Of a stretch of DNA of 64,000 nt, positions 1-64,000 are shown one piece after another. The translations under genes and the position numbers were made by a program. The stretch lies in the NCBI GenBank assembly GCA_016190145.1, contig JACPRD010000137.1, positions 1-64,000 of the forward strand. Reading direction: 5' to 3'. A model generated the notes under the pieces. It was not told where the DNA came from, ran no database searches, and saw only the letters and a program-made list of their open reading frames with translations. The first letter of the stretch is position 1. Every line of letters begins with the position of its first letter. The DNA is from Planctomycetota bacterium (GTDB taxonomy: Bacteria; Planctomycetota; MHYJ01; WSZJ01).

Positions 1-1521
1 GCCCCCGCCTGGGCCCCCACCCGCATCTCCATCGCCGTCGCGAAACGGCCCCTCAACGAACACCTGAAACTCCTCGACGCCCAGTCCCCCTTCAAACGCC
101 CCGATCAGAAGACGGTGGGCGGCTACCAGTGCTTCTTCACCATGAGCCTCGACGAGGAACGCCCCCTCGAATGGGGCTCCTCGGGTACGTTCTGGGAAGC
201 GCTTCTCGATCTCTGCGCCCGGGCGGGCATGCGCATCGACAACATCGGCGAAACGATCTGGCTCAGCCCGGGGCGGCAGAAGTGGCAGGCGCTGACGGCG
301 TCGGGCCCGGCGCTGTTCGCGCTTCAAGACGTGAAATCCGGGGACGGCAGCATGAGCTTCCGCCTCGCGGTCGCGATCGAACCGCACCTGGCGCCGGAGC
401 AGATGTCGGCGCCGCTCGTGAAATGCGGGGGGCGCGGGCTGAAGGCGAAGGGGATGATGGGCGGATTCAAGGTCTGGGGCTGGGACTACGAGGTGCCGGA
501 GTCGAACACGGGCCCGCTGGAGGCGGCGTTCGAATTCGACCGCGTGGTGGAGACGGCGGAGCTGGTCCTCGATCCCGTCGCGGCGTCCTCGGCGGCGGGT
601 CCGGGCGGCAAGGGGAAGGTGTCGATCCGGGAGATCACGAACGGCCCGATCGAGAACTGGGAGGGAAAGAAGTCCGACGGTTGCCGGATCGTGGCTGACG
701 AGTCGGGCCTGGAGTCGAAGTCGCGCTGGCTCCGCCTGCCCGACGGAACGAAGAAGTCGCCGACGATGTGGCAGTCCATGGGGTTTGGCGGGAAGCGCGA
801 GTGCACGGCCGAATTCGACATCGCGCTTCCGCAGGGCGCCCGTTACGTCGTGGAGCTGGTGACGCGCACGGAGAAGGTGAAGTTCGACGGGCGGATCGAG
901 AAGCTGGACTGGGGGCTCTGGACGAAGGATCTCGCGGCGGTGCAGGGCAGGATCGCGTGGCCGAAGGCGCCGGAGGGAGAAACGGAGGTGCGCTGCGGGA
1001 TCGCGCGTCTCGACGGGGCGCAGGCGTCGGCGGTGGCGCGGCGGTTCGACCTGGGGAAGCTGATGAAGGGCGGCGAGGAGGCGGCGGGGGAGCGGTGGCT
1101 GGCGCTCGACGGGCCGCTGACGCTGGGAGCGAAGGAAGACGACAAGTTTCCGTCCTTCCGGGCGGAGATCCTGGAGGAAGGCGAGTGGGTCGTCTGGGTG
1201 CGCGTGGGCAGCTGGATCGACGCATTCGTGTTCAAGACGCTTCCCGCCGGTCTCCGACACGACGTGGCGATCGATCCCTGGCGCGCGGCCTCGGTGACGG
1301 GGCGTGCGGCGGCCGGTGCGCTTGTGAGGCTGGTTCCGGCCGACCGCGACGGAAAGGCCTGGCCGCTTCCCAGCGAGGCGCTGGGCGATCTCGGGCGGAT
1401 CCCGGTGGCGGCCGACGGTGCGTTCCGGGTAGATGGTCTCAGGCCGGGGAAGTACGTATACGAGTTTGCGGGGACCTCGACTCCGGTCGAGCTGAAGGTG
1501 GGAGCGAACGAGGTGAAGTAA
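1..1521 (+). CDS. Hypothetical protein, truncated by the left edge
   Basis: The reading frame is open from base 1 to the TAA at 1519-1521, so the N-terminus lies outside the window; the GTG at 115 is an internal codon, not a convincing start. About 506 residues are visible. The first ~100 visible residues include a stretch around WEALLDLCARAGM that resembles a short domain common in planctomycete secreted proteins (recalled from memory, not searched). The last ~90 residues look like a carboxypeptidase-regulatory-type beta domain: VTGRAAAGALVRLVP, then DGAFRVDGLRPGKYVYEF, a pattern typical of such folds. No catalytic motif was recognised. It is followed by an A-family repeat and a four-helix-bundle gene on the same strand. 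Function unknown; probably exported, but the signal region is missing. Confidence 0.75.
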   Translation, partial: APAWAPTRISIAVAKRPLNEHLKLLDAQSPFKRPDQKTVGGYQCFFTMSLDEERPLEWGSSGTFWEALLDLCARAGMRIDNIGETIWLSPGRQKWQALTASGPALFALQDVKSGDGSMSFRLAVAIEPHLAPEQMSAPLVKCGGRGLKAKGMMGGFKVWGWDYEVPESNTGPLEAAFEFDRVVETAELVLDPVAASSAAGPGGKGKVSIREITNGPIENWEGKKSDGCRIVADESGLESKSRWLRLPDGTKKSPTMWQSMGFGGKRECTAEFDIALPQGARYVVELVTRTEKVKFDGRIEKLDWGLWTKDLAAVQGRIAWPKAPEGETEVRCGIARLDGAQASAVARRFDLGKLMKGGEEAAGERWLALDGPLTLGAKEDDKFPSFRAEILEEGEWVVWVRVGSWIDAFVFKTLPAGLRHDVAIDPWRAASVTGRAAAGALVRLVPADRDGKAWPLPSEALGDLGRIPVAADGAFRVDGLRPGKYVYEFAGTSTPVELKVGANEVK

Positions 1522-1582
1522 TCGTTATTTGTAAGTTGACACCGGGAATATTATCCGGTATGTTAGGTGTATGTTGGGGGTG

Positions 1583-2047
1583 CAACTTCAAAGAGAAAAC
1601 AGCAACTTCAAGGAGGATGGCGATGGAGCGGAGGGTGCGGCCGTTCGACATTTACGAGAGGACGTTCGAGTTCGCCATCCGGGTTCTGGAGGTCACGGCG
1701 GCTCTGCCCGCGGTCCCGGAGGCGCAGATTGCGCGCACCCAGCTGGCGCGGTGCGGTTCTTCAGTGGGTGCTAACACGGACGAGTCGGGGGGAGCGCTCA
1801 CCCCGAAGGAGCGGCGCAAATACCTTGTGATCGCCCGAAGGGAAGCCCGGGAATCCCGTTTCTGGCTGCGCATCGTCCACCGCCTCTGGGGCCACTCCAT
1901 CGACGTCGCCCCCGACATCCAGGAAGCCACCGAACTGCGCAACATCCTCTCCGCCCTGATCCGGAAACTGGAAGCCGCCTGACCCCTTGCCCTTTGAAGT
2001 TGCCCCCTTGAAGTTACTTGCCGTTTGAAGTTGCGCCCTTTGAAGTT
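1583..2047. mobile_element. Inverted TTTGAAGTT arrays enclosing a four-helix-bundle gene
   Basis: Two CAACTTCAA(A/G)G units (1583-1593, 1603-1613) lie before the four-helix-bundle gene. Four units in the opposite orientation (1993-2001, 2007-2015, 2024-2032, 2039-2047) lie after it. The right-hand units start 14, 17 and 15 bases apart; the array before had (14648-14701) has 14, 17, 14 and similar spacer letters (ACTTG versus ACTTT after unit 2). The arms are A+T-rich against a G+C-rich background. That this is one mobile unit carrying the gene is an inference; the repeats and their orientation are directly visible. Confidence 0.45.
1623..1982 (+). CDS. Four-helix-bundle protein (S23/IVP-like)
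   Basis: 119 residues, mostly helical, with the pattern of the four-helix-bundle family (TIGR02436) whose members were first seen in 23S rRNA intervening sequences: an FDIYERTFEFAIRVLE first helix, ARCGSSVGANTDESGGA in the middle, then ARREARESRFWLRI and a C-terminal TELRNILSALIRKLE helix. The ATG at 1623 is preferred over 1617 because AGGAGG (1611-1616) is six bases upstream. The family forms pentamers and is related to the Avd accessory protein of diversity-generating retroelements, but no reverse transcriptase is nearby. It sits between inverted TTTGAAGTT arrays, so it may be a passenger or the resident gene of that element. The molecular role is not established. Confidence 0.75.
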   Translation: MERRVRPFDIYERTFEFAIRVLEVTAALPAVPEAQIARTQLARCGSSVGANTDESGGALTPKERRKYLVIARREARESRFWLRIVHRLWGHSIDVAPDIQEATELRNILSALIRKLEAA

Positions 2048-2089
2048 AAGCCCGGGCCCCCGCCGAGCGAGCCCGGGCCGCCGTCCACC

Positions 2090-5000
2090 TCACTTGGCCT
2101 CCGCCGACGCCAGCCGATAGTACGTCTTCGGCTCCGTGAAATAAGTGATCGTGAAGTCTCCCAGAATCGGCGACATGTTCACCGGCACGAGAGACGCCAC
2201 CTCGAACCACGCCAGGTAAAACAACTCCGTTCCCGGCGCGATCCGCGCCTTCACCGGCAGCCCCGCGCACCCGTCGTACCCGTACGCGTCGAGATAGCTC
2301 CCCGACGACTTCATGCGGATCGCCGGCGTGATGTGCCCGAAAGAGGTCGGCTTCGGCCCGCCGCCGCCCGTGCCGTCGTGCCCGTACAGGTGCTCGTGGA
2401 ACGGATGGTAGTGCGTGCACGACACCGTGCCGATCGTCACGTCCTTCCCCGAGGCGACCAGATCCTCCAGGAACTTCAGCCGCTTCTTGTAGACCCCCGC
2501 CTTCTCCCCCAGGTACCCGACGCCGCTCTTGTACGAGGCGGCGTTGTAATAGGAGGTGCTGTGGTAGCGGTTGCGCGGCGTGAACGAAGCGTCGTGGCTG
2601 CGCCAGTGGTGGATCACCAGGTTGTCCAGCGTCCCCATGGTCGAAGGCTGGCTCATGCCGAAGCCCGGCGTCTTCTGGAGCTTGCTCAGGATCTCCATGC
2701 GCGGCCCGACGCCCCAGTCGTTGTTCGGCATCACCGCGATGAAGGCCGTCGGCAGCGACATCGCCTTCGCGTCGTAAACCTTCTTCCCCACCACCGTGCT
2801 GACGTCGACCCCGCTTCCCAGGAACCCGGAAGCCGGAACGCCGTCGACGTAGAGCATCGCGTTGTGAGGCACCGTCACCGTCGAGCCGTCGGCCAGCGTC
2901 TTCAGATGGGACTTCGCGATCGAGATCTCGATGTGATGCCACGTGTGCGCGCGCCACTGGTGGTCGGCATAGATGATGTAATGCTGTCCGGCCTGGAAGA
3001 GATCGTAGTAGACGCGCGGGCCCTGCACGTAGAGCCACTGCTCGTAATTCGTGCCGTGCGTCGCGGCGCCCAGGCCCCACAGGTGCATCCGCCCGCACGG
3101 ACCCGCGTCCCACGTCGCCGCCAGCGCCGTGCGCGGAAGTCCCTTCGCCCACTCCCAGTGGTCCACCTCGGGCTTGTACATGAACTCCACCGTGAAGTCG
3201 CCTGTCGGCAGCTCATCGCCCCAGATGGTGTGGAAGCGGCGGCGCTTGAGGTAGTTCACGTAGAGCCCGAACGGCTGGATGTCGGCTCCGCCCTCGAACA
3301 GGCCGGTGCGGATGGTGTTGAGGCCGCCCGCGGGGTTGACCTGGAACGCCTGCTTGGGCGAGAACCCGCCCGCCGACCGGTAGTCGTCGTCGGACGTGAG
3401 CGAATTGGCCGGGTAGTTCCTCGTCAGTACGCCCTCGCAGTTTGGCGAATCGTACTCGTACTCCGGATTCGTCGGGCGCGGCGACAGGTGCGACTGCGGA
3501 TTCGTGCCGGAGTTCGCGTGCGACTGCGAGGGCCGCAGCGTTCCCTCGTTGAACCCCCACACGCCGGAGATCTTGCAGTCCTCCCCGCTGTTCGCCCAGT
3601 CCACCTGCGTCCACGGCGCCGTCGCGGGCTGGCCGACGTTCGGCTTGCGGCACATCTTTGAAGCGGAGGCGTTGAAGTCGGCGGGCGTCACGCCGGCCGT
3701 GACCTTCGCCGAGCCGTTCAGGATCAGGTACCCGTCGTAGTCGGCAGCCCACGTCACGTTGTTCGTCGCCGACTTGTACCGCATCGGGTCGAGCTTCGGA
3801 TTGTTGTACGGATACTCCGGCATCGACACCACCGGCGGGTAGCCGTTCGACATCAGGCTCCCCTCGCTCTCCTTCGGATCGTCGTTGTCCCAGTTCCGGT
3901 CCCTCTCGAACTGCTCCTGCGTCGTGTACCTCAGCACGTCGTAGAGCTTCATCACCGTCTCGATCCGCTCCTCCGCCATGATCCTCCCCGAGCTGTACAC
4001 GCGGCCGAGCGCCTCGATCTCGAACAGCCCCATCGAGGAGAAGCACAGCTCCGTCGACTTCACCGTGATGTCCGACTTGTCGAGCCTCACGAAGTCCACC
4101 GAGTTACGCACCGGGTTGGAGTCGATCATCAGCAGGTCCGGATTCAGCTTGCGGATGTCCGTGTTCGGGTTGCAGTTGGCGTGGATGAGCGCGATCTTGA
4201 ACCGGTCGAGCCCGGGAATCGTGTCGAGCACCTCGTTCTTCACGTGCATCCAGTCGTTGTAGCTCCACGCGCCCGCCGGGCTCCCGAACGTGAACCGGCT
4301 GGTCAGGATGTGGTCCGCGGCGACCTCCGCCTCCGCCTTCGTGATCGACACGCCGCGAGTCACCAGCTTCCCCGTCGCATGGTCGTAGTCCACAAACGTC
4401 GCCTTAAGCCCCCAGAGGAGCGCCACCAGCACTTCGCGCGTCGCCGTGTTGACGTTGACCGGCGCCCGCGGCTGCACCCACATGTTCGTGCCGCCGAACT
4501 TCGCCGGCACCGTCGCAGACCCGCTTCCCGTCACGAACTGCACCAGCCCGCCCCCCTGGTCGATCGGCGACATCGAGACGCCGGGGAGGGTGGTGACGGG
4601 GAGGAAGCGTGTGGCGGGGAGTGTCGGGTAGGAGCCGGGGAGGCGGGCGCTGACATTGAAGAGCGGGGCCGCGGCGAAGGGGCTGAGTTCGAGGGCGGCC
4701 GTGGTCGTCGCGGCCGGATCGGCGGCCGCGAGGCGCGTCTCCCCGGCATCCCCGCCCAGCGCGACGGCGGGTTTCGTGCCGAAGTGCATGGTATTGAGAT
4801 CGACCCAGGCGTGGCAGGTGATGAAGTTACGGGCGGCGGCGAAGCGCTTGCGTCCTTCGTCGGGGCCGAGGACCTTGACGAAGACTTCGTCGAGGACTTC
4901 GGATTTATTATTGAAGGGTTTTCCGCGGGTCTTGGCGGCCTTGACGGTTTCGACGCCGAGGTCGAACCCGCCGGCGTCGATGCCGAGGATGGAGCCGAGG

Positions 5001-5563
5001 TTGGTGAGGAGGCGCTTGATTTCGGGGTTCTGGTCGTTGACGTAGAGCATGCCCTGGCAGTCGAGGACCTTGAGGAAGACCAGGTCGCCGTCGATCTCGT
5101 AGGTGCCGGGGAGGGAGCCGGAGGTCGCGGGGTTGGCGGCGTCGGCGTAGGAGATGCCGGTCACGGGACCGCCGGCGAGGCCGGCGTCGGCGGCGGCCTC
5201 GAGCGTCCGGGGCGGGGCGCCGTACGCGCGCGACGGCGTGTAGCCGCCCATGGCGGCGATGGCGCCGGGGGTATAGCTCAGCGCGCCGACGGGCCCGTTG
5301 AGCATTTCGCGGTAGTACCAGTCGTCGCGCGGGTCGTCCCACGCCTGCTGCATGGCGGTTCCGCGCAGGGTGGCGAGGGCGCGCTCGATGCCCGACTGAG
5401 CGAGGAGGCGCGCGCGGACCTTGTCGACGTAGCTGTTGGACACGGCGCGTTCGACGCGCGAGAGGGTGGCGAACGTGGCCGCGAGGAGGCCCAGGACGCC
5501 GAGGACGCCGAGGGCGACGAGGAGGACGAAACCGCGACGGCTGGACCGGTTGATGGAGAGCAT
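2090..5563 (-). CDS. Giant GspK-like minor pseudopilin with LamG-like domain (paralog 1)
   Basis: 1,157 residues. The N-terminus has a short basic stretch, then GFVLLVALGVLGVLGLLA, a prepilin-type hydrophobic helix. It is followed by ARLLAQSGIERALA and, near residue 400, VNVNTATREVLVALLWGL, the pattern of type II secretion minor pseudopilin GspK (NVNTA motif). GspK is normally ~300-330 residues; this protein adds ~600 residues, including a concanavalin/LamG-like segment (FTVEFMYKPEVDHWEW, WRAHTWHHIEISI, NAMLYVDGVPASG). The start at 5563 is chosen because TTCGGAG lies seven bases upstream and matches the start of the paralog at 10482; the frame is open further upstream to 5749. It ends convergent with the four-helix-bundle gene. 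Role inferred: pilus-tip or surface adhesin-like component. Confidence 0.8.
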   Translation of the reverse strand: MLSINRSSRRGFVLLVALGVLGVLGLLAATFATLSRVERAVSNSYVDKVRARLLAQSGIERALATLRGTAMQQAWDDPRDDWYYREMLNGPVGALSYTPGAIAAMGGYTPSRAYGAPPRTLEAAADAGLAGGPVTGISYADAANPATSGSLPGTYEIDGDLVFLKVLDCQGMLYVNDQNPEIKRLLTNLGSILGIDAGGFDLGVETVKAAKTRGKPFNNKSEVLDEVFVKVLGPDEGRKRFAAARNFITCHAWVDLNTMHFGTKPAVALGGDAGETRLAAADPAATTTAALELSPFAAAPLFNVSARLPGSYPTLPATRFLPVTTLPGVSMSPIDQGGGLVQFVTGSGSATVPAKFGGTNMWVQPRAPVNVNTATREVLVALLWGLKATFVDYDHATGKLVTRGVSITKAEAEVAADHILTSRFTFGSPAGAWSYNDWMHVKNEVLDTIPGLDRFKIALIHANCNPNTDIRKLNPDLLMIDSNPVRNSVDFVRLDKSDITVKSTELCFSSMGLFEIEALGRVYSSGRIMAEERIETVMKLYDVLRYTTQEQFERDRNWDNDDPKESEGSLMSNGYPPVVSMPEYPYNNPKLDPMRYKSATNNVTWAADYDGYLILNGSAKVTAGVTPADFNASASKMCRKPNVGQPATAPWTQVDWANSGEDCKISGVWGFNEGTLRPSQSHANSGTNPQSHLSPRPTNPEYEYDSPNCEGVLTRNYPANSLTSDDDYRSAGGFSPKQAFQVNPAGGLNTIRTGLFEGGADIQPFGLYVNYLKRRRFHTIWGDELPTGDFTVEFMYKPEVDHWEWAKGLPRTALAATWDAGPCGRMHLWGLGAATHGTNYEQWLYVQGPRVYYDLFQAGQHYIIYADHQWRAHTWHHIEISIAKSHLKTLADGSTVTVPHNAMLYVDGVPASGFLGSGVDVSTVVGKKVYDAKAMSLPTAFIAVMPNNDWGVGPRMEILSKLQKTPGFGMSQPSTMGTLDNLVIHHWRSHDASFTPRNRYHSTSYYNAASYKSGVGYLGEKAGVYKKRLKFLEDLVASGKDVTIGTVSCTHYHPFHEHLYGHDGTGGGGPKPTSFGHITPAIRMKSSGSYLDAYGYDGCAGLPVKARIAPGTELFYLAWFEVASLVPVNMSPILGDFTITYFTEPKTYYRLASAEAK

Positions 5564-5872
5564 GCCGGAGCTCCGAAATGAAAACATCGGGAGGTTCCGG
5601 GCGCCGCCCGCCACAGACGATCGCCCCCAGGTTGTCAGATCGTGCGGAAGATCAGACAGCAATCGGCGGGCCGGAAGCGTTTTGACGCACTGCGCTAAGT
5701 CCGCTCCGGGAGGCGGCTTGCGACTTTCGTCTTCCGTGCAATTGGACACGGAAGACCCGATTTGTTACCCCCCGCGCCGTTGTTACAGCGCCGGAACACC
5801 AGGCTTCCAATCCAGGTCCACCATTGCCGTTTGAAATTGTCCCGTTGAAGTTGCCCTACGAAGTCGCCCTCC
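5564..5872. other. Intergenic region with GTTAC boxes and A-family repeat remnants
   Basis: This 309-base spacer holds no convincing gene. It contains two GTTAC words (TTGTTACC and TTGTTACAG, about 5761-5790), also found upstream of the paralogous GspK-like gene. It also holds degenerate TTTGAAGTT units at 5830-5838 and 5844-5852. The reading frame of the GspK-like gene is open through part of it, but without a ribosome site. Confidence 0.4.
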
Positions 5873-6805
5873 TCATTTCGGGATCTCCTTCCCCTCGTAC
5901 CAGTTCCACCCCATGTCGAGCCCCCTTCCGTAGAGCAACTGCATCCAGGACGACATCGGCCATGTCTCCATCAGCTTCCGCGCGTATTTCGTCGCATCCT
6001 CGCGCAGGTCCTGCCCCCACGCCGACCACACCTGAAGGTACAGACCCTCCGCCATCGGACTCTCGAAATCCTTGATCTCCTCCTCCTCCACGAACATCGC
6101 CATCGCTTCCCCGAGCAGTTTGTCCGCACCCTTGAAGTCCTTCGTGGCCACGAGGACCGAGGCCTGCCCGATCATCCCCTGCGCCTGGATCTTCTTGTCC
6201 TCTCCCTTCGCCGCGGCCTCGAAGTCCCGCCGCGCTCCCTCGTAGTCGGCCTTCCGCATCCGGGCCCGCCCGACCTTCAGCCGGAACACCGCGTCGCCGC
6301 CTTCCTTCGCGGCCCGCTCCTCGAGCTTCTTCTGCGATTCCTGCCGGTCGATGTCTTCGAGCAGTCGCTGAAACTGCTTCGGCGTGATCTCGCCCTTCGT
6401 CACGTCCACGATGGCGCCGTCGTCCGGCTCCACCAGGATCACCGCCGGCGCCTCCGTCACCCCCGCGTCGGCCACCTTCTTCTTCGCCTGATCATCCTTC
6501 GCCAGGTCCTCCAGCGTGCCCTTCAGGCAGCCATAGTCCTGCTTCAGTCGGTCGGAGATTTCCGGCCGGGACAGAACGCTTATCTCGGTGCGCTCCGAGG
6601 CCGGCGTCGCAGCCGTCACCAGGATCAGCGCATAGCCGTTCTTCGCCGAGGCCGCCTGGCGCGCCTCGCCCAGCGTCTTCTTCCAGCCGATCGGGTCGAC
6701 ATCGCCTTCGTCCACCGGCGGCTCCGCGGGCGGCGCTTCCTCCGCCAGAACTCCCAGCCCCGCCGGCAACAGGACCACCGCAAACAGCACTTTGTTCAAC
6801 TTCAC
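5873..6805 (-). CDS. Secreted thioredoxin-fold/TPR-like protein
   Basis: 310 residues beginning with a signal peptide (KVLFAVVLLPAGLGVLAEE). Residues ~40-150 have a thioredoxin-like layout (GYALILVTAATPAS, then VTEAPAVILVEPDDG) but lack any CxxC, so no dithiol redox activity is expected. The second half has helical repeat character (ARMRKADYEGARRDFEAAA, ASVLVATKDFKGADKLLGEA), as in TPRs. The start is a GTG with GGAGG seven bases upstream. It lies between the two giant pseudopilin-like paralogs in the same orientation and may act with them at the cell surface. That link is inferred only from position. Confidence 0.6.
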   Translation of the reverse strand: MKLNKVLFAVVLLPAGLGVLAEEAPPAEPPVDEGDVDPIGWKKTLGEARQAASAKNGYALILVTAATPASERTEISVLSRPEISDRLKQDYGCLKGTLEDLAKDDQAKKKVADAGVTEAPAVILVEPDDGAIVDVTKGEITPKQFQRLLEDIDRQESQKKLEERAAKEGGDAVFRLKVGRARMRKADYEGARRDFEAAAKGEDKKIQAQGMIGQASVLVATKDFKGADKLLGEAMAMFVEEEEIKDFESPMAEGLYLQVWSAWGQDLREDATKYARKLMETWPMSSWMQLLYGRGLDMGWNWYEGKEIPK

Positions 6806-6865
6806 GCTCGAACCTCCGATATCCCCCTTGAGGCCGGGACTCCCCAGTCTACAGGCGCCCGGGCC

Positions 6866-6900
6866 AAAAAAGAATCCCGGGCCGAATTCGGCCCGGGATC
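6866..6900 (-). terminator. Rho-independent terminator after paralog 2
   Basis: Read on the minus strand, a perfect stem ATCCCGGGCC/GGCCCGGGAT (6874-6883 and 6890-6899) with loop GAATTC is followed by TCTTTTTT. It lies 19 bases after the stop codon of the giant pseudopilin-like gene and separates it from the downstream thioredoxin/TPR gene. Confidence 0.9.
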
Positions 6901-6918
6901 CGTGAGGCTCATGCTTCC

Positions 6919-9900
6919 TTACTTGGCTTCCGAGGACGACAGGCGGAAGTACGTCTTGGGCTCCGTGAAGTAGGTGAGGGAGATGTCCCCCAGGATCGGC
7001 GACATGGTCACCGGCACGAGGGAGGCGATCTCGAACCAGCCGAGGTAGTACAGCTCGGAACCCGCGGGAGCCTTGGCCTTGATCGGGAGGCCCGCGCAGC
7101 CGTCATAGTAGTAGTTGTCGATGTAACTCCCGCCCGTCTTGATGCGGAGGGCCGGGGTGATGTGCCCGAACGAGGTCGGAGGAGGTCCGCCCGCGCCGAT
7201 CCCGTCGTGCCCGTACAGGTGCACGTGGAACGGATGGTAGTGCGTGCAGGACAGCGTCCCGATCGTGACGTCCTTGCCCGTCGCCGCGACGCCCTCGAGG
7301 AACGTCAGGCGCTTCTTGTAGACGCCCGCCTTCTCCAGCTTGTACCCGACGCCGCTCTTGTACGTCGAGCCGTCGTAGTACGAAACGCTGTGGTACCGGT
7401 TGCGAGGCGTGAACGGCGCGTCGTGGCTCCTCCAGTGATGGATCACCAGGTTATCGCCCGTCCCGCAGGTCGAAGACTTGCTCATGCCGTAGCCGGGCGT
7501 GTACTGCAGCTTGCTGAGGAACTCCATGCGCGGGCCCGAAGAGACGTTGTTGTTCGGCGTGGCGCTGATCCAGGCCGTCGGAAGCTTCATGGCCTTGGAC
7601 CCATAAACGCCAACCGTTTCAGGATTCGTGTCCGTCATCCACAAGCCGCCGCCGAGCACGCCCGAAGCGGGGACGCCGTCGACGAAGAGCATGGCGTTGT
7701 GGGGCACGGTGATGGTCGTGCCGTCCGACTTCGTGAACCGGTGCTCCTTCTCGATCCCGAACTCGATGTGGTGCCAGGTGTGGGCGCGCCACGCGTGATC
7801 CGCGAACATCACGTAGTTGGGGGCGAAACCGTTGTACTTGAGGTCGAAGTACACGCGCGAACCCCAGACATACACCCACATCTGGGCGTTACTTCCGTCG
7901 GAGGCGGCGCCGATGCCCCAGAGGTGCATCTTGGCGCACGGTCCCGCGTCCCACGTGAGCGAGGCGGCGGTCTTCGGAAGGCCCTTGGCCCACTCCCAGT
8001 GGTCCAGCTCGGGCTTGTACATGAACTCGACCGTGAAACTGCCCGTCGGAAGCTCGTCGGCCCAGTACGTCAGGAACCGGCGGCGCTTCAGATAGTTCAC
8101 GTACACGCCGAACGGCTGGAGGTCGGCGCCGCCTTCCATGAAGCCGCTTCCCAGGCTCGGCGTCGACGTGATCGTCCGATTGACCGCCGCGCCGGGCGAG
8201 ATCTGGTAGGGCATCTTGGGAGAGTAGTACGCCGACTTGTAGTCGGTGTCCATCGTGAGCGTGTTCACCGGCGAGTAGCTGTACATCGTGCCGTCACAGT
8301 TCGGGCAGGAGTACGAGTACTCGGGGTTGGTCGGATTCGGAGAGAGGTGCTTCTGCGAGTTCGCTACCGTGTTCGCGTGCGACTGCTGGGGGCGAAGGGT
8401 CCCCATGTTGAACCCGTTGATGAACGAGATCTTGCAGGCCTCGCCGGAGTTCTTCCAGTAGCACCCGTTCACCGCGGTGTTCGGGGCGATCTGGTCGGGG
8501 GGAAGTGCGGAGGCCGCGGTCGAACGGCACTTCGCGCCGCTGTTGAAGTCGCCCGGCGAGGTGCCGGCGACGACCTTGGCGGGCCCGTTCAGGATCAGGT
8601 AGCCGTCGTAATCGGCGGCCCAGGAGAAGTCGCCCGTCGTGCTCCGATACGGATTGGCCGGCGCCTTCAGGGTCATCAGCTTCCCGCTGGCGGACATGGT
8701 GCCGGCGGCGTACGGATACTCGGGCATCGACACGACCGGCGGGAAGCCGCCCGCGAGCAGCGAGCCCTCGGACTTCGCCGAATCGTCGTTCGTCCAGTTG
8801 CGGTCCTTCTCGAACTGCTCCTGGTTCGTGTACCGGAGGACGTCGTACACCTTCACCACCGTCTCGATCTTCTCTTCAGACATGATCCGGCCGCTGTTGT
8901 ACACGCGGCCGAGCGCTTCGATCTCGTAGAAGCCGCCCGAGCAGAACGTCAGCTCCGTCGACTTCACCGTGATGTCCGACTTGTCGAGCCGCACGAAGTC
9001 CTGCGAGTTCACGCGCGGGTTCGAGTCCACGAGGAGCAGGTCCGGGTTGAGCTTCTTGATTTCCGTGTTCGGGTTGCAGTTGGCGTGGATCAGGGCCGTC
9101 TGGAAGCGGTCGAGGCCGGGGATGGTGTCGATGACGTCCTGGCGGAAGTGCATCCAGTCGTTGTAGCCCCAGGCGCCCGCGGGGGTGCCGTGGGTATAGC
9201 GGCCGTTGACGATGTAGTCCGCGGCGGTTTCGGCCTGGGTCTTGGAGATGCTGACGGCGCGCACCTGAAGTGTGCCCGTCGGGTGGTTGTAGTCCACGAA
9301 GGAGGCGGTCAGGCCCCACAGCATGGCCACGAGGACTTCGCGCGACGCGGTGTTGACGTTGATGGGCGCGCGGGGCTGGACCCAGTGGTTCGAGCCGCCG
9401 AACTTGCCGGCGACCGTTGCGGCGCCCTGGCCGGTGATGAACTGCGCGAACATGCCGCCCTGATCGATCGGGGCGTTCACGGGCAGGCCGGGGATGGTGG
9501 TGACGGGGAGGAAGCGGCTACCGGGGAGGGTCGGGTAGGTCCCGGTCATGCGCGACTGGATATTGAACATGGGGGAGACGGCGTAGGGGGCCGAGGCCGT
9601 CGCGAGGGCGCGGCTGGCGTCGGCGGGAGCCGTCGGGACCGTGGCGTCCGCGAGGCGCGTCTCGCCCGTTTCTTCGCCCATCGCCAGCGCGGGCTTGGGC
9701 CCGAAGTGCATGGTATTGAGGTCCATCCACGCGTGGCAGGTGATGAAGTCTCTGGCGACGAGGAAGCGCTTGCGTCCCTCGGTTGCGCCGAGCTTGGCGA
9801 TGAAGACCTGGTCGAGGATTTCGGACTTGTTGTTCCACGGCTTGCCGCGGGTCTTGGCGGCGGAGACGATTTCATCGCCGAGGCTGAACCCGGTGTTGAT

Positions 9901-10482
9901 GTTGAGGATGGTCCCGAGCTGGTTGAGCATGCGCTTGATCTCGGGGTTCTGGTCGTTGACGTAGAGCATCGAGGCGCAGTCGAGGATCTTGAGGGCGTAG
10001 ACGTCGCCGTTCGGCTCGTAGGTGCCGGGGAAGGTGCCGGAGACGCCGACCACGGAGACATCCGGGAAAGAGATGCCGCCGGGGGTGCCGGTGGTGATGG
10101 CGGTGTCGACGACGGTTTCGAGGTTGCGCGGTGCGGTGCCGTAGGCGCGGGTCGGGGTGTAACCGCCGAGGCTCGCGATGACGGCGGGCGTCCAGGTGAT
10201 GCCGCCGACGGCGCCGTTGAGCATTTCACGGTAGTACCAGTCGTTGCGCGTGTCGTCCCAGGCCTGGATCATGGCGCGCCCGCGGATGGAGGCGATGGCG
10301 CGTTCGATCCCCGACTGCGCGAGCATTTTCGCGCGGACCTTGTCGACGTAGCTGCTGGAGACAGCCCGTTCGACGCGGGACAGCGTGGCGAACGTGGCGG
10401 CCAGGAGACCGAGCACGCCGAGCACGCCGAGGGCGACGAGCAGCACGAAGCCGCGGTCGCGAGTGGGGTGGCTGACTCTCAT
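6919..10482 (-). CDS. Giant GspK-like minor pseudopilin with LamG-like domain (paralog 2)
   Basis: 1,187 residues, clearly a duplicate of the protein at 2090-5563: near-identical N-terminal helix (GFVLLVALGVLGVLGLLA), then AKMLAQSGIERAIA, LYVNDQNPEIKRML, the GspK signature INVNTASREVLVAMLWGL, and the LamG-like block (FTVEFMYKPELDHWEW, WRAHTWHHIEFGIEK, NAMLFVDGVPASG). Differences concentrate in short loops, suggesting functional divergence rather than recent duplication. The ATG at 10482 has GGAG seven bases upstream, as in the paralog. A strong terminator follows. The 423-base upstream spacer contains GTTAC words that may be regulatory. Role inferred: large exported tip or adhesion subunit of a type II/IV-like pilus. 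Confidence 0.8.
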   Translation of the reverse strand: MRVSHPTRDRGFVLLVALGVLGVLGLLAATFATLSRVERAVSSSYVDKVRAKMLAQSGIERAIASIRGRAMIQAWDDTRNDWYYREMLNGAVGGITWTPAVIASLGGYTPTRAYGTAPRNLETVVDTAITTGTPGGISFPDVSVVGVSGTFPGTYEPNGDVYALKILDCASMLYVNDQNPEIKRMLNQLGTILNINTGFSLGDEIVSAAKTRGKPWNNKSEILDQVFIAKLGATEGRKRFLVARDFITCHAWMDLNTMHFGPKPALAMGEETGETRLADATVPTAPADASRALATASAPYAVSPMFNIQSRMTGTYPTLPGSRFLPVTTIPGLPVNAPIDQGGMFAQFITGQGAATVAGKFGGSNHWVQPRAPINVNTASREVLVAMLWGLTASFVDYNHPTGTLQVRAVSISKTQAETAADYIVNGRYTHGTPAGAWGYNDWMHFRQDVIDTIPGLDRFQTALIHANCNPNTEIKKLNPDLLLVDSNPRVNSQDFVRLDKSDITVKSTELTFCSGGFYEIEALGRVYNSGRIMSEEKIETVVKVYDVLRYTNQEQFEKDRNWTNDDSAKSEGSLLAGGFPPVVSMPEYPYAAGTMSASGKLMTLKAPANPYRSTTGDFSWAADYDGYLILNGPAKVVAGTSPGDFNSGAKCRSTAASALPPDQIAPNTAVNGCYWKNSGEACKISFINGFNMGTLRPQQSHANTVANSQKHLSPNPTNPEYSYSCPNCDGTMYSYSPVNTLTMDTDYKSAYYSPKMPYQISPGAAVNRTITSTPSLGSGFMEGGADLQPFGVYVNYLKRRRFLTYWADELPTGSFTVEFMYKPELDHWEWAKGLPKTAASLTWDAGPCAKMHLWGIGAASDGSNAQMWVYVWGSRVYFDLKYNGFAPNYVMFADHAWRAHTWHHIEFGIEKEHRFTKSDGTTITVPHNAMLFVDGVPASGVLGGGLWMTDTNPETVGVYGSKAMKLPTAWISATPNNNVSSGPRMEFLSKLQYTPGYGMSKSSTCGTGDNLVIHHWRSHDAPFTPRNRYHSVSYYDGSTYKSGVGYKLEKAGVYKKRLTFLEGVAATGKDVTIGTLSCTHYHPFHVHLYGHDGIGAGGPPPTSFGHITPALRIKTGGSYIDNYYYDGCAGLPIKAKAPAGSELYYLGWFEIASLVPVTMSPILGDISLTYFTEPKTYFRLSSSEAK

Positions 10483-10905
10483 CTTGGCTCTCCGAAGGCG
10501 TAAAAGGAACCGGATTCAGGTGTCTTTTTTCTCAGGCGGTAACACAGTTTCGACCCGCTACTAGCAAATTCTGGTCCTCAGTCAGTGGCTCTGCTTGCTG
10601 CAACTCTCTGTGAATCTTCGGCTTGCAACAATCTGGAATGTGGCACAGGGCGGGCGGTAACACCCAGTGTTACGATTTGGGAAGAAGTTACGGCCGTGTA
10701 ACGCGCGGACAGGGGTGTACGGAGACGGGAAAACAGCAATTTCAAATTGCAACTTCAAAGCGCAATGAGGACGGCCGGGCTTCGGGGTCCAGCAGCAGTG
10801 CGGGACCGGGGCAAGAATGTCAGTAGATCGCGAGTCGCCCTCCGCATGAACAATAACGGGCGCCCATCCCGGAGGACGGACGCCCGCGCGCATCTGCTCT
10901 ACGAC
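10483..10905. other. Intergenic region with GTTAC words and A-family repeat
   Basis: No gene is supported here. It contains repeated (G)GTAAC/GTTAC words (about 10540-10710) in the upstream region of the pseudopilin-like gene. It also holds an A-family repeat remnant (about 10735-10760, with CAACTTCAAAG at 10750-10760) in the orientation opposite to the remnant at 5830. A hairpin (10857-10886) lies after the selenoprotein gene. Confidence 0.4.
10848..10886 (-). terminator. Probable terminator of the rhodanese-GPx gene
   Basis: On the minus strand, beginning 20 bases after the TAA, CGGGCG...CGCCCG forms the base of a hairpin with an imperfect upper part, followed by TTATTGTT. The stem is imperfect and the T tract is interrupted, so this is a moderate call. 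Confidence 0.5.
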
Positions 10906-11808
10906 TTACTTCTTCTCCAATTCCGCCTGGATCGCCTTCAGCGGCCCTTCCTCCGTCACTTTCACCTTCGGCTCGAACCGCGCCACCACCTTGCCCTCCC
11001 GGCTCACCAGGAACTTCGTGAAGTTCCACTTGATGTCGCCCGAGAAGCCGGCGTTCGTCTTCTCGCCCGTCAGATAACTGTAGAGCGGGTGCATTCCGTC
11101 ACCCTTCACGACGATCTTCGAGAACATCGGAAACGTCACCCGGTATGTCTTCTCACAGAAGTCCCGGATCTCCTTCTCCGTCCCCGGCTCCTGCCCGCCG
11201 AACTCGTTGGCGGGGAAGCCCAGCACCACCAGCCCTTTCTCTGAATTCTCCGCGTACAGCTCCTCCAGGTCCTTGTACTGCGGCGTCAGCCCGCACTTCG
11301 ACGCGACGTTCACGATCAGCACCACCTTGCCCTTGAACTCCGCGAGCTTCACGTCCTTGCCCTCGATGTCCTTCATCGTGAACCCGAGCACTCCCTCCTC
11401 CTCTCCGAGCGTCGCCCCCGGCGCGGACGGCTTGCCGGCCTTCTCCCACCCCTCCAGCCCGATCGGGAACACCCGTACGTTCGTGTATCCGAAGCCGACG
11501 GCACGGTCGGCAGCCTTGTGGCAGGAATGTCAGCCTTCGTTCATGCAGTAGAAGACGACCGCCGCCCCCTTGTCCGCGGGCAGGTCCGACGCCTCGTACT
11601 TCACCGCGTTCAGCCAGGTCGCCCCCGGCAGGCGCCGCTTCTCGAACACGAACTTCGGATTGTTGTCGATGACCGTCGCCTTCTTCTCCCTGATCAGCGT
11701 CTCGAGCTCGTCGATCCCGATGTCGGTCCACCCGCTTTTCCTCTCGTCGCACGCCGCGATCGCGGCGCTGAACAGGAGGAGCGCGGGGAGCCAGGCGGAC
11801 GTGCGCAT
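10906..11808 (-). CDS. Probable selenoprotein: rhodanese-like domain fused to glutathione peroxidase
   Basis: One frame runs from the ATG at 11808 (AGGAG nine bases upstream) to the TAA at 10906, interrupted only by UGA at 11532-11530. Read as selenocysteine, the protein has 300 residues. It has a lipoprotein signal (lipobox Cys20), a rhodanese-like domain with active loop YCMNEG-U93-HSCHKAA (Cys88, Sec93, Cys96), and a glutathione-peroxidase/redoxin domain with NVASKCG (Cys172), FGGQEPG (Gln206) and WNFTKF (Trp261-Asn262). The sequence after the UGA keeps rhodanese character (VRVFPIGLEGWEKAGKP), so the stop falls inside the domain where relatives usually have Cys. A SECIS-like hairpin lies 19-36 bases downstream. 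Role inferred: periplasmic, membrane-anchored peroxide or persulfide reduction. Alternative: a nonsense-mutated gene, but the conserved downstream half argues against it. Confidence 0.8.
11494..11511 (-). promoter_or_regulatory. Bacterial SECIS-like hairpin in the rhodanese-GPx mRNA
   Basis: Counting from the base after the UGA, bases 19-36 form GCCGAC-CGUGCC-GUCGGC, a perfect six-pair stem with a six-base loop. The second loop base is G (base 26 after the UGA). The published bacterial SECIS pattern asks for a 3-14-base loop, a G among its first two bases, and 16-37 bases between UGA and that G; all are met. Folding was judged by eye. Confidence 0.75.
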
Positions 11809-12027
11809 AACGGGGGTCTCCTTTAAGAGGAAGGGGGTGACAGGGTGCCAGCAGGCGGTCGCGGATTCAACACGCAAATCCGCGCCGGCATTCCCGATCC
11901 ACGGAACGAGAAACGAGTCACGAGGAACGAGGAACGCCCTTCTTCGGAGAAATCGGACCAAAACTTCTTTAATTAACGCCATGAATCACTTAGCCTGTCT
12001 TTCGACACCCATCCCACGGAGACGACG

Positions 12028-13077
12028 ATGCGCGAGTTCACCCCGCTGACCGACGGCGCCGACTTCAAGGAAGTCCTTTACGACAAGAAGGACGGCGTCG
12101 CGACGATCACGATCAACCGCCCCCAGAACCACAACGCCTACTCCACCCGCGCCCTCCGCGAACTCGCCCGCGCGTTCGAGGACGCCGGCTGGGACGACCG
12201 CGTGGCCGCCGTCGTCTATACCGGCGCGGGCGAGCGCGCCTTCTGCACCGGCGGCGACGTCAAGGAGTACGCCGAGGTCTACGTGCAGCGCCCCCGCGAC
12301 TACTGGAAGTACATGAGCTGCTTCCGCGCGTACATCGAGTCCATCATGCACTGCCCCAAGCCCGTCATCGCCCGCATCAACGGCATCGCGGCCGGCGGCG
12401 GCAACGAGTCCCAGCTCGCCTGCGACCTCGCCGTCATCGCCGAACACGCCTGGGTCGGACAGGTCGGCACTTCCGTCGGCTCCGTCGCCTGCGGCGGCGC
12501 CACCCAGTGGCTCCCCCTCGTCGTCGGCGACCGCCGCGCCCGCGAGATGCTCATGATGAACCCGCGCATTCCGGCGCGCAAGGCGCTCGAGTGGGGCCTC
12601 GTGAACGCCGTCGCGCCGTCCGTCACGCGCGCCGGTCAGTTCGTCGACAACCCGACCGACGAGCAGGCGAAACTCGCCCTCGACAGGAAGGACGGCTGGG
12701 CCATCGACCTCTCCCGCCTCGACGCGAAAGTCGCCGAGTACGTGAAAAACCTGAAGGAGAAGTTCCCGGAGTGCCTCCGCTACACCAAGATCCAGACGAA
12801 CCAGAACAAGGAGGCCGTCTGGCACGCCACCGTCGGACACGCCCAGGACTGGCTCGCCCTGCATTTCACATCCCCCGAACCCCAGGAGGGCATGCGCGCG
12901 TTCGCCGAAAAACGGAAGACGAATTACGCGGGGATGCGCGCGAAATGGGCCGAGGACGCGTCGCCGGAATATCCGTTCGGGCCGCCGGTGGGGGCGTGTC
13001 CGAAATGCAACGCGAAAGGAATCCCGGGGCAGTTCAAGTTCTGCGGGGTGTGCGGGCATGAGCTCCCCCGGACCTAG
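12028..13077 (+). CDS. oah: 6-oxocyclohex-1-ene-1-carbonyl-CoA hydrolase (ring-opening), with C-terminal zinc ribbon
   Basis: 349 residues of the crotonase fold. It adds water to 6-oxocyclohex-1-ene-1-carbonyl-CoA and cleaves the ring to 3-hydroxypimelyl-CoA, the ring-opening step of anaerobic benzoyl-CoA catabolism. Visible motifs: AFCTGGDVKEYAE (residues 71-83), INGIAAGGGNESQLACDL (118-135) and GQVGTSVGSVACGGATQW, which match Oah/BamA more than ordinary enoyl-CoA hydratases. The long C-terminal region typical of Oah is present. It ends in a zinc-ribbon-like tail with Cys324, Cys327, Cys339 and Cys342. GGAG lies six bases before the ATG. The gene overlaps the next SDR gene by 20 bases, followed by dch, so they form one transcription unit. 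Confidence 0.88.
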   Translation: MREFTPLTDGADFKEVLYDKKDGVATITINRPQNHNAYSTRALRELARAFEDAGWDDRVAAVVYTGAGERAFCTGGDVKEYAEVYVQRPRDYWKYMSCFRAYIESIMHCPKPVIARINGIAAGGGNESQLACDLAVIAEHAWVGQVGTSVGSVACGGATQWLPLVVGDRRAREMLMMNPRIPARKALEWGLVNAVAPSVTRAGQFVDNPTDEQAKLALDRKDGWAIDLSRLDAKVAEYVKNLKEKFPECLRYTKIQTNQNKEAVWHATVGHAQDWLALHFTSPEPQEGMRAFAEKRKTNYAGMRAKWAEDASPEYPFGPPVGACPKCNAKGIPGQFKFCGVCGHELPRT

Positions 13078-13744
13078 GGGCGCGATCGTGACCGGAGGCG
13101 CCTCGGGAATCGGGGCGGCGGCCGCGCGTTCGCTCGCGCGGGACGGGTTCGAGGTCGTGACGGTGGACCTCGACAGGCGGGCGCGCGTGCAGGGGGACGT
13201 GCGGAACCCCGAGACCGTGCTCCGGGCCCTCGACGTCCTCAAGACTCCTGTGTACGCGCTCGTGAACTGCGCGGGGGCGGCACGGCCGGGCCCCGTGCAG
13301 GGGCTGTCCCGCGAGGACTGGGACGGCGTGCTCGGCGTGGACCTGACCGGCGCGTTCCTGTTCATCCGTGAAGTGGCCCCGCGCATGGCCGAGGCCGGCG
13401 GCGGGCGGATCGTCAACGTCGCCGCTACGATCGGGCTCCGGGCCCGGCGCGGCGCCGCGGCGCACGCGGCGGCGAAAGCGGGGCTCGTCGGCCTCACCCG
13501 CGCTTCCGCCCGCGACCTCGGCCGGCGCAACATCAACGTGAACGCGGTCGCGCCGGGAGTGGTGGAGACGGCGATGACGGCCGATCTCCCGGCGGAAAAG
13601 AAGAAGGAGCTGGCGGAGGAGACGTGCCTCGGGCGCGTGGCGCAGCCGGAGGATGTGGCGGACGTGATCGCGTTCCTGTGCGGCCCGGGCGCGCGGCATA
13701 TCACGGGGGAAGTCATCCGGGTCGACGGAGGGCAGCTCGCATGA
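13058..13744 (+). CDS. SDR-fold protein lacking the catalytic Ser and Tyr
   Basis: 228 residues with an intact Rossmann cofactor motif (TGGASGIG, residues 12-19), LVNCAGAARPGP, the usual IxVNAVAPG and C-terminal HITGEVIRVDGG of classical short-chain dehydrogenases. The catalytic line is altered: where FabG-type enzymes have Ser and Tyr, this protein has Ala123 (VNVAATIG) and His136 (AAHAAAKAG); only the Lys (140) of YxxxK remains. It starts inside oah and its stop overlaps dch by ATGA, so it is translationally coupled to two benzoyl-CoA pathway genes. It may have an altered mechanism, a cofactor-binding role, or be a subunit. A normal ketoacyl reductase activity is unlikely. Confidence 0.8.
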   Translation: MSSPGPRGAIVTGGASGIGAAAARSLARDGFEVVTVDLDRRARVQGDVRNPETVLRALDVLKTPVYALVNCAGAARPGPVQGLSREDWDGVLGVDLTGAFLFIREVAPRMAEAGGGRIVNVAATIGLRARRGAAAHAAAKAGLVGLTRASARDLGRRNINVNAVAPGVVETAMTADLPAEKKKELAEETCLGRVAQPEDVADVIAFLCGPGARHITGEVIRVDGGQLA

Positions 13745-14499
13745 GCCTGGTCCAGGTGGAACGCGCCGGCGGCATCGTCCGGCTGACCGTCTCGAATCCG
13801 CCGCTCAACATCCTGACGTGCGGCGTGATGCAGGAGCTCACGGCGGCGCTCGGCGGAATCGAGCGCGGAGAGCGCGCGGTCGTGATCCGAGGGGCGGGGA
13901 AGCACTTCTCGGCGGGGGCGGACATCGGGGAGCACCTGCCTGAGAAGGGGCCGGCGATGCTCGAGACCCTGCTCGCGCTGTTCAATGCGCTTCATGAGGT
14001 CCCGATTCCGACCGTGGCCGTCGTTCGGGGGGCGTGCATGGGTGCGGGGCTCGAACTCGCGGCGGCGTGCGACCTCCTGGTGGCGGCGGAGGAGGCGAAG
14101 CTGGGGGTGCCGGAGATCACGCTGGGGGTGATGCCGCCGATCGCGGCGGTGGATCTGCCCCGGAAGATCGGCGCGGCGCGCGCGGCGGAGCTGCTCTACC
14201 TGGGCAAGACGATCAGCGGCAAGACGGCGGGGGAGTGGGGCCTCGCGAACGAAACGGCCCCTGACGCCGAGCTCGACGCCCGCGCCGAAGCTCTCGCCGG
14301 CCGCCTCGCGGGCTTTTCCGGAGCCGCCCTCCGCGCCTGCAAGCGCGCCGTGCAGTCCGCGGCGCAGCGGCCGATCTACTGCGACGCGCTCGCTTCCGCG
14401 ATCCGGGTCTACCATGACGACGTCCTGCCGAGCGAGGATGGGCTGGAGGGGTTGAGGGCATTTCTGGAGAAGCGGAAGGCCGTGTGGAAGGAGAGGTAG
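13741..14499 (+). CDS. dch: Cyclohexa-1,5-diene-1-carbonyl-CoA hydratase
   Basis: 252 residues, crotonase family. It hydrates the cyclic diene made by benzoyl-CoA reductase to 6-hydroxycyclohex-1-ene-1-carbonyl-CoA. The segment KHFSAGADIGEHLPEKGPAM (residues 54-73) resembles Dch of Thauera (HFSFGASVEEHLP, from memory), and VPEITLGVMPPIAA resembles its QPEIKLGVFAPAAS. The oxyanion-hole motif GACMGAGLELAAACD is present. The ATG overlaps the SDR stop (ATGA at 13741-13744). The next gene, had, acts on the product and lies across a 235-base spacer with a foldback repeat. Confidence comes both from the family-specific EHLP and EITLGV stretches and from the neighbours. Confidence 0.87.
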   Translation: MSLVQVERAGGIVRLTVSNPPLNILTCGVMQELTAALGGIERGERAVVIRGAGKHFSAGADIGEHLPEKGPAMLETLLALFNALHEVPIPTVAVVRGACMGAGLELAAACDLLVAAEEAKLGVPEITLGVMPPIAAVDLPRKIGAARAAELLYLGKTISGKTAGEWGLANETAPDAELDARAEALAGRLAGFSGAALRACKRAVQSAAQRPIYCDALASAIRVYHDDVLPSEDGLEGLRAFLEKRKAVWKER

Positions 14500-14510
14500 G
14501 GGCCCCTGGT

Positions 14511-14705
14511 GGGCAACTACAAAGAGAGAACTTCAAAGGCAAAGTAAACTCGGGAAGGACAACTTCAAACGACAAGGGCCCGCCTATTTTCGCGACTCAC
14601 GGCGAGATTCGGGCGGGTTCAATTCTTCACGGGACAGCCCCTTGTCCTTTGAAGTTGTCACTTTGAAGTTACTTTGCCTTTGAAGTTCTTCCTTTGAAGT
14701 TACGC
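14511..14705. repeat. Long foldback element with tandem AACTTCAAAG units between dch and had
   Basis: The left arm (14511-14578) and right arm (14638-14705) are near-complementary over ~65 bases. The reverse complement of the right arm reads GAACTTCAAAGGCAAAGTAA where the left arm reads GAACTTCAAAGGCAAAGTAA, with unit substitutions elsewhere. Four TTTGAAGTT units on the right start at 14648, 14662, 14679 and 14693. The arms enclose a ~60-base G+C-richer loop. As RNA this would form a very stable hairpin just before had. Confidence 0.75.
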
Positions 14706-14734
14706 GTGACCGCCCGATTCATGAGGAACCACCG

Positions 14735-15766
14735 ATGAAAGCAGCCATCTATTCCGGCACCGGCCACAACCTTGAAATCAGGGACATCCCGACGCCCGAT
14801 CCGAAGCCCGGCGAAGCCCGCGTCAAGGTCGCCGCCTGCGGCCTCTGCCACACCGATCTCCATTACCTCGACCACGGCGTCCCGACGTTCAAGAAGCCGC
14901 CGATCATCCTCGGGCACGAGCCGGCGGGCCACGTCGACGCGCTCGGCGCGGGCGTCGAAGGCCTCAAACCCGGACAGGCCGTCCTGCTCCCCGCGGTCTT
15001 CACCTGCGGCGAGTGCGCCATGTGCAAAACGGGGCGCTCGAACATCTGCGAGAAGATGCAGATGCTGGGCAACCACATCGACGGCGCGTTCGCCGAGTAC
15101 GTCTGCGTCCGCGCCCGCGACATCATCCCGCTTCCCCCCGGCATCGACGTCGTCGAAGCCTCGATCGTCGCGGACGCGGTGACGACGGCGTACCACGCGG
15201 TGACGCACCGGGCGCAGGTGCGGCCGGGCGAGCGCATCGCGATCTTCGGCTGCGGCGGGGTCGGGCTCTCTGCGGTGCAGTTCGCGGCGCTCGCGGGCGC
15301 GTTCGTGTACGCGGTGGACCTGGACGAGGGAAAGCTGGCGCTCGCGAAGGAGCTGGGGGCGTTCGAGGCGATCAACGCGAAGACGGACCCGGACGCGGCG
15401 AAGACGATCAAGAAGAAGACGGGCGGCGGGGTGGACAAGGCCATGGAGTGCATCGGCAACCCCGTCACGATCAAGGCCGCGCACACCTCCGTCCGGAACG
15501 GCGGCCGCCTCGTCATCGTCGGCTACTGCGACAAGCCCGTCGAGATGGCCGTGAACAAAATCATGTTCATGGAGCAGGAAGTCATGGGCTCGCTCGGCTG
15601 CCGACCCGTCGACTTCCCGAAGGTCCTCGACCTCTGCGCCGCGGGCCGCTACAGGCTCGCGCCGCTCGTGACGTCGCGGAGACCGCTGGAGAAGGTGAAC
15701 GAAGCGTTCGACGAGCTGCGCGCCGGCAAGTCGGTGCGGAGCGTGGTGATTCCGGGGATGAAATAG
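14735..15766 (+). CDS. had: 6-hydroxycyclohex-1-ene-1-carbonyl-CoA dehydrogenase
   Basis: 343 residues, zinc-dependent medium-chain dehydrogenase. It oxidises the 6-hydroxy group to 6-oxocyclohex-1-ene-1-carbonyl-CoA with NAD, supplying the substrate of Oah. Catalytic zinc ligands Cys38 (ACGLCHTDLHY), His61-Glu62 (LGHEPAG) and the structural zinc cysteines 91, 94, 97 and 105 (CGECAMCKTGRSNIC) are all present. The nucleotide motif FGCGGVGLSAVQFA is intact. The family alone could be any alcohol dehydrogenase; the specific call rests on overall similarity to Had and on co-location with dch, oah and bzdNOPQ. GAGGA lies seven bases before the ATG. It is probably co-expressed with oah-dch unless the foldback in between stops transcription. 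Confidence 0.82.
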   Translation: MKAAIYSGTGHNLEIRDIPTPDPKPGEARVKVAACGLCHTDLHYLDHGVPTFKKPPIILGHEPAGHVDALGAGVEGLKPGQAVLLPAVFTCGECAMCKTGRSNICEKMQMLGNHIDGAFAEYVCVRARDIIPLPPGIDVVEASIVADAVTTAYHAVTHRAQVRPGERIAIFGCGGVGLSAVQFAALAGAFVYAVDLDEGKLALAKELGAFEAINAKTDPDAAKTIKKKTGGGVDKAMECIGNPVTIKAAHTSVRNGGRLVIVGYCDKPVEMAVNKIMFMEQEVMGSLGCRPVDFPKVLDLCAAGRYRLAPLVTSRRPLEKVNEAFDELRAGKSVRSVVIPGMK

Positions 15767-15809
15767 GGGGAAGAAAAAGCCGGGTGGGAAGGATCACATA
15801 GCGAGGTCT

Positions 15810-15917
15810 GACCCCGCGACGCTTGTCACCCGCGCACAACGGCTCCGAGACCCGGCCGCCCTGGAGGCACTGTTCGCCGACTCGCTGGACCCGGTGTACC
15901 GGTTCCTGCTCGCTTGA
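15810..15917 (+). pseudogene. N-terminal remnant of an ECF sigma factor
   Basis: A 35-codon stretch reads RAQRLRDPAALEALF, then DSLDPVYRFLLA and stops. The LF...VYRFLLA pattern is the start of sigma-70 region 2. No ATG or ribosome site is evident and nothing of regions 2.2-4 follows. It is interpreted as a decayed fragment; a chance match cannot be excluded. Confidence 0.4.
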
Positions 15918-15940
15918 CGGCCAAGGGCCCGTTGCCGAGA

Positions 15941-25397: not shown

Positions 25398-26351
25398 TTA
25401 TGGAAGGGAACGCTCGAGTTCGTAATCACCGATTCGCGCCCGGACGAGGCCGAAGTCGTCGTCGACCCAGTATTCGTCGTTGCGGGGAGCTGAGGTCTCG
25501 ACGTAACGGCGCGCGCGGAGTTCGCGGCCGCTGACCATCAGCTTCGCGGTATCCCGGTACTCGATGACGCAGATTCGCCTTCTTGGCCCGACGCCCGAGC
25601 CGCACGTCCACGCGTCAACTTCAACACGATTCCGCCGGACGAGGGAGGCCCGCTCGACGAGACGCGAGAGATTGGCGGCGAGAGTCTGGGGGCGTTCGAG
25701 GGAGAACTCGAGCCAGACGTCCGGCGTCATGGAGTCGGCCAGCCGCGGATCCTCGGAGGCCGTGACGCGAGTCACCTGCTGATCCTGGAGCCGAAACTCG
25801 ATCCGCTTGCGCGCGGGGCCCCATGTCCAGACGGTCCGGTCGGGAGTCAGCGACGCGTCGTCGCGGCAGTCGGCGAGCATGTGGACGGAGACGGTCGGTC
25901 CCTCCGGGCTGGCCAGGACGACGGCGCTCTGAAAGACCCATCCATTCTCCCAGGAGGCGGAGTCTTGCTCGGTTCCCGCCAGTTTTCCCCCTCGGCGAAG
26001 CACGAACTTCTGGTCTGCCCAGGACTTTCTCAGCCGCCAATGCGTCTCGGACCACTCGATTTGCGAGGCGACCCGCAGGAGGCGCAAGCGGACTTCCGGG
26101 TCACGACCCGCCTCGAGGGCGCACCAGATCTCGTACAGCGCCGCGAACCCGGTTATTCGCAGGTCCGCCTCCGCGTCGTCGCGCGTCGCCGCGTCTTCGG
26201 AGCTCAGCAGCCGGATGACGGCAACCACGCGAGGGTTCGCGGCATGCACCCGTTCCGACGGTTCCGTCTCCACGTCCGGCTCCGGGGCGGTGCATGCCGT
26301 GGCGAGAAAGGGGATGCAGGCAGCGTACGCCAGGGAGCGAAAAAGGTTCAC
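25398..26351 (-). CDS. Predicted lipoprotein of unknown function
   Basis: 317 residues from a GTG at 26351, chosen because it places a lipoprotein signal (LFRSLAYAACIPFLATAC, lipobox Cys) at the N-terminus; the frame is open further upstream. The mature part starts with a helical HEAT-like pair (AVIRLLSSEDAATRDDAEAD) and continues as a beta-rich domain (KRIEFRLQDQQVTRVTASE, VWLEFSLERPQTLAANLSRL). Such short HEAT-like starts recur in other exported proteins of this window. No enzyme motif was seen. It lies just downstream of the DUF35 gene in the same orientation with a 19-base gap but shows no functional link to it. Confidence 0.6.
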   Translation of the reverse strand: MNLFRSLAYAACIPFLATACTAPEPDVETEPSERVHAANPRVVAVIRLLSSEDAATRDDAEADLRITGFAALYEIWCALEAGRDPEVRLRLLRVASQIEWSETHWRLRKSWADQKFVLRRGGKLAGTEQDSASWENGWVFQSAVVLASPEGPTVSVHMLADCRDDASLTPDRTVWTWGPARKRIEFRLQDQQVTRVTASEDPRLADSMTPDVWLEFSLERPQTLAANLSRLVERASLVRRNRVEVDAWTCGSGVGPRRRICVIEYRDTAKLMVSGRELRARRYVETSAPRNDEYWVDDDFGLVRARIGDYELERSLP

Positions 26352-26370
26352 CGACGAAGTGTACCGCTGG

Positions 26371-26811
26371 CTAGGTCTTCCCCCAAGTCGTCCCCGGCTT
26401 GTCGAGGGTGTAGTACACCTTGATCCTCTCCGACTCCTCGAAGATCCGCGGCACGACCTGGAGGTCCATGCCGATGCGGATATCACTTTCCGCGACGGTC
26501 GGTCCGAACCACGCGAGGAGCCGCCCGGCCTCCTCGAGGTCCACCACGCCGATCGTGTACGGAACCTCGTCCTCGAACCCGCTCGGCGCCGCGGCGATGC
26601 GCGTGTACGTGTGCAGCTTGCCTCGGCCGCTGAACTCCTTGAACTCGAACTCGCCGCTCATGCACTCCGGGCAGTCCGCGCGCGGCGGGAACGTCGTGTA
26701 GCCGCATTTCCGGCAGCGCGAACCCTTCAGATGCCCGTCCTTCAGGTGGTCCGCGAACTCCGCGACCTTCGTGTACGGCGAGAAGTTGACCTTCCCGAAC
26801 CAGGCGAACAT
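26371..26811 (-). CDS. DUF35 OB-fold/zinc-ribbon protein, thiolase partner
   Basis: 146 residues with a rubredoxin-like zinc ribbon (CRKCGYTTFPPRADCPEC) and a C-terminal OB-fold (GKLHTYTRIAAAPSGF, YTIGVVDLEEAGRLLAWF). DUF35 proteins pair with SCP-x-type thiolases, as in BbsA-BbsB (benzoylsuccinyl-CoA thiolase) and the archaeal thiolase/HMG-CoA synthase complex, where they bridge subunits and bind CoA. It starts two bases after the thiolase stop, supporting a complex. Expected role: accessory subunit of the 3-oxoacyl-CoA thiolase that could act on 3-oxopimelyl-CoA. Confidence 0.85.
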   Translation of the reverse strand: MFAWFGKVNFSPYTKVAEFADHLKDGHLKGSRCRKCGYTTFPPRADCPECMSGEFEFKEFSGRGKLHTYTRIAAAPSGFEDEVPYTIGVVDLEEAGRLLAWFGPTVAESDIRIGMDLQVVPRIFEESERIKVYYTLDKPGTTWGKT

Positions 26812-26813
26812 GT

Positions 26814-27977
26814 TCAGTCCCTCTTGTAGACGTGGACGAAGGTGTACTGCCCGATCCCGCCGACGTTGTGCGTGAGGCCGACGCGCGCGTTGGGGACCTG
26901 CCGCGCGCCGGAATCGCCACGGAGCTGCTTCACGATCTCGCAGGCCATCGAGACGCCGGTCGCGCCGATCGGGTGGCCCTTGGCCTTGAGGCCGCCGTCG
27001 ACGTTCACCGGCACCCCGCCGCCGCCGATCCAGCTCTTCCTATCCTCGATATAGCGCCCACCCTGGCCCTTTTCGCAGAACCCCAGGTCTTCGTACGCCA
27101 TGATCTCCGCGATGCTGAAACAGTCGTGCACCTCCGCGACCTGGATGTCGCGCGGCGCCACTTCCGCCATCCGGTAGGCCTGCTGCGCGGCGTCCGAGGC
27201 GCTGGGCAGGCTGTGGAGATTCGGGCGGCGCAGGACCGACATGCTCGCGGTCGCGCACCCCACGCCGTCCAGCCAGACCAGCGGCTTCTTCCGCGCCGCC
27301 GACTTCGCGCGCTTTTCGGAAGCGAGGATCACGCACGCCGCGCCGTCGGCGTTCGCGCAGCAGTCGTAGACGTTGAGCGGGGAGGCGACCGGTTCGGACT
27401 CGAGGGCTTTCTCGACGGTGATTTCCTTCTGGAAGAGGGCGTTGGGGTTGCGCGCGCCGTAGTAGTGGTTCTTGACCGCGACCTGGGCGAGCTGCTGGCG
27501 GGTGGTGCCGAAGGCGTGCATGTGGGCCTGGGCGAAGAGGGCGTAGTAGCCGGGGAAGGTGGTGCCGAAGATGGACTCCCACTGCACTTCGCCGACGCGG
27601 CCCATGAGGGCGAGGATTTCGGCGGTGGCGAGTTCGGTCATTTTCTGGCAGCCGATGACGGCGACGACGTCGTGGAGGCCGGACTTGATGCCCATCCAGG
27701 CGGTGCGGACGGCGGCGCTGCCGGAGGCGCAGGCGACTTCCGTGAGCCACGTCGGAATCGGGTTGAGATTGAGGTACTCCTGCACCACGCCGGCGAGCGA
27801 GCGCTGCTTGTGGTATTCGGGGACCGAGCCGATCACGGTGGCGTCGAGGTCCTTCCGTTCGAGCCCCGCGTCCTGGAGGGCGTCGCGGAAGGCTTCGAAG
27901 GCGAGTTCCTGGACGGTGGCGTCGCTGCGGCGGCCGAACTTGCCGTGGCCGATTCCGAGGACGGCGATGCGGGACAT
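26814..27977 (-). CDS. Acetyl-CoA acetyltransferase/SCP-x-type thiolase
   Basis: 387 residues. Nucleophile Cys83 (VACASGSAAVRTA), the NEAF-like position HDCFSIAEI and the C-terminal KGHPIGATG (His and supporting Lys) mark a catalytic thiolase of the SCP-x/acetyl-CoA acetyltransferase group that works with DUF35 partners. The ATG at 27977 has AGGAGG nine bases upstream. Lying downstream of bzdNOPQ and an SDR on the same strand, it is a good candidate for cleaving 3-oxopimelyl-CoA to glutaryl-CoA and acetyl-CoA. That substrate assignment is inferred from context only. A spacer with A-family repeats separates it from the SDR, so it may have its own promoter. Confidence 0.83.
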   Translation of the reverse strand: MSRIAVLGIGHGKFGRRSDATVQELAFEAFRDALQDAGLERKDLDATVIGSVPEYHKQRSLAGVVQEYLNLNPIPTWLTEVACASGSAAVRTAWMGIKSGLHDVVAVIGCQKMTELATAEILALMGRVGEVQWESIFGTTFPGYYALFAQAHMHAFGTTRQQLAQVAVKNHYYGARNPNALFQKEITVEKALESEPVASPLNVYDCCANADGAACVILASEKRAKSAARKKPLVWLDGVGCATASMSVLRRPNLHSLPSASDAAQQAYRMAEVAPRDIQVAEVHDCFSIAEIMAYEDLGFCEKGQGGRYIEDRKSWIGGGGVPVNVDGGLKAKGHPIGATGVSMACEIVKQLRGDSGARQVPNARVGLTHNVGGIGQYTFVHVYKRD

Positions 27978-28040
27978 CACGGGAAACCTCCTGGGCATGG
28001 TTGGACGATTGCCGCTTGCCGGCGACTCCGGTCGGTGTCG

Positions 28041-28172
28041 GAACTACAAACGAAAAACCGCAACTTCAACCGTCAACGTCCTTCGTGCAGCGCGCGGACA
28101 ACCCTCTTGAAGTTGCCCTTTGAACTTGAAATTTACTTGAAAGTTGAAGTTGTCCCCTTTGAAGTTGTCCTT
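28041..28172. repeat. A-family TTGAAGTT repeat cluster
   Basis: CAACTTCAAC near 28061-28070 and, opposite in sense, TTGAAGTTG (28107), TTTGAACTT (28119), TTGAAGTTG (28144) and TTTGAAGTTG (28158) lie between the SDR and thiolase genes. Units are more degenerate than in the had spacer but have the same inverted arrangement around a short loop. Confidence 0.6.
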
Positions 28173-28174
28173 CC

Positions 28175-28924
28175 CTAAATGTACTGCCCTCCGTCCACCT
28201 TGATGACCTCTCCGGTGACGTGCCGGGACAGGTCCGAACAGAGGAACAGCACGACGTTGGCCACGTCTTCGGGAGTCGCGATCCGCCCGAGAACCGTCTC
28301 GTCGATCGCCTTGTTCAGGAACTCCGGCGCGATGGTCGACGCCATGTCCGTCGCCACCATCCCCGGCGCCACCACGTTCACGTTGACGTTGAACTTCCCC
28401 AGCTCCTTCGCGAGCGACTTGCTCATCGCGATCTCGCCGCCCTTCGACGCCGCGTAGTTCGACTGCGCGAACTTCCCGCGCATCCCGTTGATCGAGCTGA
28501 TGTTCACGATCTTGCCGCCCTTCTGGTCCTTGAACACCATCGCGGCGGCCTTGTTGTAGTTGAAGTACCCTTTAAGATTTACGTTGATCACCTGGTCCCA
28601 CTGCTCCTCGGTCATCTTCCACACCGGACCGTCCCAGGTGATCCCGGCGTTGCAGACGAGGATGTCGAGGCGGCCCCAGGCCTTCACGACCTCGGCCACC
28701 ATCGCCTGCGCGTCCCTGTGGCTCGAGACGTCCGCCTTCACCGCGAGCCCGCGCGCGCCGAGCTTCTCGACCTCGGCCACCACCTTCTTCGCCTCCGCGT
28801 CGTGCTTGCGGTAGTTGATCGCGACGTTCGCGCCCTGGCGCGCGAGCCCCGCCGCGATCGCCGCCCCGATGCCGAGGCTGCCCCCCGTCACGATCGCCGA
28901 CTTTCCCTTCATCCCGAAATCCAC
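28175..28924 (-). CDS. Short-chain dehydrogenase (FabG/PhaB type), candidate 3-hydroxyacyl-CoA dehydrogenase
   Basis: 249 residues, a complete classical SDR: cofactor motif TGGSLGIG, CNAGITWDG, catalytic Ser in KIVNISSINGMRG, Tyr and Lys in SNYAASKGG, and C-terminal HVTGEVIKVDGG. INYRK after the second strand fits NADPH-type acetoacyl-CoA reductases. In context (after bzdNOPQ and before a thiolase) it is a plausible 3-hydroxypimelyl-CoA dehydrogenase, the step between Oah and thiolysis. Alternatives are fatty-acid FabG or acetoacetyl-CoA reductase. A strong terminator lies between bzdQ and this gene, so it is probably expressed from its own promoter or by read-through. Confidence 0.85.
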   Translation of the reverse strand: MDFGMKGKSAIVTGGSLGIGAAIAAGLARQGANVAINYRKHDAEAKKVVAEVEKLGARGLAVKADVSSHRDAQAMVAEVVKAWGRLDILVCNAGITWDGPVWKMTEEQWDQVINVNLKGYFNYNKAAAMVFKDQKGGKIVNISSINGMRGKFAQSNYAASKGGEIAMSKSLAKELGKFNVNVNVVAPGMVATDMASTIAPEFLNKAIDETVLGRIATPEDVANVVLFLCSDLSRHVTGEVIKVDGGQYI

Positions 28925-28938
28925 GATTCCCTCTTCCC

Positions 28939-28988
28939 GAAAAACGGCCCCGGGCCTTCCGTTCGGCGGAGCGGAACGACCCGGGGCC
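28939..28988 (-). terminator. Rho-independent terminator after bzdQ
   Basis: On the minus strand GGCCCCGGG...CCCGGGGCC, extended inward by CGTTCCGC/GAACGGAA-type pairing, is followed directly by GTTTTTC. It lies 33 bases after the bzdQ stop and ends the reductase operon. Confidence 0.85.
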
Positions 28989-29020
28989 TGGCAGGGGAGT
29001 GCCTGCCTTTTCGTTTCGCG

Positions 29021-29836
29021 CTACCCGGCGGCCGCCGCCGCCTGCTCCGCCAGACGCTTTTTCGCGCGCTGCAGCCCGAGCGTCGCGGCTCCGAGCGCGC
29101 ACACGTACTGCGGGAACTCCGGCACGATCACCGGAACTCCGAATTTCCGTTTCGCCGCCTCCACCATCCCCTGCTGCACCATGACGCCGCCGACGAGCGC
29201 GATCGTGCCGGCCAGGCCCACCTTTTTCAGCTGCCCGAACGCGCGCTCGGCCATCGAATCGTGCAGGCCGCGGACGATGTCCTCGATCGCGATGCCGTCG
29301 GAGACGTGGTTGATGATCTCGGACTCCGCCAGCACCGCGCACACGCTCGAGATCGGCTTGCCGCCTTTCGACTCCAGCGACCGCGTCCCCATCGTGTCGA
29401 GCGGGATCTCCAGGTACTTCGCCGCGCGCACGAGGAACGCCCCGCCGCCCGCGGCGCATTTTTCGTTGCAATGGAAGTCCTTCACCTTGCCGTTGTCGCG
29501 CAGCCGGATCGCGCGCGTGCTCTGCGCCCCGATATCGAGCACCCATCCCGCCTCGGGCGCCGAGACCCACGCGCCGCGCGCGGCCGCCGTGATCTCGGTG
29601 ACCTGGATGTCCCGGAACCTCACCGCGTACCGGCCCAGCCCCGTCGTCGTCGTGTATGCGACGTCCGAGCCCTGCAGCCCCGCCGCAGCCAGCGCCCGGT
29701 CCCGCACGTCCCGCGCGATCGCGTCGAAGTCGGCCTTCGTCTTGCCCTCCGCGCGGCCGAGCACCCGGCCGTCTTCCCTGAGGAGAAGTGCCTTCGCGCT
29801 TCCGCTTCCGACGTCGATTCCGGCGACGATGAGCAT
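29021..29836 (-). CDS. bzdQ: Benzoyl-CoA reductase, ATPase/activator subunit (BzdQ-like)
   Basis: 271 residues of the BadF/BcrA ASKHA ATPase family. Visible motifs are the phosphate-binding IDVGSGSAKALLL (residues 7-19), the iron-sulfur/ATP region NEKCAAGGGAFL, SVCAVLAESEIINHV, and the C-terminal LVGGVMVQQG. Two such subunits share a [4Fe-4S] cluster and use ATP hydrolysis to drive electrons into the BzdN-BzdO catalytic part. The compact size (~30 kDa) fits the Azoarcus (Bzd) type; BcrA of Thauera is ~440 residues. The start overlaps nothing but directly abuts the bzdP stop (29837). The second phosphate loop residue is Ser rather than Thr, as tolerated in the family. A terminator follows. Confidence 0.82.
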   Translation of the reverse strand: MLIVAGIDVGSGSAKALLLREDGRVLGRAEGKTKADFDAIARDVRDRALAAAGLQGSDVAYTTTTGLGRYAVRFRDIQVTEITAAARGAWVSAPEAGWVLDIGAQSTRAIRLRDNGKVKDFHCNEKCAAGGGAFLVRAAKYLEIPLDTMGTRSLESKGGKPISSVCAVLAESEIINHVSDGIAIEDIVRGLHDSMAERAFGQLKKVGLAGTIALVGGVMVQQGMVEAAKRKFGVPVIVPEFPQYVCALGAATLGLQRAKKRLAEQAAAAAG

Positions 29837-30682
29837 CTACTGGCCCTCCCCGCTGCCGTCCGTCCAGCCGCCCAGGTGCGCCTGCGCGTGCTCGTGGCTC
29901 GCCGCCTCCGCGCGCTCGATCGCGAAGAGCGCCGCGCCGATCGCGCCCATGAAATGCGACTCCGAGCTCACGTTGAGCGGCGCCTTCAGCTTCTCCTCCA
30001 GCGCATTCACCATTCCGATGTTCCGCGCGACGCCGCCCGTCATCGAGTACTCCGCTTCCATCCCGATGCGCTGAAGCAGCGACATCGTGCGCGCGGCGAT
30101 GGCGCGGTGCACGCCCGCGAGGATGTCGGGGGGCATGCGGCCCTGGGAGAGGTAGCTCATGATGTCGCTTTCGACGAAGACCGTGCAGACCGTCGAGAGC
30201 CGGACGGGGTCTTTGCCCTCGAGGGAGAGCGCGCCGATCTTTTCGAGCGGAAGGTCCAGCACCTCGGCGGAGGCCGTCAGGAACCGCCCCGTTCCCGCCG
30301 CGCACTTGTCGTTCATCGCGAAGTCCACGACCTCGCCGCTCGCGCCCACGCGGATCGCCTTCGTGTCCTGGCCGCCGATGTCGATGACCGTCCGGGTGCC
30401 GGGGAACATGAAATGCGCGCCGCGCGCATGGCAGGAGATCTCGGTGATCTGCGCGTCGCCGAAGTTCACCTTGTAGCGGCCGTAGCCGGTGCCGACGACG
30501 TACTTCACCTTCTCGCGCGCGAGCCCCACGGACGCCAGCGCCTCGACGAAGCTCCGCTCGGCCGCCTTCACCACCATCGCGCCCGTCTGGATCAGCGACC
30601 GCGCCACGATCGCGCGGCTCCCGTCCATCACGACCGCCTTCGTCTGCGTCGAGCCGACGTCCACTCCCGCCGCGTAGATCAT
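29837..30682 (-). CDS. bzdP: Benzoyl-CoA reductase, ATPase/activator subunit (BzdP-like)
   Basis: 281 residues, BadF/BcrA family, paralogous to the next gene. It has [13 protein letters not shown] (residues 7-19), [25 protein letters not shown] with the cluster Cys, [15 protein letters not shown] with the second Cys, and [19 protein letters not shown] is the hallmark of 2-hydroxyacyl-CoA dehydratase and benzoyl-CoA reductase activators. With BzdQ it forms the ATP-hydrolysing electron-activation module. It starts one base after bzdO ends and runs straight into bzdQ, so all four genes are tightly coupled. Alternative: the activator of a 2-hydroxyglutaryl-CoA dehydratase, made unlikely by dch, had and oah in the same window. 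Confidence 0.83.
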
Positions 30683-30683
30683 C

Positions 30684-31934
30684 TCACGCCCTCCGGAGCA
30701 GCTTGCGGTGCTCGAGCGACTCGAAGAACGCGTCGATCCGGTTCTTCATCATCGCCTGCGCGTAATAGCGGGGATCCTCCAGGTCCGATTCCACGAGCAG
30801 CGTCGGGACGCCGAGCTGGTTCGCGAAGTAGTCCCGCATGTCGCCCTGCCCCGCCGAGAACAGCCGGCAGCTCTTCACCGAGTGAATCACCAGCGCGTCC
30901 GCCTTCCACTCCTCCACGTACCGCTTGATCTGCTCGTACCGCTGCAGCAGCGACCGGTTGCACAGGTTGTTCACCAGCATCAGCTCCGCGATGCTCTCGA
31001 GTGGCCTCTTCGGATCGTGCCGGAACCCCCACTCCCAGATCCCGCCCACCGTCGAGTACGTCGACTGCACCGCCACGGCGCCCCAGGCCGCGAACAGGTC
31101 GCGGAACTGCCGGTAGTACGGGTACGGCGGCGGCCCCTCCACCACGATCCGGAACTTCTCCTGCGCCAGCGGCCCCTTCTTCGCCGCCACCATCTCCTCG
31201 TACTCCTTCACCGCCGCGTCGAAGAAGTCCGCCGCGTCCTTCGTGCCCCGGAGCACGTTGATCGGGCCCATCATGTTGATCGAGTCGAAGTACGCGTCGA
31301 ACGGCGCCGGCGTGTTCTGGCACAGCTCCTTCGCCCTCGCCCAGCCCGCGCCCGCCCGCGCCGACAGCGCGCAGATCTCGCGCAGCCGGTCGATGTCAAA
31401 CTTCTTCCCCGTGACTTTCTCGCACGTCTCGATCAGCTTCCTGAGCTGCGCCACCACGTACCGCACGTCCCCCTCGGTCGGCTTCCCGTCGGGATGCAGG
31501 AACGGCACGTCGATCATGACCAGCGGCACCCCGAGGAAAGCCGCGCTGTGCTCGAACCACTTGATGTACACGTTGCAGCCGACGAAGTTGCAGACGAGGA
31601 AGTTCGGAACCGGGATCTTCCCGTCCGACGGTCCCCCCTCGCCGAACGTGTACCCCGCGTCCGCCTTCACGTACGCGCAGTTGTCGCTCGAGTAGCCCAT
31701 CTCCTCGGCCTTGAGGATGAGGGGAAGCGACTGCTTGCGGATGGCGAGCTGGAGGGCGTTGACTTCCGGGAACACCGGCTCGATGTCGAACGAGCGCAGG
31801 ATCTCGACGCAGTTCCCCGAGATCATGATGCAGGCCGAGGGCGTCCCGTTCTTCGCCGCCGCGGCGAGCCGGTCGTACCACGCGGACATGATCTCGCGCG
31901 ACTTCGTGTGGACGACGCCCTGGTATTCGGCCAT
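30684..31934 (-). CDS. bzdO: Benzoyl-CoA reductase, substrate-binding subunit (BzdO/BcrB-like)
   Basis: 416 residues, 2-hydroxyglutaryl-CoA dehydratase D-component/BcrB family. Conserved cysteines appear in [29 protein letters not shown] and, diagnostically, [20 protein letters not shown] near residue 345. Together with BzdN it binds [4Fe-4S] clusters and the CoA ester and carries out the two-electron ring reduction. Length and motifs match BcrB/BadE/BzdO (~430-450). It starts seven bases after bzdN and is followed immediately by bzdP: the N-O-P-Q order of Azoarcus, which also equals C-B-A-D of Thauera. Confidence 0.85.
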
Positions 31935-31941
31935 GGTCCCC

Positions 31942-33099
31942 CTAGTCGAAAAGAAGCGACTCCACGAACGTCTCGATCTCCCCGCGCGTCCGCTCGAACG
32001 TCCACATCTTCTCTTCGAACTCGATCAGGATGTGCGGGACGCCGGCCTTCTCGAGCTCGCGCCGGAAGAGCACGTAGTCGAACAGGGCGGGCTCGCAGAA
32101 TTTAGCGGGCATGAACACCACGGCCTGCGCCCCGGTGGATTTCACCCGCTCCACGAGCTCCAGGTGCCGCGGCCGGTCCGGGTCGTGCCGCGTCGAACTG
32201 CACCGCGACCGCGACAGGTACGCGCGGGCGAGGGCCCTCACCGGGTCGCCGGTCTCAATCACGTCTTCGCGGAACCAGCGCCAGCCCGCGCAGAAGTCGT
32301 CGTCCACCACGTAGCAGCCCGCGGCCTCCATGACGTCGATCAGCCCCACCGGGGGCTGCTCGCAGAACGCCCCCTCGACCACCACGCGCACGCGGTCCAT
32401 CCGCTTGTTCCGCCGCGTCGCGAACTCCGCGAGCGACCCTTCCAAAAGCGCCGCATGATCCTCCGGCGGCATGAACGTGCCCGCGCGCACGAGCGTGAAC
32501 GCCTCCGACGCCGTCACGCGCTCCGGCTCCCGCGCGCGGATTTCGTACAGCCGCCGCATCAGCGCCCGCGGCCGGTTGTACGTCCGGATGCTGGCCCGGA
32601 TCGCCTCGTCTCCGATCCTGCGCTTGAGCCGCTCCTCGAGCCCCGCCAGCGCCCGCCGGTACTCCGACACCAGGTAGTCCTCCGCCGCGTCTCCCGCGCC
32701 GTTCTGCGCGAGGTGGATGTACTCGACGTGCAGCCCGGGGAAATTCCGGCGGAACACGCTCGCGAGGTTCCGCGCGACGTCGCAGATCGAGTGGAACGCC
32801 ACGCCCTCGAGCGCCGTCAGCCGCTTCTGCAGCCCCAGCTCGAGCGTCGTCTTGGCGATGGAGCAGACGAAGCTCTGGAAGCGCGCGTCGGCGTGGACGA
32901 TGTCGATGGTTCCTCCGGCGCCCATGAGGCCGAGGGGCAGGAGGCCGGCCGCGTGATAGAGCTCGAAGGGGGAGTAGACGGGGAAGCATCCGAACGCGGG
33001 TCCCGGGTGCCGCCGGATCGCATCGGGGAGTCCCGCGGCGCAGATCTCTTTCGCCCGGGCCACGGGCGAGGTCGCGACGGCCGTGATTGCGGTGTTCAC
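31942..33099 (-). CDS. bzdN: Benzoyl-CoA reductase, iron-sulfur subunit (BzdN/BcrC-like)
   Basis: 385 residues, same family as BzdO and matching BcrC/BadD/BzdN in length. Candidate cluster ligands are Cys38 (FGCFPVYSPFELYHAAG), Cys79 (SFVCSIAK) and Cys335 (KFCEPALFDY). It pairs with BzdO to form the catalytic half of class I, ATP-dependent, oxygen-sensitive benzoyl-CoA reductase, reducing benzoyl-CoA to cyclohexa-1,5-diene-1-carbonyl-CoA. It is the first gene of bzdNOPQ and lies 100 bases after a MarR-type regulator gene on the same strand. No ferredoxin (bzdM) or ferredoxin-reducing enzyme is encoded in the window, so the electron donor must be elsewhere. Confidence 0.83.
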   Translation of the reverse strand: MNTAITAVATSPVARAKEICAAGLPDAIRRHPGPAFGCFPVYSPFELYHAAGLLPLGLMGAGGTIDIVHADARFQSFVCSIAKTTLELGLQKRLTALEGVAFHSICDVARNLASVFRRNFPGLHVEYIHLAQNGAGDAAEDYLVSEYRRALAGLEERLKRRIGDEAIRASIRTYNRPRALMRRLYEIRAREPERVTASEAFTLVRAGTFMPPEDHAALLEGSLAEFATRRNKRMDRVRVVVEGAFCEQPPVGLIDVMEAAGCYVVDDDFCAGWRWFREDVIETGDPVRALARAYLSRSRCSSTRHDPDRPRHLELVERVKSTGAQAVVFMPAKFCEPALFDYVLFRRELEKAGVPHILIEFEEKMWTFERTRGEIETFVESLLFD

Positions 33100-33199
33100 A
33101 AGTCCGATTCTATCGGCCGGTCCGGGTCCTGCAAGTGTAATTAACGTAGTAAATTAAAAATTCCGACAAGCCGGATCCGGATATCCGGCTGCTCCCGGC

Positions 33200-33793
33200 C
33201 TACCTCGGTTTTCCCGCGGCCACCGGCTTCTCCCGTGCCTCGCACGCCTCCATCCCCTCGCGCTCGGTCGGACACTTGAACCCGTGCTGCCGCATCACGC
33301 ACTGCGGCGACTCGTACGCCCCGCAGTGGAGGCACATGTCCTCCACGTCAGGCTTGTCCGCCAGCAGGATCTCGATCGCCGCCTCCAGCCCCTGCGTCAC
33401 CAGCCGCAGCTTCGCCTCCGGCAGCTCCCCCAGCAGCCGGTCCAGCCGGCGCGACTTCAGCGCCTCGTAACGCTTCACCAGCGCCCGCGCCCGGGGCGTC
33501 AGGAACAGATCTTCCGCCCGCCGGTCCGCCGCGCTCGGCTTCGACCGGATCAGCCGCTTCTTCCGGAGCCGCGCCAGGATCTGGGTCGCCGCCGGCGCGC
33601 TCGCCGACAGGAATCGCGCCACGTCCTGCGCCCGCCGCGGCGTCGCCGCGTCCAGCCACTTCAGGATCACGATCTGCGTGAACGACGCCGAAACGCCCGT
33701 CGGTCCCGATACCTCGCCCTCCAGGACGCGCTTCGTCAGGGCGGCGAGCATGTGGAGGTCGCGGGCGACGCGGGTGGAACTCGTCTCGGGCAT
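33200..33793 (-). CDS. MarR-family regulator with Cys-rich C-terminal tail
   Basis: 197 residues. Residues ~10-145 form a MarR winged helix (SFTQIVILKWLDAA, RRAQDVARFLSASAPAATQILARL, KKRLIRSKPSAADRRAEDLFLT). The last ~45 residues add Cys154, Cys157, Cys165, Cys174 and Cys184 (CLHCGAYESPQC, HGFKCP), not part of a standard MarR and able to bind metal or an iron-sulfur cluster. The ATG at 33793 has GAGGA seven bases upstream. It lies just upstream of bzdN. BadR of Rhodopseudomonas, also MarR, controls benzoyl-CoA genes; a similar role is inferred, possibly with redox or oxygen input through the Cys tail. Confidence 0.82.
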   Translation of the reverse strand: MPETSSTRVARDLHMLAALTKRVLEGEVSGPTGVSASFTQIVILKWLDAATPRRAQDVARFLSASAPAATQILARLRKKRLIRSKPSAADRRAEDLFLTPRARALVKRYEALKSRRLDRLLGELPEAKLRLVTQGLEAAIEILLADKPDVEDMCLHCGAYESPQCVMRQHGFKCPTEREGMEACEAREKPVAAGKPR

Positions 33794-33893
33794 GGAGATG
33801 TCCTCACAGGGAGGGGCGGGGGCTTTCTTGGTTAAGCGGATTCTATATGTAGAAGGGCCGGCGGCAAGAACTCCTTGGCGGAGGGGGGGAGAG

Positions 33894-34014
33894 AAGCCAT
33901 AAGCCATAAGCCAGGAGCCATCGCGATCCACGACCGGCAGCGAGCCCAGCCGTCGAGATCGCTGAAAACCTCGGATCCACGCCGCTTATAGCTTATGGCC
34001 TATGGCTTATGGCT
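33894..34014. repeat. B-family foldback element (GCCATAAGC units)
   Basis: Within the 345-base divergent spacer, AAGCCATAAGCCATAAGCC (33894-33912) pairs with GCTTATAGCTTATGG/CCTATGGCTTATGGCTGG (33984-34014) across a ~70-base G+C-rich loop containing GAGCCATCGCGATCC. The same ends and similar loop words recur at 41229-41342. The rest of the spacer 33794-34138 shows no gene; it must hold the promoters of both the MarR gene and the HMG-CoA-synthase-like gene. Confidence 0.75.
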
Positions 34015-34138
34015 GGCCTGTACGCGCGATCACCCTCGCCTGCATCCCTCCGCGGCACTCGCGGACACTTCCCGCCCAAGGATCGGACCTGCGATATCCC
34101 TTTCCTCCCGGGCCGTCATTGATTAATCTCATTAACCG

Positions 34139-35461
34139 ATGGCACCCGCAGACGAACCTTCCTCCATCCTCGCCGCCGCCGCGCGCGTCCCGGCTTTCGA
34201 GCTCACCGCCGCGACCGCCGCCGCCGCCTGCGGCCGGCCCGCGGGACGCGGCGCCCGCCGCTTCGCCTCCCACGACGAGGACGCCCTGACGCTCGCGTAC
34301 GCCGCCGCCGAACGCTGCCTCCGCGGCACCGATCCGGCCGCCGTCCGTGCCCTGTTCGTCGCGTCCACCTCCTGGCCCCGCGCCGCGGCCGCCACCGCCG
34401 AACGCCTCGCCGCCGCGCTCGACCTTCCTGCCGGCATCGCGATCGCCACTTTCGGCGGATCCTGGAAGTCCGGCGCCGCCGCCCTGCGCCTCGCGCTCGA
34501 AGGCGCCCGCCGCCCCGCCCTCGTCGTCGCCGCCGAACGCCTCGACGCGCCCGCCGGCACCGATGCCGAAACGTCGGTCGGCGACGGCGCCGCGGCCGTG
34601 CTCGTGGGGACGGGGAAGGGCCTCGCACGCGTGACGGACTGGATCTTGCGCGCGGAAACGACGGAGTGGGAATCGGAGGACGCGCGCCTGCTCAGTAACC
34701 AGGCGGCGCGCCTCGCCGCCGCCGCGAAACGCCCGGGCGTCGCCCGCGCCGCCGCCACCGCGCCCGGAGCCCGCCATTCGAAGACCATCGCGGCCGCCCT
34801 CGGCATGCCCGCCGCCGACGGCGCCATGGAACGCATCGGATTCTGCGGCGCCGCGCACCCCCTCCTCGCCCTCGTCGAAGCCCTCGAGTCCTCGCGCCCC
34901 GGCGACCGCTTCCTCTGGGCCGCCCTCGCCGAAGGAGCCGAAGCCGCCACCGTCGAGGTCGACGCCGCCCCCGCCGCCCGCACGTTCGCCGCCGGCCTCG
35001 AACGCGTCCGCCCCGTCCCCGCTTACGGCCTCTTCCTCGCCTCCCGCGCCTTCATGGATCGCCCCGACCAGCGCGCGCCTTTCGCCTCGCCCGCCATCGA
35101 ACAGCGCGACGCGGAGTTCGTCCTGCGCCTCCACGGCGAACGCTGCTCCGCGTGCCGCGCGGTCGCGACGCTTCCCGCGCCCGTCTGCCAGAAGTGCGGC
35201 GCCCGCGAGGGCCGCGTCCGGATTCCCCTCGCGAGAACCGGCACGGTCTGCACATTCACGCACGAGTACTACGTGCCTTCGCCGGCGCCGCCCGTCTCGA
35301 TGGCGGTCATCGACCTCGACGGCGGCGGCCGGCTCGTCGTGCAGGTCGCCGATGCCGCGCCCGAGGACGTCCGGACCGGCGCCCGCGTCCGCCTCGTCCT
35401 CCGCCTCCTCCACCGCGGCGGCGGCGTGCCCCACTACTACTGGAAGGCGGTGCTCGAATGA
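34139..35461 (+). CDS. HMG-CoA-synthase-like/DUF35 fusion protein with missing nucleophile
   Basis: 440 residues. The N-terminal ~310 residues follow the HMG-CoA synthase/ketoacyl-synthase III fold (LTLAYAAAERCL, ALFVASTSWP, SVGDGAAAVLVG, PGARHSKTIAAALGM with the catalytic-type His). The C-terminal ~130 residues are a DUF35 module: zinc ribbon Cys336, 339, 350, 353 (CSACRAVATLPAPVCQKC) and OB fold (VCTFTHEYYVPSPAPPVSMAVID). At the position of the nucleophilic Cys (usual pattern CxGGTAAL) it reads ATFGGSWKSGAAAL (residues 103-116), with no Cys. Catalysis of a Claisen condensation is therefore doubtful; it may be a structural or CoA-binding partner of the next thiolase, which overlaps it by ATGA. 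Confidence 0.72.
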   Translation: MAPADEPSSILAAAARVPAFELTAATAAAACGRPAGRGARRFASHDEDALTLAYAAAERCLRGTDPAAVRALFVASTSWPRAAAATAERLAAALDLPAGIAIATFGGSWKSGAAALRLALEGARRPALVVAAERLDAPAGTDAETSVGDGAAAVLVGTGKGLARVTDWILRAETTEWESEDARLLSNQAARLAAAAKRPGVARAAATAPGARHSKTIAAALGMPAADGAMERIGFCGAAHPLLALVEALESSRPGDRFLWAALAEGAEAATVEVDAAPAARTFAAGLERVRPVPAYGLFLASRAFMDRPDQRAPFASPAIEQRDAEFVLRLHGERCSACRAVATLPAPVCQKCGAREGRVRIPLARTGTVCTFTHEYYVPSPAPPVSMAVIDLDGGGRLVVQVADAAPEDVRTGARVRLVLRLLHRGGGVPHYYWKAVLE

Positions 35462-36633
35462 GCGGCCGCGTCGCCATCGCCGGAGCCGGCTGCACGGCGT
35501 TCGGCGAACATTTCGACCGGTCGTACACGGATCTTGCGGAAGAGGCGTGCCGGGAGGCGCTGGGGGAAGCGGGGCTCGGGGCGAAGGACGTGGGGGCGGC
35601 GTGGCTGGGGACGGCGTTTCCGGACGTGGGGGTCTACCGCGGGCGGAGCGGGATGGACCTGGCGGAGTCGCTCGGGCTCTCCGGGATCCCGATCACGCGC
35701 GTCTCGAACTACTGCGCCACGGGCGGCGACGCCCTGCGCAACGCGGCCAACGCGCTTCTCGCCGGCGAAGTCGACGTCGCGCTCGCGGTCGGCGTGGAGA
35801 AGCAGCGGGACCGGGCGCCGCAGGAGTCGATCGTGCGGCTGATGGTGGAGACGGGGCATCCGTCGTACCAGAAGGGATTCACGGCGGCGGGGACGTTCGG
35901 GGTTTTTGCGGTGAAGCGGATGGAGGCGACGGGGCTCACGCGCGAGGACCTGGCGGCGGTGTCGGTGAAGAACCACGAGCACGCGGCGCGCAACGACAAG
36001 GCGCACCACCGGCGTCCGGTCACGGCCGCGCAGGTGCTGGCTTCGCCGATGGTCGCCTGGCCTCTCACGCTGCTCGACTGCTGTCCCGCGACGGACGGCG
36101 CGGCGGCGGTGGTGCTGGTGCGCGAGGAGGACGCGAGGAAATTCCGCGCGCCGGTTCTCGTCGCCGGAATCGGCTTCTCGGTCTCCTCGGGCTGGGACGG
36201 TCCCTTCCATGACGAGTCCTTCGATTTCATCGGCTTCCCCGCGGTGCGGCAGGCGGCGAAGGCGGCGTACGGGCGCGCGGAGATTTCCGACCCGGTGAGG
36301 GACGCGCAGCTCGTGGAGGTGCACGACTGTTTTTCGGTGAACGAGCTGATCGCGTACGAGGACCTGGGGTTGTGTGGCCGGGGCGAGGCGCAGCGGCTGC
36401 TGCGCGACGGCGCGACGAAGTTCGGCGGGAGGATTCCGGTCAACGTCAGCGGCGGGCTTCTGTCGTGCGGGCATCCCGTGGGCGCGACGGGGCTGCGGAT
36501 GGTGTACGAGGTGGCGCGCCAGCTTCAGGGCGCGGCGGGCGCGCGGCAGGTTCCGGGGGCGCGCCAGGGAATCACGCAGAACATCGGCGGTCCGGGCGCC
36601 GTGGCTTTTGTTTCGGTCCTGAGAAAGATGTGA
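35458..36633 (+). CDS. SCP-x-type thiolase
   Basis: 391 residues. Nucleophile Cys86 (SNYCATGGDALRNAAN) is present, with VHDCFSVNELIAYEDLG and SCGHPVGATG near residue 340. The last motif has Cys where most thiolases have Lys before GHP (KGHPIGATG), as noted in some SCP-x-type and aldolase-like members. It overlaps the HMG-CoA-synthase-like/DUF35 gene by ATGA, so the two products probably form a complex comparable with BbsA-BbsB, archaeal thiolase/HMGCS/DUF35, or the Ltp2-ChsH2 retro-aldolase. The substrate is unknown; an acyl-CoA thiolysis or aldol cleavage in aromatic or side-chain degradation is the working guess. Confidence 0.78.
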   Translation: MSGRVAIAGAGCTAFGEHFDRSYTDLAEEACREALGEAGLGAKDVGAAWLGTAFPDVGVYRGRSGMDLAESLGLSGIPITRVSNYCATGGDALRNAANALLAGEVDVALAVGVEKQRDRAPQESIVRLMVETGHPSYQKGFTAAGTFGVFAVKRMEATGLTREDLAAVSVKNHEHAARNDKAHHRRPVTAAQVLASPMVAWPLTLLDCCPATDGAAAVVLVREEDARKFRAPVLVAGIGFSVSSGWDGPFHDESFDFIGFPAVRQAAKAAYGRAEISDPVRDAQLVEVHDCFSVNELIAYEDLGLCGRGEAQRLLRDGATKFGGRIPVNVSGGLLSCGHPVGATGLRMVYEVARQLQGAAGARQVPGARQGITQNIGGPGAVAFVSVLRKM

Positions 36634-36666
36634 CGCCGTCCGGCCGACAGCAACAGGGTGAAATCC

Positions 36667-37566
36667 ATGTCCAACCTCCTGCGCAACATCGGCAACACGC
36701 CGCTTCTCGAACTCCGCCGCATCCTCCCCGAGGGCTGCGCGATGCTGCACGCGAAGGGCGAGTTCCTGAACCCGAGCGGCAGCATCAAGGACCGGATCGC
36801 GAAGGCGATCATCGACACGGCGGAGCGGACGGGGGCGATCAAGCCGGGGAGCACGATTCTCGAGGTGACGAGCGGGAACACGGGGATCGCGTTTTCGATG
36901 GTGGGGGCGGAGAAGGGCTACAAGGTGGTGATCATGATGCCGCGGAGCGCGACGCACGAGCGGCGGAAGATGATCGAGTTCTACGGCGCGCGGCTCGAGC
37001 TGATCGAGGATCTGCGGCAATTGCAGCACGCGGTCGAGGTCGCGGTCGAGCTGGCGAAGAAGGACCCGACGATCTTTCTGCCGCGGCAGTTCTCGAATCC
37101 CGGGAACGCGCGGGCGCACGAGGAGGGAACGGGGCGGGAGATCCTCGAGCAGGCGGGGTCGAAGGTGGATGCCTTCGTGATGGGCGTCGGGACGGGCGGG
37201 ACGCTGATGGGGGTGGGGCGGGCGCTCCGGAAGGCGAACCCGAACGTGCTGGTGGTGGCGGTGGAGCCCGCGGAGTCCGCGGTGATGTCGGGCGACAAGC
37301 CGGGGTGTCACGGGATTCAGGGGCTGGCGGACGGGTTCATTCCCGAGATCGTGAAGATGGACGAGGTGAGCCGGGTGATGAAGGTGGGGACGCAGGAGGC
37401 GATCGACATGGCCCGGCGTCTGGTGAAGGAGGAAGGGCTTTTCGTGGGGATCAGTTCCGGCGCGAACGTGTGCGCGGCGATCCGGATCGCGAAGGAGCTG
37501 GGGCCGGGGAAGAGGGTGGTGACGGCGTTGCCGGATCGGGGGGAGAGATATCTTTCGATTTTCTAG
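36667..37566 (+). CDS. cysK: Cysteine synthase (O-acetylserine sulfhydrylase)
   Basis: 299 residues, PLP fold type II. It replaces the acetyl group of O-acetylserine by sulfide to make cysteine. Motifs: PLP Lys41 in NPSGSIKDRIA, substrate loop TSGNTGIAFS, PLP-phosphate loop GVGTGGTLMGV, and QGLADGFIPEI. CysM- or cystathionine-beta-synthase-like members share these motifs, so K versus M is not resolved. The start at ATG 36667 is preferred to GTG 36658 because an AGGGTG lies at suitable distance. It is 33 bases after the thiolase in the same direction. Its relation to the neighbouring CoA-ester genes is not obvious, apart from supplying Cys for iron-sulfur and selenium-type biosynthesis. Confidence 0.88.
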   Translation: MSNLLRNIGNTPLLELRRILPEGCAMLHAKGEFLNPSGSIKDRIAKAIIDTAERTGAIKPGSTILEVTSGNTGIAFSMVGAEKGYKVVIMMPRSATHERRKMIEFYGARLELIEDLRQLQHAVEVAVELAKKDPTIFLPRQFSNPGNARAHEEGTGREILEQAGSKVDAFVMGVGTGGTLMGVGRALRKANPNVLVVAVEPAESAVMSGDKPGCHGIQGLADGFIPEIVKMDEVSRVMKVGTQEAIDMARRLVKEEGLFVGISSGANVCAAIRIAKELGPGKRVVTALPDRGERYLSIF

Positions 37567-37585
37567 GGGGCAGACGAGGAAGGGC

Positions 37586-37673
37586 TAATTTTGAATGATG
37601 AATTTTGAATTTTGAATTTGATCCGCGTTCGAATGGCTCACAATTAATAATTCAAAATTCACAATTCAAAATT
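37586..37673. repeat. C-family foldback element (AATTTTGAAT units)
   Basis: TAATTTTGAATGATGAATTT followed by two further TTTTGAATT units (37586-37621) faces TTCAAAATTC and TTCAAAATTG (37650-37673) across a short loop. The A+T content is far above the surrounding DNA. The element lies between cysteine synthase and the mutase small subunit. Confidence 0.8.
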
Positions 37674-37757
37674 GCCTTTCGTGTCCGCCCTCTCCGGAGG
37701 AAGCGGACCCCGAACTACTTAATTGACTTCACCTTTGTCCCGCGCTACCCTCAGTCC

Positions 37758-38168
37758 ATGCCACGTCCCCTCCGCGTCCTCGTCGCCAAGCCCGGCCTCG
37801 ACGGGCACGACAAGGGCGCGAAAGTCGTCGTCCAGGTCCTCCGCGACGCGGGCATGGAAGTCGTCTACACCGGGCTCCACGCCTCGCCGGAGGCCGTCGT
37901 CAAGGCCGCCGTCGAGGAAGACGTCGACGTCGTCGGCCTCTCCATCCTCTCCGGCGCCCACCTGCCCCTCTGCCGCCGCGTGTGCGAGGGACTGCGCGGC
38001 ACCGGCAAGCCCGTCGTCCTCGGCGGCGTCGTGCCGCAACAGGACGAAGAAGGACTCCGCGCCCTCGGCGTGGAAGCCGTCTTCCGCATGGGCGCACCCT
38101 TCCAGGAGATCGTCGAGTGGATCCGTCGCAGGGCCGGAAGGTCGTCACCGAGTCCGGCATTGAAATAA
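37758..38168 (+). CDS. Cobalamin-binding subunit of acyl-CoA mutase
   Basis: 136 residues. The B12-binding domain has the base-off motif [12 protein letters not shown] with cobalt-ligating His17, then [12 protein letters not shown] and [14 protein letters not shown], as in the C-terminal domain of methylmalonyl-CoA mutase. A separate small subunit is the arrangement of archaeal and anaerobe-type methylmalonyl-CoA, isobutyryl-CoA and 2-hydroxyisobutyryl-CoA mutases. The ATG at 37758 gives the family-typical length; the frame runs upstream through the C-family repeat but without a start signal. Its 3' end overlaps the start of the large subunit, so the two are translationally coupled. Confidence 0.88.
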
Positions 38169-39703
38169 AGCCGGTGTACACGGCGGCGGACGTCGCGGGG
38201 CTCGACCCCGGGCGGCCCGGGGAGTTTCCTTTCACGCGCGGCATCCACCCGGAGATGTACCGGAAACAGCCGTGGACGATGCGGCAGTACGCGGGGTTCG
38301 GGACGCCGGAGCAGACGAACGAGCGGTTCCGGGCGCTGATCGCGCACGGGCAGAACGCGCTCAACGTGGCGTTCGATCTGCCGACGCAGCTCGGGCTGGA
38401 CTCGGACGATCCGCGCGCGGAAGGCGAGGTCGGGCGCGTCGGGATGGCGGTCGACACGCTGGACGACATGGAGCGCGCGTTCGAGGGGATCCCGCTCGGA
38501 AAGGTCTCGACCGCGCTCACGATCAACGCGCCCGCGCTCGTGCTCCTCGCCATGCACCTCGCCGCGGCCGAAGCCCAGGGCGTCCCCGCCGCCGACGTGC
38601 GCGGGACGCTTCAGAACGACATCCTCAAGGAGTTCATCGGCCGCGGCGCGTGGATCTATCCCGCCGCGCCGTCCGTCCGCCTGGTCGCGGACTCCATCGA
38701 GTACTGCGCGAAGTCCGCCCCCCGCTACAACGCCGTGTCCGTCTGCGGCTACCACCTGCGCGAGTCCGGCGCGACGCCCGCCGAGGAAATGGCGCTCGCG
38801 TTCGGCATCGCCCGCACCTACATCGAGGCCGCGACCGCCCGCGGGGTCGCCGTGGACGAAGTCGCCGGGAAAATCACATTCAACCTCAACGTCTTCGGCA
38901 ACCTCTGGGAACAGGTCGCGAAGTTCCGGGCGGGGCGGAAGCGCTGGGCGGCGATCGTGCGGGCGTACGGGGCGAAGGAAGCGAAGTCGGCGCAGCTCCG
39001 GATGCTCGCGGGCGGCGGCGGCGGCGGGCTCACCATCGAAGAACCCGAAAACAACATCGTGCGCGGCGCGTACTACGCCCTCGCCGCGGCGCTCGGCGGC
39101 GCCCAGACCATGGCGCTGTGCTGCTACGACGAGGCGTATTCGATCCCCACCGAGAAGGCGTCGCTCCTGTCGCTGCGCACCATGCAGATCCTCGCCGAGG
39201 AAGTCGGCCTCTGCGACACGGCGGATCCGCTCGGAGGGTCGTACTTCGTGGAAGCCCTGACCGCGGAAATGGAAAAGCGGATTCTCGAGGCCGAGGGCGA
39301 GCTCCGCGCGCTCGGCGGCATGGTGCGGGCGATCGAGGAGGGGACGATCCAGCGCAAGCTGGCGCGGCAGGCGTACGAATCGGAGAAGCGGCTGCGCTCG
39401 GGCGAGGCACCAAAGATCGGCGTGAACCGCCACGTGGTGGAGGGAGCGCCGGCGCCCGCGATGGCGACGCACCCCTACGACCCGTCGTGGGCGGAGAAGA
39501 AGGTCAAGGAGCTGAAGTCGCTTCGCGCGCGCCGGTCGTCGGACGCGGTCGGCGCGGCGGTCGACGCGGTGAAACGCGCGGCGGCGGGGACGGAGAACCT
39601 GGTGCCGCCGATTCTCGCGGCAGTGAAGGCCCGCGCGACGGTGGGGGAGATCTGCGGCGCGCTGAAGGAGGTCTTCGGGGAGTTCCGCGAGCCGAGGTTT
39701 TGA
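38117..39703 (+). CDS. Methylmalonyl-CoA mutase-type large subunit
   Basis: About 528 residues from a GTG at 38117 (52-base overlap with the small subunit); no ATG is available in this frame near the expected start. The TIM-barrel catalytic chain reads [67 protein letters not shown], and ends [10 protein letters not shown]-like. The active-site Tyr of RQYAGF and the Arg of EFIGRG, which hold the carboxylate in methylmalonyl-CoA mutase (Tyr89, Arg207 of Propionibacterium), are retained; isobutyryl- and hydroxyisobutyryl-CoA mutases change the Arg. This favours a methylmalonyl- or similar diacid-CoA substrate. Expected role: propionyl-CoA/odd-chain or dicarboxyl-CoA metabolism. Confidence 0.85.
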
Positions 39704-39793
39704 GAGTCAACCATGATCGGGGATCACCCTCGGGGATGCCGATGGCGTGGGGCAGGCACGAAGCGACGGGGATCCATTTTCCGCCTGCGCTCG

Positions 39794-39906
39794 CGGAACG
39801 GCTGAGGAGGAGGAGAAGGAGGAGGAGCAGGGGGAGGTCACCCCGCCGAGGCCGTTCCTCCCCCTGCTCCTTCTCCTCCCCCTTCTCCTGGGCCGTTTCA
39901 GAACAA
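39794..39906. repeat. D-family foldback element with purine-rich arms
   Basis: GGAACGGCTGAGGAG... (39795-39839, purine-rich GGAGGAG/GAAGGAG tracts) pairs with ...CCCTGCTCCTTCTCC, then CTGGGCCGTTTCAGAACA (to 39906). The loop is GTCACCCCGCCGAGGCCG. It sits between convergent genes, like its copy at 58648-58745, and could act as a bidirectional terminator. Confidence 0.8.
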
Positions 39907-39954
39907 CCGGCCGACGGAGCATCCCAGGCCGATTCTGCCTCAAACTCCCAGGGT

Positions 39955-40839
39955 CTACTTCCCGTCCCACCCCGCCAGCCGCGCCCACAGGTGCCATGCT
40001 GCCTGCGCCTTGAGATTCGCATTCAGCGGCTGCGAGTGCGCCGAGCTGCAGGGAAACCACTTCCCGGGGTGCGCCTCCTGCCACTCCTTCGCCCAGTTCG
40101 ACTCGCGCCGGCCGTCCCCGTCCTTGTCGTAGTCGCACGCGTCGTTCGGCGCGCGCTCGGCGTACGAGACGCCGTCCGGATCGTGACTCTCGATGTCCTC
40201 GAAGTCGAACAGGATCCGGCCGCCACGCCGGCAGTGCGCCCGGATCTGCTCGTTGCGCGCGTGCAGGTTCCCCCGGAGCCCCGAGCCGTCCAGGTGCCCC
40301 GTCATGTACACGAACTTCACCTTCGGCCAGTCGGTCTCGAGCCCGCCCATCAGCCGGAGGTACGTCTCGATGTCGCCTTCCTTCGCATTCCCCGCCTGCC
40401 CGCACCACGACCACACGACGACGTTCGTTTCCGGATGCGCCTTCAGGTACGCCCGCGTCGCCGCCTCCCATGCCGTCCGGTCGGGATTGCCCAGGTCGTT
40501 CGCGCCCGAAAACGGCCGGTCGCGCAGATCGAGAGCGCCGTCCTTCCCCCCGTTCCCGAACGCGTACGTCCGGTCGTATCCCGGCTTGTACTTGAGCAGC
40601 CCCGTCATCCCCGTCACCAGCTGGCTGCCGTGCGAGGTGTGACCGTAGGCGACATGAAGCGTCTTCTTCGCCTCCTCGACCCACTTCGCCGGGATCGCCT
40701 CCAGCTTCGTGCACGCGTGGTCGACGACGATCGTCCGCGGGTCCGCCTTCGGCCCGTCTTCGGTCCGTGCGGAAGCGGCGAGCAGGGCGACGAGGGCGGC
40801 GGCAGGGATGGCCTTCAGGACGGTTGCGCGGCGCGGCAT
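39955..40839 (-). CDS. Secreted protein of unknown function
   Basis: 294 residues with a signal peptide (RATVLKAIPAAALVALLAAS) and likely cleavage before EDGPK. The mature part starts TIVVDHACTKLEAIP, followed by the striking VAYGHTSHGSQLVTGMTGL (residues ~62-80), then VVWSWCGQAGNAKEGDIETY and KFVYMTGHLDG. Alternating strand-helix layout with a central VVVWSWCGQ strand suggests an SGNH-hydrolase-like or flavodoxin-like alpha/beta fold, but the classical GDS motif is not seen. DACDYDKDGDGRRESNW looks like a calcium-binding (DxDxDG) loop. Ends NANLKAQAAWHLWARLAGW. No functional prediction beyond exported, possibly Ca-binding, enzyme-like protein. Confidence 0.65.
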   Translation of the reverse strand: MPRRATVLKAIPAAALVALLAASARTEDGPKADPRTIVVDHACTKLEAIPAKWVEEAKKTLHVAYGHTSHGSQLVTGMTGLLKYKPGYDRTYAFGNGGKDGALDLRDRPFSGANDLGNPDRTAWEAATRAYLKAHPETNVVVWSWCGQAGNAKEGDIETYLRLMGGLETDWPKVKFVYMTGHLDGSGLRGNLHARNEQIRAHCRRGGRILFDFEDIESHDPDGVSYAERAPNDACDYDKDGDGRRESNWAKEWQEAHPGKWFPCSSAHSQPLNANLKAQAAWHLWARLAGWDGK

Positions 40840-40908
40840 CAGGGTGCACCTTGATTCAGGGCGTAGTGATAGGACGCAAATCGCGCTGATATGTTACATG
40901 AGATTAAC

Positions 40909-41014
40909 CTTCTCATTGTGCGCGTATTCCGGCGTGCGTCGGCGTCTGGACCTCGCTCGCTGTGCTCGCTCGCCCCGGCCGCGCGACGCACGCCTCCATT
41001 CGCGCACAATGAGG
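40909..41014. repeat. F-family foldback element, copy 1
   Basis: CTTCTCATTGTGCGCG (40909-40924) is inverted in CGCGCACAATGAGGA (41001-41015). Inner arms ATTCCGGCGTGCGTCGG and CCGCGCGACGCACGCC pair as well. The loop contains TGGACCTCGCTCGC and GCTCGCCCCGGCC, words shared with the E family. Confidence 0.75.
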
Positions 41015-41087
41015 ACGGCTCCACATTGCCGCAGGGAGACCAGTTGATCCCCTTGCGTCTTGGCGCCATCCCCCCGAGTGATCGAGA

Positions 41088-41215
41088 TTCTCATTCTGCG
41101 CGAAAAGTGGGGCGGCGAGCGGCCGGGGCGAGCGAAGCGGCGCCGCCGGCCCTTTGGCGGCGTCGCGAAGCGAGGTCCGGACGCTGCCGATCCCACTTTT
41201 CGCGCAGAATGAGAA
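41088..41215. repeat. F-family foldback element, copy 2
   Basis: TTCTCATTCTGCGCGAAAAG (41088-41107, continuing TGGGG) and its inverse CTTTTCGCGCAGAATGAGAA (41196-41215, preceded by CCCA) form a ~24-bp perfect outer stem. The loop contains GGGGCGAGCGAAGC and GCGAAGCGAGGTCCGGAC, again the shared core words. Confidence 0.85.
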
Positions 41216-41228
41216 CCTTCGATCGGGC

Positions 41229-41342
41229 GGCCATAAGCCATAAGCGACGGCCGGCATCGGCGGATATCGATGAGAGCCCTCGCGATCCGCCGGGAGCCTC
41301 GGTCCCAGGTCCCTTATAGCTTATGGCTTATGGCTTATGGCG
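41229..41342. repeat. B-family foldback element, copy 2
   Basis: GGCCATAAGCCATAAGCG (41229-41246) faces CTTATAGCTTATGGCTTATGG continuing to 41342. Loop words CCCTCGCGATCC and GGAGCCTCGG match the copy at 33894-34014 (CCATCGCGATCC, ACCTCGG). Confidence 0.8.
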
Positions 41343-41415
41343 CGTTCGCATGGCCGATCACCTCCGTCCTTCGATCCACATTGCCCCCCCCGCCCCGCCG
41401 CATTACCCTTCCACA

Positions 41416-42537
41416 ATGCTCCAGGGCTTCCGCGTCCTCGACCTCACCCGCATGCTCGCCGGCCCCTACGCTTCCATGATCCTCGCCGACCTCGGCGCCG
41501 AGGTGATCAAGATCGAGCCGCCGGAGGGGGACGAGATCCGGAAGATGGGTCCGCCGTTCGTGAAGGGTGAGAGCGCGTACTTCATGGCGGTCAATCGCGG
41601 CAAAAAGTCCGTGGTGCTGGACCTGCGGGATCCGAAGGCGCGCGAGGCGTTCGACCGGCTCGCGGCGGAGGCGGACGTCGTGCTGGACAATTTCCGTCCG
41701 GGCGTGATGGATCGGCTGGGGATCGGGCACGCGCGGCTCCACGCCCTGAACCCGAAGCTCGTGCTCTGCTCGCTGACGTCCTTCGGCGAAACGGGCCCGA
41801 TGCGCGACCTGCCGGCGTTCGACCTCGTGGTGCAGGCCTGGTCGGGCGCGCTCTCGATGACGGGGGAGCCCGGCGGGCCGCCGGCGCGCCTCGGGATTCC
41901 GCTGGGCGACCTCGCGGGCGGCATCTACTCGGCCGTCGGCATCCTCGGGGCGCTTCTCCAGCGCTCGCGCACGGGAAAGGGCGCGCGCCTCGAGCTGTCG
42001 CTTCTCGACTGCCTCACGGCCATGGCCACCTATCTCGCGCAGTACTGGTTCGCCGACGGCCGCGTCCCGGGTCCGCAGGGGACCGGGCACATGTCCTGCG
42101 TCCCGTACGGCGCGTACCGGGTCGCCGACGGATGGATCGTGATCGGGGTGTTCACGGAGCGGTTCTGGAAGGGGTTTTCGCGCGCGCTGGGGCATCCGGA
42201 GTGGGCGGAGGACGCGCGCTGGGCGTCGAACGAGTTGCGGGTGAAGAACCGGGCGGAGCTGGAGGGGCTGATCGGCGCGGTGCTGGCCGCGCGCCCGGCC
42301 GCGGCGTGGCTCGAGCGGCTGCAGGCCGAGGGTGTGTCGGCCGCGCCGGTCCTGACGCTCGACCGGACGCTGGGGCTCGAGCAGCTGATCCTGCGCGGCA
42401 TGGTGCCTGCGGTCAGGCACCCGGTCGCGGGCGAAATGAAGACACTGGGCGATCCGATCCTGCGCGGCGCGCCCCGGCCGTCGCCGCGGCTCGGGGAGCA
42501 CACGGAAGAGGTGCTCCGCGGGATCGCGGCCCGGTAA
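41416..42537 (+). CDS. Class III (CaiB/BaiF) CoA-transferase
   Basis: 373 residues of family III CoA-transferases, which move CoA between acyl-CoA and a free acid through an aspartyl anhydride. Motifs: RVLDLTRMLAGPYASMILADLGAEVIKIEPP (split over residues 5-35), NRGKKSVVLDLRDPKARE, and the catalytic-Asp region PAFDLVVQAWSGALSMTGEPGG with Asp at the expected place. LGDLAGGIYSAVGILGALL is the usual dimer segment. The family includes BbsEF (benzylsuccinate CoA-transferase) and formyl-CoA transferase; substrate cannot be read from sequence. It is a single gene in this spot, followed by a Lrp regulator after 173 bases. ATG 41416 is chosen because upstream coding is repeat-derived. Confidence 0.85.
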   Translation: MLQGFRVLDLTRMLAGPYASMILADLGAEVIKIEPPEGDEIRKMGPPFVKGESAYFMAVNRGKKSVVLDLRDPKAREAFDRLAAEADVVLDNFRPGVMDRLGIGHARLHALNPKLVLCSLTSFGETGPMRDLPAFDLVVQAWSGALSMTGEPGGPPARLGIPLGDLAGGIYSAVGILGALLQRSRTGKGARLELSLLDCLTAMATYLAQYWFADGRVPGPQGTGHMSCVPYGAYRVADGWIVIGVFTERFWKGFSRALGHPEWAEDARWASNELRVKNRAELEGLIGAVLAARPAAAWLERLQAEGVSAAPVLTLDRTLGLEQLILRGMVPAVRHPVAGEMKTLGDPILRGAPRPSPRLGEHTEEVLRGIAAR

Positions 42538-42710
42538 GCGGGTCCGAGACATTTCGTTCGGACCCGCGAAAGTCCTGGGTGGACCCGCTTATCCCGAGCG
42601 AGTGCAGCGAGTCGAGGGATGGGCTCGTTAGGGTATCCGACATCACTAGGGTGAATTGCGCCCGACCCGCTGAGTCGCGACGCAATTCAGATTGACAGAT
42701 ATCATGAAAT

Positions 42711-43235
42711 ATGCAATTTTATTTTGCTGTGAGTCAGATTGACGCAAGAACATTCGACGGGGATCCGATCGACCTCCGCATCCTCGCGGCCCTTCAGAAG
42801 GACGCGTGGATCTCGCAGTCCGCCGTGGCCCGCCTGACCGGGCTGTCGGCGGCGGCCGTCAGCCACCGCTTCGCCCGCCTCGCGAAATCCGGCGCGATCC
42901 GCCGGGTGACCGCGGTTCTCGACGCGCCGCGCATGGGATTCGACGTCTCCGCGTTCGTGGAGGTCGTGCTCGAACCGGCGCGCCACGAGAAGGCGTTCCT
43001 CGCGGCCATGGCGCGCGAGCCCGAAGTCCTCGAAGTCCACCACGTCACGGGCGACTTCTCGCTGCTCCTCAAGGTCCGGACGCGCGACCGCGAAACGCTG
43101 CGGCGCCTCCTCCTCGACCGGATCGGCGCGCGCCCCGGCGTCCGGCGGACGCGGACCGTCATCGTCCTCGCCACTCCCAAGGAAGAAACCGCCCTCCCCC
43201 TCGACCCGCACCACCGGAAGGAGAAACGCACATGA
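42711..43235 (+). CDS. Lrp/AsnC-family transcriptional regulator
   Basis: 174 residues: N-terminal helix-turn-helix (DLRILAALQKDAWISQSAVARLTGLSAAAVSHRFARL) and C-terminal RAM effector domain (FVEVVLEPARHEKAFLAAM, HHVTGDFSLLLKVRTRD). Lrp proteins of this type sense amino acids, and an Lrp gene directly upstream of lysine 6-aminotransferase is a common arrangement controlling lysine catabolism. It overlaps lat by ATGA (43232-43235). The start is uncertain: ATG 42711 or GTG 42729, neither with a clear ribosome site. An inverted repeat TGAATTGCG...CGCAATTCA (about 42652-42690) just upstream could be its operator. Confidence 0.85.
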   Translation: MQFYFAVSQIDARTFDGDPIDLRILAALQKDAWISQSAVARLTGLSAAAVSHRFARLAKSGAIRRVTAVLDAPRMGFDVSAFVEVVLEPARHEKAFLAAMAREPEVLEVHHVTGDFSLLLKVRTRDRETLRRLLLDRIGARPGVRRTRTVIVLATPKEETALPLDPHHRKEKRT

Positions 43236-44551
43236 CCCGCATCGCCCCCGCCGAAGTCCACGGCGTCCTCGGACGCCACATCCTGACCGACGGCTTCGAC
43301 TTCGTCCTCGACCTCGAAGGCAGCCGCTGCGCCCGCCTGCGCGACGCCCGCACCGGCCGGACATTCCTCGATTTCTTCTCGTTCTTCGCCTCCGCCCCCG
43401 TCGGCCACAACCACCCGAAGATGGCCGATGCGCGCTTCCGCGAAAAACTCCTCCGCGCCGCGCTGACCAAGGTGTCGAACTCGGACGTGTACACGGTCGA
43501 GATGGCGGAGTTCGTGGAAGCGTTCTCGCGCGTCGCGATTCCGAAGGACCTGCCGCACGCGTTCTTCGTGGAAGGCGGAACGCTGGGCGTCGAGAACGCG
43601 ATCAAGGCGGCGTTCGACTGGAAGGTGCGCGCGAACCTCGCGCGCGGGAAAGGCGAGAAGGGCTCGCAGGTCGTCCATTTCGAGCAGGCCTTCCACGGCC
43701 GCGGCGGCTACACGCTTTCGATGACGAACACGTTCGACCCGAACAAGACGAAGTACTACCCGAAGTTCGTGTGGCCGCGGATCGAGAGCCCGAAGATGAG
43801 TTTCCCGGCGGACGGCGCGCGGCTCGAGGAGACGGTCGCGGCCGAGAAGCGCGCGGTGAAGGCGATCGAGGCGGCGTTCCAGGCGAACCCCGGCGACATC
43901 GCCGCGATCCTGATCGAGCCCGTCCAGGGCGAGGGCGGCGACAATCAGTTCCGCCCCGAGTTCTTCCGCGAACTTCGCAGGCTCGCCGATGAGAACGAGG
44001 CGATGCTCATCTTCGACGAAGTCCAGACGGGCGTGGGGATCACGGGCCGGATGTGGGCGTACGAGCACACGGGCGTCGTGCCCGACATGGTCTGCTTCGC
44101 CAAGAAGATGCAGGTCGGCGGGTTCCTCTGCGGCCGGCGGATCGAAAACGTCGCCGACAACGTCTTCAAGGTCCCCAGCAGGATCAACTCGACCTGGGGC
44201 GGGAACCTCGTGGACATGGTGCGCGCCACGCGCTTCCTCGAAATCATCGAGCAGGACCGCCTCGTCGACCACGCGGCGGCGCGGGGCGAGGATCTGCTCG
44301 CGGGACTGCGAAACCTGGCGGCGCGGCACCCCGGCCGGCTCTCGAACGCCCGCGGGCTCGGGCTCATGTGCGCCGTGGATCTCCCCACGACGGAGATTCG
44401 CGACCGCGTCCGGAAAGCGGCCTACGACCGCGGGCTCATCGTGCTCGGGTGCGGCTCGGTTTCGATCCGGTTCCGCCCCGTGCTCGACATCGCGGCGGCG
44501 GACCTGGCGGAGGGGCTGAAGATTCTGGAGGAAGCGGTGCTCGCGGGTTAG
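43232..44551 (+). CDS. lat: L-lysine 6-aminotransferase
   Basis: 439 residues, class III PLP aminotransferase. It transfers the epsilon-amino group of lysine to 2-oxoglutarate, yielding 2-aminoadipate semialdehyde. Motifs matching Lat: LEGSRCARLRDARTGRTFLD, FFSFFASAPVGHNHP, HAFFVEGGTLGVENAIKAAF (Lat-type rather than ornithine type), FEQAFHGRGGYTLSMTN, LIEPVQGEGGDNQF, IFDEVQTGVGITG, and the PLP Lys in FAKKMQVGG. Downstream oxidation leads to 2-aminoadipate and on to glutaryl-CoA, the same intermediate expected from benzoyl-CoA degradation. It is translationally coupled to the Lrp regulator and ends convergent with the NorB-like gene. Confidence 0.9.
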   Translation: MTRIAPAEVHGVLGRHILTDGFDFVLDLEGSRCARLRDARTGRTFLDFFSFFASAPVGHNHPKMADARFREKLLRAALTKVSNSDVYTVEMAEFVEAFSRVAIPKDLPHAFFVEGGTLGVENAIKAAFDWKVRANLARGKGEKGSQVVHFEQAFHGRGGYTLSMTNTFDPNKTKYYPKFVWPRIESPKMSFPADGARLEETVAAEKRAVKAIEAAFQANPGDIAAILIEPVQGEGGDNQFRPEFFRELRRLADENEAMLIFDEVQTGVGITGRMWAYEHTGVVPDMVCFAKKMQVGGFLCGRRIENVADNVFKVPSRINSTWGGNLVDMVRATRFLEIIEQDRLVDHAAARGEDLLAGLRNLAARHPGRLSNARGLGLMCAVDLPTTEIRDRVRKAAYDRGLIVLGCGSVSIRFRPVLDIAAADLAEGLKILEEAVLAG

Positions 44552-44659
44552 ACGCGATCCAGCGCCTGGGGGGCGACCGAAAGGGAGAACTTCGTGGAGC
44601 CATCATTCCTCCCGCCCGCTGAAGCCCCCCTCGGTCCAGGTCGCGCGCGAAGCGCGCGC

Positions 44660-44700
44660 CTTACGGCTTCTGCCTTATGGCTTATGGCTTCTGTCTTCCG
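44660..44700. repeat. B-family half-element overlapping the NorB-like C-terminus
   Basis: GGCTTCTGCCTTATGGCTTATGGCTTCTG-type units (three GGCTT(A/C)TG words) lie at the junction of the convergent lat and NorB-like genes. On the minus strand they encode the last residues (SHKP) and the stop of the NorB-like gene. No matching opposite arm was found nearby. Confidence 0.6.
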
Positions 44701-46033
44701 GCTTCCCGCTCCGCGCAAACACGACGGCCCACCGCACCAGAATCCACCCGGCGACGGAGGCGAAAGCGCTTCCGAACACCGCCATCGCCCAGGGGAACGC
44801 CGCGACGACGGGCGACAGGTCGGGCGCGGCGGTGCCGAGGGCGCGCGCGGAGGCGGCGGCGAGTCCGCGGGCGAGGAGGGCGGCGAGGAAGAGTGCGAGC
44901 GAGGCATCGAGGAAGGTGACGGCGGCGCGGATGCCGGGGCAGCGCACGGTCGGGTGGGCGGGGCCGGCGTGCTCGCGGAGGAGCCACGCGAAAGCCATCC
45001 AGAGGATCATGGAATCGATGCCGATCAGGCTGCCCATGGCGTGGGCGACCACGACGTGGGTGCCGTGAAGCATCGCGTTGAGGGGCGGGATCGTGAGGGC
45101 GACCGCGAGGCCGAGCATGAAGAGCGTCCAGAGCGCGGCGGAGGTGCGGAAGCGCGCGGCGACGGCGACGTCGGGCGCCGGGGTCCGGACGCGCCCTTCC
45201 AGGAGGATTCCCGCGAGAACCGCGATTTCGAGCAGCGAGACCGCGAATCCGGCGCGGTGGATCCAGGCGGACTGCGGCAGGTGGAACGTGTGGTGTCCGA
45301 AATCCGCGGCGGCGGCGAGCGTCGCGAGGACGAACAGCGCAAACGCGGCGGGGGAGCGGCCGGCGGCGTCGTCGCCGCGGAGGCGGCCTGAGATCTGTAG
45401 AAGCGCGCCGAACGCGAGAAGATTGGCCGCGCCGATCAGCGTGCCGTTCGCTTTCCACTGAAGGGCGAGGTCGCGCAGGGGGCGGCCGCTCACGGCGTCG
45501 AGGAGCCAGGCTTGCGACTCGAGCTGGGAGAGCGCGAACAGCGGGATCGCGGCGGCCCACATGAGGACCCAGGCGGGGCCGCGGAGAGTGAGGCGCGCGC
45601 GCCCGAAGAAATTCCACGCGAAGCAGAGCCAGCCCGCGAGGATCATCGCGGCGAACGCGGGGTGGAAGCCGGCGTATTCGCGGCCCGTGAACCGGCCGGC
45701 GAGGAGCGTCACGAGGATCCCGGCTCCGGCGGCGCTCCAGAGCCAATTCTGCGCGGTGAGGCGGAACTGCTGGGCTGGAGAGAGGGGGCCGCCGGTCGCG
45801 ACGAGCCATGCGTACACGACGGCGACGCCCCCGAGCACGACCCACGCGAACGCGAACGTCTCGTGGATCGGGCGGAGATGTTGAAGTGTGAGCCCCGCCG
45901 CGCGCAGGATCGGCTCGAGCGGCGTGTACGCGAGCGCGGCGACGGGGCCGCTCAGGAGCGCGACGGCGCAGGCGGCGAGCGCGAGAAGCGCGGGCCCGGC
46001 GACGGGATTCGCGGCGCGGCCGGGATCGCTCAC
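44675..46033 (-). CDS. NorB-like haem-copper oxidase-superfamily membrane protein
   Basis: 452 residues with about 12 membrane segments, from a GTG at 46033 that overlaps the cytochrome c stop (GTGA). Haem-ligand regions: HLRPIHETFAFAW (low-spin haem His), ADFGHHTFHLP (His-His pair for the active-site metal) and HGTHVVVAHAMGSLIGIDSMI (two His, haem ligands). These match a NorB-related clade common in Bacteroidota (from memory: GHHIYTLP, THGTHITVAHAMGATIGIN). The helix that carries the first FeB His and the Glu in canonical NorB (HLWVEG) reads LQWKANGTLIGAANLLAFG, without His. Activity as nitric oxide reductase is therefore likely by family but not certain. The C-terminal few residues are repeat-derived. 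Confidence 0.72.
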   Translation of the reverse strand: MSDPGRAANPVAGPALLALAACAVALLSGPVAALAYTPLEPILRAAGLTLQHLRPIHETFAFAWVVLGGVAVVYAWLVATGGPLSPAQQFRLTAQNWLWSAAGAGILVTLLAGRFTGREYAGFHPAFAAMILAGWLCFAWNFFGRARLTLRGPAWVLMWAAAIPLFALSQLESQAWLLDAVSGRPLRDLALQWKANGTLIGAANLLAFGALLQISGRLRGDDAAGRSPAAFALFVLATLAAAADFGHHTFHLPQSAWIHRAGFAVSLLEIAVLAGILLEGRVRTPAPDVAVAARFRTSAALWTLFMLGLAVALTIPPLNAMLHGTHVVVAHAMGSLIGIDSMILWMAFAWLLREHAGPAHPTVRCPGIRAAVTFLDASLALFLAALLARGLAAASARALGTAAPDLSPVVAAFPWAMAVFGSAFASVAGWILVRWAVVFARSGKPEDRSHKP

Positions 46034-46785
46034 CGGAATTCCCACCACGACACGCGCTTCCAGGAGAATTCCTCGCGGCCGCTCAGGCGCCGTTCGACCC
46101 CGGCCAGCTCCGCTCGGTTCTTCACCACCCAGTCCAGCCATGCGCGCAGGTCGCGCAGCTCGTGCGGCGTCACCGCGTACGACGGCATCGTCCCGTGCCC
46201 CTTCTCCACGATGCGCGCCAGCGCCTCGAGAGACCGGTCGAGCGCGACCGCCGAAAGATCCGGCTCGCGCCGCGATCCCTCCGCGAAAGCCGCATGGCAC
46301 GCCCCGCACTGCATCCGGTCCCACGCCTCGCGCCCGCGGCGGACGTTCTCGTCGAGCGGCCGGCCCGCGCCGCGGCTCCACTCGTCCGCCACGACGCCGA
46401 GCCGGGTCCTCTGCGGAACCGGCGTCCTTTCCGGCGGCCGCGGCGGCAGCGCACGCCCCGTGCGGTTCATCGCGCGCAGGAACGCCAGGACCGCGGACTG
46501 TTCGCACGGGCTGAGGCGCAGCGCCGGCATCCGGCCGTAGCCCTTCGTGAGAAGCGCCTCGAATTCCTCCCACGTCCGCGTGTCGTCCACCGCGTTCGTG
46601 AGGTCCGGCCCCAGGAATCCGCCCTGCCCATAGAGCTGGTGGCACGCCTGGCAGTTGTAGTCGCGCCAGACGGCGAGGCCGCTCCGCTCATGATCCGTCA
46701 GGGCGGGCCCCGGGCCGTCGGTCCAGGGGACGACGAACGCGCCGGCGCAGGCGAGGAGGAGGAAGGCGGAGGCGAGGACTCTCAC
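46030..46785 (-). CDS. Dihaem NorC-like cytochrome c subunit
   Basis: 251 residues: an N-terminal membrane anchor or signal (VLASAFLLLACAGAFVVPW), then two cytochrome c motifs, CQACH (residues 45-49, in NCQACHQLYGQGGFLGPDLTN, characteristic of NorC-type subunits) and CGACH (160-164). Methionine axial-ligand candidates are GRMPAL (Met ~86) and GTMPSY. Canonical NorC has one haem, so the second domain is extra, as in relatives of this clade. It overlaps the NorB-like gene by four bases and would pass electrons to it from a periplasmic donor. Together they suggest nitric oxide reduction or detoxification under low oxygen. Confidence 0.8.
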   Translation of the reverse strand: MRVLASAFLLLACAGAFVVPWTDGPGPALTDHERSGLAVWRDYNCQACHQLYGQGGFLGPDLTNAVDDTRTWEEFEALLTKGYGRMPALRLSPCEQSAVLAFLRAMNRTGRALPPRPPERTPVPQRTRLGVVADEWSRGAGRPLDENVRRGREAWDRMQCGACHAAFAEGSRREPDLSAVALDRSLEALARIVEKGHGTMPSYAVTPHELRDLRAWLDWVVKNRAELAGVERRLSGREEFSWKRVSWWEFR

Positions 46786-47157
46786 GTCGGATACTTAATC
46801 GCATTTCGGACCGGCTGGGGAGATTGATTTGGCGTGTTCGAGCGAAGCGAGTCGAGGCCGCTTCCGTGTGTTTCCGTCCCTCCGTGGTTTCAGTGTTTAT
46901 GCCGTTTCTCTTTCCTCTCCGACTTCCTGGGTGCCGATGTCCCTGGCTCATGTTGAGAAGGAAGAGAATTAAGGACAAACACGGGAACCTCGGAGGTACG
47001 GAAAGGGCACGGAAAACGGCCACCGCTGTCTCAAGGAGCACGGGTGTTTCCGCAGGTCTGTACGCTTCCTTCGCGGCACCCAGCCCGCTGAAACATCGAT
47101 GAAACCGTCCGACAGCGGGAGATGTAAGGTCTTCAAACTCAGATTCCCGAGGCCCTC
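46786..47157. repeat. Spacer with an inverted CCGTGTTTCCG-type repeat
   Basis: CCGTGTGTTTCCGTCCCTCC (46864-46883, continuing GTGGTTTCAGTG) faces GGACAAACACGGGAACCTCG and GAGGTACGGAAAGG (46972-47008). The pairing is imperfect but long, another low-complexity foldback type (G family). The rest of the 372-base spacer shows no gene. Confidence 0.5.
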
Positions 47158-48111
47158 ATGTCCCTCCGCAGCCTGGCCATCCTCCTCCCCCTCCTCTCCA
47201 CCGCCTGCTCCGCCCAGGACGCCCCGCCGCTTCGCACGCGCGCCGAGGCGATCCCGAAAGACGCCGTCAAGGCGACGCCGGCGACCGACCCGACGCCGCC
47301 GATCCTCCACTCCGACGAATACGAGCCTCCAGTCCCGCTCGAGGGCCCCGTGAACACCGCCGGCGCCGAAGACTCCGCCTACATCCTCCCCGACGGCAAC
47401 ACTCTCTACTTCTGCTTCGTCGCGGACCCGCGCATGCCGCCCGAAAAACAACTGTTCGACGGCGCGAGCGGCATCTGGGTCTCGCACAAGGTCGACGGAA
47501 AATGGGGCGAACCCGAACGCGTCCTGCTCCAGGACAAGGGACAGCTTGCGCTCGACGGCTGCGCGTGCGTCCAGGGCGACACGATGTGGTTCGGCTCCGC
47601 GCGCCAGGGCAACATCCGCGGCGTGGACCTCTGGACCGCCGAGTGGAAGGACGGGAAGTGGTCGAACTGGCGGAACGCCGGAAAGGTCCTCAACGGGGAC
47701 TACAAGGCCGGCGAGATGCACATCTCCGCCGACGGCAGGGAGATGTGGTTCCACTCCGAACGCCCGGGCGGCCGGGGCGGCATGGACATCTGGTTCACGC
47801 GGAAGGGCGAGTCCGGCTGGGAGACTCCTGAGAACGTCGCGGCCGTCAACAGCGCCGATTCCGAAGGCTGGCCCTTCGTGACCGCGGACGGCGCCGAGCT
47901 CTGGTTCCTGCGCTGGTACAAGGGAACCCCGGCGATCTTCCGGAGCCGCAAGTCCGAGGACGCCTGGTCCGCCCCCGAGCTGATCGTCTCCCAGTTCGCC
48001 GGCGAGCCGACGCTCGACGCGGAGGGAAATCTGATCTTCATCCACCACTTCATCAGGGACGAAATGGTCAGCGAAGCGGATATCTACATCTCGCGGAAGA
48101 AGCGGAAATGA
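47158..48111 (+). CDS. Secreted PD40/TolB-type beta-propeller protein
   Basis: 317 residues. A signal peptide ends near CSAQDAPP (a lipobox-like TAC is also possible). The rest consists of PD40-type propeller blades: EDSAYILPDGNTLYF, GEMHISADGREMWFHSERPGG, GWPFVTADGAELWFLRW, EPTLDAEGNLIFIHHF. Each has the D-G-x-x-L/MWF pattern. Such single-propeller proteins are frequent in the secretomes of this group; no catalytic residues are evident. Transcribed alone, with an E-family foldback after it. Confidence 0.75.
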   Translation: MSLRSLAILLPLLSTACSAQDAPPLRTRAEAIPKDAVKATPATDPTPPILHSDEYEPPVPLEGPVNTAGAEDSAYILPDGNTLYFCFVADPRMPPEKQLFDGASGIWVSHKVDGKWGEPERVLLQDKGQLALDGCACVQGDTMWFGSARQGNIRGVDLWTAEWKDGKWSNWRNAGKVLNGDYKAGEMHISADGREMWFHSERPGGRGGMDIWFTRKGESGWETPENVAAVNSADSEGWPFVTADGAELWFLRWYKGTPAIFRSRKSEDAWSAPELIVSQFAGEPTLDAEGNLIFIHHFIRDEMVSEADIYISRKKRK

Positions 48112-48270
48112 ACGATCGAGGCGTGTCCAGAGGGCTCAGAGTTTGAGCAAGAATCGACGGGGGCACAGCAGCGCCGGCGAGAAGAGTAATTCCAGTCCGG
48201 GAACTTTTGGAGCGCCGTCGCCGCCGGCCCCCATCGATTTTCACTCAAATTCTGGGCGGCAAAGCACTCC

Positions 48271-48370
48271 TGAGAGCGTGAAAAAATTCAATCGTAGGAG
48301 CGGTCGGGGCGAGCGTGCGAAGCGCGCGAGGTCCGACCGCGCCGGAGATTGAGTTTTTCTCACGCTCTCA
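48271..48370. repeat. E-family foldback element, copy 1
   Basis: TGAGAGCGTGAAAAA (48271-48285) is inverted in TTTTTCTCACGCTCTCA (48354-48370). The centre has GGTCGGGGCGAGCG and GCGCGAGGTCCGACC, also complementary. The right end supplies the TGA stop (48370-48368) of the minus-strand nucleotidyltransferase. Located between convergent genes. Confidence 0.85.
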
Positions 48371-48865
48371 GGCTTCCCCCGGTTTTTTCCGGGCTTCCTG
48401 CCGCAGCGCCTCAAGCTCGGCCAGAGCTTCGAGGTCCTTCGGCCGACCTGCGGCGCGCTTGGCGGCGATGAGCTGATTCAGCGAGAGGCACTTCAGAGTT
48501 CGCCCGAAGACCTGAACTTCAATCGACTCCTTCAACAACGCCTCGTACGACCCGCCTCCCGTCATTTCGCCGAGAAGGTCCAGGTCGCCGAGGGTGGTCG
48601 TGAGCGTGAAATTGAGGCCGCCTCGCACGGTCCGCTCGTCCCAGCGGAACGGAAGGCCGGGAGGAGCTCCGCGCAGGTACGGCGAATGGGCTTGAAGCGC
48701 GGACACGAGTCGCGTGAGGTTCTCGGGCGACCTCCTGTAGACGACATCGACGTCCCTTGTGAGTCGGGCGGAGCCATGGACCGTGGCCGCCACGCCGCCG
48801 ATCAGGATGAACTCGACTCCTGCGTCCGACAGCGCTCCGAGCAGCTCGTCGAACTTCGCCGTCAC
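48368..48865 (-). CDS. Nucleotidyltransferase-like protein (MNT/AbiEii type)
   Basis: 165 residues. The N-terminal part is a minimal nucleotidyltransferase: EFILIGGVAATVHG, then RLTRDVDVVYRR with the paired Asp of the GG(x)nDxD catalytic pattern, and a third acidic position at GDLDLL. The C-terminal part includes LKCLSLNQLIAAKRAAGRPKDLEALAEL, typical of the DUF6036/AbiEii-like group often found in toxin-antitoxin-like pairs. It overlaps the upstream 72-residue gene by four bases. Whether the pair is a toxin-antitoxin module or a housekeeping tRNA-modifying type cannot be decided from sequence. Its stop codon lies in the E-family repeat. Confidence 0.75.
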   Translation of the reverse strand: MTAKFDELLGALSDAGVEFILIGGVAATVHGSARLTRDVDVVYRRSPENLTRLVSALQAHSPYLRGAPPGLPFRWDERTVRGGLNFTLTTTLGDLDLLGEMTGGGSYEALLKESIEVQVFGRTLKCLSLNQLIAAKRAAGRPKDLEALAELEALRQEARKKPGEA

Positions 48866-49080
48866 GCCTGCACCAGCCGCCGGCCCGCGGCCCGCAGCTC
48901 CTCGGCGAAGCGCTGGAGTTCGATGAGGTTCAGGAGGCGCTGCTCGGGCGTGAGCCTGAGATTTTCGCGCAAGAGCGTCCGGTCGACGTCGCGCCCATAG
49001 GCCTCGACGACGGGATCCGGAGTCTCAGTCTCCGAAAGCGGCGCGCACGGCCCTTCCGATGTCCCTGGTTCGCTGCTCAC
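48862..49080 (-). CDS. Small protein coupled to the nucleotidyltransferase
   Basis: 72 residues, acidic N-terminal half (PGTSEGPCAPLSETETPDP) and a helical C-terminal half with LRENLRLTPEQRLLNLIELQRFAEELR. The TPEQRLxxLxxL...F pattern is common in short partner proteins of nucleotidyltransferases. It overlaps the downstream gene by ATGA, so they are co-translated. Possible antitoxin or substrate-adaptor partner; function unproven. Confidence 0.65.
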   Translation of the reverse strand: MSSEPGTSEGPCAPLSETETPDPVVEAYGRDVDRTLLRENLRLTPEQRLLNLIELQRFAEELRAAGRRLVQA

Positions 49081-49249
49081 GATCCGTATTGTAGCCGACG
49101 CGCGGGGCGCACGCGCTGAGTACAGGAGGCTCCGAACCAGGATGCCGTCTCAGGGCATTCTCCAGGTCCCCGCTGTCCAGGCCATCTACAGGCACATGAT
49201 GGCGCGAAATGGGCTCGCTCTTGAGGGACCTGATGCTATCCGGCCGGAG

Positions 49250-49705
49250 CTACCGCTTCTCCTCGGCCCTTTCGCGGATTTTCTCCCGCGCCTCGTCGGA
49301 CAGCGCTTCGCTTCCCCCGCTGAGGAACGCCATCATCGCCGGTGAGAAAAGCGAAGCGGGGGCGGGCGTCACGACGGTGCGCGCGACCGGGGCGGGCGCC
49401 GGAGGTGGCGTCACGGTCACGACCACGGTCGCGGCCGACGTCCCGTGGCCCGCGGCGAATCCCAGCGCGGCGGCCAGGAGCGCCGCGGCGGCGATCGCGA
49501 ACGGCAGGCGCCGGCGGCGGCGGGCGGTCGGCGCGGTCGCCGGCGCAGGGAGCCTCTTCACAAAAGCCCGCAGCCCCGCTGCCTCCTCGCGGCACGCCGC
49601 GCACGACTCCACGTGTTCCGCGGCGGCCATGTCCTGGTCGAACGGGAGGTCGTCATAGGCCCAGGGGCCGAGCCATTCGTCGCGGTTGGCGCAGGAGGGG
49701 TTCAT
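49250..49705 (-). CDS. Anti-sigma factor with ZAS-like zinc finger and membrane anchor
   Basis: 151 residues. N-terminal zinc-finger HVESCAACREEAAGL (HxxxCxxC, residues ~31-38) of anti-sigma type, a basic stretch, then one membrane helix (LPFAIAAAALLAAALGFAAG), followed by a Val/Thr/Pro-rich periplasmic tail ending in a helical segment (SDEAREKIRERAEEK). It overlaps the ECF sigma gene by ATGA, the standard sigma/anti-sigma arrangement. It would hold the sigma factor inactive at the membrane until an envelope signal arrives. Confidence 0.82.
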   Translation of the reverse strand: MNPSCANRDEWLGPWAYDDLPFDQDMAAAEHVESCAACREEAAGLRAFVKRLPAPATAPTARRRRRLPFAIAAAALLAAALGFAAGHGTSAATVVVTVTPPPAPAPVARTVVTPAPASLFSPAMMAFLSGGSEALSDEAREKIRERAEEKR

Positions 49706-50175
49706 CGGAGTTCCTCGAAATGGGGGGCGAGGCCGGCGCGGAGGGCGCGCAGGGCGCGGGTCAGGTGGACGCCGACGGTGCTGGGGGCGACGCCGAGCAT
49801 TTCGGCGATGTCGACGAGCGGCATGCCTTCTTCGTGGCGGAGGAGGAAGACGACGCGCTGGCGTTCGGGAAGTGCCTGGATGGCGGCGTCGAGGAGCTCG
49901 CGGCCGCCGGTCGGCGTGGCGGCGGGCGTCGCGGGCTCGGGAAGGAGCGGCAGGACCTTCTTCCGCGTGCGCTGGATCGACAGGTTGATCGCCGTCCGGC
50001 AGAGCCAGGCCGGCGGATTCCGGATCGCCGCGCCTTCGCGCAGAGCCCCCAGCAGGCGCGCGAACGTCTCCTGGCAGACCTCGCGCGCGTCCTCCGCCGA
50101 GCGGAGGATGCGCCACGAGACCGAGGTCAGAAACCTCTCGTGCGTGCGGTAGAGAGCGTCGACGTCGAGCGTCAC
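49702..50175 (-). CDS. ECF RNA polymerase sigma factor
   Basis: 157 residues from a GTG at 50175 (overlapping the stop of the preceding lipoprotein gene by one base). Region 2 reads ALYRTHERFLTSVSWRILRS, AEDAREVCQETFARLL, and region 4 reads LPERQRVVFLLRHEEGMPL, VDIAEMLGVAPSTVGVHLTRALRALR. It directs RNA polymerase to a small regulon controlled by the adjacent anti-sigma factor. Order on the minus strand: lipoprotein, sigma, anti-sigma, all overlapping, so the three are one operon. The start at 50250 would add an unusual basic extension and is not favoured. Confidence 0.85.
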   Translation of the reverse strand: MTLDVDALYRTHERFLTSVSWRILRSAEDAREVCQETFARLLGALREGAAIRNPPAWLCRTAINLSIQRTRKKVLPLLPEPATPAATPTGGRELLDAAIQALPERQRVVFLLRHEEGMPLVDIAEMLGVAPSTVGVHLTRALRALRAGLAPHFEELR

Positions 50176-51209
50176 TATTTCACCCTCTCCACCGCGACGG
50201 CCCGCAGCGTCACGGCGCCGTTCTGCAGGTCCTTCCCGTCGAACTCCCACGTCGCCACCCGCGCGTCCGCCGGATCCGGCGTCGAGTTGCCGCCGACGAC
50301 GTTGCCGGGGAAGCGGACTCGGAGTTTGAATCGGTCGTCGGTGGCGGCGGAGCCGGAGCGGACGGCGTAGTCTTCGGAGGCGTAGGCTTCGGCGAACCCG
50401 CCGTGCTTCTTCACGGAGGCGACGGACCCGCAGGCCTCGATGGCCGCGCGCCGCGAACCCGTGAGGAAATCGGTCGCGAACTTCACGCGGTCAGCCTCCG
50501 GGAGTTTCATCCAGGTCGCGACGGCCTCGGTCACCTTCGGCCCGCTCAGCGCCTCCCGGTAGACGCCCCCGACCTTCGAGAGCAGCTGCACGCGGTCCTC
50601 CCAGCCGACTCCGTTCCGGCGGCTCCAGGCGTCCACGACGCGCCACGCGAGCGCCATCTGTTTTTCGATTTCGGAGGAAGCGGCCATCTCGAAGAACCGG
50701 GTGGATTCGGCCTCCGACAGGGAGCTCAGCCCGCCCTTGTTCATCTTCTCGAGGAGCCGGCCCATTTCCGGCTCGTTGAGCATGGCGTCGTTCAGGCGCG
50801 TCACGTCCGCGGAGACGGTCCGGGGCCAGGTCCGCTCGAACTCGTAGATGCGCAGGTCGCCCTCGCGGCGGACGGTCAATTTCGTCGTGGCGTGCAGGGC
50901 GCGATCGCGGTCGGGGAAATCGGCGGGGGCGAAGCAGTCAGGCAGGGCGTTGAGGTCGGCGAGGGTCCTGGTCGCGCGCCAGATGAACCTCTCGGACGGG
51001 CCCTTGTCGTTGTTCGTCGCCTCGCGGCGCTTTTCGACGGTCCAGCCGTCGCCGGCGGGGAAGTGCAGGGTGTCGTCAAAGTCGCCGGGGTCGCCGCGGT
51101 ACGTGAGCACGAGCTCGGCGCCGCCGTTCGAGTTGACGACGATTTCCTCCTCGCGCTCGAGGCAGCCGCAGAGGGCGAGGAGGGCAAGAAGGGTTGTCCA
51201 GCGGGTCAT
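50175..51209 (-). CDS. Predicted lipoprotein co-transcribed with ECF sigma factor
   Basis: 344 residues from the ATG at 51209 (AGGAGA just upstream). Lipoprotein signal RWTTLLALLALCGC with lipobox Cys. The mature part begins EEEIVVNSNGGAELVLTYRG, a beta strand pattern as in LppM-like outer or inner-leaflet lipoproteins, followed by a helical middle (NDAMLNEPEMGRLLEKMNKG, EIEKQMALAWRVVDAW) and a final strand-rich part. No enzyme motif was seen. Position in front of the sigma/anti-sigma pair suggests a role in signal input or as the main target of that regulon. Confidence 0.7.
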   Translation of the reverse strand: MTRWTTLLALLALCGCLEREEEIVVNSNGGAELVLTYRGDPGDFDDTLHFPAGDGWTVEKRREATNNDKGPSERFIWRATRTLADLNALPDCFAPADFPDRDRALHATTKLTVRREGDLRIYEFERTWPRTVSADVTRLNDAMLNEPEMGRLLEKMNKGGLSSLSEAESTRFFEMAASSEIEKQMALAWRVVDAWSRRNGVGWEDRVQLLSKVGGVYREALSGPKVTEAVATWMKLPEADRVKFATDFLTGSRRAAIEACGSVASVKKHGGFAEAYASEDYAVRSGSAATDDRFKLRVRFPGNVVGGNSTPDPADARVATWEFDGKDLQNGAVTLRAVAVERVK

Positions 51210-51475
51210 GGGGTTTCTCCTTTCTGTAAGTATGACGCGCGGGGGTGTGCGGACAACGACAGGAATCGGGAACGTGAGGTGGGCCGTACCAACCCACCCC
51301 CCCTTTTTCGAAGTGCGGGCGCGCCACAGGCGCGCCCGCACCCCGCGAAACGATCCCCTCCTTGAGCGTCACCCCCTTTTCATCCCTCCCATGTCCGATT
51401 TCTTCACACTCGCCGTTGACCCCGTCGATTAATGTCATTAACCTTACTCCCGGAAGTTCCTCGCGGGAGACCGGC

Positions 51476-53521
51476 ATGCGCATCGGCATCGACGTGGGCG
51501 GGACGTTCACCGACATCATCGGGATCGACGGCCGCGGGCGCATCACGGTCCGCAAAATCTACACCACGCCGGCCGACCCGTCCGAAGGCGTCGTCGCCGG
51601 CATCGACAAGCTGCTCAAGGCCGCGGGTGCGACGGCGCGCGACGCCGAAACGGTCGTGCACGGCACGACCATCGGCACGAACGCGCTCCTGACGCGGAAC
51701 GGCGTCCGGACCGGCTTGCTCACTACCGAGGGGTTCCGCGACGTCCTCGAAATCGGCCGCGTCCAGCGCCCCCCGGAGGGGCTGTACGACTTCAACGTCG
51801 ACAACCCGCCGCCGCTCGTGCCCCGGGCGCTTCGCCTCGAGGCCGTCGAACGGATCGGGAGCCGCGGCGAAGTCGTCACGCCCCTCGACGAGGAATCGGT
51901 CGCCCGGGCGGCGGAGACGTTCCGGAACGAAGGCGTCCGCGCGGTCGCCGTCTGCTTCCTCTTCTCCTTCCTCAACACCGCCCACGAGCGCCGCGCGCGG
52001 GAAATCCTGCAGTCGAAACTGCCCGGCGAGTTCGTGTCGCTCTCGAGCGACGTCTGTCCGGAATTCCGTGAGTATGAACGCACGTCGACCGTCGTGATCA
52101 GCGCGTACCTGGCGCCTATCGTCGAAGCCTACGTCGATCGGCTCTCGAGCCGCCTCGGCGACCGGTTCCCCGATACTCAGCTCCGCCTCGTCCAGGCCAA
52201 CGGCGGCGCCATGCGCGCGGCCGCGGCGAAAGGCCGGGCCGTGCACCTCGTGAACAGCGGTCCCGCCGGAGGCGCGACCGCCGCGGCGTTCCTCGGGCGC
52301 GCGGTTGACGAGCCGAAAATCGTCGCCGTGGACATGGGCGGCACGTCCTTCGACATCTCCATCATCGACGAGGGAATGGCGCACGTCACCACCACCGCGA
52401 AGTTCGACGGGTACCCCATCAAGATCGCCATGGACGACGTCAACGTCATCGGCGCAGGAGGCGGCTCCATCGCCTGGGTCGACCGCGGCGGCGCCCTCTC
52501 CGTCGGCCCCCAGAGCGCTTCCAGCGTGCCCGGTCCCGCGTGCTACGGGCGGGGCGGGGAAGAGCCGACCGTGACCGACGCGAACGTCGTCCTCGGGCGG
52601 ATCAGCCCGGAGTACTTCCTCGGAGGCGAGATCGAGCTGCGGAAGGACCTCGCGGAGAAGGCCGTTCGCCAGAGGCTGAGCGGCCCGCTCGGGCTCGGCC
52701 TGGAAGAAGCGGCGCTCGGCGTGCTGCGCGTCGTGAACGCGAACATGGCGAAGGGGATCAACGCGAAGACGGTCCAGCGCGGGCAGGACCTGCGGGAGTT
52801 CGCGCTCGTCGCGTTCGGCGGCGCGGGGCCGCTTCATGCGGTCGAAATGGCGCAGGATCTGAACATGAAGCGCGTGATCGTTCCGCCGTTCCCGGGGGCG
52901 TTCTCGGCGTTCGGGCTGCTGGTGGCGGACACGCGGCACGACTTCACGCGGACGGTGATGAAGGAGGAGATCGACCCGGCGTGGCTGGGCGAGGCGTTCG
53001 GGGAGCTGGAGAAGAAGGGGGTGGCGGAGCTGGAGGCGGACGGGATTGCGAAGAAGGAGCGGCGGATTCTCTGGTCGGCGGACCTGCGATTCGAAGGGCA
53101 GTCGTACGAACTGAACGTTCCCGTCGAGCGGAAGGCGAAGCCCGACGTGAAGACGATGCTCGCCGCGTTCGACGCGCTGCACGAGCGCATCTACGCCTTC
53201 AAATCCGTCGACGAGCGGACCGTGCTGGTGAACATCCGCGTCACCGCGATCGGCGTTTCCCCCGAGGTCGAGCTGCCGCGGCCGGCGAAAGGCACGAAGG
53301 ACGCGCGGGCGGCTTCGAAAGGGAGGCGGAGGGTCTTCTTCGCGGGGGCGGGGTGGACGGAGGCTGCGATCTACGAGCGCTCGAAGCTCAAGGCCGGAAA
53401 CGCGGTCGCCGGTCCCGCCGTCGTCGAGGAGGAAATCTCCTGCACCGTGGTCCCTCCCGGGACCTCGCTCCGGGTCGACGCGCTCGGCAACCTCGTCGTG
53501 GACCTCCGGGAGGGCAAATGA
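51476..53521 (+). CDS. hyuA: HyuA-type ATP-dependent hydantoinase/carboxylase, A subunit
   Basis: 681 residues. Hydantoinase A family: IGIDVGGTFTDIIGID (ATP-binding, residues 3-18), HGTTIGTNALLTRNG, SDVCPEFREYERTSTVV, the second phosphate motif AVDMGGTSFDISI, GPACYGRGGEEPTVTDAN, and FGGAGPLHA. Relatives include 5-oxoprolinase, N-methylhydantoinase, and acetone/acetophenone carboxylases; all use ATP to activate a carbonyl or amide oxygen. The ATG at 51476 is the family-typical start. It overlaps hyuB by ATGA, then V4R and acyl-CoA dehydrogenase genes follow, so this may be a carboxylase for a ketone linked to aromatic breakdown rather than hydantoin use. That is inference from context. Confidence 0.88.
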   Translation: MRIGIDVGGTFTDIIGIDGRGRITVRKIYTTPADPSEGVVAGIDKLLKAAGATARDAETVVHGTTIGTNALLTRNGVRTGLLTTEGFRDVLEIGRVQRPPEGLYDFNVDNPPPLVPRALRLEAVERIGSRGEVVTPLDEESVARAAETFRNEGVRAVAVCFLFSFLNTAHERRAREILQSKLPGEFVSLSSDVCPEFREYERTSTVVISAYLAPIVEAYVDRLSSRLGDRFPDTQLRLVQANGGAMRAAAAKGRAVHLVNSGPAGGATAAAFLGRAVDEPKIVAVDMGGTSFDISIIDEGMAHVTTTAKFDGYPIKIAMDDVNVIGAGGGSIAWVDRGGALSVGPQSASSVPGPACYGRGGEEPTVTDANVVLGRISPEYFLGGEIELRKDLAEKAVRQRLSGPLGLGLEEAALGVLRVVNANMAKGINAKTVQRGQDLREFALVAFGGAGPLHAVEMAQDLNMKRVIVPPFPGAFSAFGLLVADTRHDFTRTVMKEEIDPAWLGEAFGELEKKGVAELEADGIAKKERRILWSADLRFEGQSYELNVPVERKAKPDVKTMLAAFDALHERIYAFKSVDERTVLVNIRVTAIGVSPEVELPRPAKGTKDARAASKGRRRVFFAGAGWTEAAIYERSKLKAGNAVAGPAVVEEEISCTVVPPGTSLRVDALGNLVVDLREGK

Positions 53522-55158
53522 AAATCGATCCGGTCACCACCCAGGTCCTCCGCTTCCGCATGGAGTCCATCGCGGACGAAATGGGCTACACGCTCGTGCG
53601 CACGTCGCGTTCGACGGTCATCAAGGAGATCGAGGACATCTCGTGCGCCGTGTTCGACCGGCGCGGGCGGACCATCGCGCAGGGGCACCACGCGCCGATG
53701 CTGCTCACGGGATTCGAGTTCACGATGGCGGCGCTGCTCGAGCGGGTGAAGGACTGGTCCGAGGGGGACGTCGTGCTCTCGAACGATCCCTACCTGGGCG
53801 GGCAGCACCTGACGGACCTGCAGACGTTCTCGCCGGTGTTCCACAAGGGGAAGATCGCCGGATTCGTCGGCAACATCGCGCACCATTCGGACGTGGGCGG
53901 GTCGGCGCCGGGGACGGTGACAGGCGGGCTCACGGAGATCTACCAGGAGGGGCTGCGGCTCCCGATGGTGAAGCTCTACGTCGCGGGAAAAGAAAACCCC
54001 GACATCTTCGGCATTCTCCGCGCGAACATCCGCGTCCCCGACAAGACGCTCGGCGACCTGCGCGCGCAGGCGGCGGCGGGATTCGTGGGGGTCAGGCGCT
54101 TCAAGGAGGCCCTCGACCGCTACGGCGTCGAGACGGTGGAGGCCGCTACGGAAGCGCTCATGGGGCATTCGGAGCGGCGGCTCCGCGCGGCGCTCGCGGA
54201 AATCCCCGACGGGACGTACTCCGGCGAGGACTACGTCGACGACGACGGCATCACGGACGCGCCGATCCGGATCTGCGTGAACGTACGCAAGAAGGGCGAC
54301 GGCGCGACGATCGATTTCACCGGCACGAGCCCGCAGGTCACGGGCAACCTGAACTGCCCGATCGCGACGACGCACGCGGCCGTCTACTACGCGCTCATCG
54401 CCGTCCTCGACCCGCGCGTGCCGCCGAATTCGGGCTGCTACCGGCCCTTCAAGGTCGAAGCCGAGCCCGGCCTCGCCGTGAACCCGCGGCCGCCCGGCGC
54501 GGTCCAGGCCCGCACGAACACCTCGCAGAAAGTCTCCGAAGCCACGCTGCGCGCCCTCGCTCATGCGCTTCCCGACAAAGTCACCGCCGGCTCGCACGGC
54601 AACATCATGACGAACGCGTTCAGCGGGTGGTACGCGGGGACGCGCAAGCGGTACGTGTGCATCGAGATCCAGGGGGGCGGGGCCGGCGCGCGTCCGACGA
54701 AGGACGGGTGCGACGGGCAGGACTCGCACCTCGCGCGGTTCATGAACACGCCGACGGAGGCGCAGGAGCTGGAGTATCCGCTGCGCGTCGAGCGGTACGA
54801 GTTCATTCCGGACACGGGCGGGGCGGGGAAGTTCCGGGGCGCGCTCGCGCTTCGGCGCGACATCCGGGCGCTGGCGGACATGACGTTTTCGCGGTACGCG
54901 GACCGCCAGAAGTTTCCGCCGTTCGGCGTCCTCGGCGGCAAGGACGGCGCCTGCGGGGAGACGCGGATCAACGGGGAGAAGGCGCGCGCGAAGGGGATCG
55001 ATCGGCTCAAGGCGGGCGACGTCGTGAGCCTGCGCACGCCGGGGGCGGGGGGGTACGGGGATCCGAAGGAACGGGATCCGGAGCTGGTGAAGCGGGACGT
55101 GCGGGACGGCAAAGTGACGCCGGCGGCGGCGCGGCGCGATTACGGGGTGCAGCCATGA
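53518..55158 (+). CDS. hyuB: HyuB-type hydantoinase/carboxylase, B subunit
   Basis: 546 residues. Hydantoinase B family: VLRFRMESIADEMGYTLVRTSRS, EDISCAVFDRRGRTIAQGHHAPMLL, VVLSNDPYLGGQHLTDLQTF, FVGNIAHHSDVGGSAPG (metal-binding His pair), IDFTGTSPQVTGNLNCP, and the C-terminal LRTPGAGGYGDP. It forms the complex with HyuA that binds the substrate and metal. It overlaps hyuA (ATGA 53518-53521) and the V4R gene (ATGA 55155-55158), so stoichiometric co-expression is expected. Acetone/acetophenone carboxylases need additional small subunits; none is adjacent, leaving oxoprolinase/hydantoinase activity an open alternative. Confidence 0.88.
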   Translation: MKIDPVTTQVLRFRMESIADEMGYTLVRTSRSTVIKEIEDISCAVFDRRGRTIAQGHHAPMLLTGFEFTMAALLERVKDWSEGDVVLSNDPYLGGQHLTDLQTFSPVFHKGKIAGFVGNIAHHSDVGGSAPGTVTGGLTEIYQEGLRLPMVKLYVAGKENPDIFGILRANIRVPDKTLGDLRAQAAAGFVGVRRFKEALDRYGVETVEAATEALMGHSERRLRAALAEIPDGTYSGEDYVDDDGITDAPIRICVNVRKKGDGATIDFTGTSPQVTGNLNCPIATTHAAVYYALIAVLDPRVPPNSGCYRPFKVEAEPGLAVNPRPPGAVQARTNTSQKVSEATLRALAHALPDKVTAGSHGNIMTNAFSGWYAGTRKRYVCIEIQGGGAGARPTKDGCDGQDSHLARFMNTPTEAQELEYPLRVERYEFIPDTGGAGKFRGALALRRDIRALADMTFSRYADRQKFPPFGVLGGKDGACGETRINGEKARAKGIDRLKAGDVVSLRTPGAGGYGDPKERDPELVKRDVRDGKVTPAAARRDYGVQP

Positions 55159-55649
55159 TCGATGGTCTCGAGTTCGGGCAGGGGCGCATTCAACTGCGGG
55201 GCGTGCGGTTCCTCCTCATCCGCCCGGAGACGATCGTCGGCTTCCAGAAGGCGGTCGAGCGGGAGGCCGGCGACGCGGCGCGGCGGTGCCTGGTCGCGGG
55301 CGGCGTCGAAGGCGGCGGGCGGTCCGCGCGGCGGCTGCGGGACGAGCTGGGCATGAAGGGCCGCGAGGTCGTCGAGGCGATGTGCCGGATGGGAACGGAA
55401 ATCGGATGGGGGCTGTTCCGCGTCGAGCGGTACAGCGACGCCGCGTTCGAGATCGCAATCGCCGACTCGCCCTACGCCGAGGCCTACGGACGGTCGACGG
55501 TGCCGGTCTGCCATTTCCTCGCAGGGGTCGTGAAAGGGATCGGGGAAGCGGTGTACGGCGCCGCGGGGGCGGCGGAGTCGTCGTGCGCGAGCGCCGGGTC
55601 GCGCGAGTGCAGGTTCGTCGCGACCGCGGCGCCCGGGCAGTGGAGCTGA
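55155..55649 (+). CDS. Stand-alone V4R-domain protein
   Basis: 164 residues. It ends with the V4R pattern: SPYAEAYGRSTVPVCHFLAG, GIGEAVYG, ESSCASAGSRECRFVATAAPG (Cys pair and CRF, compare CRFVMAPP in the hybrid kinase at 15941). V4R domains bind small hydrophobic or aromatic molecules and regulate in XylR/DmpR, or occur in protochlorophyllide-type reductases (BchJ). No DNA-binding part is attached, so it may be a carrier or sensor module. It overlaps hyuB by ATGA and is two bases from the acyl-CoA dehydrogenase. Its presence ties the operon to aromatic-type substrates. Confidence 0.75.
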   Translation: MIDGLEFGQGRIQLRGVRFLLIRPETIVGFQKAVEREAGDAARRCLVAGGVEGGGRSARRLRDELGMKGREVVEAMCRMGTEIGWGLFRVERYSDAAFEIAIADSPYAEAYGRSTVPVCHFLAGVVKGIGEAVYGAAGAAESSCASAGSRECRFVATAAPGQWS

Positions 55650-55651
55650 GC

Positions 55652-56776
55652 ATGATCGACCTCACGCCGGACGAAGTCGACTTCCGCGCCTCGGTCGCGC
55701 GGTTCGTGGAAGAGGCCATCGTTCCGTCGGCGGCGGCGCTCGACGAGCGCGGAGACTTTCCGCGCGAACTCTTCCGGAAAATCGGCCGGCTCGAATATTT
55801 CGGCCTGCGTTATCCGGAGTCCGTGGGGGGAAGCGGCGCGGGCTTCGTGACGTACTGCCTGATGGCCGAGGAGCTGGCGCGCGGCTCGATGAGCGTCGCG
55901 GCGATGACGGCGATGCAGGGGATGATGGCGACGGACTTTCTGTTCCGGCACGGCACGCAGGACCAGCACGATCGGTTCCTCCGTCCGGCGCTGCGCGGAG
56001 AGAAGATCGGTGCGTTCTGCCTGACCGAGCCGGACGCTGGAAGCGACCTCGCGCGGATCGCGACGGCGGCGAAGGAGACGCCGCAGGGGTGGCGGCTGGG
56101 CGGGAGCAAGTTCTGGGTCACGAACGGGACGGTCGCGGATTTCTTCACCGTCGCCGCGACGGTGGACAGATCGAAAGGGCTGAAGGGGCTGAAGTTTTTC
56201 CTCGTGGAGCGCGGCGCGCCCGGGCTGGTCGTCGGGCGGAAGATCAGCACGCTGGGAAACCGGGCCGGCGAGACCACGGAGTTGTCGCTCGACGACACGC
56301 CCGCCGCGAAGCTGGGCGATGCGGGCCTCGAGGACCTCGGGAAGATCCTCGACCAGATCCGCGTCATGACCGGCGCCCTGTCGCTCGGTCTCGCGCGCGC
56401 GGCGCTCGACGAGGCGGTGCGCTACTCGAAGGAGCGCGTCTGCTTCGGCCAGCCGATCGCGAAGCTCCAGGCGCTTCGGCACATGATCGCGCAGTCGTGG
56501 GCGGACCTCGAGGCGTCGCGGCTGGCGGTCTACCACGCCGCGCGCCGGATTGAGCGCGCCGAAAAGTGCGGCCCGGCGGCCGCCGCGGCGAAGCTCGTGG
56601 CGTCCGAGATGGCCAACCGCGTCGCGGACGCGGCGCTGCGCGTCCTGGGCGGCGCGGGGTTTGCGATGGAGCACGCGGCCCAGCGGTACTTCCGCGACGC
56701 GCGGTTCCTGCTGATCGGCGGCGGGACGAGCGAGATCCTCAGGAACGTGATCGCGAAGGACGTGCTGGGGGATTGA
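55652..56776 (+). CDS. Acyl-CoA dehydrogenase
   Basis: 374 residues, FAD-dependent acyl-CoA dehydrogenase fold. Motifs: AFCLTEPDAGSDLARI (FAD/substrate), FWVTNGTVADFFTVAA, the central GALSLGLARAALDEAVRYSKERVCFGQPIAKLQ (split over residues ~246-278), and C-terminal LLIGGGTSEILRNVIAKD. The catalytic Glu of MCAD-type enzymes (YEGT) reads Gly here (IGGGT), so the base would have to be at the alternative position used by isovaleryl- or long-chain types. The substrate is unknown; glutaryl-CoA, pimelyl-CoA or a CoA ester from the Hyu step are possibilities. Its TGA stop is the left end of the E-family foldback. Confidence 0.87.
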   Translation: MIDLTPDEVDFRASVARFVEEAIVPSAAALDERGDFPRELFRKIGRLEYFGLRYPESVGGSGAGFVTYCLMAEELARGSMSVAAMTAMQGMMATDFLFRHGTQDQHDRFLRPALRGEKIGAFCLTEPDAGSDLARIATAAKETPQGWRLGGSKFWVTNGTVADFFTVAATVDRSKGLKGLKFFLVERGAPGLVVGRKISTLGNRAGETTELSLDDTPAAKLGDAGLEDLGKILDQIRVMTGALSLGLARAALDEAVRYSKERVCFGQPIAKLQALRHMIAQSWADLEASRLAVYHAARRIERAEKCGPAAAAAKLVASEMANRVADAALRVLGGAGFAMEHAAQRYFRDARFLLIGGGTSEILRNVIAKDVLGD

Positions 56777-56860
56777 GAGCGCGAGAAAAATTCGATCTTC
56801 GGCGCGGTCGGACCTCGCTCACCCCGACCGCTCCTGCGATCGGGTTGTTTCGCGCTCTCA
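56774..56860. repeat. E-family foldback element, copy 2, with both neighbours' stop codons
   Basis: TGAGAGCGCGA (56774-56784) is inverted in TTTCGCGCTCTCA (56848-56860). Centre words GCGGTCGGACCTCGCTC and ACCCCGACCGC are complementary and match copy 1. The acyl-CoA dehydrogenase stop (56774-56776) and the PIN-gene stop (56860-56858) are the two end TGA triplets. Confidence 0.85.
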
Positions 56861-57247
56861 GGGCCGGATCAGATCCAGTCCCTGGACCGCGTCGAAATCC
56901 GAGTCGAACGAGATCAGCACGGAACCGCTTTCGATCGCGTGAGCGGCGATCCAGACGTCGTTGGTCGGAAGCGGTCTGCCGGAGCGGCGAAGCCCGAAGG
57001 CGACGATGCCGAACCGTTCGCAGGTCGCGCGGGTCACGGGCAGGAAAGCGACCTGCGGCTCCGCCAGAAAATCGTCGAGCAACTCCATGTTGCGGCGGAA
57101 GCGGCCGCCGTTCCGGAAACCGTAGAGCAGCTCGCCGACGACGACCGCGGACATGACGACGCCCTCGGCCCTCCGGACGAGTTTCTCCACGGCCGGGCTG
57201 CCCGTCTGCATCGCCGACCAGGCGTTCGTATCGAGGAGAATCCTCAT
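56858..57247 (-). CDS. PIN-domain ribonuclease toxin (VapC-like)
   Basis: 129 residues with the PIN pattern: RILLDTNAW (Asp6), MSAVVVGELLYGF (Glu), TNDVWIAAHAIE (Asp) and VLISFDSDFDAV (Asp). These four acidic positions bind the metal ion for RNA cleavage. It overlaps the upstream small RHH gene by ATGA, the standard vapBC order. Likely target: tRNA or rRNA, as for VapC proteins in general. Its stop codon lies in the E-family repeat. Confidence 0.85.
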   Translation of the reverse strand: MRILLDTNAWSAMQTGSPAVEKLVRRAEGVVMSAVVVGELLYGFRNGGRFRRNMELLDDFLAEPQVAFLPVTRATCERFGIVAFGLRRSGRPLPTNDVWIAAHAIESGSVLISFDSDFDAVQGLDLIRP

Positions 57248-57501
57248 TTCCAGAGTTCCGCATCGACGCGGGAGAAAATCGAAATCGCCCTGTCGAATGC
57301 CCGGGCTTCCGCCTTCGTCCAGGTGCGGAAATAGCGGTCAAGCGCATGCCCGATCCGCATGCCTGAAGAAGGGTCCGCAAGCGTCGCGGACTTCAACAGG
57401 CGGAGCGCCGCCCGGTTCAGGGAAAGCCCCTCCCGGTCGGCGAGTTCGTGAAGGGCGCGCGCCGTGCTTTCGTCGAGACCCCTGAGTGTGATCGGTTTCA
57501 T
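57244..57501 (-). CDS. Ribbon-helix-helix antitoxin (VapB/FitA-like)
   Basis: 85 residues from an ATG at 57501: TLRGLDESTARALHELADREGLSLNRAALRLLKSA is the ribbon-helix-helix type of DNA-binding antitoxin (first ~40 residues). A basic-acidic tail (DRYFRTWTKAEARAFDRAISIF) would bind the toxin. It is coupled to the PIN toxin by ATGA. A perfect inverted repeat lies just upstream (57520-57540). The frame also starts at ATG 57519 but this would place the start against the operator. Confidence 0.8.
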   Translation of the reverse strand: MKPITLRGLDESTARALHELADREGLSLNRAALRLLKSATLADPSSGMRIGHALDRYFRTWTKAEARAFDRAISIFSRVDAELWK

Positions 57502-57519
57502 GGCCTCGCGATGCCTCAT

Positions 57520-57540
57520 TATGATGCGTTATGCATCATA
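57520..57540. promoter_or_regulatory. Inverted-repeat operator upstream of the VapBC-like module
   Basis: TATGATGC-GTTAT-GCATCATA: an eight-base perfect inverted repeat with a five-base spacer, A+T-rich within G+C-rich DNA, 18 bases upstream of the antitoxin start. Ribbon-helix-helix antitoxins bind such repeats to repress their own operon. Confidence 0.7.
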
Positions 57541-57658
57541 TTACATGAACGGAGGCGCCGCGACAAGCACTCCCGGTGTCGCGGGCATGCACGGATTGCT
57601 GACTTGGGGGTCGTAACTGTGGACAATGCCCGGCACTTCCCGGCTTCAGGGTCGAATC

Positions 57659-58576
57659 ATGTCCGGTCCCTCCACGCACGTCGTCACCGGCGCCACGGGC
57701 TACACGGGCAAGTACATCACGCGCCTGCTGCTGGAACGGGGCGACGCCGTCCGCACGCTCACCGGCCACCCGGACCGGCCGTCCCCGTTCGGGAACCGGG
57801 TCTCGCGGCACGAATTCGACTTCGAGCAGCCCGAACGCATGCTCGATGCGCTCCGCGGCGCCGACACTCTGTTCAATACCTACTGGGTCCGTTTCAATTA
57901 CGGCAACCGCACCTACGAGCGCGCCGTCGCCAACACGAAATGCCTGTTCGAGGCGGCGCGCGAAGCGGGCGTGCGGCGGATCGTGCACGTCTCGATCGCC
58001 AACCCGTCGGCGGACTCGCCCTTCCCGTACTACCGCGGCAAGGCGGAGCTCGAGCGGTTTCTCGGCTGTCTCGGCATCCCGCACGCGATCGTCCGGCCCG
58101 CGGTGATCTTCGGCGACGAGGACATCCTGATCAACAACATGGCCTGGTGCCTGCGCCATTTCCCGTTCTTCGGCGTCCCGGGCGACGGCACGTACCGGAT
58201 GCAGCCGGTGTTCGTGGAGGACATGGCGCGCCACTGCGTCGACGCGGCGGGGCGCGAGGGGAACGAGACGTTCGACGCGTGCGGGCCCGAGATTTTCACG
58301 TTCGACGAATGGCTGCGCGCGATCGCGAAGACGGTCGGCGTGCGCGCGAGGCTCGTGCACCTGCCGAAGAAGCTGGCGTACTGGACCTCGAAGATCGTCG
58401 GCTGGATCGTCGGCGACGTGATCCTCACCTGGGACGAGGTCGGCGGCCTCAGCTCCGGCCTGCTCGAATCCCGGGAGCCCCCGCGCGGGACGACCCGTCT
58501 CACCGACTGGCTCGCGGCTCACGCGAAGAACGCGGGCGGGTCGTACGCCTCCGAGGTCGCGCGGCACTTCCGGTAG
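57659..58576 (+). CDS. NmrA/atypical-SDR NAD(P)-binding protein
   Basis: 305 residues. N-terminal cofactor motif VVTGATGYTGKYI (residues 8-20), NTYWVRFNYGNRTYERAVANTK, IVHVSIANPSADSPFPYYRGKAELE, PHAIVRPAVIFG and QPVFVEDMARHCVDA. The YYRGK stretch is the SDR YxxxK pattern, so redox activity is possible. Atypical SDRs of this kind include subunits linked to NADH dehydrogenase (NDUFA9-like) and quinone or isoflavone-type reductases. No operon partner; transcribed alone on the plus strand. Physiological substrate unknown. Confidence 0.8.
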   Translation: MSGPSTHVVTGATGYTGKYITRLLLERGDAVRTLTGHPDRPSPFGNRVSRHEFDFEQPERMLDALRGADTLFNTYWVRFNYGNRTYERAVANTKCLFEAAREAGVRRIVHVSIANPSADSPFPYYRGKAELERFLGCLGIPHAIVRPAVIFGDEDILINNMAWCLRHFPFFGVPGDGTYRMQPVFVEDMARHCVDAAGREGNETFDACGPEIFTFDEWLRAIAKTVGVRARLVHLPKKLAYWTSKIVGWIVGDVILTWDEVGGLSSGLLESREPPRGTTRLTDWLAAHAKNAGGSYASEVARHFR

Positions 58577-58647
58577 CCGCACGACCGGGCTGGCTGATTC
58601 CGCTCCCCGGTTCGATCGTTTCTCACGCTATCTTGAAAATAGCCCGT

Positions 58648-58745
58648 TGTTCTGAAACGGCCCAGGGCAAGGAGGAGGAGAAGGAGAAGGAGCAGGAGGA
58701 GGTACGGCCCCGGCGGCGCGACCTCCCCCTGCTCCTCCTCCTCTG
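58648..58745. repeat. D-family foldback element, copy 2
   Basis: TGTTCTGAAACGGCCCAGG (58648-58666) is the same end as the copy at 39794-39906 (there in reverse). It is followed by GGAGGAGGAGAAGGAG and GGAGCAGGAGGAGGT, then a loop ACGGCCCCGGCGGCGCG and the pyrimidine arm ACCTCCCCCTGCTCCTCC, TCCTCTG. It lies between convergent genes. The rest of 58577-58902 shows no gene. Confidence 0.8.
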
Positions 58746-58902
58746 AGGGGCGCCGGGCCGAAGCGGAATCGTGTGCAGAAGTCGCCGGGGCACGTCGCCG
58801 CGATGGACGAGCAGCTGGTCCGCCGTAGTCCGGAGGAATCTGCTCATGAAATCCGACAAGGCGGCGGTTGTGCGAAGGTCTCCAGTCACGATGTGAGAGA
58901 AC

Positions 58903-59865
58903 CTATTCCGGCTCGATCGCTTCCAGCGCCCCCGGATCCTGCCCGCGGTTGTACCGCTCGAACGCTTCTCGCGCGCGCGCCAGCTCGGCCGAGCGGAGAT
59001 CCTGCTGGGTATCGTGTCCTTCGTCCTGCCACCCGATGAAAATGCCGGACGCGGGCGACAGGTCGGCGCGGGCGCGCTGGATGGCGTCGAGGGCGCTTCG
59101 CAGCACCGGCAAGGTGCAGCGTCCCTGTTCGGGGAAGAGCTCTCGGCCGCGGCGGCTGGGGTAGTAGGGGTGGATGTTGAGGTCGGCGGAGATCGAGCGG
59201 GCGCGGGCTTCGGAGAAGACGAAGCGCGCGGTGCCGGCGGCGTCGTCCGCCGCGGTGTCCGGGGTGGTGCCGGGGCCGGCGACGACGACGTTGACGTCGA
59301 GTCCGACGGCCGCGGCGGCGATGGCGTCGAACGCTCGCAGCACGGCGGCGCGCGGCATCGCCTTGCGGAGGAGTCCGTCGCGGATCGCGTCGTCCGCGCT
59401 TTCGAGGCCGAGGATCGGGCGCAGCTGGATCGCCGGCCCCAGCCGCGACGCGGCGGCGGACAGCGCTTCCGCGCGGATGAACGGCTCGCGCGAATCCAGG
59501 CTCACGGCGCGAAGCGCCGGCAGGGCGCGGGCGAAGTCGAGGACGGCGGCGAGCGTCTCCGCCGGCATCTCGCGCGGGTTCAGGACCGATCCGCTGTTGT
59601 AGACGACGAGGTGCGCGATTTCGCCGAGCTCGCCCGCGTACCGCGCGCGGAACCACTCCAGCCGCCGCAGGTTGTCCGCCGGGGCGAACGCGCGGCCCTC
59701 GCCCGCGCCGATGTCGCAGTGCCCGCACCGGCCCGTGGCGAACCACGGGCACTCGCCGCCCGGCGCGGCGTTGCCGAACACGAGCGCGAGCCGCGGGCCG
59801 AACCGGTCGGCGACGGGCTCAAAAACGCTCGCGGGCGGCGGGGCGTCAGGGTGCGGCGAGGACAA
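58903..59865 (-). CDS. Radical SAM protein (Elp3/archaeosine-synthase-like group)
   Basis: 320 residues from a TTG at 59865 (no better start in frame). The cluster motif is CPWFATGRCGHCDIG (C-x7-C-x2-C, residues ~39-50), the spacing of Elp3- and RaSEA-like radical SAM proteins rather than the usual CxxxCxxC. Then AHLVVYNSGSVLNPREMPAE, LRPILGLESADDAIRDGLLRK (the typical radical SAM strand with Glu-Ser) and LDVNVVVAGPGT. It overlaps the upstream carbamoyltransferase by 20 bases. The pair may modify a small metabolite or nucleotide. Biochemistry unknown. Confidence 0.75.
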   Translation of the reverse strand: MSSPHPDAPPPASVFEPVADRFGPRLALVFGNAAPGGECPWFATGRCGHCDIGAGEGRAFAPADNLRRLEWFRARYAGELGEIAHLVVYNSGSVLNPREMPAETLAAVLDFARALPALRAVSLDSREPFIRAEALSAAASRLGPAIQLRPILGLESADDAIRDGLLRKAMPRAAVLRAFDAIAAAAVGLDVNVVVAGPGTTPDTAADDAAGTARFVFSEARARSISADLNIHPYYPSRRGRELFPEQGRCTLPVLRSALDAIQRARADLSPASGIFIGWQDEGHDTQQDLRSAELARAREAFERYNRGQDPGALEAIEPE

Positions 59866-61606
59866 GGCGGTCTCCGAGGAAAAGGGCGTCGATGCCGGTG
59901 CAGGCGAACGTGCGGATCGCGTCCGCGGGCGAGCAGACGATCGGTTCCTTCTCGTTGAACGACGTGTTGAGCACGAGCGGCACGCCGGTCAGCCGCGCGA
60001 AATGCGCGACGAGCGAATGGTACAGCGGCTGGCGCTCCGCGTGGACGGTTTGGATGCGGCAGGTGCCGTCGTGGTGGACGACCGCCGGGATTTCCGAAGC
60101 GCGCTCGCGGCGCACCGGATACGCGAACAGCATCAGTTCCCGCGCCGCCGCCGCGCCGCGCCGGCCGGCCGGCACCTCGAACCACCCTTCCAGTTCCTCC
60201 GCCAGGCACGACGCCGCGAACGGCCGGAATGGCTCCCGCCGCTTGATCCGCTCGTTCAGCCGCAGCCGCGTTTCGGGCCGGCGCGGATCCGCCAGCAGCG
60301 ACCGGTTGCCCAGCGCCCGCGGCCCGAACTCCAGCCGCCCCTGGAACCACCCGACGATCCGCCCCTCGGCGACCATGCCCGCCGCGCGCGCGGCGGAATC
60401 CGCGACTCGCTCCGCCTTCAGGCCCGCCGCCTGAAGCGCCGCGCCCACCGCGTCGTCGCCGAATTCGGGACCGAGAAGCGCCCCCGGCGGGCGCCCGTCC
60501 TCGCGTGCCCGCGTCCGCTCCGCCTCAGGCGCCGCCTCGAGCGCCGCGCCCACCGCCGTGCCCGCGTCGTGCGCCGGCCCCGGGATGTACACCTCCGCGA
60601 ACGGCCCCTCGCCCTCGAGCCGCGCGTTTGCCACGCAGTTGAGCGCGACCCCGCCCGAGTACGCCAGCCGCGGCAGCCCCGTCGCGCGGTGCAGCCGGCG
60701 CGCCGTCGCGAGCACCGCTTCCTCGGTGCCCTTCTGAAGCGCCGCCGCGGCGTCGGCGAAACGGGGATCGCCGGGAAGCGGCTCGCCCGGGAGGCGCCGG
60801 GGTCCGAAGAGCGATTCGAGTCCGGCGAGGTCGCCGCGGAAACGCGCGAGGGCGATGTCCACCTGGAAGGGCAGCGGCTGCCGTCCCGCGGTGCCGCCCT
60901 CCGGATCCGGCACATGGAGGAGGCGCCCGGCCTCGCGCTGGAAACGCGCCGGGTCGCCGTGGGCCGCGAGGCCCATCACCGTCCCCGCGTCGTACTCTCC
61001 GAACCCGAGCCACTGCGCGAGTTTCTCCCAGAGCATCCCCAGCGAGTGCGGATACGCTACCTCCTCGATCTCCGTCATCCCGCTCCCCGACCCACGCCCC
61101 AGCCACGCGGTCGCCGCTTCCCCGATCCCGTCCACCACGAGCAGCGCGGCCTCCTCGAACGGCCCGGCGAAAAACGCGTCCGCCGCGTGCGCGCGGTGGT
61201 GGGGGACGAATTTCACGCGCGCGGCGAGCGCGGAGTCGCCGGCGCGTTCGGCGAGCCGCCGCGGCACGTCGCGCACGCGCGCATCGAATTCGCCTTCGCC
61301 TTCTCCGGTGCCCCAGCCGCGCGGATCCGCCAGCGGATACGGGTCGGCCCCGACCATCGACGGCCGCTTCCCCGGCATGAAGGAAAACCCGATGGCGTCG
61401 AGGTCGCGCGCCCGCGCTCCGGCCGACATAAGGCAGGCGTCGATCGCCCGCCAGGGGAGCTGGTCCGGATTTCCCACCTCGGCGCGCTTCGCATGCTTGA
61501 CGCGCGAGAGCCGCTCTTCTTCGACCGCGAAAACGATGCGGCCGTCGCGGAGCAGGGCGGCCGAGCTTTCGTGGTAGGCCGAGTTGACGCCGAGGATGAG
61601 GGTCAT
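59846..61606 (-). CDS. NodU/CmcH-family carbamoyltransferase
   Basis: 586 residues. It uses carbamoyl phosphate and ATP to place a carbamoyl group on a hydroxyl. N-terminal: ILGVNSAYHESSAALL with iron-binding and catalytic-type His12, VKFVPHHRAHAADAFF, VVDGIGEAATAW, GLAAHGDPARF. C-terminal YrdC-like/Sua5-related half: GVALNCVANARLEGEG, YIPGPAHDAGTAVGAAL, LEFGPRALGNRSLLADPR, NERIKRREPFRPFAASCL, and VLNTSFNEKEPIV. Members carbamoylate Nod factors, cephamycins, novobiocin and related natural products. The gene is coupled to the radical SAM gene by a 20-base overlap, suggesting a two-step modification. The acceptor is unknown. Confidence 0.88.
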   Translation of the reverse strand: MTLILGVNSAYHESSAALLRDGRIVFAVEEERLSRVKHAKRAEVGNPDQLPWRAIDACLMSAGARARDLDAIGFSFMPGKRPSMVGADPYPLADPRGWGTGEGEGEFDARVRDVPRRLAERAGDSALAARVKFVPHHRAHAADAFFAGPFEEAALLVVDGIGEAATAWLGRGSGSGMTEIEEVAYPHSLGMLWEKLAQWLGFGEYDAGTVMGLAAHGDPARFQREAGRLLHVPDPEGGTAGRQPLPFQVDIALARFRGDLAGLESLFGPRRLPGEPLPGDPRFADAAAALQKGTEEAVLATARRLHRATGLPRLAYSGGVALNCVANARLEGEGPFAEVYIPGPAHDAGTAVGAALEAAPEAERTRAREDGRPPGALLGPEFGDDAVGAALQAAGLKAERVADSAARAAGMVAEGRIVGWFQGRLEFGPRALGNRSLLADPRRPETRLRLNERIKRREPFRPFAASCLAEELEGWFEVPAGRRGAAAARELMLFAYPVRRERASEIPAVVHHDGTCRIQTVHAERQPLYHSLVAHFARLTGVPLVLNTSFNEKEPIVCSPADAIRTFACTGIDALFLGDRLVLAAP

Positions 61607-61739
61607 GGTGCGGGAGCCACGCTACACGCGGACGGGGGGCAGGGTCAAACCCCGCACCGGCCGCGGCGGAATCATGGCAACTTCCTGCAGTGAAGTGGGT
61701 TAACTTACTGTTGCGTCCCCAGCTGAGAGGGTTTTCCTC

Positions 61740-62456
61740 ATGCATCCATCGCCCGCCCTGGCCTTCGCCTTCCTCCTTCTTCTCCCTGCGATCCTCCGTG
61801 CCGAAGACCCCGCCCCTCGCCCGTCCGATGCGGACGCGGAAAAGACCGTGGAGGAACTCAAAGCCGCATTGAAGGGCGGTTCGGAGGACGCGAAACGCGA
61901 GAAGGTGGCGGCGTGCGCCGACTGTCCGCACCCGAAAGTCGCAGCCGCGCTTGCGCCGATTCTCGTGTCGGGCACCGACGAGCTGCGAACGGCCGCCGCC
62001 GAAGCGCTCGGACGCATGGACGGGCTGGCCGACGCCGCGAAAGCGCTCCATTCCGCCCTCGCCCCCAACGAGAAGCACTCGAAGGTCCTGGAGGCCCTGT
62101 TCGCCGCGATCGAAGGCGTGAACCACCCTTCCTCGGTCCCGGTCTGCCAGAAGTGGGTCAACGACCGCAACGACCTGCGCGACTCGGAAGAGGTGAACGG
62201 CGTGCTGTGGGCGATCGACGTCCTCGGCGGGCTGAAATGGAAGGCGAGCGTGGATGCGCTGATCGCGATCTGGAACAAGAAGAAGGTTTCCGGGCGCGGG
62301 GGCGGGACGGGAGGCGGTTACAAGGAGAAATGCCGGCAGCACGCGGAGGCGGCGCTGCGGCGGCTGACGGCGGAGGCGTTCGGAGACGTGACCCTGTGGG
62401 AGGACTGGTGGAAGAAGAACGCGAGGAACTTCAACGAGGACATGAGCCTGAAATGA
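61740..62456 (+). CDS. Secreted HEAT-repeat-like protein (copy 1)
   Basis: 238 residues with a signal peptide (LAFAFLLLLPAILRAED). The mature protein is nearly all helical: KTVEELKAALKGGSEDAKREK, CADCPHPKVAAALAPILVSG, ELRTAAAEALGRMDGLADA, VPVCQKWVNDRNDLRDSEEV, and a C-terminal AFGDVTLWEDWWKKNARNF. The layout is that of HEAT-like repeats. It is a tandem duplicate of the next gene (about two-thirds alike by eye). Function unknown; probably a periplasmic binding scaffold. Confidence 0.75.
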   Translation: MHPSPALAFAFLLLLPAILRAEDPAPRPSDADAEKTVEELKAALKGGSEDAKREKVAACADCPHPKVAAALAPILVSGTDELRTAAAEALGRMDGLADAAKALHSALAPNEKHSKVLEALFAAIEGVNHPSSVPVCQKWVNDRNDLRDSEEVNGVLWAIDVLGGLKWKASVDALIAIWNKKKVSGRGGGTGGGYKEKCRQHAEAALRRLTAEAFGDVTLWEDWWKKNARNFNEDMSLK

Positions 62457-62556
62457 TGCGGGCCCTGAATCCCCCGCGGCCGTCATCCTGTATGTTCTTC
62501 CGCTGGGGTTGCGAGATTCCCGCCTGACACCTGGGGTTCCTGGAAAGGTCGCAGAC

Positions 62557-63273
62557 ATGCGCATTCTCGTGCTGGCCGCATTCGTTGTCCTCGCCGGGCC
62601 GCTGTCCGCCCAGGAACCGCTCGCTGTTCCTCCGCAGAAGGACGCCGACGAGCGTGTCGCCGCGTTGAGAGAGGCCTGGAAGGGGAGCGACGACCTCGCA
62701 AAGGAAAACGCCGTCGCCGCCTGCGCGGACTGTCCGCACCCGGCGGTCGCCGCGGCGCTGGCGCCGCTGCTCGTCTCGGGCTCGGAGGAACTCCGCATCG
62801 CGGTCGCGAAGACGCTGGGAAAGATGCCGGGCTTCGCGGACGCCGCGAAGGCGCTTCATTCCGGGATGAAGACGAACGAGAAATACGACAAGGTGCTGCG
62901 CGCGGTCTTCGAGGGGATCGCGCGTGTCGGCCACGTTTCCTCGGTCGGCGTGCTCGAGAAATGGATCGACGACCGGCTGGACCTGCGGGATTCCGAGGAG
63001 GTGCCGGGCGTGATCCTGGCGTTCGACGTGCTCGGATTCCTCAAGCACAAGGCGAGCGTCGACGTGATTCTGGACCTGTGCAACAAGAAGAAAGTCTCGG
63101 GCTGGGGCGCCGGCACGGGCGGCGGGTACAAGTGGAAATGCGGCCGGCATGCGGAGGCGGCGCTCGTGCGGCTCACGGGGCAGGAGGCGTTCGGGGATCT
63201 GGAACTGTGGAAGGACTGGTGGAAGAAGAACGCGAAGGGATTCAACGAGGACATGACGGCGAAGAGGAAGTAG
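62557..63273 (+). CDS. Secreted HEAT-repeat-like protein (copy 2)
   Basis: 238 residues from the ATG at 62557, which gives a signal peptide (ILVLAAFVVLAGPLSAQ); an upstream start at 62509 would bury it. Same motifs as copy 1: CADCPHPAVAAALAPLLVSG, ELRIAVAKTLGKMPGFADA, VGVLEKWIDDRLDLRDSEEV, and C-terminal LWKDWWKKNAKGFNEDM. The equal length and collinear motifs show a tandem gene duplication. It ends convergent with, and seven bases from, the truncated WD40/HEAT gene. Confidence 0.75.
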   Translation: MRILVLAAFVVLAGPLSAQEPLAVPPQKDADERVAALREAWKGSDDLAKENAVAACADCPHPAVAAALAPLLVSGSEELRIAVAKTLGKMPGFADAAKALHSGMKTNEKYDKVLRAVFEGIARVGHVSSVGVLEKWIDDRLDLRDSEEVPGVILAFDVLGFLKHKASVDVILDLCNKKKVSGWGAGTGGGYKWKCGRHAEAALVRLTGQEAFGDLELWKDWWKKNAKGFNEDMTAKRK

Positions 63274-63280
63274 CCGGCGG

Positions 63281-64000
63281 TTACTTCTGCGCGCGGTTGC
63301 CGGTCTGCGCTGCGATCCGCTCGATGGTATAGGGCGATTCCGCTTCGACTCTCGCGAGGAGCTTTCGAGCTTCCGCCGTCCCCGCGCGGTGGAGCATGTT
63401 GAGCGCACGCCACCGGGGCAGCATTGCGGGGGAACGGATCGGCAAGGACTCCATCGAAGCGAGGATGTCGCGGAGCCGGCCATCCGCCTCTGCGGATAGA
63501 CCGCCCTTGAGGCTCTCCCGAAGGCGCGGTTCGGCCACGACGCCGATGTCGACCAGGGCACGGACCGCGGCATCGCGTTTCTGCGCGTCGGCATCGTCGA
63601 GCTGCGCCACGAGATCGGCCAGGCCTTCGGGCGGTTCCGGGCGTTCCTGCAGACGTTCGCCGAGATGCCGAACGATTTCGTCGGACAGGTGAGCGCGAGC
63701 CGTCATCAAGGCGATGTCCTCCGGAGTTCCCGAGATGAGTGTCTTCCAGACTCCTTCCGTCTTGAATTCGAGATCCGGGGGAAGGGAAGCTCCATCGGGC
63801 ACGCGCCAAATCGTCCCGGGGCCTTTTTCCGCGATGGTTGCTAGAAGTTGGCCATCGGAAGAAGCGACCATGATGGGGAACCGGACCGCATCGCCGTCGA
63901 ACCGGCGAGTCTCCCGGCCGACCGATGCGTCGCAGAAAACGAGGGTCCCGTCTCTGTCGAGAAGTGCCAGGGCGCGGCCTTCGTCGCACCAGGCGAGCGC
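63281..64000 (-). CDS. WD40/HEAT-domain protein, N-terminus beyond right edge
   Basis: The frame is open to base 64000, so only the last ~239 residues are visible. From the right edge inward the protein shows WD40-type blades (RALALLDRDGTLVFCD, MVASSDGQLLATI, GTIWRVPDG). Then comes the planctomycete helical module VAQLDDADAQKRDAAVRALV, LRESLKGGLSAEADGRLRDIL and the C-terminal PRWRALNMLHRAGTAEARKLL. The combination of WD40 repeats with this RALxxLxxxGTxEARxLL ending is characteristic of large planctomycete WD40 proteins, many of them membrane-linked with kinases. The family supports the taxonomic guess for the window. Function unknown. Confidence 0.7.
   Translation of the reverse strand, partial: ALAWCDEGRALALLDRDGTLVFCDASVGRETRRFDGDAVRFPIMVASSDGQLLATIAEKGPGTIWRVPDGASLPPDLEFKTEGVWKTLISGTPEDIALMTARAHLSDEIVRHLGERLQERPEPPEGLADLVAQLDDADAQKRDAAVRALVDIGVVAEPRLRESLKGGLSAEADGRLRDILASMESLPIRSPAMLPRWRALNMLHRAGTAEARKLLARVEAESPYTIERIAAQTGNRAQK

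Follow-up and report, generated by a model that had tools for sequence, protein, structure and literature searches.

A probable selenocysteine-containing rhodanese-like domain fused to a Cys-type glutathione peroxidase in a genus of Planctomycetota

The stretch of planctomycete DNA analysed here (64,000 nucleotides, hereafter the window) carries on its minus strand a reading frame in which a rhodanese-like domain precedes a Cys-type glutathione peroxidase (GPx) domain. The frame has a single internal stop, a TGA at 11532-11530 (codon 93), in the context FYCMNEG-U-HSCHKAA; the initial annotation, which had placed it within the rhodanese loop as the sole break in the frame, was accurate to the base. 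Standard gene calling would cut the gene at this codon, such that both the putative selenoprotein and the fusion would be missed. The features of the locus are as follows.

10906..11808 (-): rhodanese-GPx fusion gene, 300 codons, codon 93 being UGA (putative selenocysteine, Sec), stop TAA
11749..11808 (-): predicted signal peptide, with a lipobox-like IAAC at its end (C20) in the window copy
11425..11730 (-): rhodanese-like domain, residues 27-128, assigned by Pfam, AlphaFold2 (pLDDT 94) and fold search
11545..11547 (-): C88, the canonical rhodanese-loop cysteine, following strand 83-87 in the model, invariant in 37 aligned rows
11530..11532 (-): in-frame UGA, putative Sec93, Cys in the paralogue and in homologues
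11521..11523 (-): C96, completing a UxxC motif, Cys in 14/14 UGA genes and 2/23 Cys genes
11494..11511 (-): SECIS-like hairpin GCCGAC-CGUGCC-GUCGGC, nucleotides 19-36 after the UGA
10909..11391 (-): Cys-type GPx domain, residues 140-300, assigned by Pfam, alignment to Hyr1 and fold search
11293..11295 (-): C172, candidate peroxidatic cysteine (SKCG), aligned to the SKCG of Hyr1, invariant in five fusions
11155..11157 (-): C218, candidate resolving cysteine, aligned to the FCQ cysteine of Hyr1, invariant in five fusions

Both halves are recognised by Pfam, the first as Rhodanese (PF00581, residues 33-123, 37.3 bits against a gathering cut-off of 22.2) and the second as GSHPx (PF00255, residues 142-246, 137.5 bits against a cut-off of 27). 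The AlphaFold2 model of the full-length protein (mean pLDDT 90, pTM 0.71) has two confident domains, the mutual placement of which is uncertain. Since a fold search with the full-length model lists GPx structures only, the rhodanese domain was also predicted and searched alone, giving a pLDDT of 94 and matches to rhodanese structures with Z up to 17.2 (100 residues, rmsd 1.3); among the GPx structures matched by the second domain, the highest Z is 26.5 (158 residues, rmsd 1.5). By sequence the latter domain is closest to yeast Hyr1, the SKCG and FCQ cysteines of which are peroxidatic and resolving, respectively. The Pfam match and the alignment of C172 with the SKCG motif bear out the proposal that the fused peroxidase is of the Cys type. 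In the model of the rhodanese half, strand 83-87 leads into a loop (residues 88-94) and then a helix (residues 95-105), such that Sec93 closes the loop and C96 lies in the first turn of the helix; C88 is at the position where rhodaneses hold their catalytic cysteine. The suggestion that Sec replaces the redox cysteine of the rhodanese thus requires modification, in that the classical catalytic residue is C88, with Sec93 being a second chalcogen in the loop that forms a UxxC motif with C96.

The fusion was initially described as a lipoprotein. By the general lipobox rule, the IAAC of the window copy is consistent with this description, but it is absent from the other four fusions (three UGA-containing orthologues and a Cys paralogue), all of which have signal peptides without a following cysteine. 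Membrane anchoring is therefore not a trait of the family, whereas export of all five fusions is likely.

Searches of five genomes of the same genus identified five copies of the fusion in four of them, with none being found in the fifth (G200). Three congeners (G115, G280 and G222) have the same fusion, with 68-71% protein identity, a TGA at the same codon (hence in 4/4 genus loci of the orthologue) and the motif FYCMN[ED]xUH[ST]CHxAADRxVGFGYT. A pilus-type gene neighbours the gene in the window and in 3/3 UGA orthologues, and divergent crotonase/ADH genes do so in 2/3. One genome, G280, encodes a second, uninterrupted copy of the fusion, with TGC at the Sec93 codon (FYCANEKCHACH), at a different place outside the shared neighbourhood. 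The presence of Sec and Cys versions at separate places in one genome (G280:C239:3620-4522, L057, and G280:C333, L024) allows the question of what Sec buys to be asked within the same architecture. Across 392 genomes of the phylum, both whole halves of the fusion are covered, among the matches listed, in members of the genus only. A plasmid collection contained 189 records with a match, but in just one does the match extend over 80% or more of the query; the annotation there is of a GPx beside another gene.

A separate observation concerns the surroundings of the gene. The regions 12028-15766 (+) and 29021-33099 (-) of the window contain genes resembling those for 6-oxocyclohex-1-ene-1-carbonyl-CoA hydratase, cyclohexadienecarbonyl-CoA hydratase, 6-hydroxycyclohexene-carbonyl-CoA dehydrogenase and BcrA/B/C/D-type benzoyl-CoA reductase, all with matches below equivalog cut-offs; they can be read as encoding a divergent pathway of the ATP-dependent benzoyl-CoA type in this planctomycete, adjoining the peroxidase fusion.

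To place the rhodanese domain in a wider context, one genome per species was scanned with this domain as query, seeded by two peptide patterns, such that other motifs would be missed. Of the 37 loci obtained, four are the fusions (three with UGA, one with Cys) and the other 33 have no GPx signature in frame; ten of these 33 have UGA at the Sec93 codon and 23 have Cys. The ten stand-alone UGA forms come from Myxococcota groups/delta-proteobacteria (nine, including the three Polyangium records 6x1, y55x31 and 15x6) and from a bacterium named only as Proteobacteria. The expectation that homologues would have Cys at the UGA position is therefore realised, both in the G280 paralogue and in the 23 stand-alone Cys forms, with UGA itself recurring in the three congeners and ten other genomes. 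The residue three positions after the Sec/Cys column is Cys in 14/14 UGA genes, by contrast with 2/23 Cys genes (Fisher 2e-8, a value which, like the others of its kind, is indicative only because the compared genes are related and the sequences not independent). Thus, within the compared set, UGA accompanies the UxxC motif. When the Sec and +3 columns are masked, all 14 UGA rows fall, together with four Cys rows, in one supported set of 18 in the resulting tree. What results is a testable family of Sec and Cys forms, with the signature FYC[AM]N[DE]xUxxCH, to which sequences from named Polyangium strains belong. However, related Planctomycetota rhodaneses outside the pattern-seeded set (double-UGA forms) have Ser at +3, i.e. 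UxxS, and given this and the two-pattern seeding, UxxC should be regarded as a property of a subfamily rather than as universal.

Several relatives merit description in their own right. Five loci of the phylum family f30 (L144, L146, L147, L148 and L149) encode stand-alone rhodaneses with two in-frame UGAs in the motif FYUxGYxUNASTKAAR, i.e. with one predicted Sec at the catalytic position and another at the second position of the loop (UxxxxU), and with no TsoB-type DsbD part as far as the loci were read; L150 has a single UGA (CxxxxU). About 15 rows of the rhodanese listing are marked as having two TGAs. A Cys-form relative from Elusimicrobia bacterium RBG_16_66_12 (L117) has a second rhodanese-like stretch, FYCAAGVRAKRAA, behind the first in the same frame.

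The hairpin downstream of the UGA is exactly as initially described, both in its position and in having G as its second loop base; its loop begins at nucleotide 25 after the UGA. The bacterial SECIS (bSECIS) model specifies a loop of 3-9 nucleotides, a stem of 4-16 base pairs, G among the first two loop bases, a distance of 16-37 nucleotides from the UGA and a minimum free energy (MFE) of -7.5 or below (PMC13188914). The window hairpin, with an MFE of -9.4 kcal/mol, conforms to this model. Taken alone it is not striking: synonymous shuffling of the window gene yields a hairpin of at least 6 base pairs under strict criteria in 7.6% of trials, and across genes the corresponding figure ranges from 3 to 63%, depending on the gene, since the encoded peptide itself favours a hairpin. 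The strength of the evidence comes from recurrence. Among the 37 genes compared (the window copy plus every one of the 37 loci except L098, a Cys form that the motif expression failed to match), hairpins conforming to the model follow the relevant codon in 14/14 UGA genes, but in only 2/23 Cys homologues and at 235/2590 background codon positions (9.1%) of the same genes; with a stricter rule (at least 6 Watson-Crick pairs) the values are 12/14 and 2/23. The distance from the UGA to the start of the loop is 25-26 nucleotides for the planctomycete genes and 21-22 for the others, and the stem sequences differ between lineages, so that it is a structure that recurs rather than one common sequence. 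Across the four orthologues, codon conservation over the hairpin does not significantly exceed that of the remaining gene (values as high arose in 14,369 of 100,000 resamples), and was dropped as an independent proof.

The machinery for Sec insertion, the presence of which had been proposed as a check, is largely, though not completely, represented in the source genome (85.4% complete, 217 contigs). A selA gene (C12:162-1520, 547 bits) is over cut-off, and is followed 300 nucleotides behind by a gene for tRNA-Sec (selC) with anticodon TCA (C12:1841-1933). The selD gene (L019, G000:C181:15734-16657, 361 bits) has an in-frame TGA in the motif SSCAGUASK, at the usual Sec site of SelD, and so is itself a selenoprotein gene. 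The combination of selA, selC and selD that serves as the criterion for a bacterial selenoprotein is thus present in the genome itself. By contrast, a selB search of this 85%-complete assembly yielded no match above the cut-off, whereas such a gene passes it in four of the five genomes of the genus; the absence is tentatively read as an assembly gap. Matches of the selB search that were inspected in the same genome were rejected as candidates, being by sequence EF-Tu, IF-2, LepA and TypA. Proximity to selA as a reason for the absence was likewise ruled out, since selA was not found at the selB loci of the congeners. In the wider family, selA is over cut-off in 10/10 genomes with stand-alone UGA forms and in 16/23 genomes with Cys forms. 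Rfam and tRNA scans over the whole window gave no matches.

Together, the UGA/Cys alternation among homologues, the Sec machinery and the recurrent hairpin, which in all 14 UGA genes agrees with the SECIS criteria against which the initial annotation had asked for a check, support its central proposal of Sec insertion. It is thus very probable, from the sequence comparisons, that 10906-11808 encodes a full-length exported redox fusion with UGA 93 decoded as Sec. In mechanistic terms, SelB-tRNA-Sec would read UGA 93 as Sec, as directed by the hairpin 19-36 nucleotides downstream. In the mature protein, C172 would reduce a hydroperoxide and then form a disulfide with C218, as happens in yeast Hyr1/Gpx3. 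By means of C88, Sec93 and C96, the rhodanese loop may next serve as a built-in selenol-thiol reductase, its UxxC being located at a loop/helix boundary as in thioredoxins; the oxidation would be passed to Sec93-C96 as a selenenylsulfide, which would be reset by an exported thiol donor. An intramolecular relay of this type, from the rhodanese UxxC to the GPx disulfide, is a tentative proposal, somewhat short of an even chance. The composite proposal that the exported UxxC (Sec93-Cys96) acts directly on the peroxidatic centre of the fused GPx, by reduction or persulfidation, and that it represents an unreported UxxC class common to Planctomycetota and Myxococcota, is possible but still more speculative. 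If the relay operates, Sec sits in the recycling domain instead of in the peroxidase.

Sec may alternatively be inserted into a rhodanese that functions as a persulfide transferase, in which C88 would carry sulfane sulfur for release by Sec93/C96, while, in the cell envelope, the GPx would reduce persulfides or polysulfides or would itself be shielded by persulfidation. The location of C88 at the canonical sulfurtransferase position, its invariance in 37 rows and the presence among the closest folds of rhodanese domains fused to persulfide reductases (3ict, 3nta) and to a persulfide dioxygenase (5ve3) are all consistent with sulfur transfer. The classical rhodanese loop has the form CxxGxR, however, and that of the fusion is two residues longer; further, a pair such as Sec/C96 is characteristic of thiol-disulfide exchange. 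This combined scheme of transfer from C88 and an envelope role for the GPx is considered rather unlikely, if by no means negligible.

Other alternatives concern the decoding of UGA 93. Termination there would leave a short rhodanese fragment and require the peroxidase to start internally, at GTG 11472 or the ATG of codon 145, with the fusion being only apparent. A GTG-started open reading frame (10906-11472) does span the GPx domain, and all four UGA copies retain M145; but the 19 codons from the UGA to the GTG maintain the rhodanese sequence HxCHxAADRxVGFGYTxVxVF in all four species, no stop interrupts the fusion in the Cys paralogue, and the interrupting codon is always UGA, never UAA or UAG, in genomes with Sec machinery, all of which make an internal start very improbable. 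Read-through with another residue, e.g. Trp by near-cognate reading, is highly improbable, because the column is Cys and never Trp in 24/24 Cys-form rows, and because other genes of the window use UGA as a normal stop: it ends 11 of 30 long open reading frames (chosen by a crude codon-position filter), from which it follows that the genetic code is not simply changed. Although the assembly is fragmented (217 contigs), a nonsense mutation or assembly error is refuted by recurrence of the same codon in four genus genomes and ten further genomes, and can for practical purposes be dismissed.

Selenoproteins, including rhodanese selenoproteins, are established; an algal rhodanese-like selenoprotein, for example, is reportedly mentioned in one study (PMC7539508). 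The initial claim that no fusion of a Sec-rhodanese with a Cys-type GPx had been described is in accord with the literature searched, in the accessible main texts of which no rhodanese-GPx fusion selenoprotein was found; rhodanese selenoproteins as such, however, are not new. Rhodanese-related selenoproteins occur in earlier surveys (PMC2398784, PMC1088965, PMC9312934), and five forms, i.e. UxxS, UxxG, CxU, a further UxxG and UxxxxU, are listed in PMC13188914. Neither a UxxC rhodanese nor a GPx fusion appears in the relevant passages of the four papers, and the word rhodanese is absent from the main text of the deep-Sep paper (PMC12013277). The UxxC motif and the GPx-fusion architecture thus appear to be new.

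Form 1 of the listed rhodanese-like selenoproteins (PF00581, UxxS, WP_010941598.1) is likewise a rhodanese with a predicted Sec, with which its motif begins, but has Ser rather than Cys at +3 and is listed without a GPx fusion (PMC13188914); the two Sec sites are presumably equivalent. The best-matching Sec rhodanese model is that of TsoB (NF045694, rhodanese/DsbD fusion-like; 31.2 bits over residues 75-129), the UxxxxU spacing of which matches C88-x4-U93; the score is, however, far below the cut-off of 805, and TsoB has two Sec residues and a DsbD-like part instead of a GPx. The rhodanese_LYCAU model (NF041203, CxU) gives 21 bits, below its curated cut-off of 115. Residues 77-128 also match PQQ_CXXCW (TIGR03865, PQQ-dependent catabolism-associated CXXCW motif protein) with 43.2 bits, below the cut-off of 128.05; from its name, this family is presumably a Cys form without GPx. 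The stand-alone FYCAN[DE]xUxxCH rhodaneses, mostly from Myxococcota metagenome-assembled genomes and Polyangium isolates, have the same UGA codon, the UxxC motif and a SECIS-type hairpin, but differ in having no GPx signature in frame and in the sequence and position of the hairpin.

With respect to the peroxidase half, both GPx cysteines align with those of yeast Hyr1/Gpx3 (3cmi; fold Z 22.3, 138 residues, rmsd 1.2), although Hyr1/Gpx3 and other thioredoxin-dependent Cys-type GPx enzymes presumably have no rhodanese domain and are not exported. GPx matches with one in-frame TGA were observed in G136, G193, G068, G265, G120 (f30), G281, G117, G342 (f70) and G245, and probably represent GPx of the Sec type from other families of planctomycetes. 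In Sec-GPx enzymes, the selenocysteine occupies the active site of the peroxidase. The GPX-like selenoprotein (UxxT) listed in PMC13188914 belongs to the same GPx family. The window protein, by contrast, has Cys172 at the GPx site and its putative Sec in the fused domain, a comparison suggesting that bacteria may place Sec in a domain recycling a peroxidase, and not in the peroxidase itself.
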